Assembly (NCBI GenBank): GCA_938084055.1
Contig: CALKDK010000004.1
Location: forward strand, 1-64,000
Length of the DNA stretch: 64,000 nt
DNA from: an uncultured Luminiphilus sp.
GTDB taxonomy: Bacteria; Pseudomonadota; Gammaproteobacteria; Pseudomonadales; Halieaceae
Direction: 5' to 3'
Made by a program: the position numbers and the translations under genes. This document shows, piece by piece, positions 1 through 64,000 of the stretch. The notes under the pieces are model-generated. The model saw only the letters and a program-made list of their open reading frames with translations, did no database searches and had not been told where the DNA came from. Numbering within the stretch: position 1 is the stretch's first letter; every line of letters begins with the position of its first letter.

Positions 1-174
1 CTAAAACAAGTCATGCTTGAGGGGGTCAAGAAGGACATAGTGTGCCTCCCAGTTCACGATGCCGTTGCAGTGCAGCAGGAGCATCTGGAGTGGGCTAAAG
101 ACACCATGCTGGAGTGCTGGGATAGGCAGATGGAGACAATAGGGTTGGCGAGGGTAAAGGTGGATCTGCCGTAA
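1..174 (+). CDS. C-terminal fragment of a phage/plasmid-like replication protein (5' end outside window)
   Basis: Frame 1 is open from the first base to a TAA at 172-174 and gives 57 residues. The reading V-C-L-P-V-H-D-A-V followed by an amphipathic helix resembles the last domain of polymerase/primase-like proteins of phages and plasmids, where a hydrophobic strand ending in LP-x-HD-[AS] precedes a long helix. No start is visible because the gene begins outside the window. The terminator at 188-210 follows 13 bases downstream and can serve this gene from one side and the CTERM gene from the other. Family assignment rests on one short motif, so the name is tentative; the reading frame itself is more secure. 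Confidence 0.4.
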   Translation, partial: LKQVMLEGVKKDIVCLPVHDAVAVQQEHLEWAKDTMLECWDRQMETIGLARVKVDLP

Positions 175-187
175 CTCAGACATAAAA

Positions 188-210
188 AAGCCCAGCACGT
201 GGCTGGGCTT
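188..210. terminator. bidirectional rho-independent terminator
   Basis: A perfect 9-bp stem AAGCCCAGC / GCTGGGCTT (188-196 and 202-210) with a 5-nt loop. The A-run at 184-189 becomes a U-tract on the minus strand, so it terminates the minus-strand CTERM gene that ends at 229 and can also stop the plus-strand fragment ending at 174. Confidence 0.8.
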
Positions 211-228
211 CTTAGGTTGGTCTAGTGG

Positions 229-909
229 TTATTGCTTGAGTTTACGTAGACCGAACAGTCCAACTAGGCCGCCTAGTGTAAGTAAGCCGAACAGCGGCAG
301 TGCTGGCACTGGGGTCGGTGGCACCGAGGAGGACGTGCTAAAGGTCAGGTCATCGAGTGCCGGCGACTCACCGGTAACCTCGAAGTAGGCAATGTCGGCG
401 GAGGGGCGCGAGATACCTCTGAAGGCTCCCTCGTTGTAACCATCCGGGGTGATAATGTCGGTGATGGAGTAGCTCTCGAGCACGTTCATGTTTTCATCGA
501 GGGCGCTGATCACCAGGTCGGGGTTGCCGGCGCACCCTCTAGCATGGTTCATGAATCCACCGACAAAGGATACCGGACCATCGTTGAACGAAAACCTGAT
601 GCCTTGTGCGCCCTGGCTGCTGATATAAGTTTTCGGGGACCACCAATCACCATTGGTGCAAAGACCCCAGTCTGGGTAATTGGTAAACAGGCCAGGGTCC
701 GGAAGGATGGTCGAGGCCGTAATATCAAGACCCACGAGGTCGCCGATCTGGATCGGCCCGGTAACGGCGTCGCTCACGGTTGTCTGGGTGCTGAAATCAA
801 CCACTGCCACGTCTGCAGGCGGCGGAGAATCAACTAGGTCCGCGAAAGCCTGTAACGGAAGCCCCGCGATGACAGTGCAACACAACAGATGTTTCAAATT
901 CATACGCAT
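229..909 (-). CDS. Secreted CTERM-anchored (PEP-CTERM-like) protein
   Basis: 226 residues. An N-terminal signal peptide (about 1-23, ending L-Q-A-F-A) leads into a beta-rich body with paired cysteines and a proline spacer. The last 26 residues form a tripartite sorting signal: V-P-A-L-P, a hydrophobic glycine-rich helix, and a basic tail R-K-L-K-Q. This is the architecture of PEP-CTERM/IPTL-CTERM proteins that exosortase-like enzymes cut and anchor; here the motif is V-P-A-L-P rather than V-P-E-P. No exosortase lies in the window. The body has the look of a surface or matrix protein with no recognisable catalytic domain. A paralogous tail occurs in the protein at 3488-4078. The gene ends in the terminator at 188-210. 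Confidence 0.8.
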   Translation of the reverse strand: MRMNLKHLLCCTVIAGLPLQAFADLVDSPPPADVAVVDFSTQTTVSDAVTGPIQIGDLVGLDITASTILPDPGLFTNYPDWGLCTNGDWWSPKTYISSQGAQGIRFSFNDGPVSFVGGFMNHARGCAGNPDLVISALDENMNVLESYSITDIITPDGYNEGAFRGISRPSADIAYFEVTGESPALDDLTFSTSSSVPPTPVPALPLFGLLTLGGLVGLFGLRKLKQ

Positions 910-1095
910 AACAAACCCCTAACTATTTGCGAGTATGGTTAGCCAGAGACTGCACCGCGTTTTGATTATCGGCTATGTGTACTTCGCCAGCTGATGTTAA
1001 CTAAGATGCCGAGTATAAATGAGCGGCTTTGGTTTGGGTAGTAGCTCAGAAGGGTAGGACACTGTGCATGCGCTACGGCCTTCACATCCACCGTA
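910..1095. other. Intergenic stretch between CTERM gene and IS element
   Basis: 186 bases without a convincing gene. The sequence near 1041-1060 resembles a tRNA D-arm but no cloverleaf can be completed. Its last 30 bases (1066-1095) are one copy of a repeat also found at 4246-4275. Confidence 0.5.
1066..1095 (+). repeat. 30-bp dispersed repeat, copy 1
   Basis: 28 of 30 bases match 4246-4275, with 20 identical bases at its right end (1076-1095). This copy directly abuts the left inverted repeat of the IS3 element. It may be the outer flank of the insertion site or part of an attachment repeat; see findings. Confidence 0.65.
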
Positions 1096-1119
1096 GGGTT
1101 CTACCCCGTTCTTCCGGAC
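1096..1119 (+). repeat. IS left inverted repeat
   Basis: Starts GGGTTCTACCCCGT and matches the complement of 2299-2322 at 20 of 24 positions. It lies 38 bases before the orfA start. Confidence 0.8.
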
Positions 1120-1157
1120 ACTTCAAAGAAGCCCGATAATGGGCAAAAGGAGTGTTT

Positions 1158-1445
1158 ATGTCGAAGCGAAGACAGTACAGCGTGGAGTTCAAGCAAGGTG
1201 CTGTTGAACAGACCCGTCAACCAGGTGTGAGTTGCGCCCAAGTCGCCCGAGAACTGGGTATTGGTGCCAATTTGTTAAGCCGATGGCGCCGTGAAGCCGA
1301 TAAGGCGGGTAGTCGTGCGTTTGGTGGCACCGGCAATGCCCGTGATGAAGAGATGGCGGCCCTGAAGCGTGAACTGGCGCGGGTTAAGAAGGAACGAGAT
1401 TTTTTACGCGAAGCGGCGACGTTCTTTGCCAGGGAGTCGTCCTGA
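1158..1445 (+). CDS. IS3-family transposase OrfA (helix-turn-helix)
   Basis: 95 residues from ATG 1158; the AAGGAG at 1147-1152 is correctly spaced for it, whereas the upstream in-frame GTG at 1152 overlaps that site. Residues 5-50 form the helix-turn-helix that binds the element's ends ([10 protein letters not shown] at its start). The C-terminal third is a leucine-zipper-like coiled coil ([17 protein letters not shown]) used for oligomerisation. The frame overlaps orfB by 4 bases. The run T-TTT-TTA at 1400-1406 lies in phase for a -1 shift inside the coiled coil, so part of the translation should continue as OrfAB. Confidence 0.92.
1400..1406 (+). promoter_or_regulatory. Programmed -1 frameshift heptamer T TTT TTA
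   Basis: In the orfA phase the codons are GAT TTT TTA, giving the canonical X-XXY-YYZ heptamer U-UUU-UUA. Slipping back one base enters a frame that is open without a stop from here to the orfB terminator at 2317. This is the expected way of making the IS3 OrfAB transposase. Confidence 0.8.
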
Positions 1446-2317
1446 GGTATCAGGCGATTCAACGTTGTCGCGGTGAGTTTCCTGTTCGCCTAATGTGTCG
1501 TTGTCTCAAGGTGTCGCCGAGTGGGTTTTACGACTGGTCGGTTCGTCAGCCCAGTGCCCGAGCGGTTGATAACGCCCGTCTGCTACGGCGTATTCGAGAG
1601 ATCCACGAGGACAGCCAAGGTGCCATTGGTGCACCTCGTATGCACGAGGATTTGATTGAGGAAGGTGAGACAGCCAGCAAGAACCGAGTGGCACGCTTGA
1701 TGGCCGCTGACGGCTTGCAGGGATGGCCCCGCCGTAAGCGCCGAGGTCAACGAGCTATGTCCACCGCAGCCACACCATTCGGTGTCAGGAACCACCTTCA
1801 ACGCGATTTTCAGGCTCTGGAGCCCGAGACCAAGTGGGTGACGGATATCACAGAGATAGCGACGCTCGAGGGCAAGCTGTGGCTCTGTGTTGTCCTCGAT
1901 CTCTACAGCCAGTTAATCGTCGGCTGGTCGATGCATCACCGGCAGGATCGACAGATGGTCATCCGCGCCATCGAGATGGCCGTGTGGCAGCGCCAGAGCG
2001 ACGAAGAGATCGTGGTGCACTCAGATCGTGGATCGCAGTTCAGGAGCTTCGATTATCAACGCTTCCTAAGAGCAAACAATCTCGTGTCATCAATGAGTGC
2101 TGTAGGTCACTGCGGTGACAATGCCGCCTGCGAGGGCTTTTTCGGATTACTTAAGCGAGACCGGGTCAATCGCAAGCGATACCCGACTCGAGATACCGCA
2201 AGAGCGGATGTGTTTAACTACATCGAGATGTTCCACAACCCGCGAATGCGCCGGCGAGTGGCCAAGAGAGACTGGCAGTTTGCGGTCTTCTCAAAACCGT
2301 CCGAGAAGACGGGGTAG
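1442..2317 (+). CDS. IS3-family transposase OrfB (DDE integrase domain)
   Basis: The conserved OrfB N-terminus (R-Y-Q-A-I-Q-R-C-R) begins right after a CTG at 1442 that overlaps the orfA stop; the first ATG is at 1493. The normal product is probably the OrfAB fusion made by the heptamer at 1400-1406. The rve core shows the DDE residues: D in V-T-D-I-T-E, D in H-S-D-R-G-S-Q-F, and E in [10 protein letters not shown]. An HTH_21-like segment ([10 protein letters not shown]) precedes it. No internal stop is seen, so the enzyme may be active. The last codons run into the right inverted repeat. Confidence 0.93.
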
Positions 2318-2322
2318 AACCC
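2299..2322 (-). repeat. IS right inverted repeat
   Basis: Complement starts GGGTTCTACCCCGT, pairing with 1096-1119. It overlaps the last codons of orfB and supplies an artificial end to the interrupted minus-strand YwqK-like gene. Confidence 0.8.
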
Positions 2323-3100
2323 ATGACTGAAGACCGCTTCTAAGCGCGCAGCCAACTTGTGATGATCCTTCTATACAGACATACCCCTGAAATTCATTGG
2401 ACTTTACTTCAGTAAGATTTCCATCAGTGGGGATAGGATGAGCCATGAAAGTAGCGTTATCAGCTGTACGTATTACCACGGAGTTGCCTGTGAACGCATA
2501 ATTTTCCATAGCACTAGGTGCCTCGGCTTTATTTAAGTGGTCGAAGTCTGTGTTAAGCGCATACCAGCCGGTTACTCGTTCGCGATTGGACTTAAAAAGC
2601 CAGTACTCACGTAGTAGCGATTTGGAATTTTCATCTTCGATCAGGCAGTGCTTTACTTCAAAGCCACTGAGATCATCCAAAACCTCAAAAGCCTCATAAA
2701 TCGCGACTAGCTCTTTGAACTCTCCATCTTCATATCGCTGCACTTGTTGAAGATATCCACGCTCATCATAAATTTTGGCTAGGCCATGACGCTGTCCTTG
2801 CGCGTACTCCTCTGAGGACTTGAGTGTTCCATCTGAGTTAAAGGTGAGAAATATTCCATTTAGTTCACCATCCGTAAGTTCGTACTCAGCTAACAGAGAA
2901 TTGTCTTTATCAAACTCCTTGGCGGTTCCGGTAGCCACGCCATCGCGGGTTTAAATAAGTGCATAGCTTCCATCAGGATAGATTTCTTTCTTTATTGTGA
3001 GCGGATTATGATCGTTCGCTAAAACCTCTAGCGAACCTAGATAGGAAATCAAGAAAGCAAGGATTAAAAAAACTGGCGTCTGATACTTGCAATCACCCAT
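2323..3100 (-). pseudogene. YwqK/MORN-like exported protein, broken by an in-frame stop and by the IS
   Basis: Reading starts at ATG 3100 with a signal-peptide-like N-terminus (hydrophobic residues 9-28, A-N-D after it). It enters a repeat unit typical of YwqK-type antitoxin/MORN domains (I-K-K-E-I-Y-P-D-G-S-Y). Codon 50 is TAA (2951-2953). The same frame then continues with further repeat units (G-T-A-K-E-F-D-K-D, G-T-L-K-S-S-E-E-Y-A-Q-G-Q-R-H-G), so the stop is a nonsense mutation rather than a gene boundary. At the 3' end the frame runs into the IS right end at 2322 and uses 13 IS-encoded residues before a stop at 2291. A GTG at 2938 could restart a shorter protein without its signal. Function unknown; probably a former periplasmic or lipid-side protein. 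Confidence 0.75.
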
Positions 3101-3103
3101 TGA

Positions 3104-3385
3104 TCACTTCTTCCTCCACACCCAAGGCGCAACAGGATCACCATCCCAAAGCCCTAGATTACTCTCTCGTGCAGACTCCTGACACTCTCGTAACTCAGTG
3201 TCCCCTCTGGCTTATCTCTCGTACCACCACGCCGCACCTCGGCAAACCATTTCAAGATTTACATTGACGCCATCGCTTGTCCAGAGGATCGCCACTGTCC
3301 TGCCGTAACGATCAGTGTCTGTGGCTTCTTCCCCGGCACCTGAAGTGGGTTTTCCATTGGGGGGCTTCGGTATACTAAACTGGGT
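3104..3385 (-). pseudogene. Remnant of a staphylococcal-nuclease-like (thermonuclease) gene
   Basis: A minus-strand frame ending at TGA 3104-3106 encodes the C-terminal half of an SNase fold: D-R-Y-G-R-T-V-A (active-site Arg region), W-W-Y-E-R, E-C-Q-E-S-A-R-E-S-N-L-G-L-W and the family's closing P-V-A-P-W-V-W-R-K. An in-frame TAA at 3212-3214 replaces the expected residue after W-W-Y-E-R. The N-terminal half with the first catalytic residues is absent, and an in-frame stop occurs just upstream near 3386. It ends 3 bases before the YwqK-like pseudogene start, as in an operon. SNase proteins cut nucleic acids extracellularly; this copy cannot make one. Confidence 0.7.
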
Positions 3386-3410
3386 CTAAAAATGGTAACG
3401 TATTGGAAGT

Positions 3411-3442
3411 GAATTTACTGGGTTTGGAATTTACTGGGTTTG
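3411..3442 (+). repeat. Perfect tandem duplication of a 16-bp unit
   Basis: Two identical adjacent copies of GAATTTACTGGGTTTG (3411-3426, 3427-3442) lie 46-77 bases upstream of the CTERM gene at 3488. A degenerate third copy (CTGGGTC) lies near 3380. They could be regulator half-sites or a slippage product. Confidence 0.75.
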
Positions 3443-3487
3443 CATAAAAAGATATGACGCAAGCCTTTATTTTCAAAGGATGCGTTT

Positions 3488-4078
3488 ATGAAAAGATCTT
3501 TTATGCTCCTGTATTTGCTCGTTTCGCTACCCTTCACGCAAGCGCATGCAGCGCAAAGCTATCACTTTTCTTTCAATGATGTGCTGGGAACCGTGTCAGG
3601 TACGGTTGAAGGCACGATTAGATTTGATTCCTTTTCGTCGCCAACCTACACCGGTACCGCTATTGCCAGCGAAATTCGCATAACCTCAGCGCCGGGCTCG
3701 GTTCCAACATCTAGTCAGGGTCTGGTTCTGACCGATTGGACGTATATACCCAAAAATACTTTCACGATAAACAATGGTGTTATCGTAGATTATCAATTCG
3801 GAGCCGCAGCAGCTCCCCTAAGTCCTGCCGAAAATGTCTTTTGTCTAAACAATGGTAGTTTGTTCAGTTTCCCCACCACGTGGCAATGTGGAGCGTCAGA
3901 GAATTACTACGGCGATGGCACTGATTACGTTTACAACACTGGTGGAATCGGAGCGGTAACTTTTACAATGATTACACCACCACCACCGTCAGTTCCAGTG
4001 CCAACGCTTCCGCTGCTCGGTCTGTTATCTCTAGGTGGTCTGATCGGATTCTTTGGACTTCGCAAGCTGAAGAAGTAA
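3488..4078 (+). CDS. Secreted CTERM-anchored (PEP-CTERM-like) protein, paralogous sorting tail
   Basis: 196 residues from ATG 3488, with AAAGGA about 8 bases upstream. Signal peptide about 1-22 (ending A-H-A-A). The body resembles secreted beta-sandwich CTERM proteins (G-T-V-E-G-T-I-R-F-D, characteristic of the N-terminal strands). Two cysteines lie near 123 and 138. The C-terminus carries a proline-rich spacer, V-P-T-L-P, a glycine-rich hydrophobic helix and R-K-L-K-K. The last 22 residues are close to those of the protein at 229-909, indicating the same sorting enzyme. The substrate or role is not visible. It ends with its own terminator at 4099-4121. Confidence 0.82.
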   Translation: MKRSFMLLYLLVSLPFTQAHAAQSYHFSFNDVLGTVSGTVEGTIRFDSFSSPTYTGTAIASEIRITSAPGSVPTSSQGLVLTDWTYIPKNTFTINNGVIVDYQFGAAAAPLSPAENVFCLNNGSLFSFPTTWQCGASENYYGDGTDYVYNTGGIGAVTFTMITPPPPSVPVPTLPLLGLLSLGGLIGFFGLRKLKK

Positions 4079-4098
4079 CGACAGCTGAGACTTACAAG

Positions 4099-4121
4099 GC
4101 CCAGCTAGTCTGGGCTTTTTT
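4099..4121 (+). terminator. rho-independent terminator
   Basis: Stem GCCCAG / CTGGGC with loop CTAGT, followed by six T (4116-4121). It lies 20 bases after the CTERM stop codon. Confidence 0.85.
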
Positions 4122-4245
4122 ATGGCTGACATAACCACTAATGATGGCGCTAAAGAGCCGCGCAGTTCACCCAAGCATCTCAGGCACTAACAGATCTCAT
4201 CTCCCAATAGATTCCTATGACTCAACAGCCGTGCTTCTTGGGCGA

Positions 4246-4275
4246 GCCTGCGCTGCGGCCTTCACATCCACCGTA
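4246..4275 (+). repeat. 30-bp dispersed repeat, copy 2
   Basis: Matches 1066-1095 at 28 of 30 bases. Here it runs on into a CCGCCTCCACCA tail (4281-4292) that looks like the 3' end of a tRNA or tmRNA. Confidence 0.65.
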
Positions 4276-4280
4276 TCCTG

Positions 4281-4336
4281 CCGCCTCCACCAAAAACCAA
4301 AAAGGGTCGCCCGTCAGGGTGGCCTTTTTTGGTTTT
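4281..4336 (+). terminator. CCA-ending RNA-like 3' tail followed by a strong terminator
   Basis: CCGCCTCCACCA (4281-4292) is the usual 3' end of proteobacterial tmRNA. It is followed by a long stem, AAAACCAAAAAGG (4293-4305) against CCTTTTTTGGTTTT (4323-4336), with an inner GC-rich loop. The upstream sequence lacks a standard T-arm, so a functional tRNA or tmRNA is not supported. The likelier reading is an attachment-site remnant with the host gene's terminator. Confidence 0.5.
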
Positions 4337-4572
4337 AGCGGCCGTGATCGCTGAACCCGCGCCCTAAGCGAAGCAGAGGTCTGTGGCGTACCCGGGCCTC
4401 AGGAAGGCCCCTCACCTTGGGGGCATCCTCCAAGGTCCCACTCACATTTGTGTGTAAATGTTGCAATTCAATAAAATTCGGCAGTTTTTAATGTAGAATT
4501 GTCCGCGTCGAGCGGGTTAGCCGTTGCGACGACACGCCTAAAAAGGCCCGCTAGAAAATCGAGTAAGACTCC
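4337..4572. other. Intergenic region with two tandem hairpins before the sensor kinase
   Basis: No gene. GGGCCT-5 nt-AGGCCC (4394-4410) and ACCTTGG-9 nt-CCAAGGT (4414-4436) are two adjacent GC-rich hairpins, followed by AT-rich DNA (4440-4500) with a -10-like TAGAAT at 4494. The promoter of the kinase gene is probably here. Confidence 0.45.
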
Positions 4573-7338
4573 ATGGCATTCAAGGAAGAACGCTGTAAAC
4601 CAAAGGCGAGCCCTGTCGGGGAGCCATCAGCCACGGGGTCCTACTGCCGGGGGGGGGCCAAGTCAGCTGAAGCCAACTTGAGGCAGCGCAGCACACCGAC
4701 ACTTAATTCCGGGTACGCTGGGATGCTGCTGTTGAAGCTGGCACTGACGTGTTTACTGGTTGTTGCCGCAGTGGGCGTGGAATCCCAGCGTGACCAGTTC
4801 TATTACACAGCGTCGCCCTACCTTTACCCTTTGTTTTATTTGTTTGCTGCAGTTTTCATGGGCCTTGGCTGGGGCCTGCTCACCTGTGCATCCTCCTTAC
4901 TGCTGATCGGTATGCTGGCTGAGCCAGCAGACTCCCTGGGGCTGCCTGGTGCCTTGCTGCACTCCCTTCAAGCAGCCTGGCTTGGAGTTCGAGCACGAAA
5001 AGTCGAGGCGCTGGAAATTTTTAGTGAGAGCCTTCGTTTCTGGTTTTTCTGTGGTCTGCCATTACTCATCCTCATTGCACTGCCCTACTTTCAGGAGTTT
5101 TTCTGGAGTGGCGCAGCCATCGTCCTACATGAAATAAACTCAAATTTTCTGTCGCTCGTCATATTTTCAATAGTGTTCTATTCGTCAAAGATTAGAACCT
5201 ATTTAGTCTTCTTGAGTCCGTCCAGGGGCACGCCAGATAAACATACCGTCCGCTACACCCTTGAGCTGGGAGCGGCCAGCCTGATCATTATTACCGGCAC
5301 CTTGTTTGTGCTCCTTGATACAGCCATCAAACATGACGCCAATGAAGATCACTTTACGCAAAATACCCGCGTGATAGCGGCCCTGTATTCACAAACCCTA
5401 CAGTCAAAATCAGAAACCATTTACTTCCGCGTTGCCAAAGCTCTCTCCGCACCTCCAGATACCGATGCCACTCATCAACAACAGGTCGCAGAGATTTTAC
5501 GCAACTATTCAGCTGTCTGTGGATCGATCCTTGTTGAAATCGGGTCCAACCCTACTGTTTACACCGACGACTGCACCGAAAATGCGACTGGCAGGCTAAT
5601 GGATCTCCTGCCTTCATTAAACACTACCTCGCAGCTGCATTCATTAAGCGCCCATGATCTCGGATCCGATCACTGGGCGCACTTCATCGCCGACGAAAAT
5701 TTCGTCCTTGCTCTGGTAATCAATATTCCGACTGCCGAGGACAACACCCGACAAATAGTTGCCGGTCTGACTAACACCGCCCATATGAGTCAAATCCGTA
5801 TAGGACCCCGGGAGGAGCCCTGGCTGGGGTCCTACACCGAAAAAATATCCGGTGGTTTATCCAACAAAAGCCATTTTTTCTCGGGCCGACTCACCGAGCG
5901 AATGAATTACACGATCCCGGGACGCGTTGGCAGCAACTGGGCCTCCACCGGACTGGAAATGAGTTTTGACGTTGGCGAGTATGCTAAAACCCGATTCCGC
6001 GAATCCGGGGTCTTTCTCTCCACCATCTTCGGCGTCCTGGTCATCCTCATCTTGTTGATCCGCCGCTACTCAAAACGAGAGGTCGCAGCCATTCACGAGT
6101 TTGGGGAACTTTTGCGCTCCTATCCGGACAGACTCAGCCCGGGCGGTCTCACCAATAAGTCTGAAATCGCCGAGTTTGATGCTTTAGGGGAAAACATCAC
6201 TCATCTACTGGACAGCCTGGACCAGATGAGTCGTGAACAGGAAAAGACACTTGTAGAAGTGAAAACCAGGGCCCAACAACTGACTGGCATGGTGGAGCAA
6301 AGTCGCGCCTTTTTATTGCTGTTATCCGAGAGCGGTACGCTTGTAACGGCCAACAAGCTTGCCGATTCAGCGCCTTATTCCTCGATCAGACAATCGGTCA
6401 TTTGGGCCATGCGGGCACACGGGCGGCGCGAGACCACAGATCCTGACGATCCCATTGCAAAGGTAACCCTCAACTGGCTGCGCAGTGAGGCGAAACAATA
6501 TTTTACCGAGGTCAAGATCGCAGCCGATGGTGTCGGTCACCAACGAACCCTCACCCTTCAGTTTGGAATTATTGCGGGTGCCGAGCCCACCTACTCGATT
6601 CGAATTGAAGATATTTCAGATCTGATTGCGACAAAAGAGCAGCTGGCGCACACGTCTCGACTTGCTGAACTGGGTGAGTTGGCGACCGGTGTAGCCCATG
6701 AACTCAACCAACCGCTCAACACAATTGTCATGGCTGTCTCCAACATATCGGTCAATATGGAAAGAAACGTATTGTCCAATGACTATTTGCAAGGCAAGTT
6801 GGATCGTATTTCCAATCAAATCACCAGAGCTTCAAAGATCATCAATGACCTTAAATCATTTGCAAGAGCTGAAAAGCTCGACAAGACCCCAGTCAAAATA
6901 GCCAAGGTGATTGCCAACTGCGTCGACATGGTGGCTGCCCAATTTGAGTTGGCCGGCATCAATATAGAGGTGGACAACAGCGACAGCGATGTTGAAATAC
7001 TGGCCAACACGCAGCAAGTTGAGCAGGTCCTACTCAACCTGCTCAATAACGCCCGGCACGTCATGCAAAGGCAGGGCGGAGGTCATTTGTTCGTAACAGG
7101 AAGCCGCAGAGGAGATAAGGCGAGTATCACGGTGCGCGACACAGGTCCGGGCGTGGATCCGGCACTGAAGGACAAGATATTCACGCCATTTTTTACAACC
7201 AAGATGAGTCAGGGCGGCACAGGACTGGGGCTGTCCATTAGCCACCGACTCATCCAGGATCATGGCGGTAGTTTGATGCTGGTGGATTCTGCATTGGGGG
7301 CAACTTTCGAGGTGTTGATTCCCGCTATAAATTCCTGA
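4573..7338 (+). CDS. Orphan membrane sensor histidine kinase
   Basis: Up to 921 residues; the start is uncertain. The first 50 residues are polar, GC-hairpin-encoded and not membrane-like, so Met51 (4723), which opens the first transmembrane segment, is an alternative. About five to six membrane segments lie between 51 and 250. An extracytoplasmic domain (about 255-475) is closed by another segment (478-497), followed by a HAMP-like helix pair and a PAS-like region (about 560-690). The kinase core has H709 in E-L-A-T-G-V-A-H-E-L-N-Q-P-L-N, an N-box near 824 (L-L-N-N-A-R), D-T-G-P-G-V and G-G-T-G-L-G-L-S. This predicts ATP-dependent autophosphorylation in the inner membrane. No response regulator is adjacent. 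The stimulus is unknown. Confidence 0.88.
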   Translation: MAFKEERCKPKASPVGEPSATGSYCRGGAKSAEANLRQRSTPTLNSGYAGMLLLKLALTCLLVVAAVGVESQRDQFYYTASPYLYPLFYLFAAVFMGLGWGLLTCASSLLLIGMLAEPADSLGLPGALLHSLQAAWLGVRARKVEALEIFSESLRFWFFCGLPLLILIALPYFQEFFWSGAAIVLHEINSNFLSLVIFSIVFYSSKIRTYLVFLSPSRGTPDKHTVRYTLELGAASLIIITGTLFVLLDTAIKHDANEDHFTQNTRVIAALYSQTLQSKSETIYFRVAKALSAPPDTDATHQQQVAEILRNYSAVCGSILVEIGSNPTVYTDDCTENATGRLMDLLPSLNTTSQLHSLSAHDLGSDHWAHFIADENFVLALVINIPTAEDNTRQIVAGLTNTAHMSQIRIGPREEPWLGSYTEKISGGLSNKSHFFSGRLTERMNYTIPGRVGSNWASTGLEMSFDVGEYAKTRFRESGVFLSTIFGVLVILILLIRRYSKREVAAIHEFGELLRSYPDRLSPGGLTNKSEIAEFDALGENITHLLDSLDQMSREQEKTLVEVKTRAQQLTGMVEQSRAFLLLLSESGTLVTANKLADSAPYSSIRQSVIWAMRAHGRRETTDPDDPIAKVTLNWLRSEAKQYFTEVKIAADGVGHQRTLTLQFGIIAGAEPTYSIRIEDISDLIATKEQLAHTSRLAELGELATGVAHELNQPLNTIVMAVSNISVNMERNVLSNDYLQGKLDRISNQITRASKIINDLKSFARAEKLDKTPVKIAKVIANCVDMVAAQFELAGINIEVDNSDSDVEILANTQQVEQVLLNLLNNARHVMQRQGGGHLFVTGSRRGDKASITVRDTGPGVDPALKDKIFTPFFTTKMSQGGTGLGLSISHRLIQDHGGSLMLVDSALGATFEVLIPAINS

Positions 7339-7620
7339 GCATCACGTCACCTGACAACAGACCCGATGAAATTTACACAGGCATGCGGATGCTGGTTATT
7401 GCGATCTCAGCGCTGTCCCAGCACGGCGGGGCGGTGTGTCTCGAATGATGCGACGGGACTGATCCAGTCCACCCTGAAGGCGCAAGACCAGCGCCCCCGG
7501 TGCCAGGGCTGCCCCTAACCCCACGGAACCTTGTACCACCCTATCAGCGCATGATTCCCGTCAGCTCGCTTGCCGGAAGAGCGCTACCTCAGTGTGGGTT
7601 ACCGACGCGAACGGGCGGCA
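7339..7620. other. Intergenic region between kinase and TonB receptor (convergent)
   Basis: 282 bases between two convergent genes. I see no coding signal, no clear terminator with a U-tract and no repeat. Confidence 0.4.
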
Positions 7621-9882
7621 TCACCAGTTATAACTCGCGCTCACGCCAATACGTCGAGAGGGAATAGGAAACTGGTTCGCATAGCCGGTGGGCTGACGTC
7701 TGACGACTGCCGTCGCTGGCGTGGCGGTTATAAGCGCCTCTTCATCCAGCAAATTGCGGGCAAACAGTTCCACATGCCACCGGTCACTGCGAACACCAAG
7801 ATAGGCATCGAGGGTGTTGTAGGCATCAAGCGGGACTTCACCCGAGTTCTGATTTCCCGTATAGGCCAACAAAACGCGCCCATAACCTTCCAGATTACCA
7901 AAGTTCCTTCGATACTCGCTGTTAACACTGGCTGACCAATCAGGAGCTCTGCCCAGCTGGTTGCTACTCTCGTCACACAGCGAGACTGACTCACCCTCGG
8001 GGAATACCGGCGCACCGTTGTCATCAAACTGGTTGCAGGGCAGCGCCGTCCCATCGGCGTACTCGCCCTCGCTGTAGCTGAGGGAGCCGCCGAGGTACCA
8101 GTTGGCAGTCAGGTTGGCGGACAGCTCCAATTCCGCTCCCCACACCTCGGCATCACCGTTGGTTGTGATGCCACTCCTGTCGATGCTCCCATCAGGATTC
8201 CTGATATTGAGTGCATTTTCACGGGAAATGTAGTCATCAAAATCATGAAAATACACCGCACCGTTCAGTCGTATGGCACCGTCAGCAAGCGTGCTTTTGA
8301 AACCGAGTTCGTATGACACGCTGTCCTCAGGGTCAAATAGCAATACGTCTTCAGGTAACGCAGAACCGGTGACCGTGACACCGCCAGGCCGCCATCCTGT
8401 ACTGACCACCCCATAGAGATTGATCTTATCGTCCAGCGCGTATTCGACCGCGAGCTGCCCAGTGAATGCGTCATCGTCGTAACGCTGATTGGCGGCGCTT
8501 ATGACCTGCTCAAGTAAAAACCCTGGGGGTGCCACACTGATTCCGTTGGGACCCGCGACCAGGGACATCTCCCTGTCGGTCCGAATCTCCTGGTAGCGAA
8601 GCCCTACCTGCACCGTCCACTGATCAGAAAGATAGAATTGGTTGTGGGTGAAAAGCCCCCACCGCTCAGCCTCAGCTGGAAAGAGCAATACCGTGCTGCC
8701 ACCCGCAAGTGGGCTAATGGGAATCTGGACATTCTCCTGACTGAAGAAGATGTCTGAATGTTCATAATAGGCACCCACCATATAATCCCATATTTCGCCG
8801 CCGTCACTGGCAAAGCGCAGCTCCTGGGACCAGTCAGTGCGATCATCAGTGGCAATGCGCCGGGCGGCATTATCCGGATTCGCGCTGCCCTGCGCCTGGT
8901 CGAATTCCCGCAGGGAATCGGTTTCATGATAGCCCGTCACCGCTGTTATCGTGTGTCCACCAAGCTCCCAGTTCAGCACCAATGAGGTATTCAAATAGTC
9001 GGAGTCCGTATTGTCTGATACCCCGTCAATACCTACCCGTGCATCGCGCCGATCGTAGGGGTCCAGCGGTACCAATACACCCTCAGGATCCAGGCGGGGA
9101 TCGCCCGTGGGAACGCCCGCCAGAACGCCCAAATCATCGAAGTCTCGCTCCAGGTACTGAGCTGCAAAATCTACGGTAAGCCGGTCAGTGGGTAGCCAGC
9201 TGAGGCTTATTCGACCGGCGGTGGTTTCCGAGCCGCTGACTTCTCCGGTGAGCTCGTTAGTAAGTTCGTCAAGCTCGCTGTCATCAAAAACCCCAGCAAG
9301 CCGAACCGCCAGCCTGCCGGGAACCAGGGGCACACTGACCGCCAATTGCGTATTGATACCGTCGTTGTCTGCCAAAGTCACACGCACCTCCCCTTCGAGC
9401 TCATCAAGATTAGGGCGCGCTGTGTGAATATTGATGGCGCCCGCTGGGGAGGTCCGTCCTGCAAGGGTACCCTGGGGCCCGCGCAATACTTCGATACGCT
9501 GTAGGTCGAAAAGCTGTTGGTATATAGCGTTGGAATCGACAATGGCCTGATTCCAGTAGGTCGTCACTGAGGCCTCGGCTGCGGAGTTGGGATTGTAGGT
9601 GATGCCCCGCAAGGTCATGCGCCCACTGCGGCCGGTAAAGCTGTCGATTTGCAAGCCGGCAGTCAGGGCTTCCAGATCCGTAAAATTAAACACATTGAAA
9701 TCCTTCAATGTGTCACCGCTGATAACGTTAACCGTTGCGGGTATGTCCTGGACTGACTCAAGCCGTTTCTGTGCCGTGACCACGACTTCTTCCAAGACAA
9801 GACTCTGGGCAGAACCTACGGTACCCCAAAGTGCCAAACACATTGCAGAGGTGAGAGCGGAGATATTTCGGTGATGACCCAT
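7621..9882 (-). CDS. TonB-dependent outer-membrane receptor
   Basis: 753 residues from ATG 9882; AAGGAAGG lies 7 bases upstream, which favours it over the TTG at 9888. Signal peptide about 1-26 (V-G-S-A-Q), then L-E-E-V-V-V-T-A-Q-K-R, the usual TonB-box/plug entry. The plug domain spans about 45-150 (V-L-R-G-P-Q-G-T-L-A-G). The remainder is a 22-strand barrel with repeated aromatic strand ends, closing in S-A-S-Y-N-W for outer-membrane assembly. It should take up a large or hydrophobic substrate using TonB energy. It is divergent from the DUF3604 operon. A 28-bp operator-like site 82 bases upstream is repeated in front of that operon, so they are probably co-regulated. The substrate cannot be read from sequence. 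Confidence 0.95.
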   Translation of the reverse strand: MGHHRNISALTSAMCLALWGTVGSAQSLVLEEVVVTAQKRLESVQDIPATVNVISGDTLKDFNVFNFTDLEALTAGLQIDSFTGRSGRMTLRGITYNPNSAAEASVTTYWNQAIVDSNAIYQQLFDLQRIEVLRGPQGTLAGRTSPAGAINIHTARPNLDELEGEVRVTLADNDGINTQLAVSVPLVPGRLAVRLAGVFDDSELDELTNELTGEVSGSETTAGRISLSWLPTDRLTVDFAAQYLERDFDDLGVLAGVPTGDPRLDPEGVLVPLDPYDRRDARVGIDGVSDNTDSDYLNTSLVLNWELGGHTITAVTGYHETDSLREFDQAQGSANPDNAARRIATDDRTDWSQELRFASDGGEIWDYMVGAYYEHSDIFFSQENVQIPISPLAGGSTVLLFPAEAERWGLFTHNQFYLSDQWTVQVGLRYQEIRTDREMSLVAGPNGISVAPPGFLLEQVISAANQRYDDDAFTGQLAVEYALDDKINLYGVVSTGWRPGGVTVTGSALPEDVLLFDPEDSVSYELGFKSTLADGAIRLNGAVYFHDFDDYISRENALNIRNPDGSIDRSGITTNGDAEVWGAELELSANLTANWYLGGSLSYSEGEYADGTALPCNQFDDNGAPVFPEGESVSLCDESSNQLGRAPDWSASVNSEYRRNFGNLEGYGRVLLAYTGNQNSGEVPLDAYNTLDAYLGVRSDRWHVELFARNLLDEEALITATPATAVVRRQPTGYANQFPIPSRRIGVSASYNW

Positions 9883-9963
9883 TGCCAAACCTTCCTTATC
9901 GTTATGTTTTGCCTGCCCGGACTTCTTCCAGCCAAAACTTTAATGACGAGAGGAACCAGCCTA

Positions 9964-9991
9964 GGAATCATTTTCGGACAATCTGCCCGAA
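9964..9991 (-). promoter_or_regulatory. Operator-like site 1 (TonB receptor)
   Basis: On the minus strand: TTCGGGCA, 3 nt, TGTCCGAA, then AATGATTCC. The two 8-bp arms are inverted repeats with one mismatch. The whole 28 bp matches site 2 at 24 positions, with three of the four differences in the spacer. It ends 82 bases before the receptor ATG. Confidence 0.7.
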
Positions 9992-10200
9992 TGACAGCAC
10001 GGATATTGAAACCCATACAGAAAACGGCCTGGTTACCCTGCTCCAGCCCCTCGACACCCCGGTCCACGCCAAACCAATCACCCTGCTAAATGCCGTGGCA
10101 GGCCTGCGGCCACGCCGCTGGCTACCCTGCACAAGGGGGCTACTGGCAACTGATGCGGGCTGCCGAGCCCGACTGACGGAGATGCGGGGTAAGGGTACAC

Positions 10201-10228
10201 TTCGGGCAATATGTCCGAAGATGATTCC
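10201..10228 (+). promoter_or_regulatory. Operator-like site 2 (DUF3604 operon)
   Basis: TTCGGGCA, 3 nt, TGTCCGAA, then GATGATTCC, oriented toward the operon start at 10378 (150 bases). Same sequence and orientation logic as site 1; a half-site also occurs at 20982-20998. Confidence 0.7.
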
Positions 10229-10377
10229 TCCGTCACCTCGCATGCGACCTATAGTAAGACGGTTAAGAATCCGAACTGGAGATGCCGGGGCAACCCTTCA
10301 ACAGCCTCCCTGGGCAACGGATTGGCTGTTACCGAGCGGGAATGAGCCAACTCCGCAGAAATATCGAGGGACAAGAG

Positions 10378-12435
10378 ATGCTTAAAAAAATTGGTCTGGG
10401 CATCCTGCTCCTGCTGGTGGCCATTTTTGCGCTGATCTGGATCAAAATAGTGGCGCCATTTCAGGCAGCCGCTGAGCGGTTTGGGCCCGAGGGCGCAGCC
10501 CGAGATTACGCCCTGCAGGACGACAGCAGGATAGTCCCGCCGCCACCCAGGGCAGCTACCATTCCAACTGCCCCCAACGCCAACGGAAACCTCTACTGGG
10601 GTGAGTTGCACCTGCACACCGCTGAGAGTTTCGACGCGTCTCTGTTTGGCACCACTCTGGGGGTTGAGGACGCCTACCGTTTTGCCAGGGGAGAAGCTTT
10701 GCAGGGGCCCGGTGGGGAAAAGATGCGACTGAGCCGACCCCTCGATTTCGTGGCCATTACAGACCATGCAGAAGGCTTCGGAACCCGTACCCACTGCGCT
10801 GATGAGGGCCTCTCCGTGCTGGAGCGCGCTGCCTGCTGGCTGGCCAATGAGCCCAATCCCTTTATTTTCAAGACGCTTGTTGGCCGGATTCGTGGTGAAG
10901 CTCCGCTCGGGGACGCTTCCAAACCCGCTGGGATCTACCAGAGAACAACGCGTCAGCCGCTCAAACCCGGGTCGTTCCCCACCTGTAGATTTGGTGAAGG
11001 AGCGCTGGAGAGATGCGTTCAAAATGCCCAGCGCGACTGGCAGCGTTATGTTGAACTCGCCGACCGCTACTATGAACCCGGCAAACTGACGACGCTGGTG
11101 GGCTATGAATTTTCGCCGAGCATGCCCAACATGGGTAAGCATCACCGCAACGTTATCTTTCGATCCAACGTCGTACCGAAGCGCGCCCTATCCAGTCTCG
11201 ATGTACCCAACGCTGTGGAGCTTTGGAAAGGCCTAGAAGCCACCTGTGGTGACAACTGCGATTTTCTGACGATCCCCCACAATTCCAACAAGGCCTGGGG
11301 TTTGACCTACTCGCGCTACACCTGGGACGGTCAGGAATACAGCGAAGCCGATTGGCGCCTGAGACAGGAGCGTGAGCCCCTGACGGAAATCTATCAGATC
11401 AAAGGTGCACAGGAGTGCGCCCTGGGGGTGGGCGCGACCGACGAGGAATGTGCATTTGGACAGGTGTTTGATCCCTGTGAACCCGGCGAAACAACAGGCT
11501 GCGCGTTCCAGACCGGCTTTGTCCGCCAGGGCCTCAAGATCGGACTGGCGTTGGACCAATCCCTGGGCTTTAACCCGCTACAGGTTGGCTTCATTGCCGC
11601 CACCGACAGCCACAACGCCAACCCCGGTGACGTCGAGGAATGGGACTTCCCCGGTGCGGTTGGCTCAGTAACATCCCCTGCCGTGCGACGACTGACCAGC
11701 ACTGAGACCGAGCCCTTCAAATCGCACCTACAGTTCCACACGCCGGGCGGCCTCGCCGCCGTGTGGGCACCCGAGAACACCCGGGAAGCCATTTTTGATG
11801 CCCTGGCCCGCCGGGAAAGTTATGCCACGTCGGGCCCACGCATTGCACTGCGCTTTTACGCGGGTAGGGGTAATGCCGGGGCTGACACCGCCACGTCAGA
11901 TTTATTGACCCATTTTGAAACCCATGGCGGCCCCATGGGATCGGTCCTCAATGCCCATTCAGCGCGCGAGGGCAAGGCTGATGCCAATGGAGAAGCACAT
12001 GCCACTATCCCCGAGTTCTTTGTCTGGGCCGCCAGTGACCCGCTGGATGCCCCGCTGCAGCGCATCCAGATGGTTAAAGGCTGGATTGATGACGCAGGCC
12101 AAACACATGAAAAGGTTGTTGACATCGCCTGCACTGACGGCCTGCAGGTAGACCCGGAAACAGGCCGATGTCCAAACAACGGCGCCCATGTTGATCTGGC
12201 CACCTGCCAGTTCAGCGAGGGCTCGGGTGCGACAGAGCTAAAAGCACTTTGGCGGGACCTGGACTACGCGGTTGATCAAACCGCTTTTTACTACGTACGA
12301 GTGCTGATGAACCCCACCTGCAGGTGGTCTACCTACGATGCCATCCGACTGGGGCGCACGCCGGACCCCCGTGTGCCGACAACGATCCAGGAGCGGGCAT
12401 GGAGCAGCCCCATCTGGCTAGATCCCAGGCACTGA
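10378..12435 (+). CDS. DUF3604 protein, PHP-like metal-dependent hydrolase fold, membrane-anchored
   Basis: 685 residues from ATG 10378; the 32 upstream in-frame codons lack a ribosome site, while GAGGGACAAGAG precedes this ATG. One N-terminal membrane anchor (residues 4-22) places the rest in the periplasm. PHP-type metal ligands are visible: H78 and H80 in G-E-L-H-L-H-T, D129-H130 in A-I-T-D-H-A-E, H in I-P-H-N-S-N, and D-S-H in A-A-T-D-S-H-N. DUF3604 is a widespread uncharacterised family; a hydrolytic role is inferred from the metal-site pattern. Several cysteines suggest disulfides. It is first in an operon with a paralogue and a Baeyer-Villiger monooxygenase, downstream of operator-like site 2. 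Confidence 0.88.
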   Translation: MLKKIGLGILLLLVAIFALIWIKIVAPFQAAAERFGPEGAARDYALQDDSRIVPPPPRAATIPTAPNANGNLYWGELHLHTAESFDASLFGTTLGVEDAYRFARGEALQGPGGEKMRLSRPLDFVAITDHAEGFGTRTHCADEGLSVLERAACWLANEPNPFIFKTLVGRIRGEAPLGDASKPAGIYQRTTRQPLKPGSFPTCRFGEGALERCVQNAQRDWQRYVELADRYYEPGKLTTLVGYEFSPSMPNMGKHHRNVIFRSNVVPKRALSSLDVPNAVELWKGLEATCGDNCDFLTIPHNSNKAWGLTYSRYTWDGQEYSEADWRLRQEREPLTEIYQIKGAQECALGVGATDEECAFGQVFDPCEPGETTGCAFQTGFVRQGLKIGLALDQSLGFNPLQVGFIAATDSHNANPGDVEEWDFPGAVGSVTSPAVRRLTSTETEPFKSHLQFHTPGGLAAVWAPENTREAIFDALARRESYATSGPRIALRFYAGRGNAGADTATSDLLTHFETHGGPMGSVLNAHSAREGKADANGEAHATIPEFFVWAASDPLDAPLQRIQMVKGWIDDAGQTHEKVVDIACTDGLQVDPETGRCPNNGAHVDLATCQFSEGSGATELKALWRDLDYAVDQTAFYYVRVLMNPTCRWSTYDAIRLGRTPDPRVPTTIQERAWSSPIWLDPRH

Positions 12436-12501
12436 TGCCAGGCTGCTATTGAAGACACACAAAGAAATTCCTAACCCCGCAGCGAGTGAGATATTGACCC
12501 C

Positions 12502-14544
12502 ATGAGCTATCGAGCCACGCTAATTGCTGTCCTCATGTTGCTGGTCGCCTGTTCCGACGAGCGCAACAGAGCTGAAAAGCGGCAAGCGGCACAGACGTAC
12601 TACCGCACAACCAATACGGTCATGCCGCCAACCACTGACATCATCACGTTTCCCGAAAAAGCCGAGGCAGACGATCCCCAACGCCCCGGCAACCCTGAAC
12701 GCAATGCCTACTTTGGTGACTTGCATGTGCACACAACGCTCTCCTTCGATGCCTCGGCATTCGGGACTACAGCCACACCCTCAGATGCCTATCGTTATGC
12801 CCGCGGCGAAGCCATCACCCACCCGGGTGGCTTTGAGGTACAGCTCGCGCAACCCCTGGATTTTTACGCCGTAACTGATCACGGGGTACTTCTGGGCCTC
12901 ATCAACGAAGCGGCGGACACCCGGACCCGATTTTCCCAGTACCCGGCCGCGGAGCCGTACCACGACATCAATAGCTCGGTCGATGGGGGCCTGCTGGACC
13001 TCAATAAGCGGAGCAAGGTCTTTGCCAACTTCATCAGCGACGTAGTTGCCAGCCTTCTGGATGGAACCTTGGGTGCAGCCGACATCAATAACGCCAGCCA
13101 ATCGGCCTGGGTAAAGACCGTTGAAGCGGCCAATGCAGCCTATGATCCCGGCCATTTCACGACCTTTGCCGGCTATGAGTTCACGTCCTCCACAGACCAG
13201 CGGGAAGCACTGCACCGCAACGTCATTTTCCGCAGCACCCATAAGTTACCGGCCCAGCCCTTCTCACGTTTCAACAGTATCAATCCAGAAGGCCTCTGGG
13301 ACTGGATGGACAGCTTGCGAGGCCAGGGTATAGAGAGCCTCGCCATACCGCACAACAGCAACGGATCGAACGGGGCGATGTTTGCATTTACAGATTGGTC
13401 CGGCACGCCCATGAATCACGAATATACCGAGCAGAGGCTGCGCAACGAGCCCCTGGTGGAAATTACCCAGGTGAAGGGCACCTCAGAGACACACCCCCTA
13501 CTGTCTAAAAATGACGAGTGGGCGGATTTTGAAATCTTTCCCCTGCGCACGTCTACACGCATAGACAGTAGTCCCCCCGGGAGCTATGTGCGTGACGCCT
13601 GGAAGCGCGGACTGGACCTCGCTGCACTGGGGGCCGGAAATCCTTTCAAATTTGGTGTCATCGGCTCCAGTGACACCCACACCGCGGCGGCCTCGGTTGA
13701 GGAAGACAACTACTTTGGCAAAATCGGCGCCTTTGATAGCACCCCGGATAAGCGCGGCTCCACCCCTGCGAGCTTCCCCTACGGCACCCTGGTCAAACTG
13801 GCGGCACCGGTGATGGTCGAAGAAGTCGATGGCAAAAACTATTATGACTTCTCGGGCTATAAGTACTGGGGGGCTTCCGGCATTGCCGGTGTGTGGGCTG
13901 AGAACAACACCCGCGAGGCCATTTACGCCGCGTTGCGCCGCAAAGAAACTTTTGCCACCAGCGGCACTCGAATCAAAATCCGATTCTTTGCTGGCTACCA
14001 CTTTGCCAATGAACCGCTGGACAACCCGGACCTGATTCGAGAAGCCTACCGATCAGGCGCTACTATGGGGGAAACCCTGCAGGCACAGGATACGCGAAGC
14101 CCCGGGTTTCTTGCCTGGGCAACGGCCGATCCCAACACGGCTCAACTGCAGCGGTTGCAGATCGTTAAAGGGTGGCTGGAGAATGGCGAGCACAGGGAAC
14201 AGGTCTTTGATGTAGCGTGTTCCGACGGCTTGAGTGTGAACCTACAGACACACCGCTGCCCCGACAATGGAGCCCGTGTCAGTCTGGACGATTGCGCCAT
14301 CACACCCGATAAAGGCGCCACCGAACTCAAGGTGCTCTGGCAAGATCCCGGTTTCAAGGCCGGTCAGGAGGCCTTCTACTATGCCCGGGCGCTGGAAAAT
14401 CCAGTTTGTCGCTGGTCCACCTGGGACGCCATCCGATCGGGCCAAGATCCGCGGTCAGATCTGCCCGCTACCATTCAGGAGCGCGCGTGGTCGTCACCCA
14501 TCTGGTACAGCACGGCCGACAACACCAACACTTTCATAGAGTAA
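12502..14544 (+). CDS. DUF3604 lipoprotein, PHP-like metal-dependent hydrolase fold
   Basis: 680 residues. The N-terminus is a lipoprotein signal with lipobox L-V-A-C (Cys17), so this paralogue is lipid-anchored while the preceding one has a membrane helix. Metal-ligand motifs recur: H75 and H77 in G-D-L-H-V-H-T, V-T-D-H-G near 126, I-P-H-N-S-N, and G-S-S-D-T-H-T. The C-terminal third, with conserved cysteines and E-R-A-W-S-S-P-I-W, is shared with the upstream copy, showing duplication. The gap to the upstream gene is 66 bases and only 7 to the next gene, so transcription is likely joint. The substrate is unknown; the context suggests a periplasmic step before cytoplasmic oxidation. Confidence 0.88.
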   Translation: MSYRATLIAVLMLLVACSDERNRAEKRQAAQTYYRTTNTVMPPTTDIITFPEKAEADDPQRPGNPERNAYFGDLHVHTTLSFDASAFGTTATPSDAYRYARGEAITHPGGFEVQLAQPLDFYAVTDHGVLLGLINEAADTRTRFSQYPAAEPYHDINSSVDGGLLDLNKRSKVFANFISDVVASLLDGTLGAADINNASQSAWVKTVEAANAAYDPGHFTTFAGYEFTSSTDQREALHRNVIFRSTHKLPAQPFSRFNSINPEGLWDWMDSLRGQGIESLAIPHNSNGSNGAMFAFTDWSGTPMNHEYTEQRLRNEPLVEITQVKGTSETHPLLSKNDEWADFEIFPLRTSTRIDSSPPGSYVRDAWKRGLDLAALGAGNPFKFGVIGSSDTHTAAASVEEDNYFGKIGAFDSTPDKRGSTPASFPYGTLVKLAAPVMVEEVDGKNYYDFSGYKYWGASGIAGVWAENNTREAIYAALRRKETFATSGTRIKIRFFAGYHFANEPLDNPDLIREAYRSGATMGETLQAQDTRSPGFLAWATADPNTAQLQRLQIVKGWLENGEHREQVFDVACSDGLSVNLQTHRCPDNGARVSLDDCAITPDKGATELKVLWQDPGFKAGQEAFYYARALENPVCRWSTWDAIRSGQDPRSDLPATIQERAWSSPIWYSTADNTNTFIE

Positions 14545-14551
14545 GAACCCC

Positions 14552-16006
14552 ATGCCGCGACAAATTGAATCAGTCGACGTACTTATTATCGGAGCCGGCC
14601 TCGCCGGTATTGGCGCTGCCTGCCAGTTGCGACGAAACTGCCCGGATCGTAGCTTTGCTATATTTGAAGCCCGCACCGTAAGCGGTGGCACATGGGACTT
14701 GTTTCGTTATCCGGGCATTCGCTCTGACAGCGATATGTATACCTACAGTTACGGCTTCAAACCCTGGCGTGATGCCTCTGCGATAGCCGATGGCGCAAAA
14801 ATTCTCCGGTACATTCGCGAGACGGCAGAAGAATACGATGTGGAGCGCCACATCCAATACCAACGCAAGGTTGTGGCTGCCAACTGGTCCTCCGAAGATC
14901 AACGCTGGCTGGTCACCGCCGAGTACGGCGATTCTGGTGAACAGGTTTGTATTAGTTGCCAATTTATATTCAGCTGCAGCGGGTATTACGACTACGATCA
15001 GGGCTACATCCCAGACTTCAATGGCGTGGGCGACTTCCAGGGGCAAATCGTCCATGCCCAGCACTGGCCCGATGACCTCGATTACCACGGCAAAAACATA
15101 GTCGTCGTAGGCAGTGGCGCTACCGCCGTGACCCTGGTGCCCACGATGTCAAAAGACACGGCCAGTCTGGTGATGCTGCAGCGCTCGCCCACCTATATTG
15201 CCGATGTGCCCCAGGAAGATCCTACGGCCCAGCGACTGCGCAGGTGGCTACCTGCGCTGTGGGCCTCCAAATTAACGCGCTGGAAAAAAGTGCTCTTCCA
15301 GATCTATCTTTACCGCCTATCGCGACGACGACCCAAGGCGTTACGTCGTTTCCTGATTGGCGAAGTCAAGAAGCAACTGGGGCCAGACTACGACGTAGCC
15401 ACCCACTTCACCCCCAACTACAACCCCTGGGACCAGCGACTGTGCGCAGTACCGGATGGCGATATGTTCACGGCCATCCGAGAGGGACGTGCAGACGTTG
15501 TAACTGATCATATTAGTCAATTTAACGAGACCGGCATTGAGCTCGCCTCCGGCAAACAACTCCATGCCGATATCGTCATCCTCGCTACAGGCCTGAATCT
15601 AAAATTTGCGGGCGGCGTGACCTACAGTATTGACGACACGAAACGTGACTTTACCGAACACTTTATCTACCGCGGCATGATGTTTTCAGATTTTCCCAAT
15701 ATGGCCTTCACCGTGGGCTACACCAACTCCTCCTGGACACTCAAAGCAGATCTTACCGCCCGCTACGTGTGTCGATTACTCAACAAAATGTCCAAAGGCG
15801 GTTACTCGGCGGTGACACCCCGTATGATTGGTGAAGTTCAGGAAGAGCCCCTACTTGATTTTGATGCCGGTTACGTCCTTCGGGCTAGAGAGCAGTTTCC
15901 CAAGCAGGGTGATCGAATGCCGTGGAAGAATTACCAGAACTACATACGCGATTTTATAGGTTTGCGGCTGGGAAGAATTCGGGATAAGGAGTTGGAGTTC
16001 AGCTAA
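14552..16006 (+). CDS. Flavin-containing Baeyer-Villiger-type monooxygenase
   Basis: 484 residues. The N-terminal FAD Rossmann motif G-A-G-L-A-G (about 14-20) is followed by the G-G-T-W-D-L-F-R-Y-P-G-I-R-S-D-S block. The Baeyer-Villiger fingerprint F-x-G-x-x-x-H-x-x-x-W-P is intact at residues 162-173. A second nucleotide-binding motif G-S-G-A-T-A (about 188) binds NADPH. The family inserts oxygen next to a ketone to give an ester or lactone, or hydroxylates soft heteroatoms. Length and motifs are full. It starts 7 bases after the DUF3604 stop, in the same operon. A ketone derived from a terpenoid, steroid or alicyclic substrate is plausible but not shown. Confidence 0.92.
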   Translation: MPRQIESVDVLIIGAGLAGIGAACQLRRNCPDRSFAIFEARTVSGGTWDLFRYPGIRSDSDMYTYSYGFKPWRDASAIADGAKILRYIRETAEEYDVERHIQYQRKVVAANWSSEDQRWLVTAEYGDSGEQVCISCQFIFSCSGYYDYDQGYIPDFNGVGDFQGQIVHAQHWPDDLDYHGKNIVVVGSGATAVTLVPTMSKDTASLVMLQRSPTYIADVPQEDPTAQRLRRWLPALWASKLTRWKKVLFQIYLYRLSRRRPKALRRFLIGEVKKQLGPDYDVATHFTPNYNPWDQRLCAVPDGDMFTAIREGRADVVTDHISQFNETGIELASGKQLHADIVILATGLNLKFAGGVTYSIDDTKRDFTEHFIYRGMMFSDFPNMAFTVGYTNSSWTLKADLTARYVCRLLNKMSKGGYSAVTPRMIGEVQEEPLLDFDAGYVLRAREQFPKQGDRMPWKNYQNYIRDFIGLRLGRIRDKELEFS

Positions 16007-16296
16007 CGATGGCTTTAATGTCGGCCTGGCACCATGCCGCAGAGGGCAGCCGACAAACTCGCCAGCCTGTCTTGACATAGATAATGCCAGTAATGATGTG
16101 TTTTCATACGCGGGAGCCCACCAACGAGTGGCCGGGCACCTCACGCTGCCCAGCGTACAGGTCAATCTTGAACAACAGGCGTCACCTGTTCATTCGATTA
16201 CCGGCGGTGACTCAATACAATGCAGGCAGCATAACCAAAGAAGGCTGATCATGACATGACCCGCCCAGCCCGGGACTCACAGAGGACGATGACCCT
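16007..16296. other. Intergenic region with a perfect inverted repeat
   Basis: 290 bases without a gene. AACAGG-CGTCA-CCTGTT at 16174-16190 is a perfect 6-bp-arm inverted repeat 107 bases before the next start, of a size that could bind a TetR- or GntR-type repressor. Confidence 0.45.
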
Positions 16297-17337
16297 ATGA
16301 AAAAGAAATTGTTGATCGTTATCGGCTTGGTCATTCTTGCCGTGGCTGCTCGAATGCTAGGCAATGTGCCCGCCATTCAGGACATGCTTGTTGAGCGGGG
16401 TACGACCGCAGTCGCCCGGCAGTCGGCCACGCCCCAGTCAGTGTCAGAGAGCTTGAACGTCTATGTATGCGGCAGTGCATCCCCTCTGGGGATGGGCCGG
16501 GCCCAAGCCTGTATTGCGATCTTAACGCCTGAACACTTTTATTTAATCGACTCTGGCGCAGGCTCCACAGACAATATCAATCGCTTGCGCCTGCCTACAA
16601 GTCGCCTGCAAGGCCTGCTGTTGACACACTTCCATTCAGACCATATCGCTGAGATTTACGAGGTGAACCTGGGCTCCTGGGTGAACGGTCGACCTGAACC
16701 GCTCAAAGTCTACGGCCCGACCGGTGTCGAAGAAATCGTGGAGGCAGTCAATGCCGGTTACCGCCTGGATCGAATCTACCGCGTGGGGCATCACGGTGCT
16801 GATTTGCTGGCACCCGAGACCGGTGTGCTGCAACACAGAATCCTCAATTCCGGAAGCACAATCGAAGACGGCGACCTGAAAATTACAGCCTACTCCGCAG
16901 AGCACCCACCCATTGAACCAGCCGTCGGGTACCGTATTGAGTATCGTGGCCGCAGCGTGGTCGTGTCAGGGGACAGCAATGTGACTGACCTGACGAAACA
17001 GGCGGTGGATGGGGCCGATCTGCTATTACACGACGCGCTGTCCCTCCCCGTAGTGAACACTCTCGCAACATCATTCCGGGAAGCCGGTCTGGCGCGGCAG
17101 GCTAAAATCATCACGGATGTTATTGATTACCATGCCTCAACTGACACACTTGTGACATTGGCGCAGGAATCCAACGTGGGAATGGTCGCCTATTATCATC
17201 TGGTACCCGTTCCACCCAGTGCCATTGTTGCCGATATGTTCCTGCGCGGCGCACCCGATAATATCGTGCTGACCGAGGACCTGATGTGGTTCGAGCTGCC
17301 TGTGGGCAGTCGAGATATCGTGGTCCACGAACCCTGA
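16297..17337 (+). CDS. Metallo-beta-lactamase-fold hydrolase, exported or membrane-anchored
   Basis: 346 residues with an N-terminal hydrophobic anchor or signal (5-22). The zinc-binding motif T-H-F-H-S-D-H occupies 110-116, and later ligands fit A-E-H-P, S-G-D-S-N and Y-Y-H. The pattern (no beta-lactamase-specific loops, V-V-S-G-D and a late H) is that of the RNase Z/arylsulfatase-like branch, which hydrolyses esters and phosphoesters. Lactone or ester cleavage after the Baeyer-Villiger step would suit the neighbourhood; that is inference. The 290-base upstream gap with an inverted repeat suggests its own promoter. Confidence 0.85.
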   Translation: MKKKLLIVIGLVILAVAARMLGNVPAIQDMLVERGTTAVARQSATPQSVSESLNVYVCGSASPLGMGRAQACIAILTPEHFYLIDSGAGSTDNINRLRLPTSRLQGLLLTHFHSDHIAEIYEVNLGSWVNGRPEPLKVYGPTGVEEIVEAVNAGYRLDRIYRVGHHGADLLAPETGVLQHRILNSGSTIEDGDLKITAYSAEHPPIEPAVGYRIEYRGRSVVVSGDSNVTDLTKQAVDGADLLLHDALSLPVVNTLATSFREAGLARQAKIITDVIDYHASTDTLVTLAQESNVGMVAYYHLVPVPPSAIVADMFLRGAPDNIVLTEDLMWFELPVGSRDIVVHEP

Positions 17338-17593
17338 CCCAGACAGTCGCCATCAGAGGGTAAAAATGCGTGGTAATGCGACCCTCGGTCTCGCCGGACG
17401 ATGGGATCCCCGTACCCACAGGACCAGGCGCCTCCGCTATGCTGGCAGGCGGATCCCTCTACCTCGAACCGGAGTGCTCGCCAAACCTTTCGCCCCGCGC
17501 CCCCGACACAATTGCGCCTGTCGCCTTCACCGGGGCCACCAGCCTTTGGCCCCAGACGCCGCGCGATCCAATGTCGGCAACACTTGGCTGGGA

Positions 17594-19387
17594 TCAGAAC
17601 GCACCCTCTGCCAGTGACATCAGGTTGTCCGCACCCGAGAGGATGCCCTCTTCACAAACAAGGGTCCGCGGCAGGATACGCTGGAAGTAGAACCGTGCTG
17701 TTGCCAGCTTGGCCTCGTAAAATTCTGGTTCTGAGGTACCCGATGCCAACGCGACCTGAGCGGTTGCCACCGCCCTGGCCCAGAAGTAGGCGAGGCTGGC
17801 GTAGCCTGAAAACATCAGGTAGTCCACGGAAGCGGCGCCCGCCTCGTCCGGATTCTCCATGGCCTTGGTACCAATATGCAGGGTAAGGTCCCCCCACTTT
17901 TTATTAAGTGACTGTAGCGGAGAAATAAATTCCTGCAGGGCGTCGTTGTCACTGTTTGCCTTACAGAACTGATGAATTTCTCGCGTGAAGTTCTTGAGCA
18001 ATTCGCCACCCGAGCCCAGCACTTTTCTCCCGATGAAGTCCAGCGCCTGAATCCCAGTGGTGCCCTCATAGATCATGGCAATGCGCGCATCGCGCACATT
18101 TTGTTCGACCCCCCATTCCTTGATGTAGCCGTGACCGCCAAAACATTGCAGCGCAAGATTGGCCGACTCAAAACCCGTCTCAGTAAGAAACGCCTTGGCA
18201 ATGGGTGTCATGAAGGAGAGCATGTCCTCGGCGGCCTTGCGTGCTTGCTCATCGGGACTGTGATCAATGATGTCAACGAGCTTACCCGTGTAGTAGATCA
18301 TCATGCGCCCACCCTCGGATAACGCTTTTTGCGTCAACAGCATGCGCCGGACGTCTGGGTGCACAATGATGGGATCAGCTGGGCCATCGGGGTTTTTAGG
18401 GCCTGTCACAGAGCGCATCTGAAGCCGATCTTTGGCGTAAGCCAATGATTTTTGGTAGCCCAGCTCCATGTGTCCCAGACCCTGCAACGCCGTGCCGATC
18501 CGCGCGGTATTCATGAAGGTGAACATAGCCTGTAAGCCCTGGTGGGGCTCCCCCAGCAAAAACGCCCTGGCGTTATCGAAATTCATGACGCAGGTGGCGT
18601 TGCCATGGATACCCATCTTATGCTCAATGGAGCCGCAGCGAACGCCGTTACGCTCGCCCATGGAACCATCGTCCCCAATATTGAATTTTGGAATGATGAA
18701 CAGGGAGATACCTTTGACCCCGGGTGGCGCATCGGGTAGCCGAGCAAGAACAATATGAACAATATTTTCGGTGAGGTCGTGTTCACCTGAAGAGATAAAG
18801 ATTTTTGTGCCCGTTACGCTGTAACTGCCGTCGGCATTGAGCTCTGCCTTGCTGCGCAACAGCCCCAGATCCGTTCCGCAATGGGCTTCAGTCAGGCACA
18901 TGGTGCCGGTCCAGGTCCCCTCCACCAGCTTGGTCAGGTAGTGATTCTTCTGAATGTCGGTACCATGGATTTTGATCGTATTGACGGCACCGTGGGACAG
19001 GCCCGGATACATGCCCCAGGCCCAATTGGCTGTACCCCTCATTTCAGCGAGGATCAGTGACAGGGATTCGGGCAGTCCCTGGCCGCCGTAAGCCGGATCA
19101 TTTGCCAGCGCGGGCCAACCCCCCTCCACATACTGCGCATAGGCCTCTTTAAAGCCGCTGGGCGTTGTGACTTCACCCGCCTTCCAGACACACCCCTCCT
19201 CATCACCGACAGCATTCAGGGGGGCCAAGATATTGGAACAGAACTTGTCAAACTCGTTGAGGATGGCGTTGGTGATGTCCGTGCTAACGTCCTCACACCC
19301 GGGCAGCGACTGGTAGTGACTATCGTAGTTGAATAATTCAAATATATTGAACTGAATATCCCGCAGGGGGGCCTTGTAGTTACTCAT
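17594..19387 (-). CDS. Large acyl-CoA dehydrogenase with C-terminal extension (DmdC/FadE5-type)
   Basis: 597 residues from ATG 19387 (GAGG 9 bases upstream); the TTG at 19390 is less likely. The order is N-terminal extension, ACAD N and middle domains (M-C-L-T-E-A-H-C-G-T-D-L around 165), flavin-binding C-terminal bundle with F-G-G-H-G-Y, and the catalytic-base region I-Y-E-G-T-T-G-I-Q-A-L-D. A further helical C-terminal domain of about 130 residues follows. The usual ACAD length is 380-400; about 600 marks the DmdC/FadE5 branch. These enzymes form alpha,beta-unsaturated acyl-CoAs, in DmdC from 3-methylmercaptopropionyl-CoA. The substrate here is not known. A weak operator-like half-site lies at 19594-19610. 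Confidence 0.92.
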   Translation of the reverse strand: MSNYKAPLRDIQFNIFELFNYDSHYQSLPGCEDVSTDITNAILNEFDKFCSNILAPLNAVGDEEGCVWKAGEVTTPSGFKEAYAQYVEGGWPALANDPAYGGQGLPESLSLILAEMRGTANWAWGMYPGLSHGAVNTIKIHGTDIQKNHYLTKLVEGTWTGTMCLTEAHCGTDLGLLRSKAELNADGSYSVTGTKIFISSGEHDLTENIVHIVLARLPDAPPGVKGISLFIIPKFNIGDDGSMGERNGVRCGSIEHKMGIHGNATCVMNFDNARAFLLGEPHQGLQAMFTFMNTARIGTALQGLGHMELGYQKSLAYAKDRLQMRSVTGPKNPDGPADPIIVHPDVRRMLLTQKALSEGGRMMIYYTGKLVDIIDHSPDEQARKAAEDMLSFMTPIAKAFLTETGFESANLALQCFGGHGYIKEWGVEQNVRDARIAMIYEGTTGIQALDFIGRKVLGSGGELLKNFTREIHQFCKANSDNDALQEFISPLQSLNKKWGDLTLHIGTKAMENPDEAGAASVDYLMFSGYASLAYFWARAVATAQVALASGTSEPEFYEAKLATARFYFQRILPRTLVCEEGILSGADNLMSLAEGAF

Positions 19388-19593
19388 CAACGATTACCTC
19401 AATTACTTGTGACATGATGCTCCTCGTGCCTGCAACTGTCGAACCAAATGGGGACCTGGCGGCGCATTGATCCGGCCAACCCTGCGAATAGGGCTGGCAT
19501 TCTTTCCTGATCTTCCGGGGACCACCACGACCCTTCGTTCGCCTTGGGTTTACAGTCCGATAGTGGACTGTACGGGCCCTGGCCCGTGACTGG

Positions 19594-19610
19594 AGAATCA
19601 TAATCGGCCA
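19594..19610 (-). promoter_or_regulatory. Degenerate operator-like half-site (acyl-CoA dehydrogenase)
   Basis: On the plus strand GAATCAT-2 nt-TCGG-1 nt-CA matches 13 of 17 positions of site 1 (9964-9980), in the orientation that faces the dehydrogenase 207 bases away. The second arm is poorly kept, so this is a weak candidate. Confidence 0.35.
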
Positions 19611-19717
19611 CAACAAGCCCGCCCACCCCTGCTGCCGCCGTAACCTCCGATCAGACTGGCAATAATGTGTTCCATGACCGTGGGCGCAGCTTTAGCAAAG
19701 CAGCATGCTCGACCAGA

Positions 19718-19741
19718 GGGTCCGCTGGGGGGAGCGGACCC
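19718..19741. other. Perfect 9-bp hairpin
   Basis: GGGTCCGCT and AGCGGACCC flank a six-G loop. There is no U-tract, so a classic terminator is doubtful; it lies between the ends of two minus-strand transcription units. Confidence 0.5.
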
Positions 19742-19890
19742 AAGGAAAACACCCCCGGACTCAAATTGGAACCGCAGGTGGGCGAGTTATCGGCAATTAA
19801 CAGGTCGGCAGCCCGCCTAACTCGGGGTTCAGCAGCACCAAACGATACCCGTCCCCCGCCTGGCTGCTGAATCGGTCGTTCTGTCTCGCG

Positions 19891-20937
19891 TCACTGCTGG
19901 GTTGGTGCTATCCGCGTAGAATAAAAACCCTGCCTTGCGTGCTTACTGCGATAGGCGCTGGGCGTTACATTATTCCAGCGCAAAAAGGCCCTGCGAAAAT
20001 TTACCGTCTCAGAATACTCGAGAAGATGGCCAATCTCGGCGATCGACAGGTCCGTTTTCATCAGGTACTCGCGAGCCAGTAAATCACGCACCTCCTCCAG
20101 CGTCGCCCTGAAGGATGTTGATTCTGATGCCAGATGCCGTCTCAATGTGCGCTCACTCATGTGCAGGCTATCCGCTACCCCCGCTATGCCCGGAAAGATC
20201 CCCGCAGACTGGATAAGAATACGACGAACTTCAGCCGTTGTTTTCTGTGCGCTTGCCAGGCCACGCAACATCTCCTCACATTGCTGGTGGAAGACCACAT
20301 GCTGGGAGGGGTCCGATGTCCTGATGGGTGTATCGAGCGCATGTGGAGGGAGATATAACTGACTGTATTGACAGTCAAACTCAAGGCCAAGGTTCATGGC
20401 GAATTTATAGAATGCCGAATGGGGGGGTCTCGGGTAGGCCAGATGAAGCTCCGCACCCTCGATCACTCCGCGGTATAGCGAACTGCCTACGACAACCAGC
20501 TGGGCAAAACACAACTCCGTAACCCGCCTCGTCTGCTCGGGGTCATCCTGCAACAACTGCAAGCGCAACAACAGACCACCGTTGTGCTCGTATGCTTTCC
20601 ACAGGGGCTGAAAAAATACCTCTCCATACCTCAGCAAAAGTGATGTTGACTCACGCAGGTTAGCGCAGGTCATCAGGGCGAAGCCAAAGGTGCCATAACT
20701 ATCTATCCCAACCCCACGCCCCAGGCGTATGGCAAGACAGGGATCACCTGTGATTTCCTCGGCGGTCTTCAGCAGAAGCACCGAATCAGACCCGTCAAAA
20801 ACGAGGTGACCTGATTCGGGGGGAGACCAACCCCGCGCGACCGCTTGAGTCATAAATTCCTCAGCGGTAATACCCGACTTCGCTACCTCGGCCAGCAACT
20901 GATTGAAGAGATCCCTCTGGAGTCGATTAGGTAGCAT
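19891..20937 (-). CDS. AraC-family transcriptional regulator
   Basis: 348 residues from ATG 20937, preceded by GGGAGTGGG; the longer in-frame start at 21015 would place the operator-like half-site inside the gene and lacks a ribosome site. The N-terminal two thirds fit the arabinose-binding-like domain of OruR/ArgR-type AraC proteins (P-L-W-K-A-Y-E-H near 120, P-H-S-A-F-Y-K-F). The last 100 residues hold two helix-turn-helix units (V-A-D-S-L-H-M-S-E-R-T-L-R-R-H-L and I-A-E-I-G-H-L-L-E-Y-S-E). It is divergent from an MFS gene, with a half-site of the repeated operator between them. It is the best candidate for the regulator of the 7621-22401 gene set. Confidence 0.92.
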   Translation of the reverse strand: MLPNRLQRDLFNQLLAEVAKSGITAEEFMTQAVARGWSPPESGHLVFDGSDSVLLLKTAEEITGDPCLAIRLGRGVGIDSYGTFGFALMTCANLRESTSLLLRYGEVFFQPLWKAYEHNGGLLLRLQLLQDDPEQTRRVTELCFAQLVVVGSSLYRGVIEGAELHLAYPRPPHSAFYKFAMNLGLEFDCQYSQLYLPPHALDTPIRTSDPSQHVVFHQQCEEMLRGLASAQKTTAEVRRILIQSAGIFPGIAGVADSLHMSERTLRRHLASESTSFRATLEEVRDLLAREYLMKTDLSIAEIGHLLEYSETVNFRRAFLRWNNVTPSAYRSKHARQGFYSTRIAPTQQ

Positions 20938-20981
20938 TTCCCACTCCCAAAAATCAGGTTGGCAACACCCACTACGCGATC

Positions 20982-20998
20982 TGGCCGAAAATGATTCG
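20982..20998 (+). promoter_or_regulatory. Operator-like half-site 3 (AraC / MFS divergent promoter)
   Basis: TGGCCGAA followed by AATGATTC matches the right half of sites 1 and 2 at 15 of 17 positions, in the orientation facing the MFS gene (107 bases), and is 45 bases upstream of the regulator's ATG. The left arm is not conserved. Confidence 0.6.
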
Positions 20999-21105
20999 GG
21001 TCTGCCTGTGTCCAATACTATACTCGTGCCAGACAGATTTTGGGAAAGAACGCGACAACATGAGCGATCTCACCGCCATAAAAACTCCGGCCCCCTGGGT
21101 CTCCT

Positions 21106-22401
21106 GTGGCTGACCAGACAGGCCAGCAGGCAAGCTACGGCATGGCCCCAGGGATAGGCCAGAGCCCACTGGCAGGCCACCGCATGACCCTCTCGCTACT
21201 CCTGCTCGCCTACACCCTGTCGATGTGTGACCGGATGATCCTGTCGATATTGTTTCCCGACATAAAGGCAGAGTTTGGCTTGAGTGACACCCAGCTGGGG
21301 TTACTGGGGGGTCTTTCCTTTGCGCTGTTTTACGCCACCATGGGGCTCCCGATTGCGAAGCTATCCGATCAATACAGCCGGAAGTGGATCATTATTGCGA
21401 GCCTGGTCATCTTCTCGCTGATGACCGCGCTGAGTGGACTGGCCGGCGGATTTATCAGCCTGCTGGTATTCAGAATTGCGGTGGGTGTGGGCGAGGCGGG
21501 CGTCAATCCAGCCAGTCACTCTATTATCTCTGATTACTTCCCACCCCAACGCCGGGCCTTCGCGATGGCCACGCTGATGTTGGGGGCAAGCCTGGGCATG
21601 ATGCTCGGTTTTGTCGGGGGCGGTTTCATTGCTGAGGCTTACAGCTGGCGGATTACCCTGGTATCCGTGGGACTCCCCGGTGTTCTTTTGGCCGTCTTTA
21701 TGGCAGTCCTGCTGCGGGAGCCAGTGAGGGGCACCTATGACCCGGAACCTCTGGAAAAGCCACCCGCCATCCTGACCACGGCCGTAACACTGTGGACCAG
21801 TGCTGCGATGCGCCACCTTTTTGCAGGCGCTATTGTGACCGGGATGATTGGATATGGGCTCACCCAGTGGTTGCCCGCCTTTTTCGTCCGAACCCATGGC
21901 TTGAGCCAGTCCGAGACCGGTATGTTGATGGCCGGCGTATTTGGCATCCTCGGTGCACTGGGGGCGCTCGCGGCCGGCAAGTGGTTCGATCGGCTCTCCG
22001 CTCGCGGTTTTCAACACGGCATGCGGATGCTGGCGCTCGTTCCGTTTGTCACCATGCCATTCTTTGTTTTTGGCCTGCTGGCCGAAGATCTGAAAACGGC
22101 GGTACTGCTGTTTATCATTCCCGGCTTCGCCGCCAACTACGTCATTGGTCCCACGATCGCGATGATACAGACCCTCTCGCCCCCGCACATGCGTGCCGTC
22201 GCATCCGCTCTGAAGATGTTGTGCCTGAACCTTATTGGTATGGGTCTGGGCCCGCTGCTCGTCGGCGTCCTGAGCGACCTGCTCACCCCCCATTACGGCG
22301 ACGATGCGCTCCGCCTGTCCCTGGCCTATTTTACGCTGGTGGGACTTTGGGGGTCCCTGCATTTCTGGCTCTGTAGCAGAGCCCTCGCGAAGCAACAGTG
22401 A
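21106..22401 (+). CDS. MFS transporter (spinster-like)
   Basis: 431 residues, twelve predicted membrane segments from about residue 26. The first cytoplasmic loop carries the MFS motif A form G-L-P-I-A-K-L-S-D-Q-Y-S-R-K. The third and fourth helices (G-V-G-E-A-G-V-N-P-A-S) match the spinster/organic-acid group. It would move a small organic molecule across the inner membrane. It is divergent from the AraC gene with an operator-like half-site between, so it is probably part of the same regulon as the TonB receptor. The exact start is uncertain; Met27 could also open the protein. Confidence 0.9.
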   Translation: MADQTGQQASYGMAPGIGQSPLAGHRMTLSLLLLAYTLSMCDRMILSILFPDIKAEFGLSDTQLGLLGGLSFALFYATMGLPIAKLSDQYSRKWIIIASLVIFSLMTALSGLAGGFISLLVFRIAVGVGEAGVNPASHSIISDYFPPQRRAFAMATLMLGASLGMMLGFVGGGFIAEAYSWRITLVSVGLPGVLLAVFMAVLLREPVRGTYDPEPLEKPPAILTTAVTLWTSAAMRHLFAGAIVTGMIGYGLTQWLPAFFVRTHGLSQSETGMLMAGVFGILGALGALAAGKWFDRLSARGFQHGMRMLALVPFVTMPFFVFGLLAEDLKTAVLLFIIPGFAANYVIGPTIAMIQTLSPPHMRAVASALKMLCLNLIGMGLGPLLVGVLSDLLTPHYGDDALRLSLAYFTLVGLWGSLHFWLCSRALAKQQ

Positions 22402-22534
22402 ACCGCAGGCATTCAGCAGGCTGTTCGCTGTGGTTATCAGGAAAACTTAATGTCTACGTCCGGGCCAGAGCAGGGGCAGAGTCCCGCGTCATGATCGAGG
22501 GCAACATTACCCCGCTTACCGCAGGTGCCTGCTT

Positions 22535-23683
22535 GTGAGCAATGGCGACCCTTCAGATCCCCGTTATCTGCTCTATGGCTCACAGGTTTCATATTACACG
22601 GTAAAGGTTCGTTCCTACCTGCGTTTCAAGGGACTGCAGTTTCAGCTGCTGAAGGTCACCAATCAAATTGCCGATGACATCATTAAGCCAGTCACCGGGG
22701 GCTGGCGCGTTGTTCCCATTTTGAGAACGCCCCAGGGCAAGTTTATTCAGGACAGCAGCGTCATTCTTGACCACCTCGAGCATGTCCACAGCACGCACTC
22801 CATAACGCCACCGGGTATCAAGCAGCGGGTGGCTTCCGCGCTGCTTGAATTACTCGGCGATGACTGGCTACTTTTTCCTGCGATGCATTACCGCTGGAAT
22901 TTTAAATATTACAATCTGATCTCGATTCTCAATGCCTTTGGCAATAATCGGACCCCGCACTGGCCCAAAGCGATTCGCTGGCTGGGGGGCGTGCCGGCCG
23001 CGCTGAAATTCGGAGGGGCCGCCAGCGCCATACTGGGAATCACCCCTGCGAACACAGCTGCGCTGGAAGCATGGACGGTGGAGCTACTCGATCAGTTGGA
23101 CCTGCATTTCTCGCAGCATGATTATCTGTTGGGCGGCAGGCCCTGCTATGGCGATTTTTCCCTGTACGGCCCACTGCAGGCTCATCTCGCTTCAGACCCT
23201 TATCCAAAAAAACACCTCATTGAACCCAGAAAAAATATTCAGGCATGGCTCCAGCGCATGGATAGCACCCCAACGTCGATCAGCAGATGGGTGCCCGACG
23301 ATGACATTCCCGAAACCCTGGTGCCCATTCTGCAGTGGCAGGTCCGGGATCAGCTTCCGTTCATACAGAAGGTCATCGAACACACGGCCGCATGGCTGGA
23401 CGACAACCCGGAGGCCAGTACCCTGCCCCGGTTTATTGGCAAGGCATCGTACGAAATTAAATCGGCTCGCGGTGACCGGGTATGCGCGCCGTACAGTCAA
23501 TGGATGTACCAGCGGGTGCATGGGCACTTTGCACGAGCATCCAGCCAGGCGCGTGACGAGCTCTTGCTTTGGTGCAGGGGACATGACATCCACATGGGTT
23601 TCGACGAACCTGATCAGCCGGTGGACTTCCGGCATTCCAGGGTATGTCGCGTGGGCACACATCAACCCACACCCGGGGGTTAG
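22535..23683 (+). CDS. Glutathione S-transferase-like protein with long C-terminal extension
   Basis: 382 residues from GTG 22535. The N-terminal 80 residues form a thioredoxin-fold GST domain (Y-L-L-Y-G-S-Q-V-S-Y-Y-T-V-K-V-R-S-Y-L; V-V-P-I at the cis-Pro; D-S-S-V-I at the glutathione contact). The helical domain (about 100-250) includes the N-capping-like segment Y-G-D-F-S. About 120 further residues have no known match in my reading; the total exceeds the usual 200-230. A glutathione-dependent conjugation or isomerisation is possible, but no thiol-type Cys is seen at the active position, where Ser or Tyr would act. It follows the MFS gene by 133 bases. Confidence 0.75.
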   Translation: MSNGDPSDPRYLLYGSQVSYYTVKVRSYLRFKGLQFQLLKVTNQIADDIIKPVTGGWRVVPILRTPQGKFIQDSSVILDHLEHVHSTHSITPPGIKQRVASALLELLGDDWLLFPAMHYRWNFKYYNLISILNAFGNNRTPHWPKAIRWLGGVPAALKFGGAASAILGITPANTAALEAWTVELLDQLDLHFSQHDYLLGGRPCYGDFSLYGPLQAHLASDPYPKKHLIEPRKNIQAWLQRMDSTPTSISRWVPDDDIPETLVPILQWQVRDQLPFIQKVIEHTAAWLDDNPEASTLPRFIGKASYEIKSARGDRVCAPYSQWMYQRVHGHFARASSQARDELLLWCRGHDIHMGFDEPDQPVDFRHSRVCRVGTHQPTPGG

Positions 23684-23947
23684 CCACACCCAGGCTGCCC
23701 TTTACTCTGATGGGTCTTGCCCACCACACCCTACCGGCGCCCGACGCATGGCGCTGGGAAAGGTGATTGCAGTTGGTGGGGCCATGCACACTCACAAGCT
23801 CATGGCCGTAACGCCCGGGTAGCTTGCCAAACGCGGAATCACAATAAAGTCAGAAGCAATCGGAAACGGGGGCCATCACGTACTGGGTTGGCACGGGTCC
23901 ACTCTTGCTGTAAAACCGTGGATCTCATGACTGGACAGGAAATTTCT
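23684..23947. other. Intergenic region before the periplasmic protein
   Basis: 264 bases. An upstream in-frame extension of the next gene exists but has no signal peptide, no ribosome site and unlikely codon use, so it is read as non-coding. Confidence 0.45.
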
Positions 23948-24568
23948 ATGAAACGTTACCTGATAATAGGTCTCGTTATGGCCGTCTCTCCCCTGCTCGC
24001 CTCCGCAGAGCACCACGCAGCAGATGAGGCCAGCGATCATACCTCCCACGCGTGGCAAATTGAGGCGTATAGCACCGCCGCTCCAGATTTCATTGGAGAT
24101 TTCGCCACCGTCATAGGAATCGACGGTTCGGTGCTCCGCGAGGGCAGCAACGGCTGGATTTGCCAGTCGGCCAATCCGCGACCTGTGCCGGATACGGGAT
24201 GGGGCTCAGCCCATGAGGCCATGCCCGCCTGTCATGATGGTGAAGGGATGAAGTGGATGATGGGGTACATGGCCGGCAAGAAGCCTGAAATGACCCGAGA
24301 CACCTATATGTGGATGCTACACGGGGACATGGGAGAGGATAATACGACCCCTGCAGTCTTCAACAAGGAAGACGCAACGCCGGGAGAGTGGATCGAATCA
24401 GGCCCCCACTTGATGCTGATGCCACAGGACCCGGCGACACTGAAGAATTTCTCCACTGACTTCACCACGGGCGCACCTTATGTGATGTTCCCCAATACCG
24501 ACTACGCCCACCTTATGATTCCGGTAGCGGGCTACTACCAATACCAACCAGAATCAGCACCAAAGTAA
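23948..24568 (+). CDS. Conserved-looking periplasmic protein of unknown function
   Basis: 206 residues from ATG 23948, with AGGA about 9 bases before it; the longer in-frame reading from 23717 would bury the signal peptide. Signal peptide about 1-20 (L-L-A-S-A-E). The mature protein is rich in His and Met near its start (E-H-H-A-A-D-E, D-H-T-S-H) and in the middle (M-K-W-M-M-G-Y-M-A-G-K, M-W-M-L-H-G-D-M). Two Cys lie about 25 apart. The Met/His content could mean metal or haem contact, but no named domain is recognised. It is a single-gene unit by spacing (about 264 bases upstream, 215 downstream). Confidence 0.75.
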   Translation: MKRYLIIGLVMAVSPLLASAEHHAADEASDHTSHAWQIEAYSTAAPDFIGDFATVIGIDGSVLREGSNGWICQSANPRPVPDTGWGSAHEAMPACHDGEGMKWMMGYMAGKKPEMTRDTYMWMLHGDMGEDNTTPAVFNKEDATPGEWIESGPHLMLMPQDPATLKNFSTDFTTGAPYVMFPNTDYAHLMIPVAGYYQYQPESAPK

Positions 24569-24746
24569 GCAGAACAAAGGCCATCTGAAACGCATGGGGC
24601 ACGCAAACGCATCCTGGGCGCGGTCGCCTGGATTTGCCCCAGCAACGCGCACCCCGCCCTGAACCGCTGTTGGCGCTTTAATCCCATCTGCGATCATGCT
24701 GCGCTGCGCGGCTGACCGAAGAGCCCTTGTTTTCTCTTTATTGTTA

Positions 24747-24763
24747 TGGCATTAATAATGCCA
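24747..24763. promoter_or_regulatory. Perfect palindromic operator candidate
   Basis: TGGCATTA-A-TAATGCCA: two 8-bp arms around one base, 20 bases upstream of the haloalkane dehalogenase start. The position overlaps the likely promoter or leader. No regulator gene is adjacent. Confidence 0.6.
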
Positions 24764-24783
24764 ATACATAGGGCGGAACTATT

Positions 24784-25863
24784 ATGGAAATTTTGCGGAC
24801 ACCCGATTCTTGCTTTGCCGGCCTGAAAGACTATCCATTCGAACCCAACTACACTGAAATCAACACCCACGACGGCTCTGATCTCCGGGTTCACCATTTA
24901 GACGAAGGCCCAAGGGACGGCCCTATCGTTCTTTGTCTACATGGACAGCCGGTTTGGAGTTATCTGTATAGAAAGATGGTTCCCTACCTTACGGCAGCCG
25001 GGTTGCGGGTCATCGCACCCGACCTCGTTGGCTACGGGAAGACAGACAAACCGGCCTCGCGAGCTGATTACAGCTATGAACGCCAGGTTGAATGGATGGG
25101 CCAGTGGCTTGAGAAAAACGATTTCACAGGGATCTCCCTGTTTGGCCAGGATTGGGGCGGCCTGATTGGCCTGCGCCTGGTGGCTGCCCATAACGCGCGA
25201 TTCGATCGGATTGTGATCTCCAATACCGGGTTACCCTACAGTCCTGACGTGCCCGAACGAGAGATCAAAGCCGTTGAAACTTACCGCGCTTCGGCACCCA
25301 CGCCGACGCTGTTCAGCATGCAACGGGAGATGCTTGCTGCAGGCCACGGCGGTGAACAATTCGGGGCCGCTCGGAAGTTCGCGGTCTGGCAAAAATTCTG
25401 CTGGGAAACGGAGCACCTGCCGATTGGCCTGATGCTGAGCCTGATGACAGAAACCGTTCCTACCCCCCTTAAAGCTCTGCGTGCACTGTTACACAAGCTG
25501 GGGGTTCGCGCGCCGTTACCGTCAGCCGTGGCGCAGGCCTACGATGCGCCCTTTCCAGGACCAGAATACACAATGGGCCCCCGCGCCATGCCGAGTTATG
25601 TGCCGACGCTGCCCACCTCCCCCTCCCTCGAGCAACAGCGTCTTGCATGGGAGTTCTTTGACACCTTTGAAAAGCCCTTAATCTGTGCATTTACCAACAA
25701 TGACCCGGTGACAGCGGGCGGAGACAAAACCTTCATCGGGCGCGTTCCCGGAACCGAGGGACAACCTCATACGACTATCGATGGCGGCGGGCATTTCGTT
25801 CAGGAAACCCGTCCCCGAGAGGTGGCTGACGTGATTATAAGGGCTATCAACGCCGGCGGTTAG
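24784..25863 (+). CDS. Haloalkane dehalogenase-like alpha/beta hydrolase
   Basis: 359 residues. Family I haloalkane dehalogenase features: H-G-Q-P-V-W-S-Y-L-Y-R-K-M oxyanion segment, D-L-V-G-Y-G-K-T-D-K-P, and nucleophile Asp123 in G-Q-D-W-G-G with the halide-binding Trp124 next to it. The acid Asp307 lies in N-N-D-P-V-T and His337 in G-G-G-H-F-V-Q-E. The enzyme would hydrolyse a carbon-halogen bond to alcohol plus halide in the cytoplasm. The Trp after the nucleophile separates it from epoxide hydrolases less strictly than from esterases, so epoxide hydrolase remains a minor alternative. The length is somewhat above the usual 295-310, due to a longer cap. It converges with the glycerol transporter operon. 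Confidence 0.85.
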   Translation: MEILRTPDSCFAGLKDYPFEPNYTEINTHDGSDLRVHHLDEGPRDGPIVLCLHGQPVWSYLYRKMVPYLTAAGLRVIAPDLVGYGKTDKPASRADYSYERQVEWMGQWLEKNDFTGISLFGQDWGGLIGLRLVAAHNARFDRIVISNTGLPYSPDVPEREIKAVETYRASAPTPTLFSMQREMLAAGHGGEQFGAARKFAVWQKFCWETEHLPIGLMLSLMTETVPTPLKALRALLHKLGVRAPLPSAVAQAYDAPFPGPEYTMGPRAMPSYVPTLPTSPSLEQQRLAWEFFDTFEKPLICAFTNNDPVTAGGDKTFIGRVPGTEGQPHTTIDGGGHFVQETRPREVADVIIRAINAGG

Positions 25864-25959
25864 CGGCTGCTACGGGGTCTCGAGTTTCCGGGCAATCGCT
25901 GCACCCAACCAGCGTGAATACAGACCAAGTCGGGCCTTGCGACCACAGGAGAATTCATC

Positions 25960-27681
25960 TCACTCCTGCCATGACCTGATTAGCTCGTCATAGCCTATCG
26001 TCTCCCCAGCCGGCCGCTCATCTGCCAGTTTGGCGACCGGCGCACCGGGGGCATCAAGCCATACCCGGGGGTCCTGTTCCCGGTTCAACTCTGGACCAAG
26101 ATCGCCCTGAGCCCCCGATCGCTGTATGCGGGACATGACCTTTTCCTGCTGAGCACAAAGTGCATCCAACGCCTCCTGGGGTGTCTTGTCACCGGACATC
26201 GCATCGCCAATATTCTGCCACCACAACTGGGCCATTTTCGGATAGTCGGGAATATTGGTTCCGGTGGGGGACCAGGCAATTCGTGCAGGTGAGCGGTAAA
26301 ACTCTACCAGGCCACCGAGCCTGGGCGCTCGATCGGTAAAATGTTGGCTATCGATGGTTGACTGACGCACAAACGTCAGACCCACGTCGGATTTTTTCAA
26401 GTCCACCGTTCTGGACGTTACAAACTGCGCATAGAGCCATGCGGCCTGGGCACGATTGACGGGCGTCGAGTTCATCAATGTCCAGGCTCCTACATCCTGG
26501 TAACCAACCTTGGTACCCTCACTCCAATAGGCGCCATGTGGTGAGGGTGCCATACGCCATTTCGGAGTGCCGTCCTGGTTCATCACCGGCAAGCCGGGCT
26601 GCACCATATCGGCAGTGAACGCGGTATACCAAAATATCTGCTGGGCAATATGCCCCTGCGCCGGTACCGGGCCCGCTTCCCCAAAGACCATACCGGCGGC
26701 TTCAGGGGGCGCATAGTTCCGCAGCCAATCGATGGCCTTGGTCACAGCGTAGACCGCGGCAGCATCATTGGTGGCACCACCACGCGCCACACAGGAGCCA
26801 ACCGGGCGTGAGTTTTCATCAACGCGCACACCCCACTCATCAACCGGCAAGCCATTCGGCTCGCCCCTGTCACCCATGCCCGCCATGGACATCCAGGCAT
26901 CGGTGTAACGCCACCCCAGGGAAGGATCTTTCTTCCCGTAATCCATATTGCCGAAGACCCGGGCGGGACCACCCAGATAACGCATATCCCGGCCTGTGAA
27001 GAAAGCCGCAATATCCTCATAAGCGGTCCAATTCACGGGCACGCCCAGGTCGTATCCATACTCGGCTTTGAAATCCTCCTTGGTTTTCTGGTCGCTGAAC
27101 CAGTCCTCCCGAAACCAATAGAGGTTGGCAAATTGCTGATCAGGCAGCTGGTAGAGTTTGCCATCCGGTGCGGTGGTAAAACGGCTGCCAATAAAATCAT
27201 CAAGGTCAAGGGTTGGGCTGGTTACAGCAGCCCCTGCGCCCGCCATGAAATCGGTTAGATTTCGTACCTGCTGATAGCGCCAATGGGTGCCGATTAAATC
27301 AGAATCGTTGACGTAGGCATCGTAAATATTCTGACCCGACTGCATCTGCAGCTGTAATTTTTCTACCACATCCCCCTCACCAATCAAGTCGTGCGTCACC
27401 GTGATACCGGTGATCCGGGTGAAGGCTGGCGCCAGCACCTTGGCTTCATATTCATGTGTGGTAAGCGTTTCGGATGCCACCTTGATAGCCATACCGGAAA
27501 AGGGTTTGGCGGCCTCAATGAACCACTGCATTTCTGCTTCCTGCTCAGCGCGAGTGAGGACAGAAACCTGGCCAATCTCGGCATCAAGAAATGCTTTGGC
27601 CGCCTGCATATCAGCCACGACGGCGGCATGCCACAGGGTAATAGCCAATAAGACCGTGTTTATAACGCCGTGCTTTTTCAT
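25960..27681 (-). CDS. glpV: Extracellular solute-binding protein of glycerol-type ABC importer
   Basis: 573 residues from ATG 27681 (GAGAGGG upstream); the extra 13 residues before it are not signal-like. Signal peptide about 1-23. It is a large family-1 solute-binding protein with the L-P-D-Q-Q-F-A-N-L-Y-W-F-R hinge segment and many ligand-facing Trp. Size and neighbours match GlpV of the rhizobial glycerol importer GlpSTPQV. It captures the sugar alcohol in the periplasm for the GlpP/GlpQ channel. It is last in the operon, 81 bases after the DUF2160 gene. The substrate is inferred from the operon and could be another polyol. Confidence 0.88.
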   Translation of the reverse strand: MKKHGVINTVLLAITLWHAAVVADMQAAKAFLDAEIGQVSVLTRAEQEAEMQWFIEAAKPFSGMAIKVASETLTTHEYEAKVLAPAFTRITGITVTHDLIGEGDVVEKLQLQMQSGQNIYDAYVNDSDLIGTHWRYQQVRNLTDFMAGAGAAVTSPTLDLDDFIGSRFTTAPDGKLYQLPDQQFANLYWFREDWFSDQKTKEDFKAEYGYDLGVPVNWTAYEDIAAFFTGRDMRYLGGPARVFGNMDYGKKDPSLGWRYTDAWMSMAGMGDRGEPNGLPVDEWGVRVDENSRPVGSCVARGGATNDAAAVYAVTKAIDWLRNYAPPEAAGMVFGEAGPVPAQGHIAQQIFWYTAFTADMVQPGLPVMNQDGTPKWRMAPSPHGAYWSEGTKVGYQDVGAWTLMNSTPVNRAQAAWLYAQFVTSRTVDLKKSDVGLTFVRQSTIDSQHFTDRAPRLGGLVEFYRSPARIAWSPTGTNIPDYPKMAQLWWQNIGDAMSGDKTPQEALDALCAQQEKVMSRIQRSGAQGDLGPELNREQDPRVWLDAPGAPVAKLADERPAGETIGYDELIRSWQE

Positions 27682-27762
27682 GATCCCTCTCCATTGGATC
27701 GGCGAAATGACTTCCACCACCCTTGTTCCTGATTTTTAGGTCACTGCCCGGAACCTGCCCAG

Positions 27763-28167
27763 CTATACCCAGCGGAAAACAACAAGCCCATACAGGGCGC
27801 TGACGACCAATGCGCCAGTCAGCGGCGCCCCGAAAAAATAAAGCCAACCCATATTAATGAAAGCGGAACCGACCAAGGTAATAAACAGCCGATCGCCCCG
27901 GGTGGTCTGTATGCCCAGTGCACCGCGTCGGGGTGTCTCTGGAAAACGGATCGCCAATAGGGAAAAGACGACCAACAACGCGACGATCAGGAAGAAAAAC
28001 AGCGCAACCGGAAATGTCCACGCCATCCATCCTCCTTCGAACATGGGACGCGTCCACTGCATACCCCCCTCATCCCGTGGGACCGCCAACAATATTGCGG
28101 CGAAGGCGCAGGACAAGAGAACGAATACAGCGCCATAAACCAAACGCCATTGCGTTGTACTGATCAT
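27763..28167 (-). CDS. DUF2160 small integral membrane protein
   Basis: 134 residues with four predicted membrane helices (about 8-28, 46-68, 93-110, 114-130). DUF2160 proteins occur almost only inside GlpSTPQV-type operons, as here. The start overlaps the permease gene by 4 bases, so translation is coupled. Its role in transport is not known; an accessory to the permeases is likely. Confidence 0.85.
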   Translation of the reverse strand: MISTTQWRLVYGAVFVLLSCAFAAILLAVPRDEGGMQWTRPMFEGGWMAWTFPVALFFFLIVALLVVFSLLAIRFPETPRRGALGIQTTRGDRLFITLVGSAFINMGWLYFFGAPLTGALVVSALYGLVVFRWV

Positions 28168-28970
28168 ACCCTCCCCAGGGCGAAACCTTTCGCTATGTAG
28201 TTGCGCACGAAGTAGATAACTATGGCGCCTGGAATGATGGTGAGTACCCCTGCCGCCGTCAATACGCCCCAGTCCATGCCCGACGCTGACACCGTTCGGG
28301 TCATAGTGGCAGCAATCGACTTGGCATCAACCGCCGTCAAGGTTCGCGATAACAACAACTCCACCCAGGAAAACATGAAGCAGAAAAAGGCGGCCACCCC
28401 AATTCCACTGGCAATCATTGGCATAAAGATCGTTGTGAAGAAGCGGCCAAAGCTATAGCCATCAATGTAGGCCGTCTCGTCTATCTCCCTGGGGACACCG
28501 CGCATAAAACCCTCAAGGATCCAGACAGCAAGGGGCACGTTAAACAAACAGTGGGCAAGCGCGACAGCCAGGTGTGTGTCAAATAAACCCACCGAGGAAT
28601 ACAGTTGGAAAAAGGGCAACGCAAACACGGCGGGCGGCGCCATTCGGTTGCTCAGCAGCCAGAAAAAAAGATGCTTGTCGCCCATAAAACGATAGCGTGA
28701 AAAGGCGTACGCCGCCGGCAAGGCGACGCTGATCGAAATGACGGTATTCATCGCGACGTAAATGATTGAGTTGACGTAACCCATATACCAGCTCGGATCA
28801 GTCAATATGGTGATGTAGTTCTGCAGGGTCAGATCAGCTGGAAAAAGGGTGAAGCCACCCACTATCTCCTGGTTGGTCTTGAAGCTCATGCTGATCAACC
28901 AATAAATGGGTACGAGCAAAAACAGAAGGTAGAGTGCCATGACGAGGAACCTGGCCCGCGCACCTGTCAT
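28164..28970 (-). CDS. glpQ: ABC importer permease, glycerol type
   Basis: 268 residues, six membrane segments. The cytoplasmic coupling (EAA) loop reads E-I-D-E-T-A-Y-I-D-G-Y-S, the usual MalG-family form. It pairs with the permease encoded just upstream to form the channel. Overlaps of 4 bases on each side show tight coupling. Confidence 0.92.
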   Translation of the reverse strand: MTGARARFLVMALYLLFLLVPIYWLISMSFKTNQEIVGGFTLFPADLTLQNYITILTDPSWYMGYVNSIIYVAMNTVISISVALPAAYAFSRYRFMGDKHLFFWLLSNRMAPPAVFALPFFQLYSSVGLFDTHLAVALAHCLFNVPLAVWILEGFMRGVPREIDETAYIDGYSFGRFFTTIFMPMIASGIGVAAFFCFMFSWVELLLSRTLTAVDAKSIAATMTRTVSASGMDWGVLTAAGVLTIIPGAIVIYFVRNYIAKGFALGRV

Positions 28971-29848
28971 CGGTCCTGCTCCGCATCACGGGTGACCATC
29001 ACCGTGTAGAAAACCCAACTGACCAGCAGAATGACCAGAAAATACATCAGCGAGAAGGCCGCGGCGGGCCCAAGGTCAAACTGGCCAATGGCCATCTTGA
29101 CCAAATCTATAGACAGGAAGGTCGTGGCGTTACCGGGCCCGCCTCCCGTGACGACGAAAGGTTCGGTATAGATCATGAAACTGTCAATAAAGCGCAGCAA
29201 TATGGCGATCAACAGCACCCCGGAAATTTTCGGCAGCTCGATGTACCTGAAGGTATTCCATCGGGTTGACTGATCAATACGTGCCGCGTGGTAGTACGCC
29301 TGGGGGATTGACTGAAGCCCTGCGTAACACAGCAGGGCAACCAGGGATGTCCAATGCCAGACATCCATAATGATCAGCGTCACCCAGGCATCGAATGCAT
29401 CACTGGTGTAGTTGTAATCAATGCCCAGCGCCGCCGCCGCACGGCCCAACAGGCCAATATCGACCCGGCAAAAAATTTGCCAAATCGTGCCGACCACGTT
29501 GAACGGAATGAGCAGTGGCAGGGACATCAGTACAAGGCACAGGCTGGCCCAGAACCCTTTCTTGGGCATATTGAGAGCCACGAAAATACCCAGCGGCACT
29601 TCCACCAAAAGAATGATGCCCGTAAACAGAACCTGGCGCCCCAGTGCGGCGTGCAGGCGCTCAGATTGCACCATCTCCTCGAACCACCCCAGCCCGTTCC
29701 AAAAAAACTGGTTATTGCCGAACGTATCGTTGAAGGCATAGTTCACCACTGTCATAAGCGGTATGACGGCGGAAAACATGACCAGCACCAAAACCGGAAG
29801 GACCAGAAACCACGCTTTATTATTTTGAACTTTCAGGCTCATGCCCAC
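28967..29848 (-). CDS. glpP: ABC importer permease, glycerol type
   Basis: 293 residues, six membrane segments after a short cytoplasmic start. The coupling loop is A-Y-Y-H-A-A-R-I-D-Q-S-T, a MalF-family form with Q-S-T in place of the usual A. It overlaps the ATPase gene by 10 bases and the next permease by 4. Length and topology fit GlpP. Confidence 0.92.
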   Translation of the reverse strand: MGMSLKVQNNKAWFLVLPVLVLVMFSAVIPLMTVVNYAFNDTFGNNQFFWNGLGWFEEMVQSERLHAALGRQVLFTGIILLVEVPLGIFVALNMPKKGFWASLCLVLMSLPLLIPFNVVGTIWQIFCRVDIGLLGRAAAALGIDYNYTSDAFDAWVTLIIMDVWHWTSLVALLCYAGLQSIPQAYYHAARIDQSTRWNTFRYIELPKISGVLLIAILLRFIDSFMIYTEPFVVTGGGPGNATTFLSIDLVKMAIGQFDLGPAAAFSLMYFLVILLVSWVFYTVMVTRDAEQDR

Positions 29849-30915
29849 CCATGCTCAATGCGCCAGTGATCCTTATAGACACTGATTTTCTCTGCCGGAA
29901 AATGAAGATAGGTCATGGTGGGATCAATTGGGGCCCCCGCCGGCATAACCACATCGATAGCGACCCCCGCTGCCTCGGTACGGACAATTCGCCGGTGACC
30001 GATATCCTCCACCCTGTCAATCCGACAGGGTAGCCCTTCAGCACCACAAAACTCTATGTACTCCGGTCGAATGCCGATTTGTGTGTATCCAGACAAATTC
30101 CCATAGCTGCCCTGTAGAGGTATGGCATGGCCCCCGACAAGGGCATGATTGCCCTGCACTTTGGCCGCCATCAGGTTCATACCGGGTGAGCCTATAAAGT
30201 GGCCAACAAATGTGTGCTGAGGCGATTCAAACAGCGCTTCGGGGCTACCTATCTGTACGACTTCCCCCTCGTACAACATGACAACGTTCTCGGCGAAGGT
30301 GAGCGCCTCGGTCTGGTCATGGGTAACGTAGATCATGGTGTGTCCAAACTCCCGATGCAGCGACTTGAGCTGCGTGCGAAGCTCCCACTTCATATGGGGA
30401 TCGATAACTGTCAGGGGTTCATCAAATAAGATCGCGTTTACAGACTCCCGAACCATGCCCCGGCCCAGGCTGATCTTCTGCTTGATGTCAGCACCCAAGC
30501 CGCGAGCTTTGATATCGAGAATACCGTCCAAACCGATCATTTTTGCTACCTGTGCAACCCGTGCCTGGACCTCGACCTTGCTACCACCGCGGTTTTTAAG
30601 TGGAAATGCAAGATTCTCACGAACCGTCATGGTGTCGTAAACAACTGGAAACTGGAAAACCTGCGCTATGTTGCGCTTTTCAGCGGGTATGTCAGTGACA
30701 TCGTTTTCACCAAAAAAAACGCGCCCATGGGACGGCTTTATCAGTCCGGATATGATATTCAGCAGCGTCGTCTTGCCGCATCCGGAGGGTCCAAGCAGTG
30801 CATAGGCGCCACCATCATGCCAAATATGATTCATCTCCTTCAGCGCAAAATCACTCTGCTGCCCCCCCTCGGGTGTGTAGGTATGGGCTAGATTGGATAG
30901 GGTGATCTGTGCCAC
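29839..30915 (-). CDS. glpT: ABC importer ATPase with atypical signature (GlpT type)
   Basis: 358 residues from GTG 30915, with AGGAG 7 bases upstream; the earlier ATG at 30954 overlaps the preceding gene and adds an unlikely leader. Walker A is G-P-S-G-C-G-K-T-T, Walker B I-L-F-D-E-P, with a switch His in V-T-H-D. The signature normally reading L-S-G-G-Q is I-K-Q-K-I-S-L-G-R-G, a change known for GlpT. The C-terminal TOBE-like domain (about 240-358) is present. It should pair with the canonical ATPase upstream, giving one standard and one degenerate ATP site. Confidence 0.9.
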   Translation of the reverse strand: MAQITLSNLAHTYTPEGGQQSDFALKEMNHIWHDGGAYALLGPSGCGKTTLLNIISGLIKPSHGRVFFGENDVTDIPAEKRNIAQVFQFPVVYDTMTVRENLAFPLKNRGGSKVEVQARVAQVAKMIGLDGILDIKARGLGADIKQKISLGRGMVRESVNAILFDEPLTVIDPHMKWELRTQLKSLHREFGHTMIYVTHDQTEALTFAENVVMLYEGEVVQIGSPEALFESPQHTFVGHFIGSPGMNLMAAKVQGNHALVGGHAIPLQGSYGNLSGYTQIGIRPEYIEFCGAEGLPCRIDRVEDIGHRRIVRTEAAGVAIDVVMPAGAPIDPTMTYLHFPAEKISVYKDHWRIEHGWA

Positions 30916-30925
30916 GAATCCGCTC

Positions 30926-32008
30926 CTAAACCAGGTCGCTGCCGGCAGCGGCAAGTTGCCCTGCCGCGTTAAACAAGTACATATTTTTTATGTTTATCCA
31001 AACCTCGAGTCTCTCACCGATTGCTGGCCGCCGTATGCCCTGAAGGCGACCGACCCACTGATGATTCTGCTGCCTCACATACAGAAACGTTTCGGAACCG
31101 GTCACTTCCACACCCGTCAAGGTGCAGTCGAAGCGCACACTATCTGCTGCCCATGGATCGACGCTCACAGCGTGGGCTCGAAAACCGACGCTGTATTCCC
31201 CGTCGGGGAGACTCACTGAGTGATTACCCAGTGCCACTGCTTGGCCATCACCCAGGGCCAGGACGCCACCGACTTTGTTACCGGCGATAAAGTTCATGGG
31301 TGGATCTGAAAAAACCTCAGCACTGTGAATGTTGAGCGGATGGCGATAGACCGCAGATGTCTGTCCAAACTGACTGACCGCTCCCTCATGCAGGGTTACG
31401 GTCTGACCACCCAGTAATAGCGCTTCCTCTGGCTCGGTAGTGGCATAAATAAAAATCGACCCGGACTTAGCAAAAATCTTTGGTATCTCAACGCGCAGTT
31501 CCTCCCGTAACTTGTAGTCCAGGTTGGCCAGAGGCTCATCCAAAAGGATCAGTCCCGCCTCTTTTACCAAGGCGCGCGCCAGCGCACATCGTTGCTGCTG
31601 GCCACCGGATAGCTCCAGCGGCCTGCGCTGCAGAAAGGGCGTCAGCCCGAGGGTTTCCGCGGTCGAACGAACCGCAGAATCGATGTCCGCCCTGGATTTA
31701 CTCCCAAGACGCAATGGCGACGCAATATTCTCGTAAACGGTCTTGCCCGGATAATTTATAAATTCCTGGTAGACCATGGCGACATTGCGTTTTTGGACAG
31801 GTTGGCCCGTCACATCAGTATCGGAGGCCAGTATGCGTCCGGTGGTGGGTCTATCCAGACCCGCCATCAGCCGCATCAGGGAGGTTTTACCAGAAGCCGT
31901 GGGCCCCAGCAGGACATTTATAGTGCCTTGTTCGAACCTCAGGTCGGTAGGCCGGATAGTTACCTGCCCGTTGACAGTTCGCGATACACCCTGCAATTCA
32001 AGTGACAT
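30926..32008 (-). CDS. glpS: ABC importer ATPase, canonical (GlpS type)
   Basis: 360 residues. Walker A G-P-T-A-S-G-K-T-S, signature L-S-G-G-Q-Q-Q-R, Walker B L-I-L-L-D-E-P. The expected H-loop His is replaced by a Thr-containing run (Y-A-T-T-E-P). The C-terminal regulatory/TOBE region is present. It is first in the six-gene operon and divergent from the crotonase gene; the promoter lies within 32009-32324. It is the partner of the degenerate ATPase at 29839-30915. Confidence 0.92.
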   Translation of the reverse strand: MSLELQGVSRTVNGQVTIRPTDLRFEQGTINVLLGPTASGKTSLMRLMAGLDRPTTGRILASDTDVTGQPVQKRNVAMVYQEFINYPGKTVYENIASPLRLGSKSRADIDSAVRSTAETLGLTPFLQRRPLELSGGQQQRCALARALVKEAGLILLDEPLANLDYKLREELRVEIPKIFAKSGSIFIYATTEPEEALLLGGQTVTLHEGAVSQFGQTSAVYRHPLNIHSAEVFSDPPMNFIAGNKVGGVLALGDGQAVALGNHSVSLPDGEYSVGFRAHAVSVDPWAADSVRFDCTLTGVEVTGSETFLYVRQQNHQWVGRLQGIRRPAIGERLEVWINIKNMYLFNAAGQLAAAGSDLV

Positions 32009-32324
32009 TTGTATTCCTGACGCTCACATCCTGTGTCCGGCAATCGCCAGTCACGACTGATCCAAAAATTGATCACTATCATGGTGCTGAAGCACGCCGT
32101 TTCGAGCAGCAGGCGGCAGTAACTCGTTGGATTCATTAACACGCTCGACTGGACGGAAGCACAACCTCCACCAGCAATCGCTGCCGATACCAGTGTACGT
32201 TGCCTACCTCATTCCCCTCAATATGGGCGACCTCTGTCAACTTGCGTATATTAGGTGGTGTTTGACAGCGTCGACGAAAGCAGCCCCGGCAAAACAATAC
32301 AGGTCAACCCAGGAGGTATTCATT
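32009..32324. other. Divergent promoter region (glycerol importer / crotonase)
   Basis: 316 bases between two divergent starts. The upstream in-frame part of the crotonase reading (from 32127) has no ribosome site and is treated as leader. I see no clear operator. Confidence 0.45.
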
Positions 32325-33194
32325 ATGTCTCATAGGGGTGGCGAATCGGAGAAAGAAACGATGAGCGGTCACACAATGATTCTCACCTCACAATCGGATC
32401 GAGTTCGTACCATTACCCTCAACCGACCGGATGACCTCAACCCCCTGTCATGGCAGGTGCTTAATGAAATAGCCCAAGAACTGGAGGACGCGCTCGATGA
32501 CGACGGTACCGGGGTGATTGTCATTGGGGCCGCTGGCAAAGCTTTTTCAACCGGCTATGACCTGCGTGAGGAACACTGGATCACCAGCCAATATCCGGCC
32601 AACTTTCCCGATCACATAGACATTCGCAAGGACCGCAATGATGTCCACAGCATCGTGGATTACTGGATGAAGATGTGGCGCTATCCGAAGCCCATTATCG
32701 CCAAGGTACAGGGCGATTGCCTGTCGGGTGCCGGGGAATTGCTGGGTGTTTGTGATCTCGCCATCGTCAGCGAACGTGCACGATTTGGGCATCCGGCTGG
32801 GCGTGACCTCGGTATACCACCCTCCATCATGTTCTGGCCCATGTTGATCGGCTATCGCAAAACCAAAGAGCTGCTTTACACATCGAAGCTGATCAGCGCC
32901 GAGGAGGCTGCAGCCATCGGCCTGGTCAACGAGGTAGTGCCCCACAGCGACCTGGATAACCGTGTAGCCACCCTGGCCGGGCACATTGCCAGGGCACCGT
33001 CGGATAACCTTTCAATATTGAAGGAGGTCTCCAACACCTGGTTCGAGAATATGGGGATGGAACCGTCGGTCCGCCGTGGTGCGGACCTGGACGCGATCTA
33101 CCATCAATTTGATAGCTTCAAGGACTTCTTCCGAACCTTACGAAACGAGGGTGTGAAAGCCGCATTCAAGCAACGCCGCGACCGCTTCGGCTAG
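32325..33194 (+). CDS. Enoyl-CoA hydratase/isomerase-family (crotonase) protein
   Basis: 289 residues from ATG 32325, chosen because AGGAGG at 32311-32316 stands 8 bases before it. The crotonase fold shows the CoA-binding A-F-S-T-G-Y-D-L and the oxyanion segment L-S-G-A-G-E-L-L-G-V-C-D, with the first catalytic-type Glu kept. The second Glu position of classical hydratases (F-G-x-P-E) is A-G (F-G-H-P-A-G). A simple hydratase is therefore uncertain; isomerase, hydrolase or dehalogenase activities are possible within the family. It is followed 140 bases on by an acyl-CoA synthetase, with which it may act. Confidence 0.87.
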   Translation: MSHRGGESEKETMSGHTMILTSQSDRVRTITLNRPDDLNPLSWQVLNEIAQELEDALDDDGTGVIVIGAAGKAFSTGYDLREEHWITSQYPANFPDHIDIRKDRNDVHSIVDYWMKMWRYPKPIIAKVQGDCLSGAGELLGVCDLAIVSERARFGHPAGRDLGIPPSIMFWPMLIGYRKTKELLYTSKLISAEEAAAIGLVNEVVPHSDLDNRVATLAGHIARAPSDNLSILKEVSNTWFENMGMEPSVRRGADLDAIYHQFDSFKDFFRTLRNEGVKAAFKQRRDRFG

Positions 33195-33334
33195 GTAGGC
33201 TGCATGTCAGGACAATCTTTAAAACAGTGCGATGCAGGTCGCGTTCAAGCAGCAGAAAAACCCGGCGCTTGGGCACCGATGATCTACAGCGCCATCCGCG
33301 AAAGCGCCGCAATAGGGACCATTGAGAGGCCGTT

Positions 33335-34978
33335 ATGGATCTTCCTGTAGGGTCGAGTTACGAAGAGATCTGCGAGAAATTTTCCTGGGTTATACCCGAG
33401 TATTTCAACATCGCCGATGCCATCTCGGATCGCTGGGCCGACGACGAGAGCAGAATCGCCATGACCCACGAGGCTAGCGATGGCTCGTGCACCGACTACA
33501 CGTTTACCGAGATCAGGGACTATGCAAACCAACTGGCCAACCTGCTTGGAGGGCTTGGCCTCACCCGGGGTGACCGACTGGTAGTCATGCTCACCCAATC
33601 GCCCGAGTGCGCCATATCCCATTTAGCCTGTTTCAAGTCCGGGATCGTCTCTTGTCTTGCATCGGTTCTGTTTGGACCTGATGGCATCAAACATCGACTG
33701 GTTGGCAGTGGCGCCAAAGTATGCATCACCAACGCGGCCAACCTGTCCAAGGTCACTGAAATTCGCGATGCCTGCCCAGAGCTACAGCACGTGATCGTTG
33801 TCGACGACGCGGAGCCTGCAGATGCTCTGGCATTCTGGGAATCGCTCTCAAGCCAATCGAACCGCTACCAGAACGTCAAAACACGGGCTGAAGACCTGGC
33901 GTGGATCAGCTACACCTCGGGTACCACAGGATTGCCCAAAGGGGTTCTGATGCCCCACCGCACCCTGCTGGGCAACAAACCCCTGTTTGAGTACTACTAT
34001 GATTACGGTCCCCGGCCCAGCGACGTTCTCTGGTCACCCGCGGACTGGGCCTGGATTGCCGGGCTCATCAATATTTTGCTCATAGGGTGGTATTCGGGGT
34101 GCCGCGTCGTCTCAACTGATATGCAGGGCTTTGATGCCAGTGCCGCGTTTCGAATACTGGCGCAGCACAGGATCACCGTGTCGTTGCTGACGCCCACGGT
34201 GCTCAAATTGATGCGTCAGGTTGACGCCGAGGCCGCGCAGGACATTGACCTGCGTGTTGTATTGAGTGGCGGAGAGGCCGTCGGTAAAGCATTGGCTCTA
34301 TGGGCAGATGAACGTTTTTCTCTCACCATCAGCGAGGGCTTTGGCCAGACAGAATGCAACGGCATGATCGGGACCAACCCACGACTGATGGAGGTTCGAC
34401 ATGGATCTCTGGGGAAAGCCATGCCGGGGTCGGTGTGTGCGATTGTCGATGACGAGGGTCAGGTGGTCGAACCCGGTACCAAGGGTAATATTGCGATCAG
34501 GAGGCCTCATCCCGCCATGTTTTCTGGCTACCTGGATGATCCCATTGCGACAGCGGGTAAATTCATTGGTGACTGGATGATTACCGGTGACCTTGGGGAG
34601 CAGGACCCGGAGGGGTATCTCTGGTTTCACGGCAGAACCGATGACGTCATCACCAGCTCGGGTTATCGGATTGGGCCAACTGAAATCGAAGACTGCTTGC
34701 TCAAGAGCGACGTCGTGCAGCTTGCAGCTGTTATTGGCGTGCCAGATCAAGAGCGAACCGAATTGGTGAAGGCATTTGTTGTTCTCGCCGCCGGCGTTGA
34801 ACCCAGTGAAACACTGGCTGACGCATTGAAACAGTTGGTCAGGCAACACTTGGCCAGACACGAAGTACCCCGCCTGATCGAGTTTGTCACTGAACTACCC
34901 TTGACGACCACCGGTAAGATTATGCGCCGCGCCCTGCGCGACCGGGAGATCAATACCCAGACCACCAACCACACCTAG
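33335..34978 (+). CDS. AMP-forming acyl-CoA synthetase
   Basis: 547 residues. ATP/AMP motifs: Y-T-S-G-T-T-G-L-P-K-G, G-F-G-Q-T-E-C-N, T-G-D-L-G, G-R-T-D-D-V-I-T-S-S-G-Y-R-I-G-P-T-E-I-E and the final T-T-G-K-I-M-R-R with the catalytic Lys. Composition resembles the acetyl/medium-chain (AcsM-like) branch. It activates a carboxylic acid to its CoA ester in the cytoplasm. The substrate is not known. The upstream crotonase suggests beta-oxidation of the activated acid. Confidence 0.95.
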   Translation: MDLPVGSSYEEICEKFSWVIPEYFNIADAISDRWADDESRIAMTHEASDGSCTDYTFTEIRDYANQLANLLGGLGLTRGDRLVVMLTQSPECAISHLACFKSGIVSCLASVLFGPDGIKHRLVGSGAKVCITNAANLSKVTEIRDACPELQHVIVVDDAEPADALAFWESLSSQSNRYQNVKTRAEDLAWISYTSGTTGLPKGVLMPHRTLLGNKPLFEYYYDYGPRPSDVLWSPADWAWIAGLINILLIGWYSGCRVVSTDMQGFDASAAFRILAQHRITVSLLTPTVLKLMRQVDAEAAQDIDLRVVLSGGEAVGKALALWADERFSLTISEGFGQTECNGMIGTNPRLMEVRHGSLGKAMPGSVCAIVDDEGQVVEPGTKGNIAIRRPHPAMFSGYLDDPIATAGKFIGDWMITGDLGEQDPEGYLWFHGRTDDVITSSGYRIGPTEIEDCLLKSDVVQLAAVIGVPDQERTELVKAFVVLAAGVEPSETLADALKQLVRQHLARHEVPRLIEFVTELPLTTTGKIMRRALRDREINTQTTNHT

Positions 34979-35039
34979 TTATTGATCGGTGTTAAACATC
35001 CCAATTTCCCTTGGGCCCCGATAACGCGGAGCCGCAGCT

Positions 35040-36347
35040 CTACGTCCGGCTTGCTACGGGCAGTGAAACCGTAATTTCCGCGCCCCGCTCCCAGTTGGAT
35101 ACGACAATATTTCCGCCAAAGCTTTTCACTATGCCATAACTGATGGAGCCGCCGAGGCCTGTGCCTTTGCCTACCTCTTTCGTGGTAAAAAACGGAACAA
35201 ACAATTTATCCATCTGGGTATCACTCAAGCCACCACCCGTATCCCTGACCCTGATGCTCAGAAGACCCTCTGCAAAGCTTCCCGCAATTGTTATGCGCTT
35301 TGTGCTTGGATCAGTGTCACGAATAGCATCAATCGCATTAGCAAGAATGTTTATAAACACCTGTTCAAGTTGGGACTCAACGCCCTGCGCGGGCGGGAGA
35401 TTTTCCGCCAGGTTGATCTCAACCTGAATCGGTGGATCATGCAGCTTACTGGTTAGCAGAATCAGGGCCCCTTTGACGGCACTTTCAATAGACACCTGTT
35501 CCATGGTCGCCGGGTCTGATCGCCCAAAAGATCGCATGTGATCGATTATTTTCCCCGCCCGCATAACGGAACCAGAGATTGCATCGACCTTGGTTTGCAG
35601 GACATCGGTATCAGCTGGCAAACGCTTGAGTAAATTCGAAAGATTGGCGGTGACCAACCTGATATGATTAAGTGGTTGATTGAGTTCATGGGCCGTACCA
35701 GCGGCCAGCTCACCCAAGACCGCCAATTTTGAGGCCGTCACGAGCTGTTTTTCCCTGGCTTTGTGTGTTGTAACGTCCGTAAGCAAAATCCAATAGCGGG
35801 TCTCACCCAAACCAACGAGGTCAACGCGCCATGCCAAGCAATATTTGGTAACGTCATTGGTTTGCAGACTGATTTCCTGCGCTGCCTCCGTGGGGTTCAG
35901 TTTGGCAACTTCCTGCTCGAGAGCCGTTTGAGCCTGCACGGAGCCTTCTACAAACTGGGCAAAAGCCAGGTTGGCAGACAATAGATTGTTTTCTGCCCCA
36001 TACGCGGCGGCTCCCAAAGGCATATCATCAAACAGTTGACGCAGACCTGCTGAAAGACTGGCCAGATTCTCCTGCTCTTGATGCAGGCGCGCGTTGAGGG
36101 ACGTCAACTCCAAAACCTTGACAATAACCGCGTCCTGTCGCCTACCGGCCAGGCCCGCGAAGAGCCCAAGAAATACTGGCGCAGAATCAATAACCCAATG
36201 CAGTGGCTGATCGCGCTGAATCTGAACTGCGTTGGACAGCGTCAGTGGCAAACCCTGAATCAGAAGGTCAAATGAAGTCGATACAACGGGGAACAGCGCA
36301 CCGAATAGGGCACCATAGACACAGTATTGGAAAGTCTTGGTCATCAT
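35040..36347 (-). CDS. Orphan sensor histidine kinase
   Basis: 435 residues. Two N-terminal membrane segments (8-30, 49-68) enclose a short loop. A coiled coil (75-105) and a PAS-like domain (about 106-195, ending I-L-L-T-D-V-T) follow. The phosphoacceptor is His220 in L-G-E-L-A-A-G-T-A-H-E-L-N-Q-P-L-N, close to that of the kinase at 4573-7338. The ATP-binding domain has N-I-L-A-N-A-I-D-A, D-T-G-G-G-L and G-T-G-L-G-G-S-I-S: the usual L of G-T-G-L-G-L is G. No response regulator is adjacent. A perfect 6-bp-arm palindrome (36355-36367) covers its ribosome site. Confidence 0.9.
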   Translation of the reverse strand: MMTKTFQYCVYGALFGALFPVVSTSFDLLIQGLPLTLSNAVQIQRDQPLHWVIDSAPVFLGLFAGLAGRRQDAVIVKVLELTSLNARLHQEQENLASLSAGLRQLFDDMPLGAAAYGAENNLLSANLAFAQFVEGSVQAQTALEQEVAKLNPTEAAQEISLQTNDVTKYCLAWRVDLVGLGETRYWILLTDVTTHKAREKQLVTASKLAVLGELAAGTAHELNQPLNHIRLVTANLSNLLKRLPADTDVLQTKVDAISGSVMRAGKIIDHMRSFGRSDPATMEQVSIESAVKGALILLTSKLHDPPIQVEINLAENLPPAQGVESQLEQVFINILANAIDAIRDTDPSTKRITIAGSFAEGLLSIRVRDTGGGLSDTQMDKLFVPFFTTKEVGKGTGLGGSISYGIVKSFGGNIVVSNWERGAEITVSLPVASRT

Positions 36348-36354
36348 TTAACAT

Positions 36355-36367
36355 ACTCCCCGGGAGT
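36355..36367. promoter_or_regulatory. Palindrome over the kinase ribosome-binding site
   Basis: ACTCCC-C-GGGAGT. On the minus strand the right arm supplies GGGGAG in front of the ATG at 36347, so a folded mRNA or a bound protein would hide the ribosome site. Confidence 0.45.
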
Positions 36368-36545
36368 GGATAATACATCAGATCAGGGGGCGATTACTGC
36401 CGCGACAGGCTCCGGAGTTCCCGATGCCGGGGTGCCGTAACACGATGAACGCCTTTGCGCTCGGGCTTGTGGCTTGTGGTCACGTACCGATATATTTGGG
36501 GGCCAACGGCCATTCATTCAACGATGCGAACGGAGGTCTGATCGA

Positions 36546-36956
36546 ATGGGTAACATCGTCATCCAAGCCCTTGCTGTGCTGAGCGCTCCCCTGCTCTACG
36601 GCATTCTGTGTCTCCCGCTGGCAGGCATTTTTCTGGCGCAGTTCCCCGAGCGACTCAATGCCCTGGGTGGCACCCACGACCCGAAGCTGGTAGTTGGCAT
36701 TGAAGCGTTGCAGTTATTGACTCTGTTGCTCTGTGGCGCAGCGGTCGAGTTGATAGCTGGCCGATCGGACAGCTCCTACCGTACCCTGCTTACAGCCACA
36801 GCTACCATGCTGGCCATAGGCATTGCGGTGCAGTACCGGTACTGGTCGACCATGCCCACCTGGCACCACATCGTCTTCTTTATGCTTATCTTGGTGGGTA
36901 TGCCTGCGGGCGCAGTGTGGCTGCGGAGGCGGAGGCCAACGGGACCACAAACCTAG
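36546..36956 (+). CDS. Small integral membrane protein, function unknown
   Basis: 136 residues from ATG 36546 (GGAGG 9 bases upstream); 24 further upstream codons look like leader. Four membrane helices are predicted (about 7-27, 47-66, 76-93, 103-122), with an Arg-rich tail. No family recognised. Confidence 0.65.
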   Translation: MGNIVIQALAVLSAPLLYGILCLPLAGIFLAQFPERLNALGGTHDPKLVVGIEALQLLTLLLCGAAVELIAGRSDSSYRTLLTATATMLAIGIAVQYRYWSTMPTWHHIVFFMLILVGMPAGAVWLRRRRPTGPQT

Positions 36957-37081
36957 CCCAACGCGCTGTGCAGGCATTCATACGGTCGCTGGGTGCGCAC
37001 CGTTGGAGCCGTTATTCCAGCAGCGCCGGGGGCGACTCCTGGACATGTGCCAAGGGAAATAGGCAAAGCCGAGATCTAAAA

Positions 37082-38602
37082 CTAGTGGCTGGCCTCGAAT
37101 ACAAAAGCTGCCAGCGCTTCTATTTCAGAGGAGGTCAGTTGGCTGCCGTACGCTGGCATGGCACCCACCCCCTGGGTAACGGCTTTACGGACCTGGGCAA
37201 GGGTGGGCTTGAGCGTATTCAAATTGGGGCCTACGACGCCCATGGCATTGGCAGCATCCAGGCTGTGACAAACACCACACCCCGGCCGCGCTGTGCCCAT
37301 GAAAATATCCCGTCCCGCCAATGCCTGCGCAGACAGGTCCCGCTCTACAGGTGATGATGCGGTCACAGTATCCAATACAGCCACCTGTTCTGTCGGCCCG
37401 CGCTCCACACGCTCGGGAAGGACAGCAACCGCACTCACTACCAACCCATGATCAGCCCAGCCATTGTGGCCATAACCTCGATGATTATCTTCCGCAAGGC
37501 GCGGCTGCTGCTCACCTGCCGTATCCACAGCTCGGCTCACAAAACGGTGTTGCCCAACATCAACATGCGTCTGGACGCTAAAAGTCCGCCAGGCATTGGG
37601 ACCAAGATCAGGTCCCACAAATGTTGCCGGTCGCCAGGTCGCACCTGCATCACCTGACACTTCCACTGCGCTTATACCCCGCTCACCGGACAAGGCCACC
37701 CCATACAGTGTGATGGGTCCCGCGAGTACGGGGTGCCCGTCGGCACCGGGCCCGTTCAACCAGGACTTCACGGGCATCCGCCACATAGAGGGGTACTGCG
37801 GTCCGCCCGCATCACCCCGGGGTCTGAAGCGATATCCTGACTGCTGTATCTTGGCGGTAGACTCACGTTCTGTAGCACCAACTCCCCGAACCCATTTTAC
37901 ATTGTTAACACCAAAGTAACCGGGAACAATGAGACGCAACGGCCCGCCATGGACAGCAGGCAACGGCGCGCCATTCATTTCCCAAACCAGCAGACAATCT
38001 TCGAGGGCCTTGGTAATGGGTATGGACCGCTCCACAACCACTGCATCCCTGTCGATCCCCTCCGGTAGTTCTTCTCCCCCAGTTGTGGTCAGGAAGGCAG
38101 GCTCACCGACGGCACCGCCAAAGTGGTCAAACACGTCTTTAAGACTAACGCCTGTCCAAAGCGCACAGCCCGCGGCACCGACTTCCCATTGTGAGCCCGA
38201 GGGGTTATGCGCAAAAAAGGCGCGGCCATTACCTGAACACTGTATGACAGATGCAACGGTTTTTAGATTCATACCCTTAAGCTCACCAACAGTCAGGCAG
38301 CCAGAACGGGCGCAACCGGAGACTGTGAAAGCCCACTGATCTCCCTGTTCGGTCACCGGAGTGGGTGGCATGGGCAGATTGTTGCGCACGAAAAAATGCG
38401 AGGAAGGTGTTATGGGCCCAAACCCAAATTGACTGCGCCGCGTTTCGAGTGCCCAGGGCAAATCGCTATGCTCCAGAAATGTATGTGACTGTTTGCCTTC
38501 TGGCAGCCCCCGGGCACCGCTGGACAATGTTCGTGAATGTGCAGCCAGGGCAACACCTGCTGCAATACCCTTGATGACAAAACGACGAGAAAGCGGCTGC
38601 AT
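37082..38602 (-). CDS. Sulfite oxidase-family molybdoenzyme fused to cytochrome c
   Basis: 506 residues. Twin-arginine export signal S-R-R-F-V-I-K-G (5-12). The molybdopterin domain (about 60-250) has the Mo-ligand Cys122 in I-Q-C-S-G-N-G-R. The dimerisation domain (about 270-395) follows, then a class I cytochrome c domain with C-G-V-C-H at 442-446 and a likely axial Met482 (A-M-P-A-Y). In typical bacterial sulfite dehydrogenases (SorAB) the cytochrome is a separate subunit; here both are in one chain. The enzyme would oxidise sulfite, or another oxoanion, in the periplasm and pass electrons to the haem. Sulfite as substrate is inferred from the family. Confidence 0.9.
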   Translation of the reverse strand: MQPLSRRFVIKGIAAGVALAAHSRTLSSGARGLPEGKQSHTFLEHSDLPWALETRRSQFGFGPITPSSHFFVRNNLPMPPTPVTEQGDQWAFTVSGCARSGCLTVGELKGMNLKTVASVIQCSGNGRAFFAHNPSGSQWEVGAAGCALWTGVSLKDVFDHFGGAVGEPAFLTTTGGEELPEGIDRDAVVVERSIPITKALEDCLLVWEMNGAPLPAVHGGPLRLIVPGYFGVNNVKWVRGVGATERESTAKIQQSGYRFRPRGDAGGPQYPSMWRMPVKSWLNGPGADGHPVLAGPITLYGVALSGERGISAVEVSGDAGATWRPATFVGPDLGPNAWRTFSVQTHVDVGQHRFVSRAVDTAGEQQPRLAEDNHRGYGHNGWADHGLVVSAVAVLPERVERGPTEQVAVLDTVTASSPVERDLSAQALAGRDIFMGTARPGCGVCHSLDAANAMGVVGPNLNTLKPTLAQVRKAVTQGVGAMPAYGSQLTSSEIEALAAFVFEASH

Positions 38603-38882
38603 GTCTTGAATCCTGAATTACGGCTTGGCATTGACGAGTATAAAGCCGACAACAACGCTAGGCTCCAGTTAAATCCATGACTGCCGCTGATCGATAGCTA
38701 GCGCGCTGCACTGCGCAGCTCACTACAGGTGATACAGGAGCCGCCCTGCCAAAAGCCGGGTAGCGTTAAGCAAAAACAGTCGCCAATGTAATCTCCGCCC
38801 GGGGTTCCTGCATGGCCGCGCCAGGCAGTTGTCATCGCCGCCCCGATGACCAGCAGACTAAAAGGCACCCTCAGGTGGCGAC
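38603..38882. other. Intergenic region between sulfite oxidase fusion and TetR gene
   Basis: 280 bases. A minus-strand reading of about 45 codons with four Cys can be drawn downstream of TetR but has no ribosome site and no family; not annotated. Confidence 0.4.
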
Positions 38883-39494
38883 CTAACGCTGGGTAGCCAA
38901 CTCGTCCAGGACGCCATCCAGATACCTGATAACGGCGCCTTTGGCATGTTCATGATAACTGGGAGTGATCTTGCCATGCTCGATAAACGCCTTACGCCAT
39001 ACCGCATCTGCGATCTCGGCTGCCACCTCACAGGCCCTTGCGAGCTTTCTGGATTTGGGTACCCCTGCCCGCGTCACCAACAGATTGTAAATCTCCCTTC
39101 CAACCTGCTGGTTGGCAACATTGGTAGAAACCAAGGACTTTGGAGACAGCGACAAGACCATTTCTACGGGGCTTTTTTGGTAAAAGATGAGGGTCCTGTC
39201 CATCAGAGCTGTCATCAGAAGACGCCAGTCATCCCCCGGCGCGAAATCGGGCATTGCCGCCATCAATTTCTCAAGACCTCGCTGATACAGCGCGTCAATA
39301 AGTGCTTCAATCGAAGGGAAAAAATAATACAGCGACACCCGAGGAACCCCTGCCCTACGCGCCACGTCACGTAGCGTTAGAAACTCCAGTGACTGCGTTT
39401 CGGCAATCATGTCCCCCGCAGCGGCCAAAATTTTCTCGTACCGCGCTATGCCAGGTTTTCTCTCAGGCGGCCGACTTATTTTTTTTGCTGCCAT
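38883..39494 (-). CDS. TetR-family transcriptional repressor
   Basis: 203 residues from ATG 39494, with GAGGATC upstream; the longer start at 39539 lacks one. Helix-turn-helix at about 37-60 (L-R-D-V-A-R-R-A-G-V-P-R-V-S-L-Y-Y-F-F). The C-terminal ligand domain is all-helical. It is divergent from the hydrolase-sulfatase-PhyH cluster and is likely its repressor; a small inverted repeat at 39681-39695 is a candidate site. Confidence 0.92.
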   Translation of the reverse strand: MAAKKISRPPERKPGIARYEKILAAAGDMIAETQSLEFLTLRDVARRAGVPRVSLYYFFPSIEALIDALYQRGLEKLMAAMPDFAPGDDWRLLMTALMDRTLIFYQKSPVEMVLSLSPKSLVSTNVANQQVGREIYNLLVTRAGVPKSRKLARACEVAAEIADAVWRKAFIEHGKITPSYHEHAKGAVIRYLDGVLDELATQR

Positions 39495-39680
39495 TTTGAT
39501 CCTCAAAAAGCGTGTCAATAATGTACGCCATCGCAACACAGGATGGAAAAATCCGCGCGAAGTCGTTTCAAAGGCTACCGAACCCGGCTGCTACTTTCGA
39601 CCCTTATCTGTAAGAGTCGACAGAGCCTGACACTAAAGGATAGTTGCTACAACAGGATACCGTCACTAGGATAACTAACA

Positions 39681-39695
39681 AAAGTTTAAGACTTT
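39681..39695. promoter_or_regulatory. Candidate TetR operator
   Basis: AAAGT-TTAAG-ACTTT, a 5-bp-arm inverted repeat 28 bases before the hydrolase start and within the divergent gap. Short arms make it a modest candidate. Confidence 0.35.
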
Positions 39696-39723
39696 AATTA
39701 CACGACGCCATGGTGGAGAGAAA

Positions 39724-40560
39724 TTGATACCCCTAAATGGAGTGAACTATCATGTGACCGACCGAGGCGATGCCATCGAAGGCACCGTTCTATTATTCCA
39801 CGGCATGCCCGATACCGGTGCAATTTGGGATAATCTGGCGACACGGCTTGTAGAACATGGCTATCGCGTGATCTACCCCGATATGCTGGGGTACGGGCGT
39901 ACTGAAAAACCCGCAGACCCAGAACGCTATGCTGGCGAACACGTTATCGCCGATCTCATCGCCCTGATTGAAGCCCTGCAGCTGCCTCGCTGTCATATTG
40001 TTGGCCATGACTGGGGTGCCTACGCTAGCTGGGAACTGGCCACTCATTTACCTCAACAGTTCCTGCGACACGTCGCAGTATCCATGAGTCACCCCGCTAT
40101 ATTTTTTTCAAATCTCAATCTCAACAGCCTGCGCGACAACTGGTACATGTACCTGAACACGCAGGAGGCAGCCGTAGACCTCTACACCATGGACAACTGC
40201 GCCTTTTTCCGGGAGTTCATCACAACGACACATCCTGATCTTGATGAGGTATGCAGTCGCCTGCGCGAGCCCGAGGCAATGCGGGCAAACCTCAACTGGG
40301 ATCGCGGTAACCCTTTGGCGAAGAGCTACGTCGTTGCCCGTTCGGGAAAATTGAAGTACCCGAAGATCAACGTTCCTACCCTGGGCCTGTGGAGCCCCGG
40401 CGACGTGTATTTACTTGAAGCTCACATGCAGGAATCAGGCGCATACGTCGACTCTGAGTGGTGCTACCAACGACTCTCATACGGCTCTCATTGGTGCATG
40501 TTGGATAACCCCGACGAGACCAACGCCGCCATTCTTAACTGGCTGGTAAACACCGACTAG
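39724..40560 (+). CDS. Alpha/beta hydrolase, epoxide hydrolase-like
   Basis: 278 residues from TTG 39724; GGAGAG lies 6 bases before it and no ATG fits. Features: H-G-M-P-D-T-G-A-I-W oxyanion loop, D-M-L-G-Y-G-R-T-E-K-P, nucleophile Asp96 in G-H-D-W-G-A, and a His in G-S-H-W-C-M. Asp nucleophile plus Trp is shared by epoxide hydrolases and haloalkane dehalogenases; the sequence around the cap fits epoxide hydrolase slightly better. First in a unit with the arylsulfatase (39 bases on), under the divergent TetR gene. Confidence 0.82.
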   Translation: MIPLNGVNYHVTDRGDAIEGTVLLFHGMPDTGAIWDNLATRLVEHGYRVIYPDMLGYGRTEKPADPERYAGEHVIADLIALIEALQLPRCHIVGHDWGAYASWELATHLPQQFLRHVAVSMSHPAIFFSNLNLNSLRDNWYMYLNTQEAAVDLYTMDNCAFFREFITTTHPDLDEVCSRLREPEAMRANLNWDRGNPLAKSYVVARSGKLKYPKINVPTLGLWSPGDVYLLEAHMQESGAYVDSEWCYQRLSYGSHWCMLDNPDETNAAILNWLVNTD

Positions 40561-40599
40561 GTAAAGAGCGAGAAACCCGAACAGAAAGAGGAACGACCG

Positions 40600-42081
40600 A
40601 TGCTAAATAACACGCCCTCACTATGCCATAAGGTGCTCGCCACTCTTGTGATGTTGGCCGCCATCAACGTCGCTGAGTCAGCAGATCGACCCAACGTAGT
40701 GCTGATGCTTTCAGACAATCTGGGCTTTGGTGATCTTGGCGCCTATGGCAGCGGCGGTGACATGCGCGGTATGCCCACCCCCAATCTTGATCAACTCGCT
40801 GCTGAAGGCCTGATGATGACCCAGTTTTTTGTTGAACCGGGTTGCACCCCCTCCCGCGCAGGCCTCATGACGGGTCGCTACAGTGTGCGATCGGGTCTCA
40901 ACAGTATCATTGTGGCCGGCACGCCCCTGACGTTACAAGCCGAAGAGTTTACTATCGCAGAGCTTTTCAAGGAACACGGCTACACCACCGGGATGACGGG
41001 CAAATGGCACCTGGGAAGCAACGACGAGCAGAGTTGGCCCACAAACCAGGGTTTTGATAGCTATCGCGTTGGCATTCTTGAAACCACCGACGGCACGCTT
41101 TACCCCGAGTCAATGCGTCGGACTGGAGTTTCTGAAGCAGCGATCACCAAAAGTCAGCCAAAAATCTGGGAATCAGACGAGAACGGCAGGCTGCAGCCGG
41201 TACGGATTTATGACCTGGATTACCGTCGCGAGGTCGAGGGAGATATCGCCGAGGCGGCCACCAACTACATCACTGAGCACGCCGATGACGAGGAACCCTT
41301 TTTCCTCTACGTGGGTTGGTCACACGTGCACTATCCGTCGGGCGCAGCAAAGGAATTCATGGGCAAGTCGGCAGCAGGTGCATACGGCGACATGCTGATG
41401 GAGCACGATCATCGAGTCGGAGAAGTACTCGCTGCAATCGACAACGCTGGCATCACTGAGAATACCCTGGTTGTTTATCTCTCCGATAACGGACCTGTAA
41501 ACCATAATGGTAAAGACGATGACTATCTTGGAAGCGCGCCGGGGCCATTCCGTGGCGAGATTGGTGATGTGCTCGAGGGCTCGCTACGTGTGCCGGGCAT
41601 GATCCGCTGGCCAGGTAAGATTCCGGCGCGCAAGAGCAATGAAATGGTCGCGATCCATGATTTCCTGCCAACCTTTGCCGGCCTGCTTGGAGTAGCTCTC
41701 CCTGATGATCGACCGATTGACGGTCGCAACCAGATGGAGTTCTTTACCGGGAAATCTGAAAAATCAGCAAGGGAAGACTACCTCGCGTTCATTAACGGAG
41801 AAGTAAGCGCGGTCCGCTGGCGCAACTGGCGAATGTATCCGAAGGAAGTCATTTCTTCTGCGGGAAACCCCTCTGCGGCCGGAATTTATGGTTACCGCGT
41901 CGAGGGAATGGGTTATCCCGCCATCTATAATATAGCCAGGGATCCACGCGAACGCATGAACCAGATAGGCACATCCGCCTGGGTCATCGCTCCGTACCTG
42001 GCCATTATCAAGACTTACGAGGACAGCCTGGAGAAGTACCCCAATCCGCCCGGGTTTAGCCTGACAGAATTTAGCAGGTAG
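40600..42081 (+). CDS. Exported arylsulfatase (Cys-type formylglycine)
   Basis: 493 residues. Signal peptide about 1-27 (A-E-S-A-D). The modification motif C-T-P-S-R places formylglycine at Cys82. Metal ligands: S-D-N-L-G (39-40, with Asn where many family members have Asp) and L-S-D-N-G-P. T-G-K-W-H-L-G and the alkaline-phosphatase-like fold complete the domain. It removes sulfate from an ester in the periplasm once matured by a formylglycine-generating enzyme, which is not in this window. The D-N variant occurs in some sulfatase branches; its effect on activity is uncertain. Confidence 0.92.
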   Translation: MLNNTPSLCHKVLATLVMLAAINVAESADRPNVVLMLSDNLGFGDLGAYGSGGDMRGMPTPNLDQLAAEGLMMTQFFVEPGCTPSRAGLMTGRYSVRSGLNSIIVAGTPLTLQAEEFTIAELFKEHGYTTGMTGKWHLGSNDEQSWPTNQGFDSYRVGILETTDGTLYPESMRRTGVSEAAITKSQPKIWESDENGRLQPVRIYDLDYRREVEGDIAEAATNYITEHADDEEPFFLYVGWSHVHYPSGAAKEFMGKSAAGAYGDMLMEHDHRVGEVLAAIDNAGITENTLVVYLSDNGPVNHNGKDDDYLGSAPGPFRGEIGDVLEGSLRVPGMIRWPGKIPARKSNEMVAIHDFLPTFAGLLGVALPDDRPIDGRNQMEFFTGKSEKSAREDYLAFINGEVSAVRWRNWRMYPKEVISSAGNPSAAGIYGYRVEGMGYPAIYNIARDPRERMNQIGTSAWVIAPYLAIIKTYEDSLEKYPNPPGFSLTEFSR

Positions 42082-42195
42082 ACCCCAATCGGGGCCTCAT
42101 CCGAGCCGACCAGAACCCGTCATTTGCACCCGACGCAGGTCCTGTAGAAGGTGGGAGCCCGGGATAACAGTCAGAGAAAAAATGAGGCACAGACA

Positions 42196-43065
42196 ATGAC
42201 CAGCATCACGCATTTCCCAGAAGAGGCCAGTTCTGACGATGTAGTGGCAGCCCTGATCAGGGACGGTGCCGTAATTATCGATAATGTCATCAGTCCGGCT
42301 TTTATTGCCGAGCTAACTGAAGAGACGAACCCCTACATGGAAGCCACCGAGAACGGATTCGATGATTTCACTGGCTTTCTCACCACCCGGACAGGCGGTC
42401 TCCTGGGGCGCTCCGCAAAATGTCGGGAACTCATTGCCCACGACAAAATTCTTGCGCACTGCAACCAATTTCTGGCGCCCTACTGCAAGCGCGTTCAACT
42501 TCACCTATCACAAATAATTCGTATTCGCCCGGGCGAGACGGCACAGATGATTCATCGTGACCGGTGGGCCTGGGGCAAACATCTTGCCCACGTAGAGCCG
42601 CAATTCAATACGATATGGGCGATCACAGACTTCACCGCCGAGAATGGCGCAACCTGCGTGATCCCGGGCAGCTCTCGCTGGGCCGACGACGCAGAGATTC
42701 CTGCCGACAGCATCGTGCAGGCTGAAATGAAAGCAGGCTCTGTACTGGTTTATTCCGGCTCGGTGTTCCACGGAGGGGGTGCAAATCGGAGTCATAGTGA
42801 CCGAATTGGCATCAACATCACTTACACCCTGGGGTGGCTTCGCCAGGAAGAAAATCAATACCTTACCTGCCCTCCCGAAATAGCCAAGGCGTTTGATCGA
42901 CCACTGCAGGAACTCGCAGGCTACGCTATGGGACAGTACGCCCTGGGTTATTACTCTCCCCCGGGCGCACCGGGGGAGCATCCGGAGCTCGTGCCCCCGG
43001 AGTATGCGCTGGGAATCGAAGTGGATGCTTCGATGATGGGAGAGCCTGTCACTGCAGATTCCTGA
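42196..43065 (+). CDS. Phytanoyl-CoA dioxygenase (PhyH)-family Fe(II)/2-oxoglutarate oxygenase
   Basis: 289 residues from ATG 42196; 15 upstream in-frame codons look like leader. The facial triad is H-x-D in I-H-R-D-R-W-A-W and a distal His in F-H-G-G-G, with R-S-H-S-D-R-I-G for 2-oxoglutarate. The family hydroxylates a carbon, classically alpha to a branched acyl-CoA, with O2 and 2-oxoglutarate. Same strand as the sulfatase, 114 bases on; ends in the hairpin at 43070-43084. A second, distinct PhyH gene is at 45225. Confidence 0.88.
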   Translation: MTSITHFPEEASSDDVVAALIRDGAVIIDNVISPAFIAELTEETNPYMEATENGFDDFTGFLTTRTGGLLGRSAKCRELIAHDKILAHCNQFLAPYCKRVQLHLSQIIRIRPGETAQMIHRDRWAWGKHLAHVEPQFNTIWAITDFTAENGATCVIPGSSRWADDAEIPADSIVQAEMKAGSVLVYSGSVFHGGGANRSHSDRIGINITYTLGWLRQEENQYLTCPPEIAKAFDRPLQELAGYAMGQYALGYYSPPGAPGEHPELVPPEYALGIEVDASMMGEPVTADS

Positions 43066-43069
43066 GCGA

Positions 43070-43084
43070 CCCCACACTGTGGGG
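43070..43084. terminator. Short perfect hairpin after the PhyH gene
   Basis: CCCCACA-C-TGTGGGG directly downstream of the stop. No clear U-tract follows, so termination is only likely. Confidence 0.5.
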
Positions 43085-43148
43085 CTGTGCTCTCGTCAGA
43101 CAGGCCAGCTGCTTTCTGATTTGCCCTGGTTTGAATGTCACTGTTTGG

Positions 43149-44121
43149 CTATTCGAAAACGACAAAGGGGGTATAGGTGAAATTAATGGCAAACCGGCCG
43201 CCCTCGAAACGCGCTTTCGACTCGAGCTCCTTCATATAGTTAAAGGACACATTGAAGCGCGGCGTAGGCGTAGCCCACTACCCAATTTGCAAACCCAGGG
43301 CATGAACTTCCTCTTTTGTGTTGGGGTCCAAGGCAACAGCAACTTCAGGTCTTGTATCGCGCTCTATCTGCCACCGACTGTACCCGGCAATCCGCACCTC
43401 CAGGCGATCAGACAGATACTGACTAAAGCCGTACTCGAGAGTGACCTGATCCCCCGCAGTGACATCCGTTTCTTCTTTTTCTGTGTGGGGCTCGAAGGTC
43501 ACCGCCAGCATCAGCACAGAGGCCTAGGTTTCATCGAGAAAGCAATAACCTGACAACTGCGCCTGACCCGTGAAAAATCCGAGGCCGATGTTGTCGTTCT
43601 CATCAGCATCGTATTTGTCAGTGGGAAGATAGACCCCTACGCCCAATGAGATGTCGTAACGCGGGTTGTGCCAACCCAAAGAAAGCGGCTGGACATACGT
43701 ATCACCCAGACCCCCGGCATCGGTGTCAGATTCGAGGCTATTGCCCAAGCCATACAGCTTGGTAGCCAGAGTTGGCACCACATAAAAAGCATAATTACCT
43801 CCGAGAATGGTGTACTCGGTCGACCAGTAAAAAGCCGGCGACACCAACAGCAGGTCCACATCAGTATCGAGACCCAACTCCAACGGCCACGGCAAGCTGT
43901 CTATGGGTCTCCCTCACTATTTCGTAAGCTCCCGGTGACACTATTTCGGCAGGTATCTGTGGGGTAGTAAGCGTTGTACTGAAGGTAATAAAAACCGGGG
44001 ACAGCAGGTGCCGCGAAGTCCCTGATATTGGCGATACCAGGCGCGTAATCGCCTACTGCCTTGCCTGGACCAGCATGGGGAGAGCCAACAAAAAAATCAC
44101 CGGCTGCGGAATGGCTTGCAT
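43149..44121 (-). pseudogene. SphA/phenol-MetA-like outer-membrane protein, multiply disrupted
   Basis: From ATG 44121 (signal peptide M-Q-A-I-P-Q... L-V-Q-A) the family's N-terminus D-Y-A-P-G-I-A-N-I-R-D-F and G-F-Y-Y-L-Q-Y-N follow only after a frameshift near 44060. A second frameshift near 43910 precedes V-D-L-L-L-V-S-P-A-F. In-frame TAG codons occur at 43524-43526 and 43278-43280. Between and beyond them the protein reads on (V-T-L-E-Y-G-F-S-Q-Y-L-S; V-S-F-N-Y-M-K-E-L) to a proper end at 43149. At least four lesions make it a dead copy. The family forms small outer-membrane beta-barrels tied to aromatic or steroid uptake. An intact related gene lies next to it. Confidence 0.85.
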
Positions 44122-44158
44122 ATAAAACTCCCCAGCACCCATGAGGTGCAGTGAAGTA

Positions 44159-44968
44159 TTACGTCGGGAATACAAAAATAACGTTAACTCTCAGAGCCCA
44201 GCCTTTGGGTCCAAACTCACTGGAGTCGGCCCAGTAACGAACACCGCCACCCACCTGCATAATCTGATTACCCAGCTTCATTAGCTGATTGGCACCGACA
44301 TTGATGGGTACCGACCAACCCTTGGTTTCCCAGTTATAAGTAGATTCGGTATTGAGGTAATAGGTCAGCTTTTTCGGCGTAATGTAGGAAATAAAGGGCT
44401 GTATAAAGCTGGCATTAACTTCCGTATTGTCCTCCTTGGCAAAAGACCAGAGGTGGTTGGCCAGGGCACCGTAGGTCCACGGTCCCGACTGCTTTAATAC
44501 CAAGCCGGTGGGGCCTGCGGCCCACGCGCGCGGTCCCAGAGCATCCTCCGTTGCCGTTGGAATATTCAGCACCGGTCCCACCCCCCAAATCAGTCCCCCA
44601 GCCGTTGGGGCTTTTGGAGAAAAGAACAGGCTCTGCACCGTGTCACCAAGGCCTGATTCATCCCTGCCGGGTACGGGAAAATCAGACTGGTGAACCAACG
44701 GGAAGATGGTGCGGGAAATCATATTCCAGTCATCATTCAGGGAGATCGGGATTACCGGCTGGATATTGGTCTTCCAAATCGAGCCCTCATCGCCCAGGCC
44801 ATAGTTGTCATCGTAGTTGATTTGTATCGGCACGCTTATCAGGGAAGCAACGGGGTTGGCCAGCTTCTGCGCGATTGACGTCTCATCAGCAGTCAGCCAC
44901 GGCGACATCAAGAGGGCAGAGGCAACTAGCAGGGTAGAAAATAACGTCCGAGCTTTGGGTGCGAGCAT
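44159..44968 (-). CDS. Outer-membrane transporter-like beta-barrel protein
   Basis: 269 residues. Signal peptide about 1-27 (W-L-T-A-D-E). Alternating-residue strands with aromatic ends (I-Q-I-N-Y-D-D-N-Y-G, W-N-M-I-S-R-T-I-F-P, F-I-Q-P-F-I-S-Y-I-T) indicate a small beta-barrel. The D-N-Y-G-x-G-D-E-G and G-L-G-D-T-V-Q segments recall the phenol-MetA/transporter family. It sits 37 bases from the start of the decayed SphA-like gene on the same strand. A role in passage of hydrophobic molecules is likely; the substrate is unknown. Confidence 0.8.
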   Translation of the reverse strand: MLAPKARTLFSTLLVASALLMSPWLTADETSIAQKLANPVASLISVPIQINYDDNYGLGDEGSIWKTNIQPVIPISLNDDWNMISRTIFPLVHQSDFPVPGRDESGLGDTVQSLFFSPKAPTAGGLIWGVGPVLNIPTATEDALGPRAWAAGPTGLVLKQSGPWTYGALANHLWSFAKEDNTEVNASFIQPFISYITPKKLTYYLNTESTYNWETKGWSVPINVGANQLMKLGNQIMQVGGGVRYWADSSEFGPKGWALRVNVIFVFPT

Positions 44969-45102
44969 GGGTTTTCCAGTTGATCAGGGTTCGAGGAAGT
45001 CCAAGAGTAAACAAAAGAAGCCCGTGCGACTTGTTCAGCCGAGAATCTGTCGTCAATTACACAGTGCGCCAAGCCCGGGGCAATCCAAGTCGGGGGTTAA
45101 TT

Positions 45103-45119
45103 CCGGGGACAGGCCCCGG
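45103..45119. other. GC-rich hairpin
   Basis: CCGGGG-ACAGG-CCCCGG in the gap between the beta-barrel gene and the PhyH gene; no U-tract. Confidence 0.4.
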
Positions 45120-45164
45120 AGTGCGGCAGCAGCACGGGCCCGAAGATCCCATCAAAATTTCTAC

Positions 45165-45196
45165 CGGGCAATCCGTCCTGTTATCCCGATTGCCCG
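45165..45196 (-). terminator. Hairpin downstream of the second PhyH gene
   Basis: CGGGCAATC and GATTGCCCG form a perfect 9-bp stem with a 14-nt loop, 29 bases past the stop at 45225 on the minus strand. An AT-rich run follows at a distance, so it is a probable but not classic terminator. Confidence 0.5.
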
Positions 45197-45224
45197 ACCA
45201 CATTAACGGGTAACGGTCTGACGC

Positions 45225-46394
45225 TTAAATGCTCAGGTCATCACAGTTGTAATCGTGGATATCCCGCCTCGCGGCGGCATCCCACCGATAGTGCAGCCCC
45301 GCCTCGGCAAAGGGCTGGTACTGGTAAGGTTGCTCGTCAGAGAAGTGCTGCCTGCGGGCATCGATGGCGTATCCGAGTACGCGAGAACGGCGCGCGATGA
45401 TGCCCTCATCAAAAACCTGCGACGCACTGTGGATACCCCCGCCCTGAACTCCCAGCACCGAGGAGCGGCGGTGGAAGCCAAAGTTGACCGTGACCCGCGG
45501 CTCCAAACCCGAGTTGGGGAAAGATCCGTGCAACAACTGCCGATTACATATGACCACATCGCCGGGGTCACAAATGAGCGGCACGGCTCCCTCCAGCCTT
45601 TCACTCCCCGATTTCGATACCAGCTCCCTGATATCCAGCTTGCCGACTTTATGCGTACCGGGTAATACCCAGACCCCGTTAACGGCGGTGCTGCCATAGA
45701 GCTGCGCCATGAAGTTAAAGCCATGGATGTCCTCATCGAAAGCCGCACTGTCCCAGTGCGTGACGCCATCCTGGTGCCAGGAGACAGCGGCACCAATGCC
45801 AGGATCCTTAATAAACAGTGCTTCGTTGAAGGGCGCAAAATCTACACCATTGATGGCCTCCGCGACGCGCAGCAAATCCGGATGGGCGTAGGTCCTGAGA
45901 CAGGCCTCGGAGAATTGCAGGGAACCCAGGAGGATGAAAGGTGCAGCCTGGGGCGCGCCGGACGCCGCCACGGGCTCAAACATCTTCACCTGGTGCCGAC
46001 CATTGGCAAGTGCAGTACCCCCCAGGGGATCCCCCAGCGGTTTAGACCACACCAGCGTCATGGCACTACAGTTTGCGCCCAGCGCGGCCTCGCCCTCGGG
46101 GGTTACACTGCTGTCGGGACCCTTGGGAAAACGCCCACGCATCGCTGCCAGATCAGATTCAATTTCGGACAGCTCCTCCTTCCCAAGCACACCCGTGAAC
46201 ACATAAAAGCCGTATTGGGAATAAGCTTTCCTAATCTGGGCATCCAGTGACCCGTCTGCAGCAAAGCGTATCGGGCCGCGGTTATCCAGCCTGAGCGCCG
46301 CCTGCTCGCCTTCTTTGAGATAGCTGCGCATGGCATCGGCCTGATCGCCATAGTAAGCCGCGCACCGTTCGATGGACTCAGAAGCATCAATCAT
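45225..46394 (-). CDS. Phytanoyl-CoA dioxygenase (PhyH)-family oxygenase
   Basis: 389 residues from ATG 46394 (GAGAG upstream); the ORF extends 33 codons further without a start signal. The metal triad is H-x-D in S-W-H-Q-D-G-V-T-H-W and a later His in L-L-H-G-S-F-P-N; E-P-R-V-T-V carries the 2-oxoglutarate Arg. It is longer than the PhyH enzyme at 42196 and clearly different in sequence, so it is not a recent duplicate. The substrate is unknown. Confidence 0.85.
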   Translation of the reverse strand: MIDASESIERCAAYYGDQADAMRSYLKEGEQAALRLDNRGPIRFAADGSLDAQIRKAYSQYGFYVFTGVLGKEELSEIESDLAAMRGRFPKGPDSSVTPEGEAALGANCSAMTLVWSKPLGDPLGGTALANGRHQVKMFEPVAASGAPQAAPFILLGSLQFSEACLRTYAHPDLLRVAEAINGVDFAPFNEALFIKDPGIGAAVSWHQDGVTHWDSAAFDEDIHGFNFMAQLYGSTAVNGVWVLPGTHKVGKLDIRELVSKSGSERLEGAVPLICDPGDVVICNRQLLHGSFPNSGLEPRVTVNFGFHRRSSVLGVQGGGIHSASQVFDEGIIARRSRVLGYAIDARRQHFSDEQPYQYQPFAEAGLHYRWDAAARRDIHDYNCDDLSI

Positions 46395-46635
46395 AACAAC
46401 CAATCTCTCAAAACAATAAGCGCAGGAACCATATGACGTCCTGCCAAAAAATTCAAAGGCAGCTACCCGGAGGATCCAGCGAGCCGGTGCCACCCACCGA
46501 CGGGCGTAGCCTTACAAATGACAACCTCGGGTGTTTCGAACCACCACATCCTTTGCTGGCTTTTGCCTGAGATGACACGCGCCCTTGCCAGCCCATGATT
46601 CATACTGAAAAACCCCGTGATTTGGAATCGGCCGC

Positions 46636-47766
46636 GTGAAAACCAAGCTATGTGATGCACTGGGTATACAGGTACCCATTTTTGCCTTCTCTCATTGCCG
46701 CGATGTCGTGGCTGCAGTAAGTAAGGCCGGGGGCCTGGGCGTGCTGGGCGTCGGCTTTATGAACGTCGCACAACTTAAGGAGGAACTTGACTGGATTGAT
46801 CAGCACATTGGCGATCATGTGTACGGGGTCGACGTGGTAATCCCACAGAACTACGAGGGGCGCGATGCGGGGGACCTCACAGAGGCCGAATTAGAGGAGA
46901 AATTGTGGGCCATGGTTCCCTCCTCCCACACCGAATTTGCCGAGCGCCTGCTGCAGGAACACAACGTACCGCCCTGGCCGGAAAAGGGACGACCCAAAAT
47001 ATTTGGCTGGACCATGCAAACGGTCATGCCCTGCCTGGAGGAGGCGTTGACGCGACCCAAGTGCAGGCTTATCGCCAATGCCCTGGGCACGCCGCCAACC
47101 AAGGTCATCAAGAAGGTAAAAGAGGCCGGGAGACTCATTGGCGCCCTTTGCGGCAAGCCCAGGCAGGCGCTGCAGCACCAAGCCGCGGGGCTTGATTTTA
47201 TAGTTGCACAGGGCACTGAGGGGGGTGGGCACACAGGGGAAATTGGCAGCATGGTGCTGTGGCCAGAAATCATAAAGGCCGTGGCCCCAGTGCCCGTGCT
47301 CGCGGCAGGCGGAATCGCCAGCGGCAGGCAAATGCTGGCCGCAATGGCAATGGGGGCATCGGGTGTCTGGACCGGCTCGCTATGGCTCACGGTCGAAGAA
47401 GCAAGCGCTCAACCCGCCCAGAAGCAGAGCTTCCTGAACGCGACGGTGGAAGATACCGTTCGAACGAAAGCCTGGACAGGCAAACCGGCCAGGGTGCTGC
47501 GCAACCGCTGGACCGAGGCATGGGACGATCCCGTTTCCCCCGAGCCCCTACCCATGCCACTGCATGGCCTGGTAACCGCTGACGCCATGCGCCGCACGGA
47601 AAGTTATGCCGGCTCGGGTGCAACACAGGAAGTCGCCATGAATATCTGCGGGCAGGTCATCGGGCATATCAATGAGATCGAGAGCTGTGGCGGTGTGATG
47701 TACAGACTGATCAACGAGTATCTGGATGGCCTTGAGGAGCTAAATCAATTAACGAACCGGGCCTAA
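46636..47766 (+). CDS. Nitronate monooxygenase / NAD(P)H-dependent flavin oxidoreductase family
   Basis: 376 residues from GTG 46636. A TIM barrel with F-A-F-S-H at strand 1, V-Y-G-V-D at strand 2, and the FMN phosphate sites G-T-E-G-G-G-H-T-G and A-A-G-G-I-A-S-G, then G-A-S-G-V-W-T-G-S. The catalytic His of true nitronate monooxygenases may be the one in G-G-H-T-G. Members oxidise alkyl nitronates or act as enoyl reductases. Flanked by oppositely oriented genes; divergent from PhyH. Confidence 0.88.
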   Translation: MKTKLCDALGIQVPIFAFSHCRDVVAAVSKAGGLGVLGVGFMNVAQLKEELDWIDQHIGDHVYGVDVVIPQNYEGRDAGDLTEAELEEKLWAMVPSSHTEFAERLLQEHNVPPWPEKGRPKIFGWTMQTVMPCLEEALTRPKCRLIANALGTPPTKVIKKVKEAGRLIGALCGKPRQALQHQAAGLDFIVAQGTEGGGHTGEIGSMVLWPEIIKAVAPVPVLAAGGIASGRQMLAAMAMGASGVWTGSLWLTVEEASAQPAQKQSFLNATVEDTVRTKAWTGKPARVLRNRWTEAWDDPVSPEPLPMPLHGLVTADAMRRTESYAGSGATQEVAMNICGQVIGHINEIESCGGVMYRLINEYLDGLEELNQLTNRA

Positions 47767-47820
47767 ACCCAGCACGGGCGCCGCGCAATCCAGGCTAATC
47801 GAGGCAAGCGGTCACATTCC

Positions 47821-48867
47821 TCATACCTGTGCTGATTTGGCTTGCTGCAACATTTCATCTGCCAGTTGATCAGCCACTTGAGAGGGGGCAACACCACGCT
47901 TCTCGCTTGCCACCAAAACACTGCGGGTGGTCTCATAAATACACTCCACACCATCCATAAGGTCCTGACGGGTGGCATCCGGATCGCCTCGCTGAATTCG
48001 CACATAGATGGCGCCACCCGCATTCACCACATAATCGGGGGCATAAAGAATGCCCCGCTGGAACAACTCATCACCATCTGCTTTGCCGGCCAGCTGGTTA
48101 TTTGCGGCACCGCACACAATCGTGCACCGGAGCCGCTGGATGGTATGACTGTTGAGCACACCACCCAGCGCACAGGGTGCAAAAATATCAGCCTGCGCAT
48201 CGTATATGTCGTCGCAGGCGACCGCTTGAGCACCCAACTCTCGAGCTACTCTCGCGGACAGCTCCTCATTGATGTCGGCAATGACCAAAGCTCCACCTCG
48301 GGCACTCACCGCCTGCGCTAGAGCAAGCCCAACCCCACCCAGCCCCTGAATTGCCACAGTAAGGCCCTCCAGGTCTGACTGGCCGTATACGCGCTCCACC
48401 GCCGCTCGCATACCGCTGTAAACACCGTGGGCGGTCACCGGAGCGCTTGGACCGAGTGCCTCGGTAGCTCCCAGGACATATTGGGTCTCCTCGGCGAGTA
48501 TCTGCATGTCCTCAAAGGAAATATTGACATCATTACCCGTCAGGAAAGCGCCGTTCAGGCGCTCGACAAAGCCGGCATAGGCACGCAAAAGCTGCTCTGA
48601 TTTTTGCTCTGGCGAACCAATAATCACAGCCTTGGCGCCCCCAGTCCCGGACTTGGCAAGCGTACATTTGCGCGTCATACCCTGTGCCAACCTGACGGCG
48701 TCTTCCAAGGCGGCCTGCTCGCTGCTGTAGGGCAGCATCCGTGTTCCTCCGGCTGCTGGGCCGAGGGTGGAATCGTGAATTACGATAAAGGCCTTGAGTC
48801 CGCTTGAGGCTTCGCGACAGAAAATGATTTGCTCAACCCCATATTGCTCTGCAAGTTCAAAGATCAA
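47821..48867 (-). CDS. Leucine dehydrogenase-like Glu/Leu/Phe/Val dehydrogenase
   Basis: 348 residues. The amino-acid binding half has G-P-A-A-G-G-T-R-M and M-T-R-K-C-T-L-A-K-S-G-T-G-G-A-K-A-V-I, with both Lys of the family present, and G-N-D-V-N. The NAD half has G-L-G-G-V-G. The length of 348 fits leucine/phenylalanine dehydrogenases rather than hexameric GDH. Reaction: oxidative deamination of a branched or aromatic amino acid to its 2-oxo acid. It is last in the minus-strand run starting at the TonB receptor, 56 bases after the amidohydrolase. Confidence 0.92.
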   Translation of the reverse strand: MIFELAEQYGVEQIIFCREASSGLKAFIVIHDSTLGPAAGGTRMLPYSSEQAALEDAVRLAQGMTRKCTLAKSGTGGAKAVIIGSPEQKSEQLLRAYAGFVERLNGAFLTGNDVNISFEDMQILAEETQYVLGATEALGPSAPVTAHGVYSGMRAAVERVYGQSDLEGLTVAIQGLGGVGLALAQAVSARGGALVIADINEELSARVARELGAQAVACDDIYDAQADIFAPCALGGVLNSHTIQRLRCTIVCGAANNQLAGKADGDELFQRGILYAPDYVVNAGGAIYVRIQRGDPDATRQDLMDGVECIYETTRSVLVASEKRGVAPSQVADQLADEMLQQAKSAQV

Positions 48868-48923
48868 GCGCGTGGCTCCAGGGAAAGCTCGACATACGGG
48901 TACAAGTCTCCTTACTTGATTGG

Positions 48924-50435
48924 TTACATTTGGTCTTTAAAAATTTTGCCACCCTTGATGATCAGGTCGATGTTCTCCTCAGGATTGGCCAGCAAGGTAA
49001 TGTCTTGCAGCGGATTACCCTTTATCAGCAAGATATCAGCGTAAGCGCCCGGCTGAATGACACCGAGCTTGCCCGCCCCGTAAGGATGTCGTAACCCTGA
49101 AAGGGCAAACAAGGCCGCGTTGCCAGAAGTGGCCTGCAGCAGAATTTCATAGGCAGAAAAATACCGTTGCCGAGCCACAAACTCACGGCTCTGGCTCGCC
49201 TGACCGTCAAGCTTGCCAAACGTATCGGTACTCCAGGCAATGTTTACCCCAAGCTTCTTCGCCAATTCAATAACCCGGGCAGACTTTCGGTTCACCACGT
49301 CCATTTTTTCGCCGTTCACTGTACCCTCCAGGCCCAATTGGGCTGGGGTCTGCGAGAACAGGAACACCTGGGGTGACAGCCAAACATCCTCACGGGCCAT
49401 TCGTTTCAGGGTGGCCTCAGTCAAAAAAGGTCCATGGTCAATACACTTCACGCCCGCATCTATGCTGAGGTTGGCAGCCGCATCGGTAAACGCGTGGACA
49501 GCCACGTAGGTTCCCCACTTTTCAGCCTCATGAACCGCAGCGCGCAGCTCATCCAAGGTGTACTGAGTGGCGTCCAGAGGATCATAAAGGCTTGATACGC
49601 CACCGCCAGCCATTACCTTCAACTGGCTGGCGCCGGAACGGAGTGCGACACGGGCTGCCTCCATAACCTCAGCCTTACCATCAGCCAGCAGGGACCAGCC
49701 AAATAACGCCTGCTTGCTCGGCAGGTCGGGAAAGAGATGATTGAGAAACTGGTCTGTTGTTTGGAAGTCCCCGTGTCCTGATGTTTGGCTTATCATCACT
49801 CCCGAGGGCAGAATCCTGGGTCCCGGCACCCAACCCTGATCTATTGCCTGCTTCAGCCCCGTAACTGGCCCCCCCAGATCCCTCACACTGGTAAAGCCCC
49901 GCAGAAGCATCCGTTCCGCGGCAACAGTAGCCAGGGCACCATTAAAGCCCCAGTGATTCTTGAATATCGTAGTTTCCGGTGAATCGACAATGGCCAGGTG
50001 GGTATGTGCATCGAGCAAGCCAGGGATCATTGTCCGGCCCGCGGCGTCAATAACCAGCGCGTCAGCAGCTGGAATACCGGGCGCCATCAGCGCAATCAAT
50101 TCGTCCTCGATAAGAATATCGCTGCCCTCGATGAGTTCGGCTGAGTGCCCATCAAAGATCGACGCATTGGTGATCAGTATTTTCCGGGTTTCCGCCTGGG
50201 CACAGGTCGGCGCAAAGGACACCAGGATCAAAGTCAGCACCAGGGGCCCATACAGGGAGGCCATCACCGATTTAATCGCTCCACTCGCAGCTGTAATGGA
50301 CCTGCCATTTCTGGCGCCTATCAGCGTTTCAAACAGGAGCAGGAACTTCTGTGCGATCGATCGTCCCCTAATTGCCATCACTTTCCCAACCCCGTAATGT
50401 CTTCGATCTATATTGTGGCCCAGGCATGCTGGCAT
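48924..50435 (-). CDS. Exported amidohydrolase (imidazolonepropionase/prolidase-like)
   Basis: Up to 503 residues; a likely signal peptide appears only at M-A-S-L-Y-G-P-L-V-L-T (about 50-65 residues in, ending C-A-Q-A-E), so the true start may be that Met. Metal site H-T-H in L-L-D-A-H-T-H, carboxylated-Lys candidate in Q-L-K-V-M-A-G-G-G, His in V-A-V-H-A-F and C-I-D-H-G, and Asp in S-T-D-T-F. This branch cleaves dipeptides (Xaa-Pro, Xaa-Arg) and other amides, often in the periplasm. It sits between the aminotransferase and the dehydrogenase, suggesting it frees an amino acid. Confidence 0.88.
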   Translation of the reverse strand: MPACLGHNIDRRHYGVGKVMAIRGRSIAQKFLLLFETLIGARNGRSITAASGAIKSVMASLYGPLVLTLILVSFAPTCAQAETRKILITNASIFDGHSAELIEGSDILIEDELIALMAPGIPAADALVIDAAGRTMIPGLLDAHTHLAIVDSPETTIFKNHWGFNGALATVAAERMLLRGFTSVRDLGGPVTGLKQAIDQGWVPGPRILPSGVMISQTSGHGDFQTTDQFLNHLFPDLPSKQALFGWSLLADGKAEVMEAARVALRSGASQLKVMAGGGVSSLYDPLDATQYTLDELRAAVHEAEKWGTYVAVHAFTDAAANLSIDAGVKCIDHGPFLTEATLKRMAREDVWLSPQVFLFSQTPAQLGLEGTVNGEKMDVVNRKSARVIELAKKLGVNIAWSTDTFGKLDGQASQSREFVARQRYFSAYEILLQATSGNAALFALSGLRHPYGAGKLGVIQPGAYADILLIKGNPLQDITLLANPEENIDLIIKGGKIFKDQM

Positions 50436-50462
50436 AAACGCTTTACACCAACGCTTTTAAGA

Positions 50463-51647
50463 TCAACCAGATAGCTCCCCAAGCAAACGCCCCAGGCGTT
50501 GAATGCCCTCGTCGATCTTGGCCTCAGTCATTTGCGAATAACTCAGTCTGAGCGTATCAGCCCGTGGATCTGTCGCATAAAAAGACTCTCCGGGCACATA
50601 GGCCACGCCAATTTCATTCATGGCATACACTACGGTCTCGGTGGCATTGATACCCGGCGCCTCGACCCAGATGAAGTACCCCCCCGAGGGGCGGGTATAC
50701 GTGACGCCAGAGGGAAAATATTCCTCGATTGCAGCCAGCGCCGCATCTCTCCTTCCACGGTAAACGTTCCTTGAGGTGTTCAGGTGGTCCTCAAGCGAAT
50801 AGTCCTGGAGGAATGTCACTGCCTGGTACTGCGCGACTGTGCCAGCCTGGAAGTCGGTCGCCTCCTTCAAAACCCGATATCGCTCAATCAGTTTGTTATC
50901 GGCAACAACCCAGCCCAGCCGAATACCCGGACAAAGTGTTTTTGAGAACGAGCCAAGAAAGATGACCCTACCGCAGTCGTCATAACTTTTGATCGCAGGA
51001 GGAAACTCACCGTCGAAACGAATTTCGTAGTAGGGGCTGTCTTCCACGATCATCACATCGTAGCGATCTGCCAATTCCACCATGTGACGTCTTCGGTCGG
51101 CAGCTAACGTAATACCTGTGGGATTCTGAAAATCGGGAACGGTGTAGATCAACTTTGCCGCCGGATGACGCCTGAGCGCGTCCTCGAGGGCATCCATTCG
51201 CATACCGTCAGCATCAATCGGCACAGAAACATAGTTGGCGGATAAGGCGCCAAAAGTATTCAAGGCACCCAGGTAAGAGGGATGCTCGACGATAACGGTG
51301 TCTCCCTCGTCCAGGTACAGACGCGCTGCGTAGTCAATGCCCTGCTGTGAGCCGCTCAAAATCAATACGTCATCGGCACCCACATTGACGCCTGCTCGAG
51401 GCATCCATTGCGTTGCGATAAATTCCCGAAGCGGCGCTATGCCGTACGCACCATCATAGGCCATAACGGTGCGACCATAGACCTCAAACGCCTTGTCAGA
51501 AGCCGCTCTGAAGGCATCCAGTGCGTACAACTCGGGTGCCGGGGCACCACCGGCAAATGAAATCATGTCAGGATTTCTCGCCGCAGCGAACATCTCCTTG
51601 ATAAAATCCGAACCATAGCCCTGCATGCGTTTAGCTTCAGCAACCAT
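50463..51647 (-). CDS. PLP-dependent aminotransferase (2-aminoadipate/LysN-like)
   Basis: 394 residues. Fold-type I with S-G-S-Q-Q-G-I-D for cofactor phosphate, P-D-F-Q-N-P-T-G for the pyridine ring, and PLP-binding Lys236 in G-S-F-S-K-T-L. No N-terminal GntR domain, unlike MocR proteins. Members use broad aromatic, branched or 2-aminoadipate substrates with 2-oxoglutarate. Its gap to the next dehydrogenase gene is 23 bases, so it belongs to the operon. Confidence 0.92.
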   Translation of the reverse strand: MVAEAKRMQGYGSDFIKEMFAAARNPDMISFAGGAPAPELYALDAFRAASDKAFEVYGRTVMAYDGAYGIAPLREFIATQWMPRAGVNVGADDVLILSGSQQGIDYAARLYLDEGDTVIVEHPSYLGALNTFGALSANYVSVPIDADGMRMDALEDALRRHPAAKLIYTVPDFQNPTGITLAADRRRHMVELADRYDVMIVEDSPYYEIRFDGEFPPAIKSYDDCGRVIFLGSFSKTLCPGIRLGWVVADNKLIERYRVLKEATDFQAGTVAQYQAVTFLQDYSLEDHLNTSRNVYRGRRDAALAAIEEYFPSGVTYTRPSGGYFIWVEAPGINATETVVYAMNEIGVAYVPGESFYATDPRADTLRLSYSQMTEAKIDEGIQRLGRLLGELSG

Positions 51648-51670
51648 TTACTTCCTCCGCAGTCAGAGAC

Positions 51671-52843
51671 CTAATATGACTTGGGTAGCCCAAGTACGTG
51701 TTGACCAATGTAATTGAGGGTCATCTGTTGGGTCAGCGGTGCCAGCCGAAACAGCTGCACTTCGCGCCACCAGCGCTCTTGATGGTATTCCCGTGCATAT
51801 CCCGCGCCACCAAATGCCTGCAGACTGTGATAACAGGCATCGATCGCAGCCTCCACAGCAACATACTTGGCGATGTTGGCCAGTGCCGATGCGTTACCGC
51901 CGGTATCTCCGGCATCCTCGAGCGCGGCCGCCTGCAGGACAGTCAGCCAGACCGATTCCAACTGGGCGTGGGACCGGGCCAAAGGATGTTGAATCGCCTG
52001 ATGGGCCCCTATGGGAACGCCGAAGACAACGCGCTCTCCGGCATAATCCACCGCACGGGACAGAGCCAGCCGCGCGATGCCAATCGCCCCCGCTGCCACC
52101 AGCAACCTTTCTGCATTCAGCGTCGGTACCAGTGCGGCAAAACCTTCCCCCGGTTTACCCACCAGGGCACTGTCCGCAACCCATAAATCCTCGATAAAGA
52201 GCTGATTGGACTTGTAGTAGTTGAAGCCGTGCTTGGGAATGGGGTGGTATGTTAGCTGCTCGTTGGGCAGGTCAATCATAAAGAGGCTTAATTCAGGCTT
52301 CGAGAACTCGGTTTTCTCATGCATATCGGTTCTGGCAACAAGCAACAGCGCATCTGAATGCTGCAAATTGGTGATGAACCACTTCGCGCCGTTGATAACG
52401 AAACCTTCCCCCTGCTTCCGCGCCGTGGTTTGCATATTGAACGAATTGGTGCCGGCCTCAGGCTCGGACAGTGCAAAAGCGCAGATTTTTTCACCCAGGG
52501 CGAAGGGCCGGAGATAGGCTTCGCGTTGCGCCTCACTCCCCGCTCGGGCCACCGTCAGGGTGCCCAGCAAACCGAACAGATAGCCTAAAGCCGGTCCGCC
52601 GCCACCGCCGCCGCGGCAGAGAGCCTCCATAGCCAGAACCACCTCAGTCAAACCTTGCCCGCTTCCACCATGTGCCTCCGACACAGCGAGTCCGAAGAAA
52701 CCCTGTTTCCCAATTTGCTGAATAAACTCCTCTGGATAATCCCCCGACGCATCGAGTTGAGACCAATACTCAGGACCATAAGAATCGGCTATCTGCTCAG
52801 CTGTATGGATGAGCATGCGTTGTGTTTCAGTCAAAGAAATCAT
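51671..52843 (-). CDS. Acyl-CoA dehydrogenase lacking the usual catalytic Glu
   Basis: 390 residues with a complete ACAD fold: A-L-S-E-P-E-A-G-T-N, W-F-I-T-N, and F-G-G-A-G-Y. At the place of the Y-E-G-T base motif it reads R-L-A-P-L-T-Q-Q-M-T-L-N-Y-I-G, so no Glu is present there. It ends H-V-L-G-L-P-K-S-Y. A poly-Gly stretch (six Gly) lies near 80. Such paralogues can use another base or serve as the non-catalytic partner in heteromeric enzymes. It sits 3 bases after the partner dehydrogenase at 52847-53995. Confidence 0.9.
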   Translation of the reverse strand: MISLTETQRMLIHTAEQIADSYGPEYWSQLDASGDYPEEFIQQIGKQGFFGLAVSEAHGGSGQGLTEVVLAMEALCRGGGGGGPALGYLFGLLGTLTVARAGSEAQREAYLRPFALGEKICAFALSEPEAGTNSFNMQTTARKQGEGFVINGAKWFITNLQHSDALLLVARTDMHEKTEFSKPELSLFMIDLPNEQLTYHPIPKHGFNYYKSNQLFIEDLWVADSALVGKPGEGFAALVPTLNAERLLVAAGAIGIARLALSRAVDYAGERVVFGVPIGAHQAIQHPLARSHAQLESVWLTVLQAAALEDAGDTGGNASALANIAKYVAVEAAIDACYHSLQAFGGAGYAREYHQERWWREVQLFRLAPLTQQMTLNYIGQHVLGLPKSY

Positions 52844-52846
52844 GTA

Positions 52847-53995
52847 TCACCCAAAGGCATCGATACCGGTTAATGCCCGGCCGATAGAAAGCTTCTGGAT
52901 TTCGTTGGTTCCCTCAGTGACTGTAAATGGGCGAACCGCACGGTACATATATTCGATTGGATAGTCCCGGGTGATACCGTTGCCACCGTGTATCTGCATG
53001 GCCTCACCCACAACTTCACAAGCCAACTCGGTGCCGAACCACTTGGCCATTGCCGCTTCAGTATCGGCACGCTGTCCCCTGTCCACGGCAGCAAGCGCTT
53101 TATATGCGAGCAACTTTCCCGCCTCTACTTTGGTCGCCATTTCACCCAGCTTCGCAGAAATCATCTGATGACCGGCAATAGGGCGACCAAATTGAATGCG
53201 CTCCTGGGCATAGGTCACCGACTGATCCAAAGCGGCCTGCGCGACGCCAAGCGCCATCAGGCTCACCATTGGACGGGAACCCGCCAGTGACATCAACAAT
53301 GTCTTCATCGCATCACCCGGTGGCACCATAAGATTTTCCTTGGGTACCTCGACATCCTGAAATACTACCTGGGCGGTGGACTGACTGTTGAGACCCATTT
53401 TCTCAATGTCGCGCGTGGTGTATCCGTGCGCCCGCTCTACGAGGATCAATCCCAGCCCACCGACCGGGTCACCGTTGAATCGCGCCAGCAGGAATATAAA
53501 GTCAGAATACCCACCGTTGGAAATCCACATTTTTTCGCCGTTAATCAGGTAATGATCGCCATCCAGGACTGCGTTGCAACGCACCGCCGTAATCTGCGAT
53601 CCCGCATCGGGCTCCGACATCCCCACACAGCCAAACCGTTTAGTCGCCAACACGTCCCTGGCCAGCTCGCTGCGCAGGTGCTCAGGCACGTAGCGCAACA
53701 GCTTACCGACTATGTTTTGGATGAGTGACGTTACCGCAATATCAGGCGAGGCGCGCGCCAGCTCAAACTGCAAAAGTCCGGTGGTCAAGGCGTCAACCCC
53801 CATGCCACCCAACGACTCTTCCAGCACCGCAGCGCCCACACCGAAATCGAACATGGCACGCTGTATGCGCCTCATCTCCTCGATGGGGATCAGTTGATCA
53901 CGGTATTGCTCCGCTAGGGGAATGACCTCTCTGGCCAAGAACTTTCGGAACCCCTCAAGGAGCAGTTCCTGTTCCTCTGCAAGCTGGAAATTCAT
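52847..53995 (-). CDS. Acyl-CoA dehydrogenase, canonical
   Basis: 382 residues. M-S-E-P-D-A-G-S-Q-I, W-I-S-N-G-G, H-G-G-N-G-I and catalytic Glu361 in T-E-G-T-N-E-I-Q-K-L. This fits short-, medium- and branched-chain ACADs. It oxidises an acyl-CoA to the 2-enoyl-CoA with electrons to ETF. Adjacent genes differ in the Glu, which suggests a paired enzyme. It starts 72 bases downstream of the TonB receptor stop, on the same strand. Confidence 0.93.
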   Translation of the reverse strand: MNFQLAEEQELLLEGFRKFLAREVIPLAEQYRDQLIPIEEMRRIQRAMFDFGVGAAVLEESLGGMGVDALTTGLLQFELARASPDIAVTSLIQNIVGKLLRYVPEHLRSELARDVLATKRFGCVGMSEPDAGSQITAVRCNAVLDGDHYLINGEKMWISNGGYSDFIFLLARFNGDPVGGLGLILVERAHGYTTRDIEKMGLNSQSTAQVVFQDVEVPKENLMVPPGDAMKTLLMSLAGSRPMVSLMALGVAQAALDQSVTYAQERIQFGRPIAGHQMISAKLGEMATKVEAGKLLAYKALAAVDRGQRADTEAAMAKWFGTELACEVVGEAMQIHGGNGITRDYPIEYMYRAVRPFTVTEGTNEIQKLSIGRALTGIDAFG

Positions 53996-54067
53996 AGCGC
54001 CGCCCCGGCAAAACTAGGGATTATGGTAAAGGGCCGCCCAGGGCGGCCCGTCATCTCACTTCAGGAA

Positions 54068-56494
54068 TTAAAATCTGAAGGTACCCTGAACCGTGATGGT
54101 CCTGGGCATGGTTGGATAAACCATGTCATAACCAAACAGAGGCTGCCCTCCAGCCCAGATCTTTTCATCCGTCAGGTTTTTCCCCAGCACCACGAGACTC
54201 CATCGATCATCCAACGCAGCCACGCCGATCCTGCCTGCCACCTTGGTCCATGAATCCTGAATCAGGGTCGGTTCGAGAGAACCTTGCACGGGGTAAGAAT
54301 CGCTGAACGAAACCGTCAGGTTACCGACAATCTTCATGCCAGCTGTGATTGGAACTTCCAAATCAGCATAAATGTTGCCGCTATAGTCTGCGGCAAAGGG
54401 CAGCTGTCCACCACTTAGATCACAGCCTGCAGCAGCGGTGGGAAAAGATGCCGAGCGGTTGCAGTCGGCGCCCTCGTAACTGTCGTAAGACGCATCCAGG
54501 AACGCAAGACTACCTCCCATGGTCAGCCAGTCAGCTGCCAACCAGCGACCATCAATTTCCACGCCATCAGCGGTTGCCTCAGCAGCATTGCCAATTACCG
54601 TCAGGATACCCGCCTCGGTCACCGAACTGTTCTTGACCTGCAGATCCTTGTAATCGGTCATGAAAGCAACCACATTGAGCTCGGCACGGCCGTCAAGGAA
54701 ACTTCCCTTCATGCCAATCTCCAGGGACTCTGCGGTTTCATCGTCGTAAATAAGACCGTCTGCAGCCACTGAACCCGCGGTGGCGACCCCACCTGACTTC
54801 GCACTCTCGGCATACCGACCAAAGAACATAACGTTCTCTGATATATCCCATTCCAGCGTCAGTTCCGGCATGGTATTGGTGGAGCTCAGCGAACCGTTGG
54901 TGTCACCCACCGCGGCACCATTGGCATTAAGGACCGCAAAGCCAAGACCCGGCCCAAGTGAGCCGTCGGGTAACTTCAGATGGGCCTGGGAGCCTGGAGT
55001 AGCGCCCCTGCGGCGGTAATCTTTTTCCTCATCCGAATAGCGCAGGCCACCGGTGAGCCTGAATCTATCGGAGATATTCCAGGTGGCCGAGACGAAAGGG
55101 GAAAACAACTCTGTGCTTTGGCTTAGATCTGCACCACCGACCTCCAATAATGGCGCGCCCAGAAGTTGAGCGACAACCAGCTCTTCGGGTAGACCCAGGA
55201 ACGTGCCATAGAATTTGCCAACATCAAACGTATTGGGTTGGTCTGTATATAAATCAGCATCGTGGAAATAAACACCGACTATCCACTCAACGGTCTGGTC
55301 GGTGGGCGACGCGAGCCTGATTTCAGCACTGGTTTGCTCGTATTCTTCGTAGTTGGTGCCAAAATAAAAGACTTCAGTCGTGCCCGCTATGTTAACCGCT
55401 GCATCATAGAAGTAATCTGAATAACCCAGGACCCCGGACAGAGTGTAATCTCCCAACTGCCATTGGAGGTTAAGGCTGGCGTTGTCAATTTCCTGATCTG
55501 CACCCAACGCATCCCGGTAATTACCCCCATCAACCGATTCATGCATTTTCTGAAAGGCGACGTTCTCTGCCGCTGTTCCCCGAAAATCAAAGACCGAATC
55601 CTCACCCCCATCATTGAAGGGGACGAAGCCATAGAGCCCTGCCAGTGCATTGTATTGCGCAATCCGCGCCTCATAGCCACCAGGGGTCCCCGCATCACCC
55701 GGCAGGTTGAGATCGCCGTTAACAATTTCCGTGGTTTGCCCTTCCTGGGATGCATCACTGTGCTCCCAGCGGAACGTCGCCTCGAAACTATCGCTGGGCT
55801 GCCATACCAGGGACGCGCGCAGAATATCGTGCTCCATCGCACCCGCATCGCCGGCGATGTCATTTTCGAGCCAGCCGTCGCCACTGTCCAAGGTCTCTGC
55901 CGCGAGACGCCAGCCCACCGAGTTGCCCAGGGAACCGCCCGCTACCGCACGCAATCGTGTGCCACTGTATTCCGTTTCATATTCACCCGTAAGGGTCAGC
56001 TCGAACTCATCGCCGGGACGATTCACCCGGCCATGAAAACTGATGGCACCCGCTGTGGAATTTAGCCCGAACAGGACAGCCTGCGGGCCACGCAGAACCT
56101 CCACCCGCTCCAGGTCAAAAAACGGTGACCGGGATTGACGGTTACGTGGCAGGTACACACCGTCCTTAAAGGTGGCAATTGGCGTCTCGAAACCACGATC
56201 CTCACCTGAACCCACGCCACGCATCGTAATCTGGCTCACCGTCAGGGTGTCGCTGACGGTGAAATTCGGGATCATTGAAGACAACTCATTAAGGTTATCA
56301 ATTGCCAGATTCTGTATTTGACGCCCCGACATGGCGGATATGGACATGGGTACGTCCTGGAGACTCTCCGAACGCTTGGTAGCCGTTACCAGCACCTCTT
56401 CCAACTGTTGTGCCACCACAGGTGTCGTGATGGCACCTGCCAGGATGGCAGCGACCGATTGGCTTACAAGTGACGTTTTCATTATTGATTTCAT
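54068..56494 (-). CDS. TonB-dependent outer-membrane receptor
   Basis: 808 residues. Signal peptide ends T-P-V-V-A-Q. The N-terminal plug begins L-E-E-V-L-V-T-A-T-K-R and contains V-L-R-G-P-Q-A-V-L-F-G. The barrel ends Q-G-T-F-R-F, the outer-membrane assembly signal. GAGGA stands about 9 bases before the first ATG; a second ATG at 56482 would also work. It heads the minus-strand run of dehydrogenases, aminotransferase and amidohydrolase, so it likely imports their substrate. A 7-bp-arm palindrome lies 124 bases upstream. Confidence 0.95.
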   Translation of the reverse strand: MKSIMKTSLVSQSVAAILAGAITTPVVAQQLEEVLVTATKRSESLQDVPMSISAMSGRQIQNLAIDNLNELSSMIPNFTVSDTLTVSQITMRGVGSGEDRGFETPIATFKDGVYLPRNRQSRSPFFDLERVEVLRGPQAVLFGLNSTAGAISFHGRVNRPGDEFELTLTGEYETEYSGTRLRAVAGGSLGNSVGWRLAAETLDSGDGWLENDIAGDAGAMEHDILRASLVWQPSDSFEATFRWEHSDASQEGQTTEIVNGDLNLPGDAGTPGGYEARIAQYNALAGLYGFVPFNDGGEDSVFDFRGTAAENVAFQKMHESVDGGNYRDALGADQEIDNASLNLQWQLGDYTLSGVLGYSDYFYDAAVNIAGTTEVFYFGTNYEEYEQTSAEIRLASPTDQTVEWIVGVYFHDADLYTDQPNTFDVGKFYGTFLGLPEELVVAQLLGAPLLEVGGADLSQSTELFSPFVSATWNISDRFRLTGGLRYSDEEKDYRRRGATPGSQAHLKLPDGSLGPGLGFAVLNANGAAVGDTNGSLSSTNTMPELTLEWDISENVMFFGRYAESAKSGGVATAGSVAADGLIYDDETAESLEIGMKGSFLDGRAELNVVAFMTDYKDLQVKNSSVTEAGILTVIGNAAEATADGVEIDGRWLAADWLTMGGSLAFLDASYDSYEGADCNRSASFPTAAAGCDLSGGQLPFAADYSGNIYADLEVPITAGMKIVGNLTVSFSDSYPVQGSLEPTLIQDSWTKVAGRIGVAALDDRWSLVVLGKNLTDEKIWAGGQPLFGYDMVYPTMPRTITVQGTFRF

Positions 56495-56617
56495 ATCCTT
56501 CGTCCTCGGATGGCGCGGTTATGGCGGGGCTTCAATGGCACAAGGGATCCCCATTTATAGATGAAAAGTGTATTCAGCATGCCCGTCAGCAAACCATGTC
56601 AATTTCGGAAGACAACC

Positions 56618-56635
56618 TGTCTTTTGATAAAGACA
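56618..56635. promoter_or_regulatory. Perfect 7-bp-arm palindrome upstream of TonB receptor
   Basis: TGTCTTT-TGAT-AAAGACA in the 154-base gap. It could be the receptor's operator or a hairpin ending the racemase-like transcript; no U-tract follows, which favours the first. Confidence 0.5.
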
Positions 56636-56648
56636 CGCTGACACCGAT

Positions 56649-57800
56649 TTATCCATCGTGCTCATCCTGACCAAGACTGGAGGCCTGCAGGGCAGTCGCG
56701 GGCACTCCCATCGCGATCAGTTTTTCCGGGCCAGCTTCTTTTGCCTGGTAGCTGCGGTACTCGAAGGGGGTGGCACTGAAGCGCGGGGCTGGGGCGGGGA
56801 AAGTCTGGTCGCCCTCACGGATATGCGCTGAACGCGCCTTGAATTGCGGATGCTCAGCACTCTCTCCGTAAGTCAGCACGGGGCTGACACAGGCATCACT
56901 GCCGGCAAACACCTGGGTCCAAAATGCACGATCCTGACGGGAGAAGGCTTCGGAGATTTTAGTGCGCTGGCCGGGCCAGCGTTCTCGCGCCCACTGGTTG
57001 CCATCCGCGAATATCGGGTCGTCGTCAAGAGACAGGAGCTTCAGGAACAAACGGTAAAAAGACGCCTCAATGGCAGCCACTGCCATGAATTTTCCATCTG
57101 AGGTTGGGTAAACCGTGTTCCAAGGGGCGGCACCATCAAGCCAATCACCCTCTCGCTCATCACTGAGGTGGCCCGCCTGATAAAAACTCTGGGCGTAGGT
57201 CGACAGGTACAACGTGGCTTCAGCAATGGCGGCATCTATAACCTGACCTTGCCCACGCTGCAGGGCAGGAATGAGGGCGCTGCTGATCGCTGCCGTCAGG
57301 GCGGCCGCACCAGCCGCATCACCCATCATGGTAGGCGGGGCCATCGGTGCCGAGCCGGCCCGCCCCGAGTGGAAGAGCGCACCGGTCGCGGCAATATAAT
57401 TTGGGTCGTGGCCCGCCGCCTGCGCCCAGGGTCCATCCTGACCCCAGCCGGTAAGGCGAGCATAAACAAGTGCCGGGTTGCGATTGAGGCAGGTATTGGG
57501 CCCCAGTCCACGTCGTTCCATAACCCCGGGACGAAAGGATTCCAGCAACACGTTTGAACAGGCGATAATTTCCAGAAGCAGCTCTCGGTCCCCCTTCGCT
57601 TTGATGTCCAGGGTAAGGCCCTGCTTGCCACGGGCAAGGGGATCGCTATGACGCACATGTACCTTGGCTTCCGGAGGTCGCACTCCCGGACGCTGAATCA
57701 CCAGCACCTCAGCGCCCAGGTCAGCAAGCATCATGCCGCACATTGGAGCTGCGCCCAGTCCAGCCATTTCCACAACCCGAGTACCACTGAGCGGTCCCAT
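56649..57800 (-). CDS. Class III CoA-transferase / alpha-methylacyl-CoA racemase-like
   Basis: 383 residues from ATG 57800, with GGAG 6 bases upstream; the reading extends 111 codons further into the divergent gap without support. Opening L-S-G-T-R-V-V-E-M-A-G and the CoA loop K-Q-G-L-T-L-D are typical. His in A-A-G-H-D-P-N-Y-I-A and Asp in M-M-G-D-A-A-G match the racemase His/Asp pair rather than the transferase's single Asp. It would racemise the methyl-bearing carbon of a branched acyl-CoA, which ACADs require. A transferase function cannot be excluded. Confidence 0.85.
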   Translation of the reverse strand: MGPLSGTRVVEMAGLGAAPMCGMMLADLGAEVLVIQRPGVRPPEAKVHVRHSDPLARGKQGLTLDIKAKGDRELLLEIIACSNVLLESFRPGVMERRGLGPNTCLNRNPALVYARLTGWGQDGPWAQAAGHDPNYIAATGALFHSGRAGSAPMAPPTMMGDAAGAAALTAAISSALIPALQRGQGQVIDAAIAEATLYLSTYAQSFYQAGHLSDEREGDWLDGAAPWNTVYPTSDGKFMAVAAIEASFYRLFLKLLSLDDDPIFADGNQWARERWPGQRTKISEAFSRQDRAFWTQVFAGSDACVSPVLTYGESAEHPQFKARSAHIREGDQTFPAPAPRFSATPFEYRSYQAKEAGPEKLIAMGVPATALQASSLGQDEHDG

Positions 57801-57967
57801 GTGTTCTCCATAATGCAAGCCCTGGCATACCATGAACGCCACCTCGCGTCCGCTCAACCGAAATGGCAGTCTGGAAGATTGCTTTGCCGAATTTGACACT
57901 CTTGCGGCGCAGGTAATCGCTATGGTGGTGTCAGGCGAGTCGCCCTGAAAAATGGGACAGGTGGAGC
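57801..57967. other. Divergent promoter (racemase-like gene / IOR operon)
   Basis: 167 bases. Contains GGCGA-G-TCGCC (57934-57944), an 11-bp perfect palindrome 24 bases before the IOR start. Confidence 0.45.
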
Positions 57968-60900
57968 ATGCCAAAACATAAAGTGGCCTTGTCGGACAGG
58001 TACACAGCCCAGTCGGGGCGTATACACCTTCGTGGCAGCCAGGCGATGGTCCGGCTGCTTTTGGTGCAGCGGCAGCGAGACGCGGCGGCCGGCCTGAATA
58101 CGGGTGGGTTTGTGTCGGGTTATCGCGGTTCACCCATGACCGCCATCGATGAAGAGCTTTGGCGGGCCGGGCAATTGCTGCCTGATCACCACATTACCTT
58201 TTGGCCAGGGATCAATGAAAATCTGGCCATGACCTCAGTCTGGGGCACCCAGCAAACTAATTACCACGGCGATGCCACCTATGATGGCGTGTTTGCAATG
58301 TGGTATGGCAAAGGACCCGGCCTCGATCAAAGTATTGATGCGCTGCGCCAGGGCAACTGGCACGGCGCCGACCAGCACGGAGGCGTACTGGTTTGCGTAG
58401 GCGATGACCACAACATGACCTCCACCATCAACAACTACAGTTCCGAACTATTGTTTCAGGACCTGTTCATGCCCGTGTTGTATCCGTCAGATATTCAGGA
58501 AGTCCTCGACATGGGGGTGCTTGGCTACGGCCTGTCGCGGTTCTCCGGAGCCTGGGTAGGATTCAAGCTGCTACCGGAGACCATTGAAACCGGCGCCACC
58601 GTCGACGCCCGTGTTGATCGTGTCACGGTACGCAATCCGGAATTCGAATTCCCAACAGAGGGTATCAACGCCCACTTGACGGACTCTGTCTACACGCAGG
58701 AGGCCCGCATAAAGGGTTTCCGTCTCCCCGCAGCACTGGCGTTTGCTCGAGCAAACCAACTGAACTTCGTCAGCCACACAGCGGCGCAAGCACGATGGGG
58801 CGTTGTATCCATGGGCAAGAGCTGGCGGGAAACCCTTCAGGCACTGCAGGATATGGGTTTGGGCGAACAACAGCTCGCCGAGCTGGGAATCACTATCCTC
58901 AAGGTGGGCATGCCCTTCCCCGCGGACCTCGAGACCTATCGAGATTTCGCCCGGGGCCTGCAGCAGGTACTGATCATCGAAGAAAAGCGAGACCTGCTGG
59001 CAACCGGATTTCGTGAAGCCTGCTATGACCTCCCTGCGCAGAAAAGACCGCAATTGCTGGGCCGCACCGACGCGGCCGGACAGCCACTTCTGGATAATTC
59101 ACAGCCCATCACAACAGACCACATTGCCGTGGCCTTGTACAAGGCATTCCCGGCACTGGCGCAGGTTGAGTCTGTCGCAGCACGGATACGCACTATTAAA
59201 GCCGCCCAGAGTCACGCAGAGGCATTGCAGCCGCTGGATATGCAGCGGATTCCTTACTTCTGCTCAGGCTGCCCGCACAATACGTCAACCAAAATACCCG
59301 CCGGAAGCCGCGGTCAGGGCGGGGTCGGCTGTCACTACATGGTGACCTGGATGGATCGGGAAACCTATACGTTCTGCCAGATGGGCGGCGAGGGTGCGAC
59401 CTGGATTGGACAGCAACCCTTCGTGGAGACCGATCACATATTCCAGAATCTTGGCGATGGAACTTACTTCCACTCTGGCTCCCTCGCGATTCGCGCTGCG
59501 GTGAGCGCAGGAATCAATATTACCTACAAGCTGCTGTTCAATGACGCCGTCGCCATGACGGGTGGGCAGCCGGTAGATGGTCATCTGTCCGTGGCGCAGA
59601 TAAGCCATCAGGCGGCACTTGAAGGCGTCAAGCGGATCGTTGTCGTCACCGACGAGCCGGAAAAGTATCCGGCCAGCGAACCCTTCGCGCCGGGCACGAC
59701 CGTACACCACCGGCGCGAGCTCGAAGTCCTGCAACGTCAACTGCGCGAGGTGCAGGGAACCTCTTTGCTCATTTATGACCAAACCTGTGCCTCCGAGAAG
59801 CGCAGGCGCCGCAAGCGCGGTTTGTATCCGGACCCTGCCAAGCGCTACTTCATAAACGATCGCGTGTGTGAAGGCTGCGGGGATTGCGGCGTTGCTTCCA
59901 ATTGCACTTCGATACAACCTTTGGAGACGGCATTCGGAAGGAAGCGCCGGATTGATCAATCCTCCTGCAACAAGGATTACTCCTGCGTGGAGGGTTTCTG
60001 TCCCAGCTTTGTAACGGTCTCAGGTGGCGCGCTGCGACGCGGAACCGGAAGCCCGGCCGTATCAATGCCCAGCAAAAGCCGTGCTATCCCCGAACCGAAA
60101 ATCCCGGACCTACTGCAGCGCGACAGCTTCAGTATTTTAATTACCGGCGTCGGAGGGACAGGCATTGTGACAGTCGGCGCCCTTCTGGGCATGGCAGCAC
60201 ACATTGACGGACTGGCCGTGACGGTCGTAGACCAGCTTGGCTTCGCCCAGAAAGGTGGCTCGGTGGTGACACATCTGAGGATCGCCACCTCACCGGAAAA
60301 AATCCATGCCGCCCGTGTTAACACCGCCCTCGCCGACTCACTGCTTGCCTGCGATATGCTGGTAGCCGCAAATGACAAAATCATACCCGCACTGAGCGCA
60401 GAGGTGACTCGGGGCATCATCAACACGGAGCACAATCTCACCGGCGACTTTGCACGAAATGCCAATCTGGCCTTCCCCGACAATGCGGTGCGCGCGCGCC
60501 TGAAGAAATCGATTGCAGGGAACGGCAGCCACTTCTTTGCCGCATCGGAGCTGGCACGGGTTCTCCTGGGCGATTCCCTGGGCGCCAACCTGCTCCTGAC
60601 CGGCTTCGCCTGGCAGCAGGGTCTTATTCCCGTCAGCGCGTCGGCGATCCGGGAAGCGGTAGCCCTCAACGGCATTGCTGTAGACTGGAATCTCGAAGCT
60701 TTCGAATGGGGTCGTTATCTTGCCCACAATCCTGAGGTAATTGACGACATCCTCGCTCCTGCTGCGCAGCCCCTTGATCTCAAGGCACGACCCACGCAGC
60801 AAGATCTGATCGACAACTATGCCCAGGAGCTGACCCGCTACCAGAACGGCACCTATGCCGATGATTTTTTACGTGTCATCAAAAAAATCCAGGAAAGCGT

Positions 60901-61447
60901 AACGACGGCCCTGGGTGATGACCCTGAGATTCTCGAGTGTGTTGCACACTCCCTGTTCAAGCTGATGGCCTACAAAGATGAGTACGAGGTTGCCCGTCTG
61001 TATACGGCTCCCGAGTTCAGGGAAAAACTTGAGCGGCAGTTCGAGGGCAGCTACACCCTGCGCTTCAATTTGGCACCACCCCTGCTCAGTCGCCGGGACA
61101 AGAGCACCGGTCATCCCAGGAAAATTGAATTTGGCGCTTGGATCCTCCCGTTGTTCAGGCTACTGGCGTACTGCAGGCCGCTCCGGGGTACCGCGCTCGA
61201 TGTATTTGGCTACACCGACGAGAGAAAAATGGAGCGTCGCTTGATCGCGGACTTCGAAGCGATGATCCTGACCATGGCGACTGAACTGGACCCGGACAAA
61301 CGGGGCCTGTTTATGGAAGCCGCCGCCCTACCCACGACCATTCGGGGCTATGGCCACGTCAAGATGGAGAGTATCAAGCAGTATCAGGATGCGCTTGATG
61401 AACTTCTCCTCCGCTGGCGCTGCCCTCCCGCGGAACGGGTTGCCTGA
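57968..61447 (+). CDS. Fused indolepyruvate:ferredoxin oxidoreductase-type 2-oxoacid oxidoreductase
   Basis: 1159 residues. The order is alpha-like pyrimidine-binding half (about 1-400), TPP-binding half (G-D-G-T-Y-F-H-S-G near 497, N-D-A-V-A-M-T-G-G), a 4Fe-4S ferredoxin-like site (C-E-G-C-G-D-C-G-V-A-S-N-C near 634), and a gamma-type domain (G-V-G-G-T-G-I-V near 728). This is the large aerobic proteobacterial form, with all subunits fused. It decarboxylates a 2-oxo acid to an acyl-CoA, reducing ferredoxin. Nearby aminotransferase and amino-acid dehydrogenase could supply the oxo acid. Full length by comparison to the family. Confidence 0.93.
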   Translation: MPKHKVALSDRYTAQSGRIHLRGSQAMVRLLLVQRQRDAAAGLNTGGFVSGYRGSPMTAIDEELWRAGQLLPDHHITFWPGINENLAMTSVWGTQQTNYHGDATYDGVFAMWYGKGPGLDQSIDALRQGNWHGADQHGGVLVCVGDDHNMTSTINNYSSELLFQDLFMPVLYPSDIQEVLDMGVLGYGLSRFSGAWVGFKLLPETIETGATVDARVDRVTVRNPEFEFPTEGINAHLTDSVYTQEARIKGFRLPAALAFARANQLNFVSHTAAQARWGVVSMGKSWRETLQALQDMGLGEQQLAELGITILKVGMPFPADLETYRDFARGLQQVLIIEEKRDLLATGFREACYDLPAQKRPQLLGRTDAAGQPLLDNSQPITTDHIAVALYKAFPALAQVESVAARIRTIKAAQSHAEALQPLDMQRIPYFCSGCPHNTSTKIPAGSRGQGGVGCHYMVTWMDRETYTFCQMGGEGATWIGQQPFVETDHIFQNLGDGTYFHSGSLAIRAAVSAGINITYKLLFNDAVAMTGGQPVDGHLSVAQISHQAALEGVKRIVVVTDEPEKYPASEPFAPGTTVHHRRELEVLQRQLREVQGTSLLIYDQTCASEKRRRRKRGLYPDPAKRYFINDRVCEGCGDCGVASNCTSIQPLETAFGRKRRIDQSSCNKDYSCVEGFCPSFVTVSGGALRRGTGSPAVSMPSKSRAIPEPKIPDLLQRDSFSILITGVGGTGIVTVGALLGMAAHIDGLAVTVVDQLGFAQKGGSVVTHLRIATSPEKIHAARVNTALADSLLACDMLVAANDKIIPALSAEVTRGIINTEHNLTGDFARNANLAFPDNAVRARLKKSIAGNGSHFFAASELARVLLGDSLGANLLLTGFAWQQGLIPVSASAIREAVALNGIAVDWNLEAFEWGRYLAHNPEVIDDILAPAAQPLDLKARPTQQDLIDNYAQELTRYQNGTYADDFLRVIKKIQESVTTALGDDPEILECVAHSLFKLMAYKDEYEVARLYTAPEFREKLERQFEGSYTLRFNLAPPLLSRRDKSTGHPRKIEFGAWILPLFRLLAYCRPLRGTALDVFGYTDERKMERRLIADFEAMILTMATELDPDKRGLFMEAAALPTTIRGYGHVKMESIKQYQDALDELLLRWRCPPAERVA

Positions 61448-61496
61448 CCTTGGGGCCGCACGGCCACAGGCCGGGTTTGAGTCGGGATGGTGCCCC

Positions 61497-63839
61497 GTGA
61501 GTGACCGTCGCTACACGCCAACCTGTACCCATTGGGGCAATTTTCGCATTGAAGTGCGCGACAACTCGATCCACGCCGCCCATCCCTACCCCGAGGACGA
61601 GGAACCGAGCCCTGTTGGGGATTCCCTGTGTGGCAACAGCGATGCCCGGGTGAGAATACCCCAACCTATGGTTCGAGAGGGCTATCTTGCCAACCCCCGA
61701 CGCCCTGCACAGGGAGCGCGCGGCAGGGAACCCTTCGTGCCATTGAGCTGGCCCAGGGCCATAGAATTAACGGCACAGGCACTGGAAACCTGCTGGCAAA
61801 CAGGCGGACCCAATTCCATCTATGGCGGCTCCTACGGCTGGGCCAGCGCCGGGCGATTTCATCATGCCCAGAGCCAGATTCATCGATTTCTTGATCTGGG
61901 TGGCGGTTATGTTGCGTCAGTGAACTCCTACTCTGCCGCCGCTGCAGAGGTCATTATCAAGCACATCATCGGGCTGCCCTTGCTGGCCCTGCTCCGGGAG
62001 GCGCCCTCTCCGGAGGAGATCGCGGCGCACAGCCAGACCATGATCTTGTTTGGCGGCGCCGCCATCAAAAATTCGCAGGTCAATTCTGGCGGACTCGGGG
62101 CGCACTCCGCGCGCCGACAGCTGGGGCTATTGGCCAAGGCCGGGGTAAAAGTCATCAACGTCAGCCCGATACGTGATGACGCGCTGGCCGAATTGAATGC
62201 CGACTGGGTACCTTGCCGCCCGGGTTCCGACACAGCCGTGATGCTGGGGATGGCCTACGTCCTTTATACACAGAATAGGCATGACCGATATTTCCTCGAA
62301 CACTACACCGTAGGGTTTGACCGCTTCCTCCCCTACCTGCTGGGAGTAGGCGATGGTGTCGCCAAAACACCCCAGTGGGCAAGCTCCCTTTCAGGCATAC
62401 CCGCTGCAAAGATTGAAGATATGGCAACAGCAGCCAGTGCCGGCCCCAGCCTGATCAGTATCAGCTGGTCGCTGCAAAGACAAAAGTATGGCGAGCAAAC
62501 GTGGTGGATGGCGACAACCCTGGCGGCGATGCTCGGCTTCATCGGACTACCCGGTTGTGGCATCGGCTATGGCTACGGCTGTATTCACAATATGGGTTTT
62601 GGTGGCCGCAAGGTCACGAATTTTCGCATTGGCGCCTTCAGTGAAGAAGCCGGGGAGCGCCGACAACCCAACCACGACTTCATACCGGTGGCCCGAATAG
62701 CCGACATGTTGAATCACCCCGGCGAACCCTTCGATTACAATGGGCGACGACTGACCTATCCAATGATTGACCTGGTCTATTGGGCCGGGGGCAATCCGTT
62801 TCACCATCATCAGAACCTTAACGAGCTCAGTGACGCCTGGCAAAAACCGGGTACGGTGATCGTTCATGACTCGGTGTGGACCGCTACCGCGCGCCATGCG
62901 GATATTGTCCTGCCAGTAAATACGTTTTTGGAGCGCAACGATATTGGCGGCAGCGCCTATGATCACTACCTGTCACCGATGCCGGCGGCTGTCCCCGCAT
63001 TCGGCAAGTCTAAAAGTGACTTCGAAATTTTTACACTCCTGGCACAACGGCTTGGGTTTGCAGAAAAGTTTACCGAAGGACGGGATGAAGCCGCCTGGGT
63101 GGCGCACCTCTATGACGTCACCCGAAAAAACGCCGCCGCCAAGGGTATCTCCCTGCCCGATTTTGAGACTTTTTGGGCTGGCGAGCAGATTGCCCTGACC
63201 GATCAATTGCCAGAAGCGGACTACATGCTCGAAAAATTCCGGCGAGATCCCTCCCAACACCCCCTGGGCACGCCCAGCGGCAAGATAGAGATTTTCTCCG
63301 AGACGATTTCCAGTTTTGACTACGACGACTGTGTTGGCCATCCGAGCTGGTATGACCATGATGAATGGCTGGGTGGTGGACGGGCGGTCGACTATCCGTT
63401 CCACCTCGTCTCCAACCAACCCAGAAATCGCTTACACAGTCAGCTTGACCATGGAATCACCAGCCAGAAGCACAAAATTTCGGGAAGAGAGCGGGCCAGG
63501 ATGAATACAACTGATGCTCTGCAACTGGGCCTGAAGGACGGGGGTGTCATCCACATTTACAACGACCGGGGCAGCAGCCTCGCAGGCCTGGAGATTTCCG
63601 ATGAGATCATGCCCGGCGTAATCGAACTCCCAACAGGAGCCTGGTTTGATCCTCAGATGGCTGATGGCCAACGCCTTGAAGTCCACGGGAATCCCAACGT
63701 ACTGACACCCGATGTTGGAACATCACGCCTTGCCCAGGGTTGCTCCGCACATACCTGCATGGTGAACGTAGCGGCATATGACCGTGAATTACCACCGATC
63801 TCCATTTTCGAACCGCCGGATTTAAAACCAATCACCTAG
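61497..63839 (+). CDS. Molybdenum S/N-oxide reductase (BisC/TorA type), cytoplasmic
   Basis: 780 residues from GTG 61497, 49 bases after the IOR stop; the frame extends 49 codons into the IOR gene without a start signal. The family block G-G-S-Y-G-W-A-S-A-G-R-F-H-H-A-Q-S-Q is followed by the Mo-ligand Ser in V-N-S-Y-S-A-A-A. No N-terminal Fe-S cysteine set and no Tat signal, as in BisC. Such enzymes reduce sulfoxides or N-oxides (biotin sulfoxide, methionine sulfoxide, TMAO). Location beside a ferredoxin-reducing enzyme suggests a common electron route; this is inference. Confidence 0.9.
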   Translation: MSDRRYTPTCTHWGNFRIEVRDNSIHAAHPYPEDEEPSPVGDSLCGNSDARVRIPQPMVREGYLANPRRPAQGARGREPFVPLSWPRAIELTAQALETCWQTGGPNSIYGGSYGWASAGRFHHAQSQIHRFLDLGGGYVASVNSYSAAAAEVIIKHIIGLPLLALLREAPSPEEIAAHSQTMILFGGAAIKNSQVNSGGLGAHSARRQLGLLAKAGVKVINVSPIRDDALAELNADWVPCRPGSDTAVMLGMAYVLYTQNRHDRYFLEHYTVGFDRFLPYLLGVGDGVAKTPQWASSLSGIPAAKIEDMATAASAGPSLISISWSLQRQKYGEQTWWMATTLAAMLGFIGLPGCGIGYGYGCIHNMGFGGRKVTNFRIGAFSEEAGERRQPNHDFIPVARIADMLNHPGEPFDYNGRRLTYPMIDLVYWAGGNPFHHHQNLNELSDAWQKPGTVIVHDSVWTATARHADIVLPVNTFLERNDIGGSAYDHYLSPMPAAVPAFGKSKSDFEIFTLLAQRLGFAEKFTEGRDEAAWVAHLYDVTRKNAAAKGISLPDFETFWAGEQIALTDQLPEADYMLEKFRRDPSQHPLGTPSGKIEIFSETISSFDYDDCVGHPSWYDHDEWLGGGRAVDYPFHLVSNQPRNRLHSQLDHGITSQKHKISGRERARMNTTDALQLGLKDGGVIHIYNDRGSSLAGLEISDEIMPGVIELPTGAWFDPQMADGQRLEVHGNPNVLTPDVGTSRLAQGCSAHTCMVNVAAYDRELPPISIFEPPDLKPIT

Positions 63840-63867
63840 AGTTAGTTGCGTCCAATCGACGTTTTCC

Positions 63868-64000
63868 CTACTCGATCAATTGCTCCCCGGACCCCATCGC
63901 AATGTAAACCAGTGCTCCGACAATGCTGACCACAGCAGCGAGTAGCAGAACCGAATCGTAGGATTGTGTGGTGTCGACCAACCAGCCGGCAAGTGCCACA
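63868..64000 (-). CDS. C-terminal end of an MFS transporter (5' end outside window)
   Basis: Minus-strand frame, 44 residues to TAG at 63868. A-L-A-G-W-L-V-D-T-T-Q-S-Y-D-S-V followed by a hydrophobic helix and a short polar tail is the usual last helix pair of an MFS protein. Convergent with the molybdoenzyme gene, 28 bases away. Confidence 0.6.
   Translation of the reverse strand, partial: VALAGWLVDTTQSYDSVLLLAAVVSIVGALVYIAMGSGEQLIE

Follow-up and report, generated by a model that had tools for sequence, protein, structure and literature searches.

Does a single AraC-family regulator govern the TonB-dependent receptor, the transporter, the DUF3604/Baeyer-Villiger operon and the acyl-CoA dehydrogenase that stand around its gene, and which sequence would it read? 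An earlier note had proposed one such regulon, working through a 28-bp palindromic operator. The sites support the regulon, but not the palindrome. Judged from the aligned sites, the conserved unit is instead an asymmetric 16-bp box, TGNCCGAAWATGATTC, written in the orientation that points towards the gene. Here 'the window' refers to the whole 64,000-nt stretch of DNA that was analyzed; the features under discussion are collected in Table 1.

Table 1 Genes, boxes, inverted arms and −10-like hexamers of the cluster (window coordinates)
Feature	Position	Strand	Remark
TonB-dependent receptor	7621..9882	−	
−10-like hexamer TAAAGT	9937..9942	−	22 nt past box 1
Box 1	9965..9980	−	TGTCCGAAAATGATTC, oriented to TonB receptor gene (minus strand)
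Inverted arm TGCCCGAA by box 1	9984..9991	+	not conserved in relatives
Inverted arm TGCCCGAA by box 2	10201..10208	−	not conserved in relatives
Box 2	10212..10227	+	TGTCCGAAGATGATTC, oriented to DUF3604 operon
−10-like hexamer TATAGT	10250..10255	+	22 nt past box 2
DUF3604 protein a	10378..12435	+	
DUF3604 protein b	12502..14544	+	
Baeyer-Villiger-type flavin monooxygenase (BVMO)	14552..16006	+	both fingerprints present
Metallo-beta-lactamase-fold (MBL) hydrolase	16297..17337	+	HxHxDH
Acyl-CoA dehydrogenase	17594..19387	−	Acyl-CoA_dh_C domain
−10-like hexamer TACAGT	19567..19572	−	22 nt past box 3
Box 3	19595..19610	−	TGGCCGATTATGATTC, oriented to acyl-CoA dehydrogenase gene
AraC/XylS-family regulator	19891..20937	−	Arabinose_bd N-terminal domain and HTH_18
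Box 4	20982..20997	+	TGGCCGAAAATGATTC, oriented to MFS gene
−10-like hexamer TATACT	21019..21024	+	21 nt past box 4
MFS transporter	21106..22401	+	
Glutathione S-transferase (GST)-like protein	22535..23683	+	

The box and its distance to the −10 hexamer

With up to three mismatches, the 16-bp pattern has 5 matches in the window against 0.51 in shuffles, and none of 100 shuffles reaches 5. In the pattern scan, the AraC/MFS site was matched on the minus strand as GAATCATTTTCGGCCA (1 of 16 positions mismatched) and the dehydrogenase site on the plus strand as GAATCATAATCGGCCA (3 of 16). Box 1 is 83 bp ahead of the TonB match start and box 2 is 151 bp ahead of the DUF3604a match start, each of these two inverted sites pointing to the nearer gene, as had been described. 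Across the draft genome (2.92 Mb, 82.75% complete), 6 matches with up to one mismatch were found, 4 of them in this cluster; the uniform-base expectation per 11-kb stretch is 0.0035, for a pattern itself derived from the same window.

Hexamers within 60 nt of the box were scored with an approximate −10 matrix; the best one lies 21 or 22 nt past the box at 54 of 72 sites, and on the opposite side at 2 of 72. The window's own four sites gave the first sign of this spacing, and without them the count is 50 of 68; among non-redundant sites it is 47 of 61. The set of 72 includes five sites on two contigs of a genome outside Halieaceae (L045, L046) and excludes seven sites in loci L094, L101, L105 and L108-L111, which lie inside frames or have no labelled gene nearby. 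One of these seven has its best hexamer at 21, making 55 of 79 for all sites together. When 11 further sites were scored (ten in G206, a genome of another family, and one on a G385 contig new to the set), 6 passed the strict −10 count and 5 failed it; of 59 offsets ranked by the mean of the best-of-two scores, 21 came first (z 4.0).

With 21 or 22 nt between the box and the −10, the final one or two bases of the box fall where a −35 hexamer would stand; no −35 consensus follows the box. In the class II arrangement the activator site touches or extends into the −35 position and its spacing to the −10 is constant, as in the 54 sites counted above. This fixed distance, which the earlier note had missed, is the strongest mechanistic evidence for the proposal below. 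A constant distance and a single orientation would also suit a promoter element of an alternative sigma factor in place of an activator site, but the −10 is similar to the ordinary TAtaaT, a −35 element of 16 bp would be a long one, and the box co-occurs with the AraC gene, making such an element very improbable.

Joined into a composite, box and −10 have 4 matches in the draft genome, every one in this cluster, which bears out the expectation that the sites be confined to these genes. Across the family the composite has 50 matches in 21 of 140 genomes, and 0 for the reversed control. Box-like places elsewhere in the draft genome, namely the fifth window match (46156, inside a 422-aa frame) and those on contigs C10, C19, C23, C30 and C59, carry 1 or 2 mismatches to a pattern with two free positions. 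All six are without a −10 at 21/22 nt and lie within mechanically listed frames of at least 100 aa, and were therefore rejected as members of the regulon.

The inverted arm and the search for a second half-site

Boxes 1 and 2 lie in an inverted pair (9963-9991 and 10201-10229) with 29-nt arms that are 86% complementary and 209 nt apart. The two 28-bp sites of the earlier note do differ as claimed, by one T/C and three spacer bases, and a scan with the inner 26 bp of the pattern (up to three mismatches) finds only these two in the draft genome. A palindromic dimer operator with half-sites elsewhere would account for the arm TGCCCGAA being common to both window sites at 8/8, yet outside these two it reaches at most 4/8 (74 of the 76 non-redundant sites), the alignment columns at its position are mostly of low information, and boxes 3 and 4 do not have it. 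Conservation of both arms across sites, as in a TetR-like palindromic dimer operator, was thus not found among the 76 sites, and we regard the palindromic operator as improbable; the arm by box 1 probably lies outside the operator. Since the arm is confined to two window sites, the reported 'half-site' between the AraC and MFS genes and the 'weaker' site before the dehydrogenase, both of which exist, are full 16-bp sites.

Read differently, the 29-nt arms with 209 nt between them could be the terminal inverted repeats of a small mobile element. The 28-bp pattern has no further copy in the draft genome, on which ground mobile-element ends were rejected; moreover, relatives carry the box singly and before differing genes, and reading the flanks of the inverted pair revealed no target duplication. 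The probability of such an element is close to nil.

Two half-sites are usual for AraC-family activators, and a tandem of direct half-sites spaced by some 21 bp is common in the AraC/XylS family, though not defining. The tandem arrangement is not a feature of the 76 sites: a direct copy located 22 bp away and matching 10 or more of 16 positions was found at only three of them. A second direct half-site at −22 was at first reached by 0 of 300 shuffles, but this signal depends on three sites and so is not claimed. Without them, the top position is an inverted one at −31, which 28 of 300 shuffles reach (not significant). The asymmetric 16-bp box is treated here as a single site.

The regulator and its co-occurrence with the box

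The regulator has a C-terminal domain with two HTH segments (HTH_18, E 2.6e-17, residues 255-331), both strongly conserved across orthologues, and an N-terminal effector/dimerization domain (Arabinose_bd PF12625, E 2.2e-19; VirS N-terminal fragment, TMt 0.74). Its model has a mean pLDDT of 62.6, and most of residues 207-348 fall under 50; fold comparison was therefore restricted to the N-terminal part. The top three NCBIfam matches, QhpR (138.1 bits), CypR (122) and GliR (102), score far under their curated cut-offs (250, 500 and 570 bits), so the regulator is none of these.

The exact box has 46 matches in 21 of 140 Halieaceae genomes, compared with 0 of 140 for the reversed control. It occurs in 14 of the 15 genomes with an orthologue of the regulator vs 7 of the 125 others (Fisher p = 2.5e-13), as predicted if site and regulator are kept together in relatives; orthologues are those of at least 50% identity, a threshold set after the identity results were seen, among at most 15 candidates scored per genome. 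In two of the 15 the orthologue is a fragment at the end of a contig. With up to one mismatch, the orthologue genomes have 79 box matches vs 6 for the reversed control. One genome (G027) has the regulator at 54%, yet no box with up to one mismatch and no composite. Two genomes below the threshold (G118, 41%; G081, 36%) are without the exact box, which is also absent in three with more distant relatives of the regulator at 40-42% (G178, G328, G347), G178 having one box with 2 mismatches. The composite occurs also in G006, G009, G089 and G090, which have neither orthologue nor exact box.

Conservation extends to the genes behind the box. Homologues behind 83 boxes include those of the TonB receptor (13), DUF3604a (8), the MFS transporter (8), DUF3604b (6) and the dehydrogenase (3); 44 of the 83 have, directly downstream, no homologue of any of 13 window proteins. 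Sixteen of the 83 lie just upstream of an AraC homologue, oriented away from it. This placement and the tight co-occurrence over 140 genomes speak against the box being read by another regulator with the AraC gene a mere fellow traveller, which we consider unlikely in spite of two observations. Three genomes (G085, G117 and G124; 80, 89 and 99% complete) have boxes before related genes with no orthologue at the threshold among at most 15 candidates scored per genome, and in G028 and G059 such boxes have AraC paralogues (42-44%) nearby, so the pairing of box and regulator is not strictly one to one.

The proposed regulon and known AraC-type systems

Returning to the AraC protein encoded next to box 4, we think it likely that it is an activator acting through the 16-bp box at −35 (class II) on four units: the receptor, DUF3604a-DUF3604b-BVMO-MBL hydrolase, the acyl-CoA dehydrogenase and MFS-GST. 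It would be ligand-dependent, would activate instead of repress, and would recognize the single asymmetric box; once bound, it would overlap the −35 place ahead of a sigma-70-type −10. The inducer would come from the pathway itself, as one of its substrates or products. Box 4 is oriented to the MFS gene and lies upstream of the AraC start codon, 45 bp away, so the AraC gene may also be self-controlled through it. The operon limits are predicted ones; the GST-like gene probably belongs to the MFS operon (locus L117 has the same adjacency).

The pathway would consist of uptake followed by oxidation of an alcohol- or ketone-type compound. BVMOs are recognized by the fingerprints FxGxxxHxxxW[PD] and [AG]GxWxxxx[FY]P[GM]xxxD, and the enzyme here has both (FQGQIVHAQHWP at 162, GGTWDLFRYPGIRSD at 45); a ketone-type substrate, as suggested earlier, is compatible with such enzymes. 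DUF3604b contains GDLHVHT, VTDH, PHN and SDTH, which in the alignment have a PHP-like look; its model (mean pLDDT 62.7) had no Foldseek match below E 0.001. In relatives, the unit is also found near genes for a PQQ-type alcohol dehydrogenase and for acetoacetate-decarboxylase-like and enolase-like proteins.

Box, 21/22 nt and −10 make up a precise, searchable switch. It places genes whose function is unknown, chiefly those for DUF3604, in one putative regulon that extends across a marine bacterial family. Genes behind it are candidates for the same pathway, which is open to testing in HTCC2080 or Litorirhabdus singularis IMCC14734, where the regulator is present. A broader and more tentative idea is that an AraC-type regulator of full length, ligand-type domain included, uses a single 16-bp box, and that a portable box/−10 unit has become distributed upstream of many operons, both in Halieaceae and in a neighbouring family, forming a DUF3604-centred regulon. 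If true, the single-box mode would make box and −10 a short, portable unit, and the regulon would mark out a marine alcohol/ketone pathway as yet undescribed. Four spellings of the box were not found in the literature searched, and the sole mention of DUF3604 there is, in the available part of its source, apparently unrelated.

Among solved structures, CdpR of Pseudomonas (PDB 5chh) is the best match of the regulator by sequence E-value and by Foldseek E-value, yet the Foldseek alignment has 23% identity and an rmsd of 19.2. VirS of mycobacteria, from another phylum and another pathway, is matched by sequence (8rcx) and by fold (8rcw), the likeness in Foldseek lying in the N-terminal fold. VirS is reported to control a neighbouring operon that includes the Baeyer-Villiger monooxygenase MymA (PMC13234193). 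CphR of Rhodococcus is an AraC-type activator of a monooxygenase operon and binds two 15-bp direct repeats, TGCA-N6-GGNTA, whereas the present box is a single conserved 16-bp site of other sequence (PMC6205950). Of the two CphR motifs, the promoter-near one shares two bases with the −35 hexamer, which is the geometry proposed here (PMC6205950).

A single asymmetric box as the putative operator

The two sites that the earlier note had read as a 28-bp palindromic operator were recovered as an inverted pair, and its two further sites were also found in the window, where the 16-bp pattern matches five times versus 0.51 expected. Across the whole draft genome that holds the window (2.92 Mb in 79 contigs, 82.75% complete), the long 28-bp pattern matches the two reported sites only, and the 16-bp box with at most one mismatch occurs in six places, four of them inside the cluster.

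Features in the window
Feature	Position	Remark
Box	9965-9980	
Box	10212-10227	
Box	19595-19610	‘weak site’ of the earlier note
Box	20982-20997	‘half-site’ of the earlier note
Inverted pair	9963-9991 and 10201-10229	29 nt, 86% complementary
Inverted arm	9984-9991 and 10201-10208	TGCCCGAA
DUF3604 proteins	10378-14544	
Inverted repeat, 8 bp	19551-19572	TACAGTCC-gatagt-GGACTGTA
Dehydrogenase promoter −10	19567-19572	
AraC protein	19891-20937	minus strand
18-codon frame	21060-21113	17 residues and stop
MFS start	21106	GTG

DNA around boxes and regulators was gathered from relatives, and the boxes were set in one orientation. The conserved core is TGNCCGAAWATGATTC; in 51 of the 72 aligned sites the next base is C. 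Columns left of the core, where the other arm of the palindrome lies in the window, carry at most 0.41 bits, with the maximum for A at −4 and A/G at −3. Among 76 non-redundant sites, the inverted arm is matched at 8/8 positions in two, both from the window, and at no more than 4/8 in all others. Because the arm is not kept outside these two sites and the left columns are information-poor, the operator is best taken, as far as sequence can tell, as one asymmetric 16-bp box. The palindrome was thus not borne out, and the arm shared by the two window sites possibly originated by local inverted duplication. The ‘half-site’ and ‘weak site’ do exist, but as full members of the box set rather than partial ones.

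Co-occurrence of box and regulator

The AraC protein has the domains Arabinose_bd and HTH_18, and the helix-turn-helix segments are strongly conserved among its orthologues. A relative of at least 50% identity was found in 15 of 140 Halieaceae genomes. The exact box, without mismatch, occurs in 14 of these 15 (G027 is the sole one lacking it) versus 7 of the other 125. Of these seven genomes without such a relative, G085, G117 and G124 have boxes in front of homologues of TonB, DUF3604 or the dehydrogenase, and in G021, G063, G084 and G128 the boxes lie inside reading frames.

In an order-level draw of 293 genomes, the exact box was found in 15 and the reversed pattern, searched the same way as a control, in six; nine of the 293 have a regulator relative at E 1e-70 or better. 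Eleven of the 15 box-bearing genomes are outside the family. Two of them, both from family f47, contain six boxes with two regulator copies (G206) and five boxes with three copies (G385); each of the remaining nine has a single box, which is close to what the control gives. In three genomes with regulator relatives of 40–42% (G178, G328 and G347), the exact box was searched for and not found, and in G178 a box with two mismatches adjoins the regulator gene.

A second DUF3604/BVMO/MFS cluster is present at two loci, L092 (G028:C30) and L118 (G059:C24), each with a 42–44% AraC paralogue and a same-type box nearby. Operators may thus be shared between paralogous regulators.

Genes near the box and a plausible pathway

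Directly 3′ of the box at 83 sites, homologues of window proteins are TonB (13), DUF3604a (8), MFS (8), DUF3604b (6) and dehydrogenase (3); a distant AraC (25% identity) lies downstream in one, and at 44 sites the gene there matches none of the 13 query proteins. Twenty box-near proteins were scanned in relatives, not all of them necessarily encoded by the first gene behind a box. They include PQQ-type alcohol dehydrogenase, acetoacetate decarboxylase-like, DJ-1-like, sulfatase, metal-dependent hydrolase, serine beta-lactamase-fold, mandelate racemase/enolase-like, DsbA-like, short-chain dehydrogenase, enoyl-CoA hydratase and AMP-binding proteins.

An AraC homologue (in one case only 25% identical) has a box upstream at sixteen of the 83 sites, and all sixteen boxes point away from that gene; the regulator gene may therefore be affected through overlap, but the box does not point at it. 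An 18-codon frame follows the MFS promoter and runs into the GTG start of the MFS gene. Because the MFS frames of three relatives examined differ at their N-termini, this frame may be either a leader frame or chance.

The DUF3604 proteins have invariant H, D and E motifs in common (GDLHVHT, VTDH, PHN and SDTH), which may resemble those of PHP-type metal-dependent hydrolases. The window monooxygenase has both Baeyer-Villiger fingerprints, which, together with the TonB receptor, MFS transporter, hydrolase, GST and acyl-CoA dehydrogenase, make it plausible that an alcohol/ketone-type compound is taken up and oxidised. Baeyer-Villiger monooxygenase roles in aliphatic degradation are suggested for other clades in a North Sea Gammaproteobacteria study (PMC8371827).

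Spacing between box and −10

Reading towards the gene, a −10-like hexamer starts 21 or 22 nt past the box. The top-scoring hexamer within 60 nt falls there in 54 of 72 sites, versus 2 of 72 on the opposite side of the box. It falls at 20–23 nt in 55 sites, whereas 200 shuffles of the downstream sequence gave 4.7 on average and never more than 11. The 21/22-nt spacing is found in 47 of 61 non-redundant sites and, by strict count, in 6 of 11 further sites (ten from G206, of another family, and one from a previously unused G385 contig), for which offset 21 is top of 59 offsets by mean score. All four window sites fit, with TAAAGT, TATAGT and TACAGT at 22 nt and TATACT at 21 nt. The −10 of the dehydrogenase promoter sits in one arm of an inverted repeat that could add another level of control.

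The composite of box and hexamer, CCGANNATGATTC-N21/22-TANNNT, matches four times in the window genome, always in the cluster. Across the 140 family genomes it has 50 matches, spread over 21 genomes, and its reversed control has none. Orthologue genomes (14 of 15) hold 42 of the 50 matches. The remaining eight are in seven genomes, G085, G117 and G124, where the exact box is also present, and G006, G009, G089 and G090, which lack it and whose matches may be chance. A new AraC-type regulon with a redefined putative operator is well supported, and its main use is that one switch would tie together DUF3604 and other uncharacterised genes.

Given the usual 17-bp spacer, the −35 hexamer would share one or two bases with the end of the box; past the box, the aligned sites show no −35 consensus. 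Judging from sequence, this placement is the geometry of activators binding over −35. It resembles that of the AraC-type activator CphR, which switches on a monooxygenase operon and whose promoter-near motif has two bases in common with the −35 (PMC6205950).
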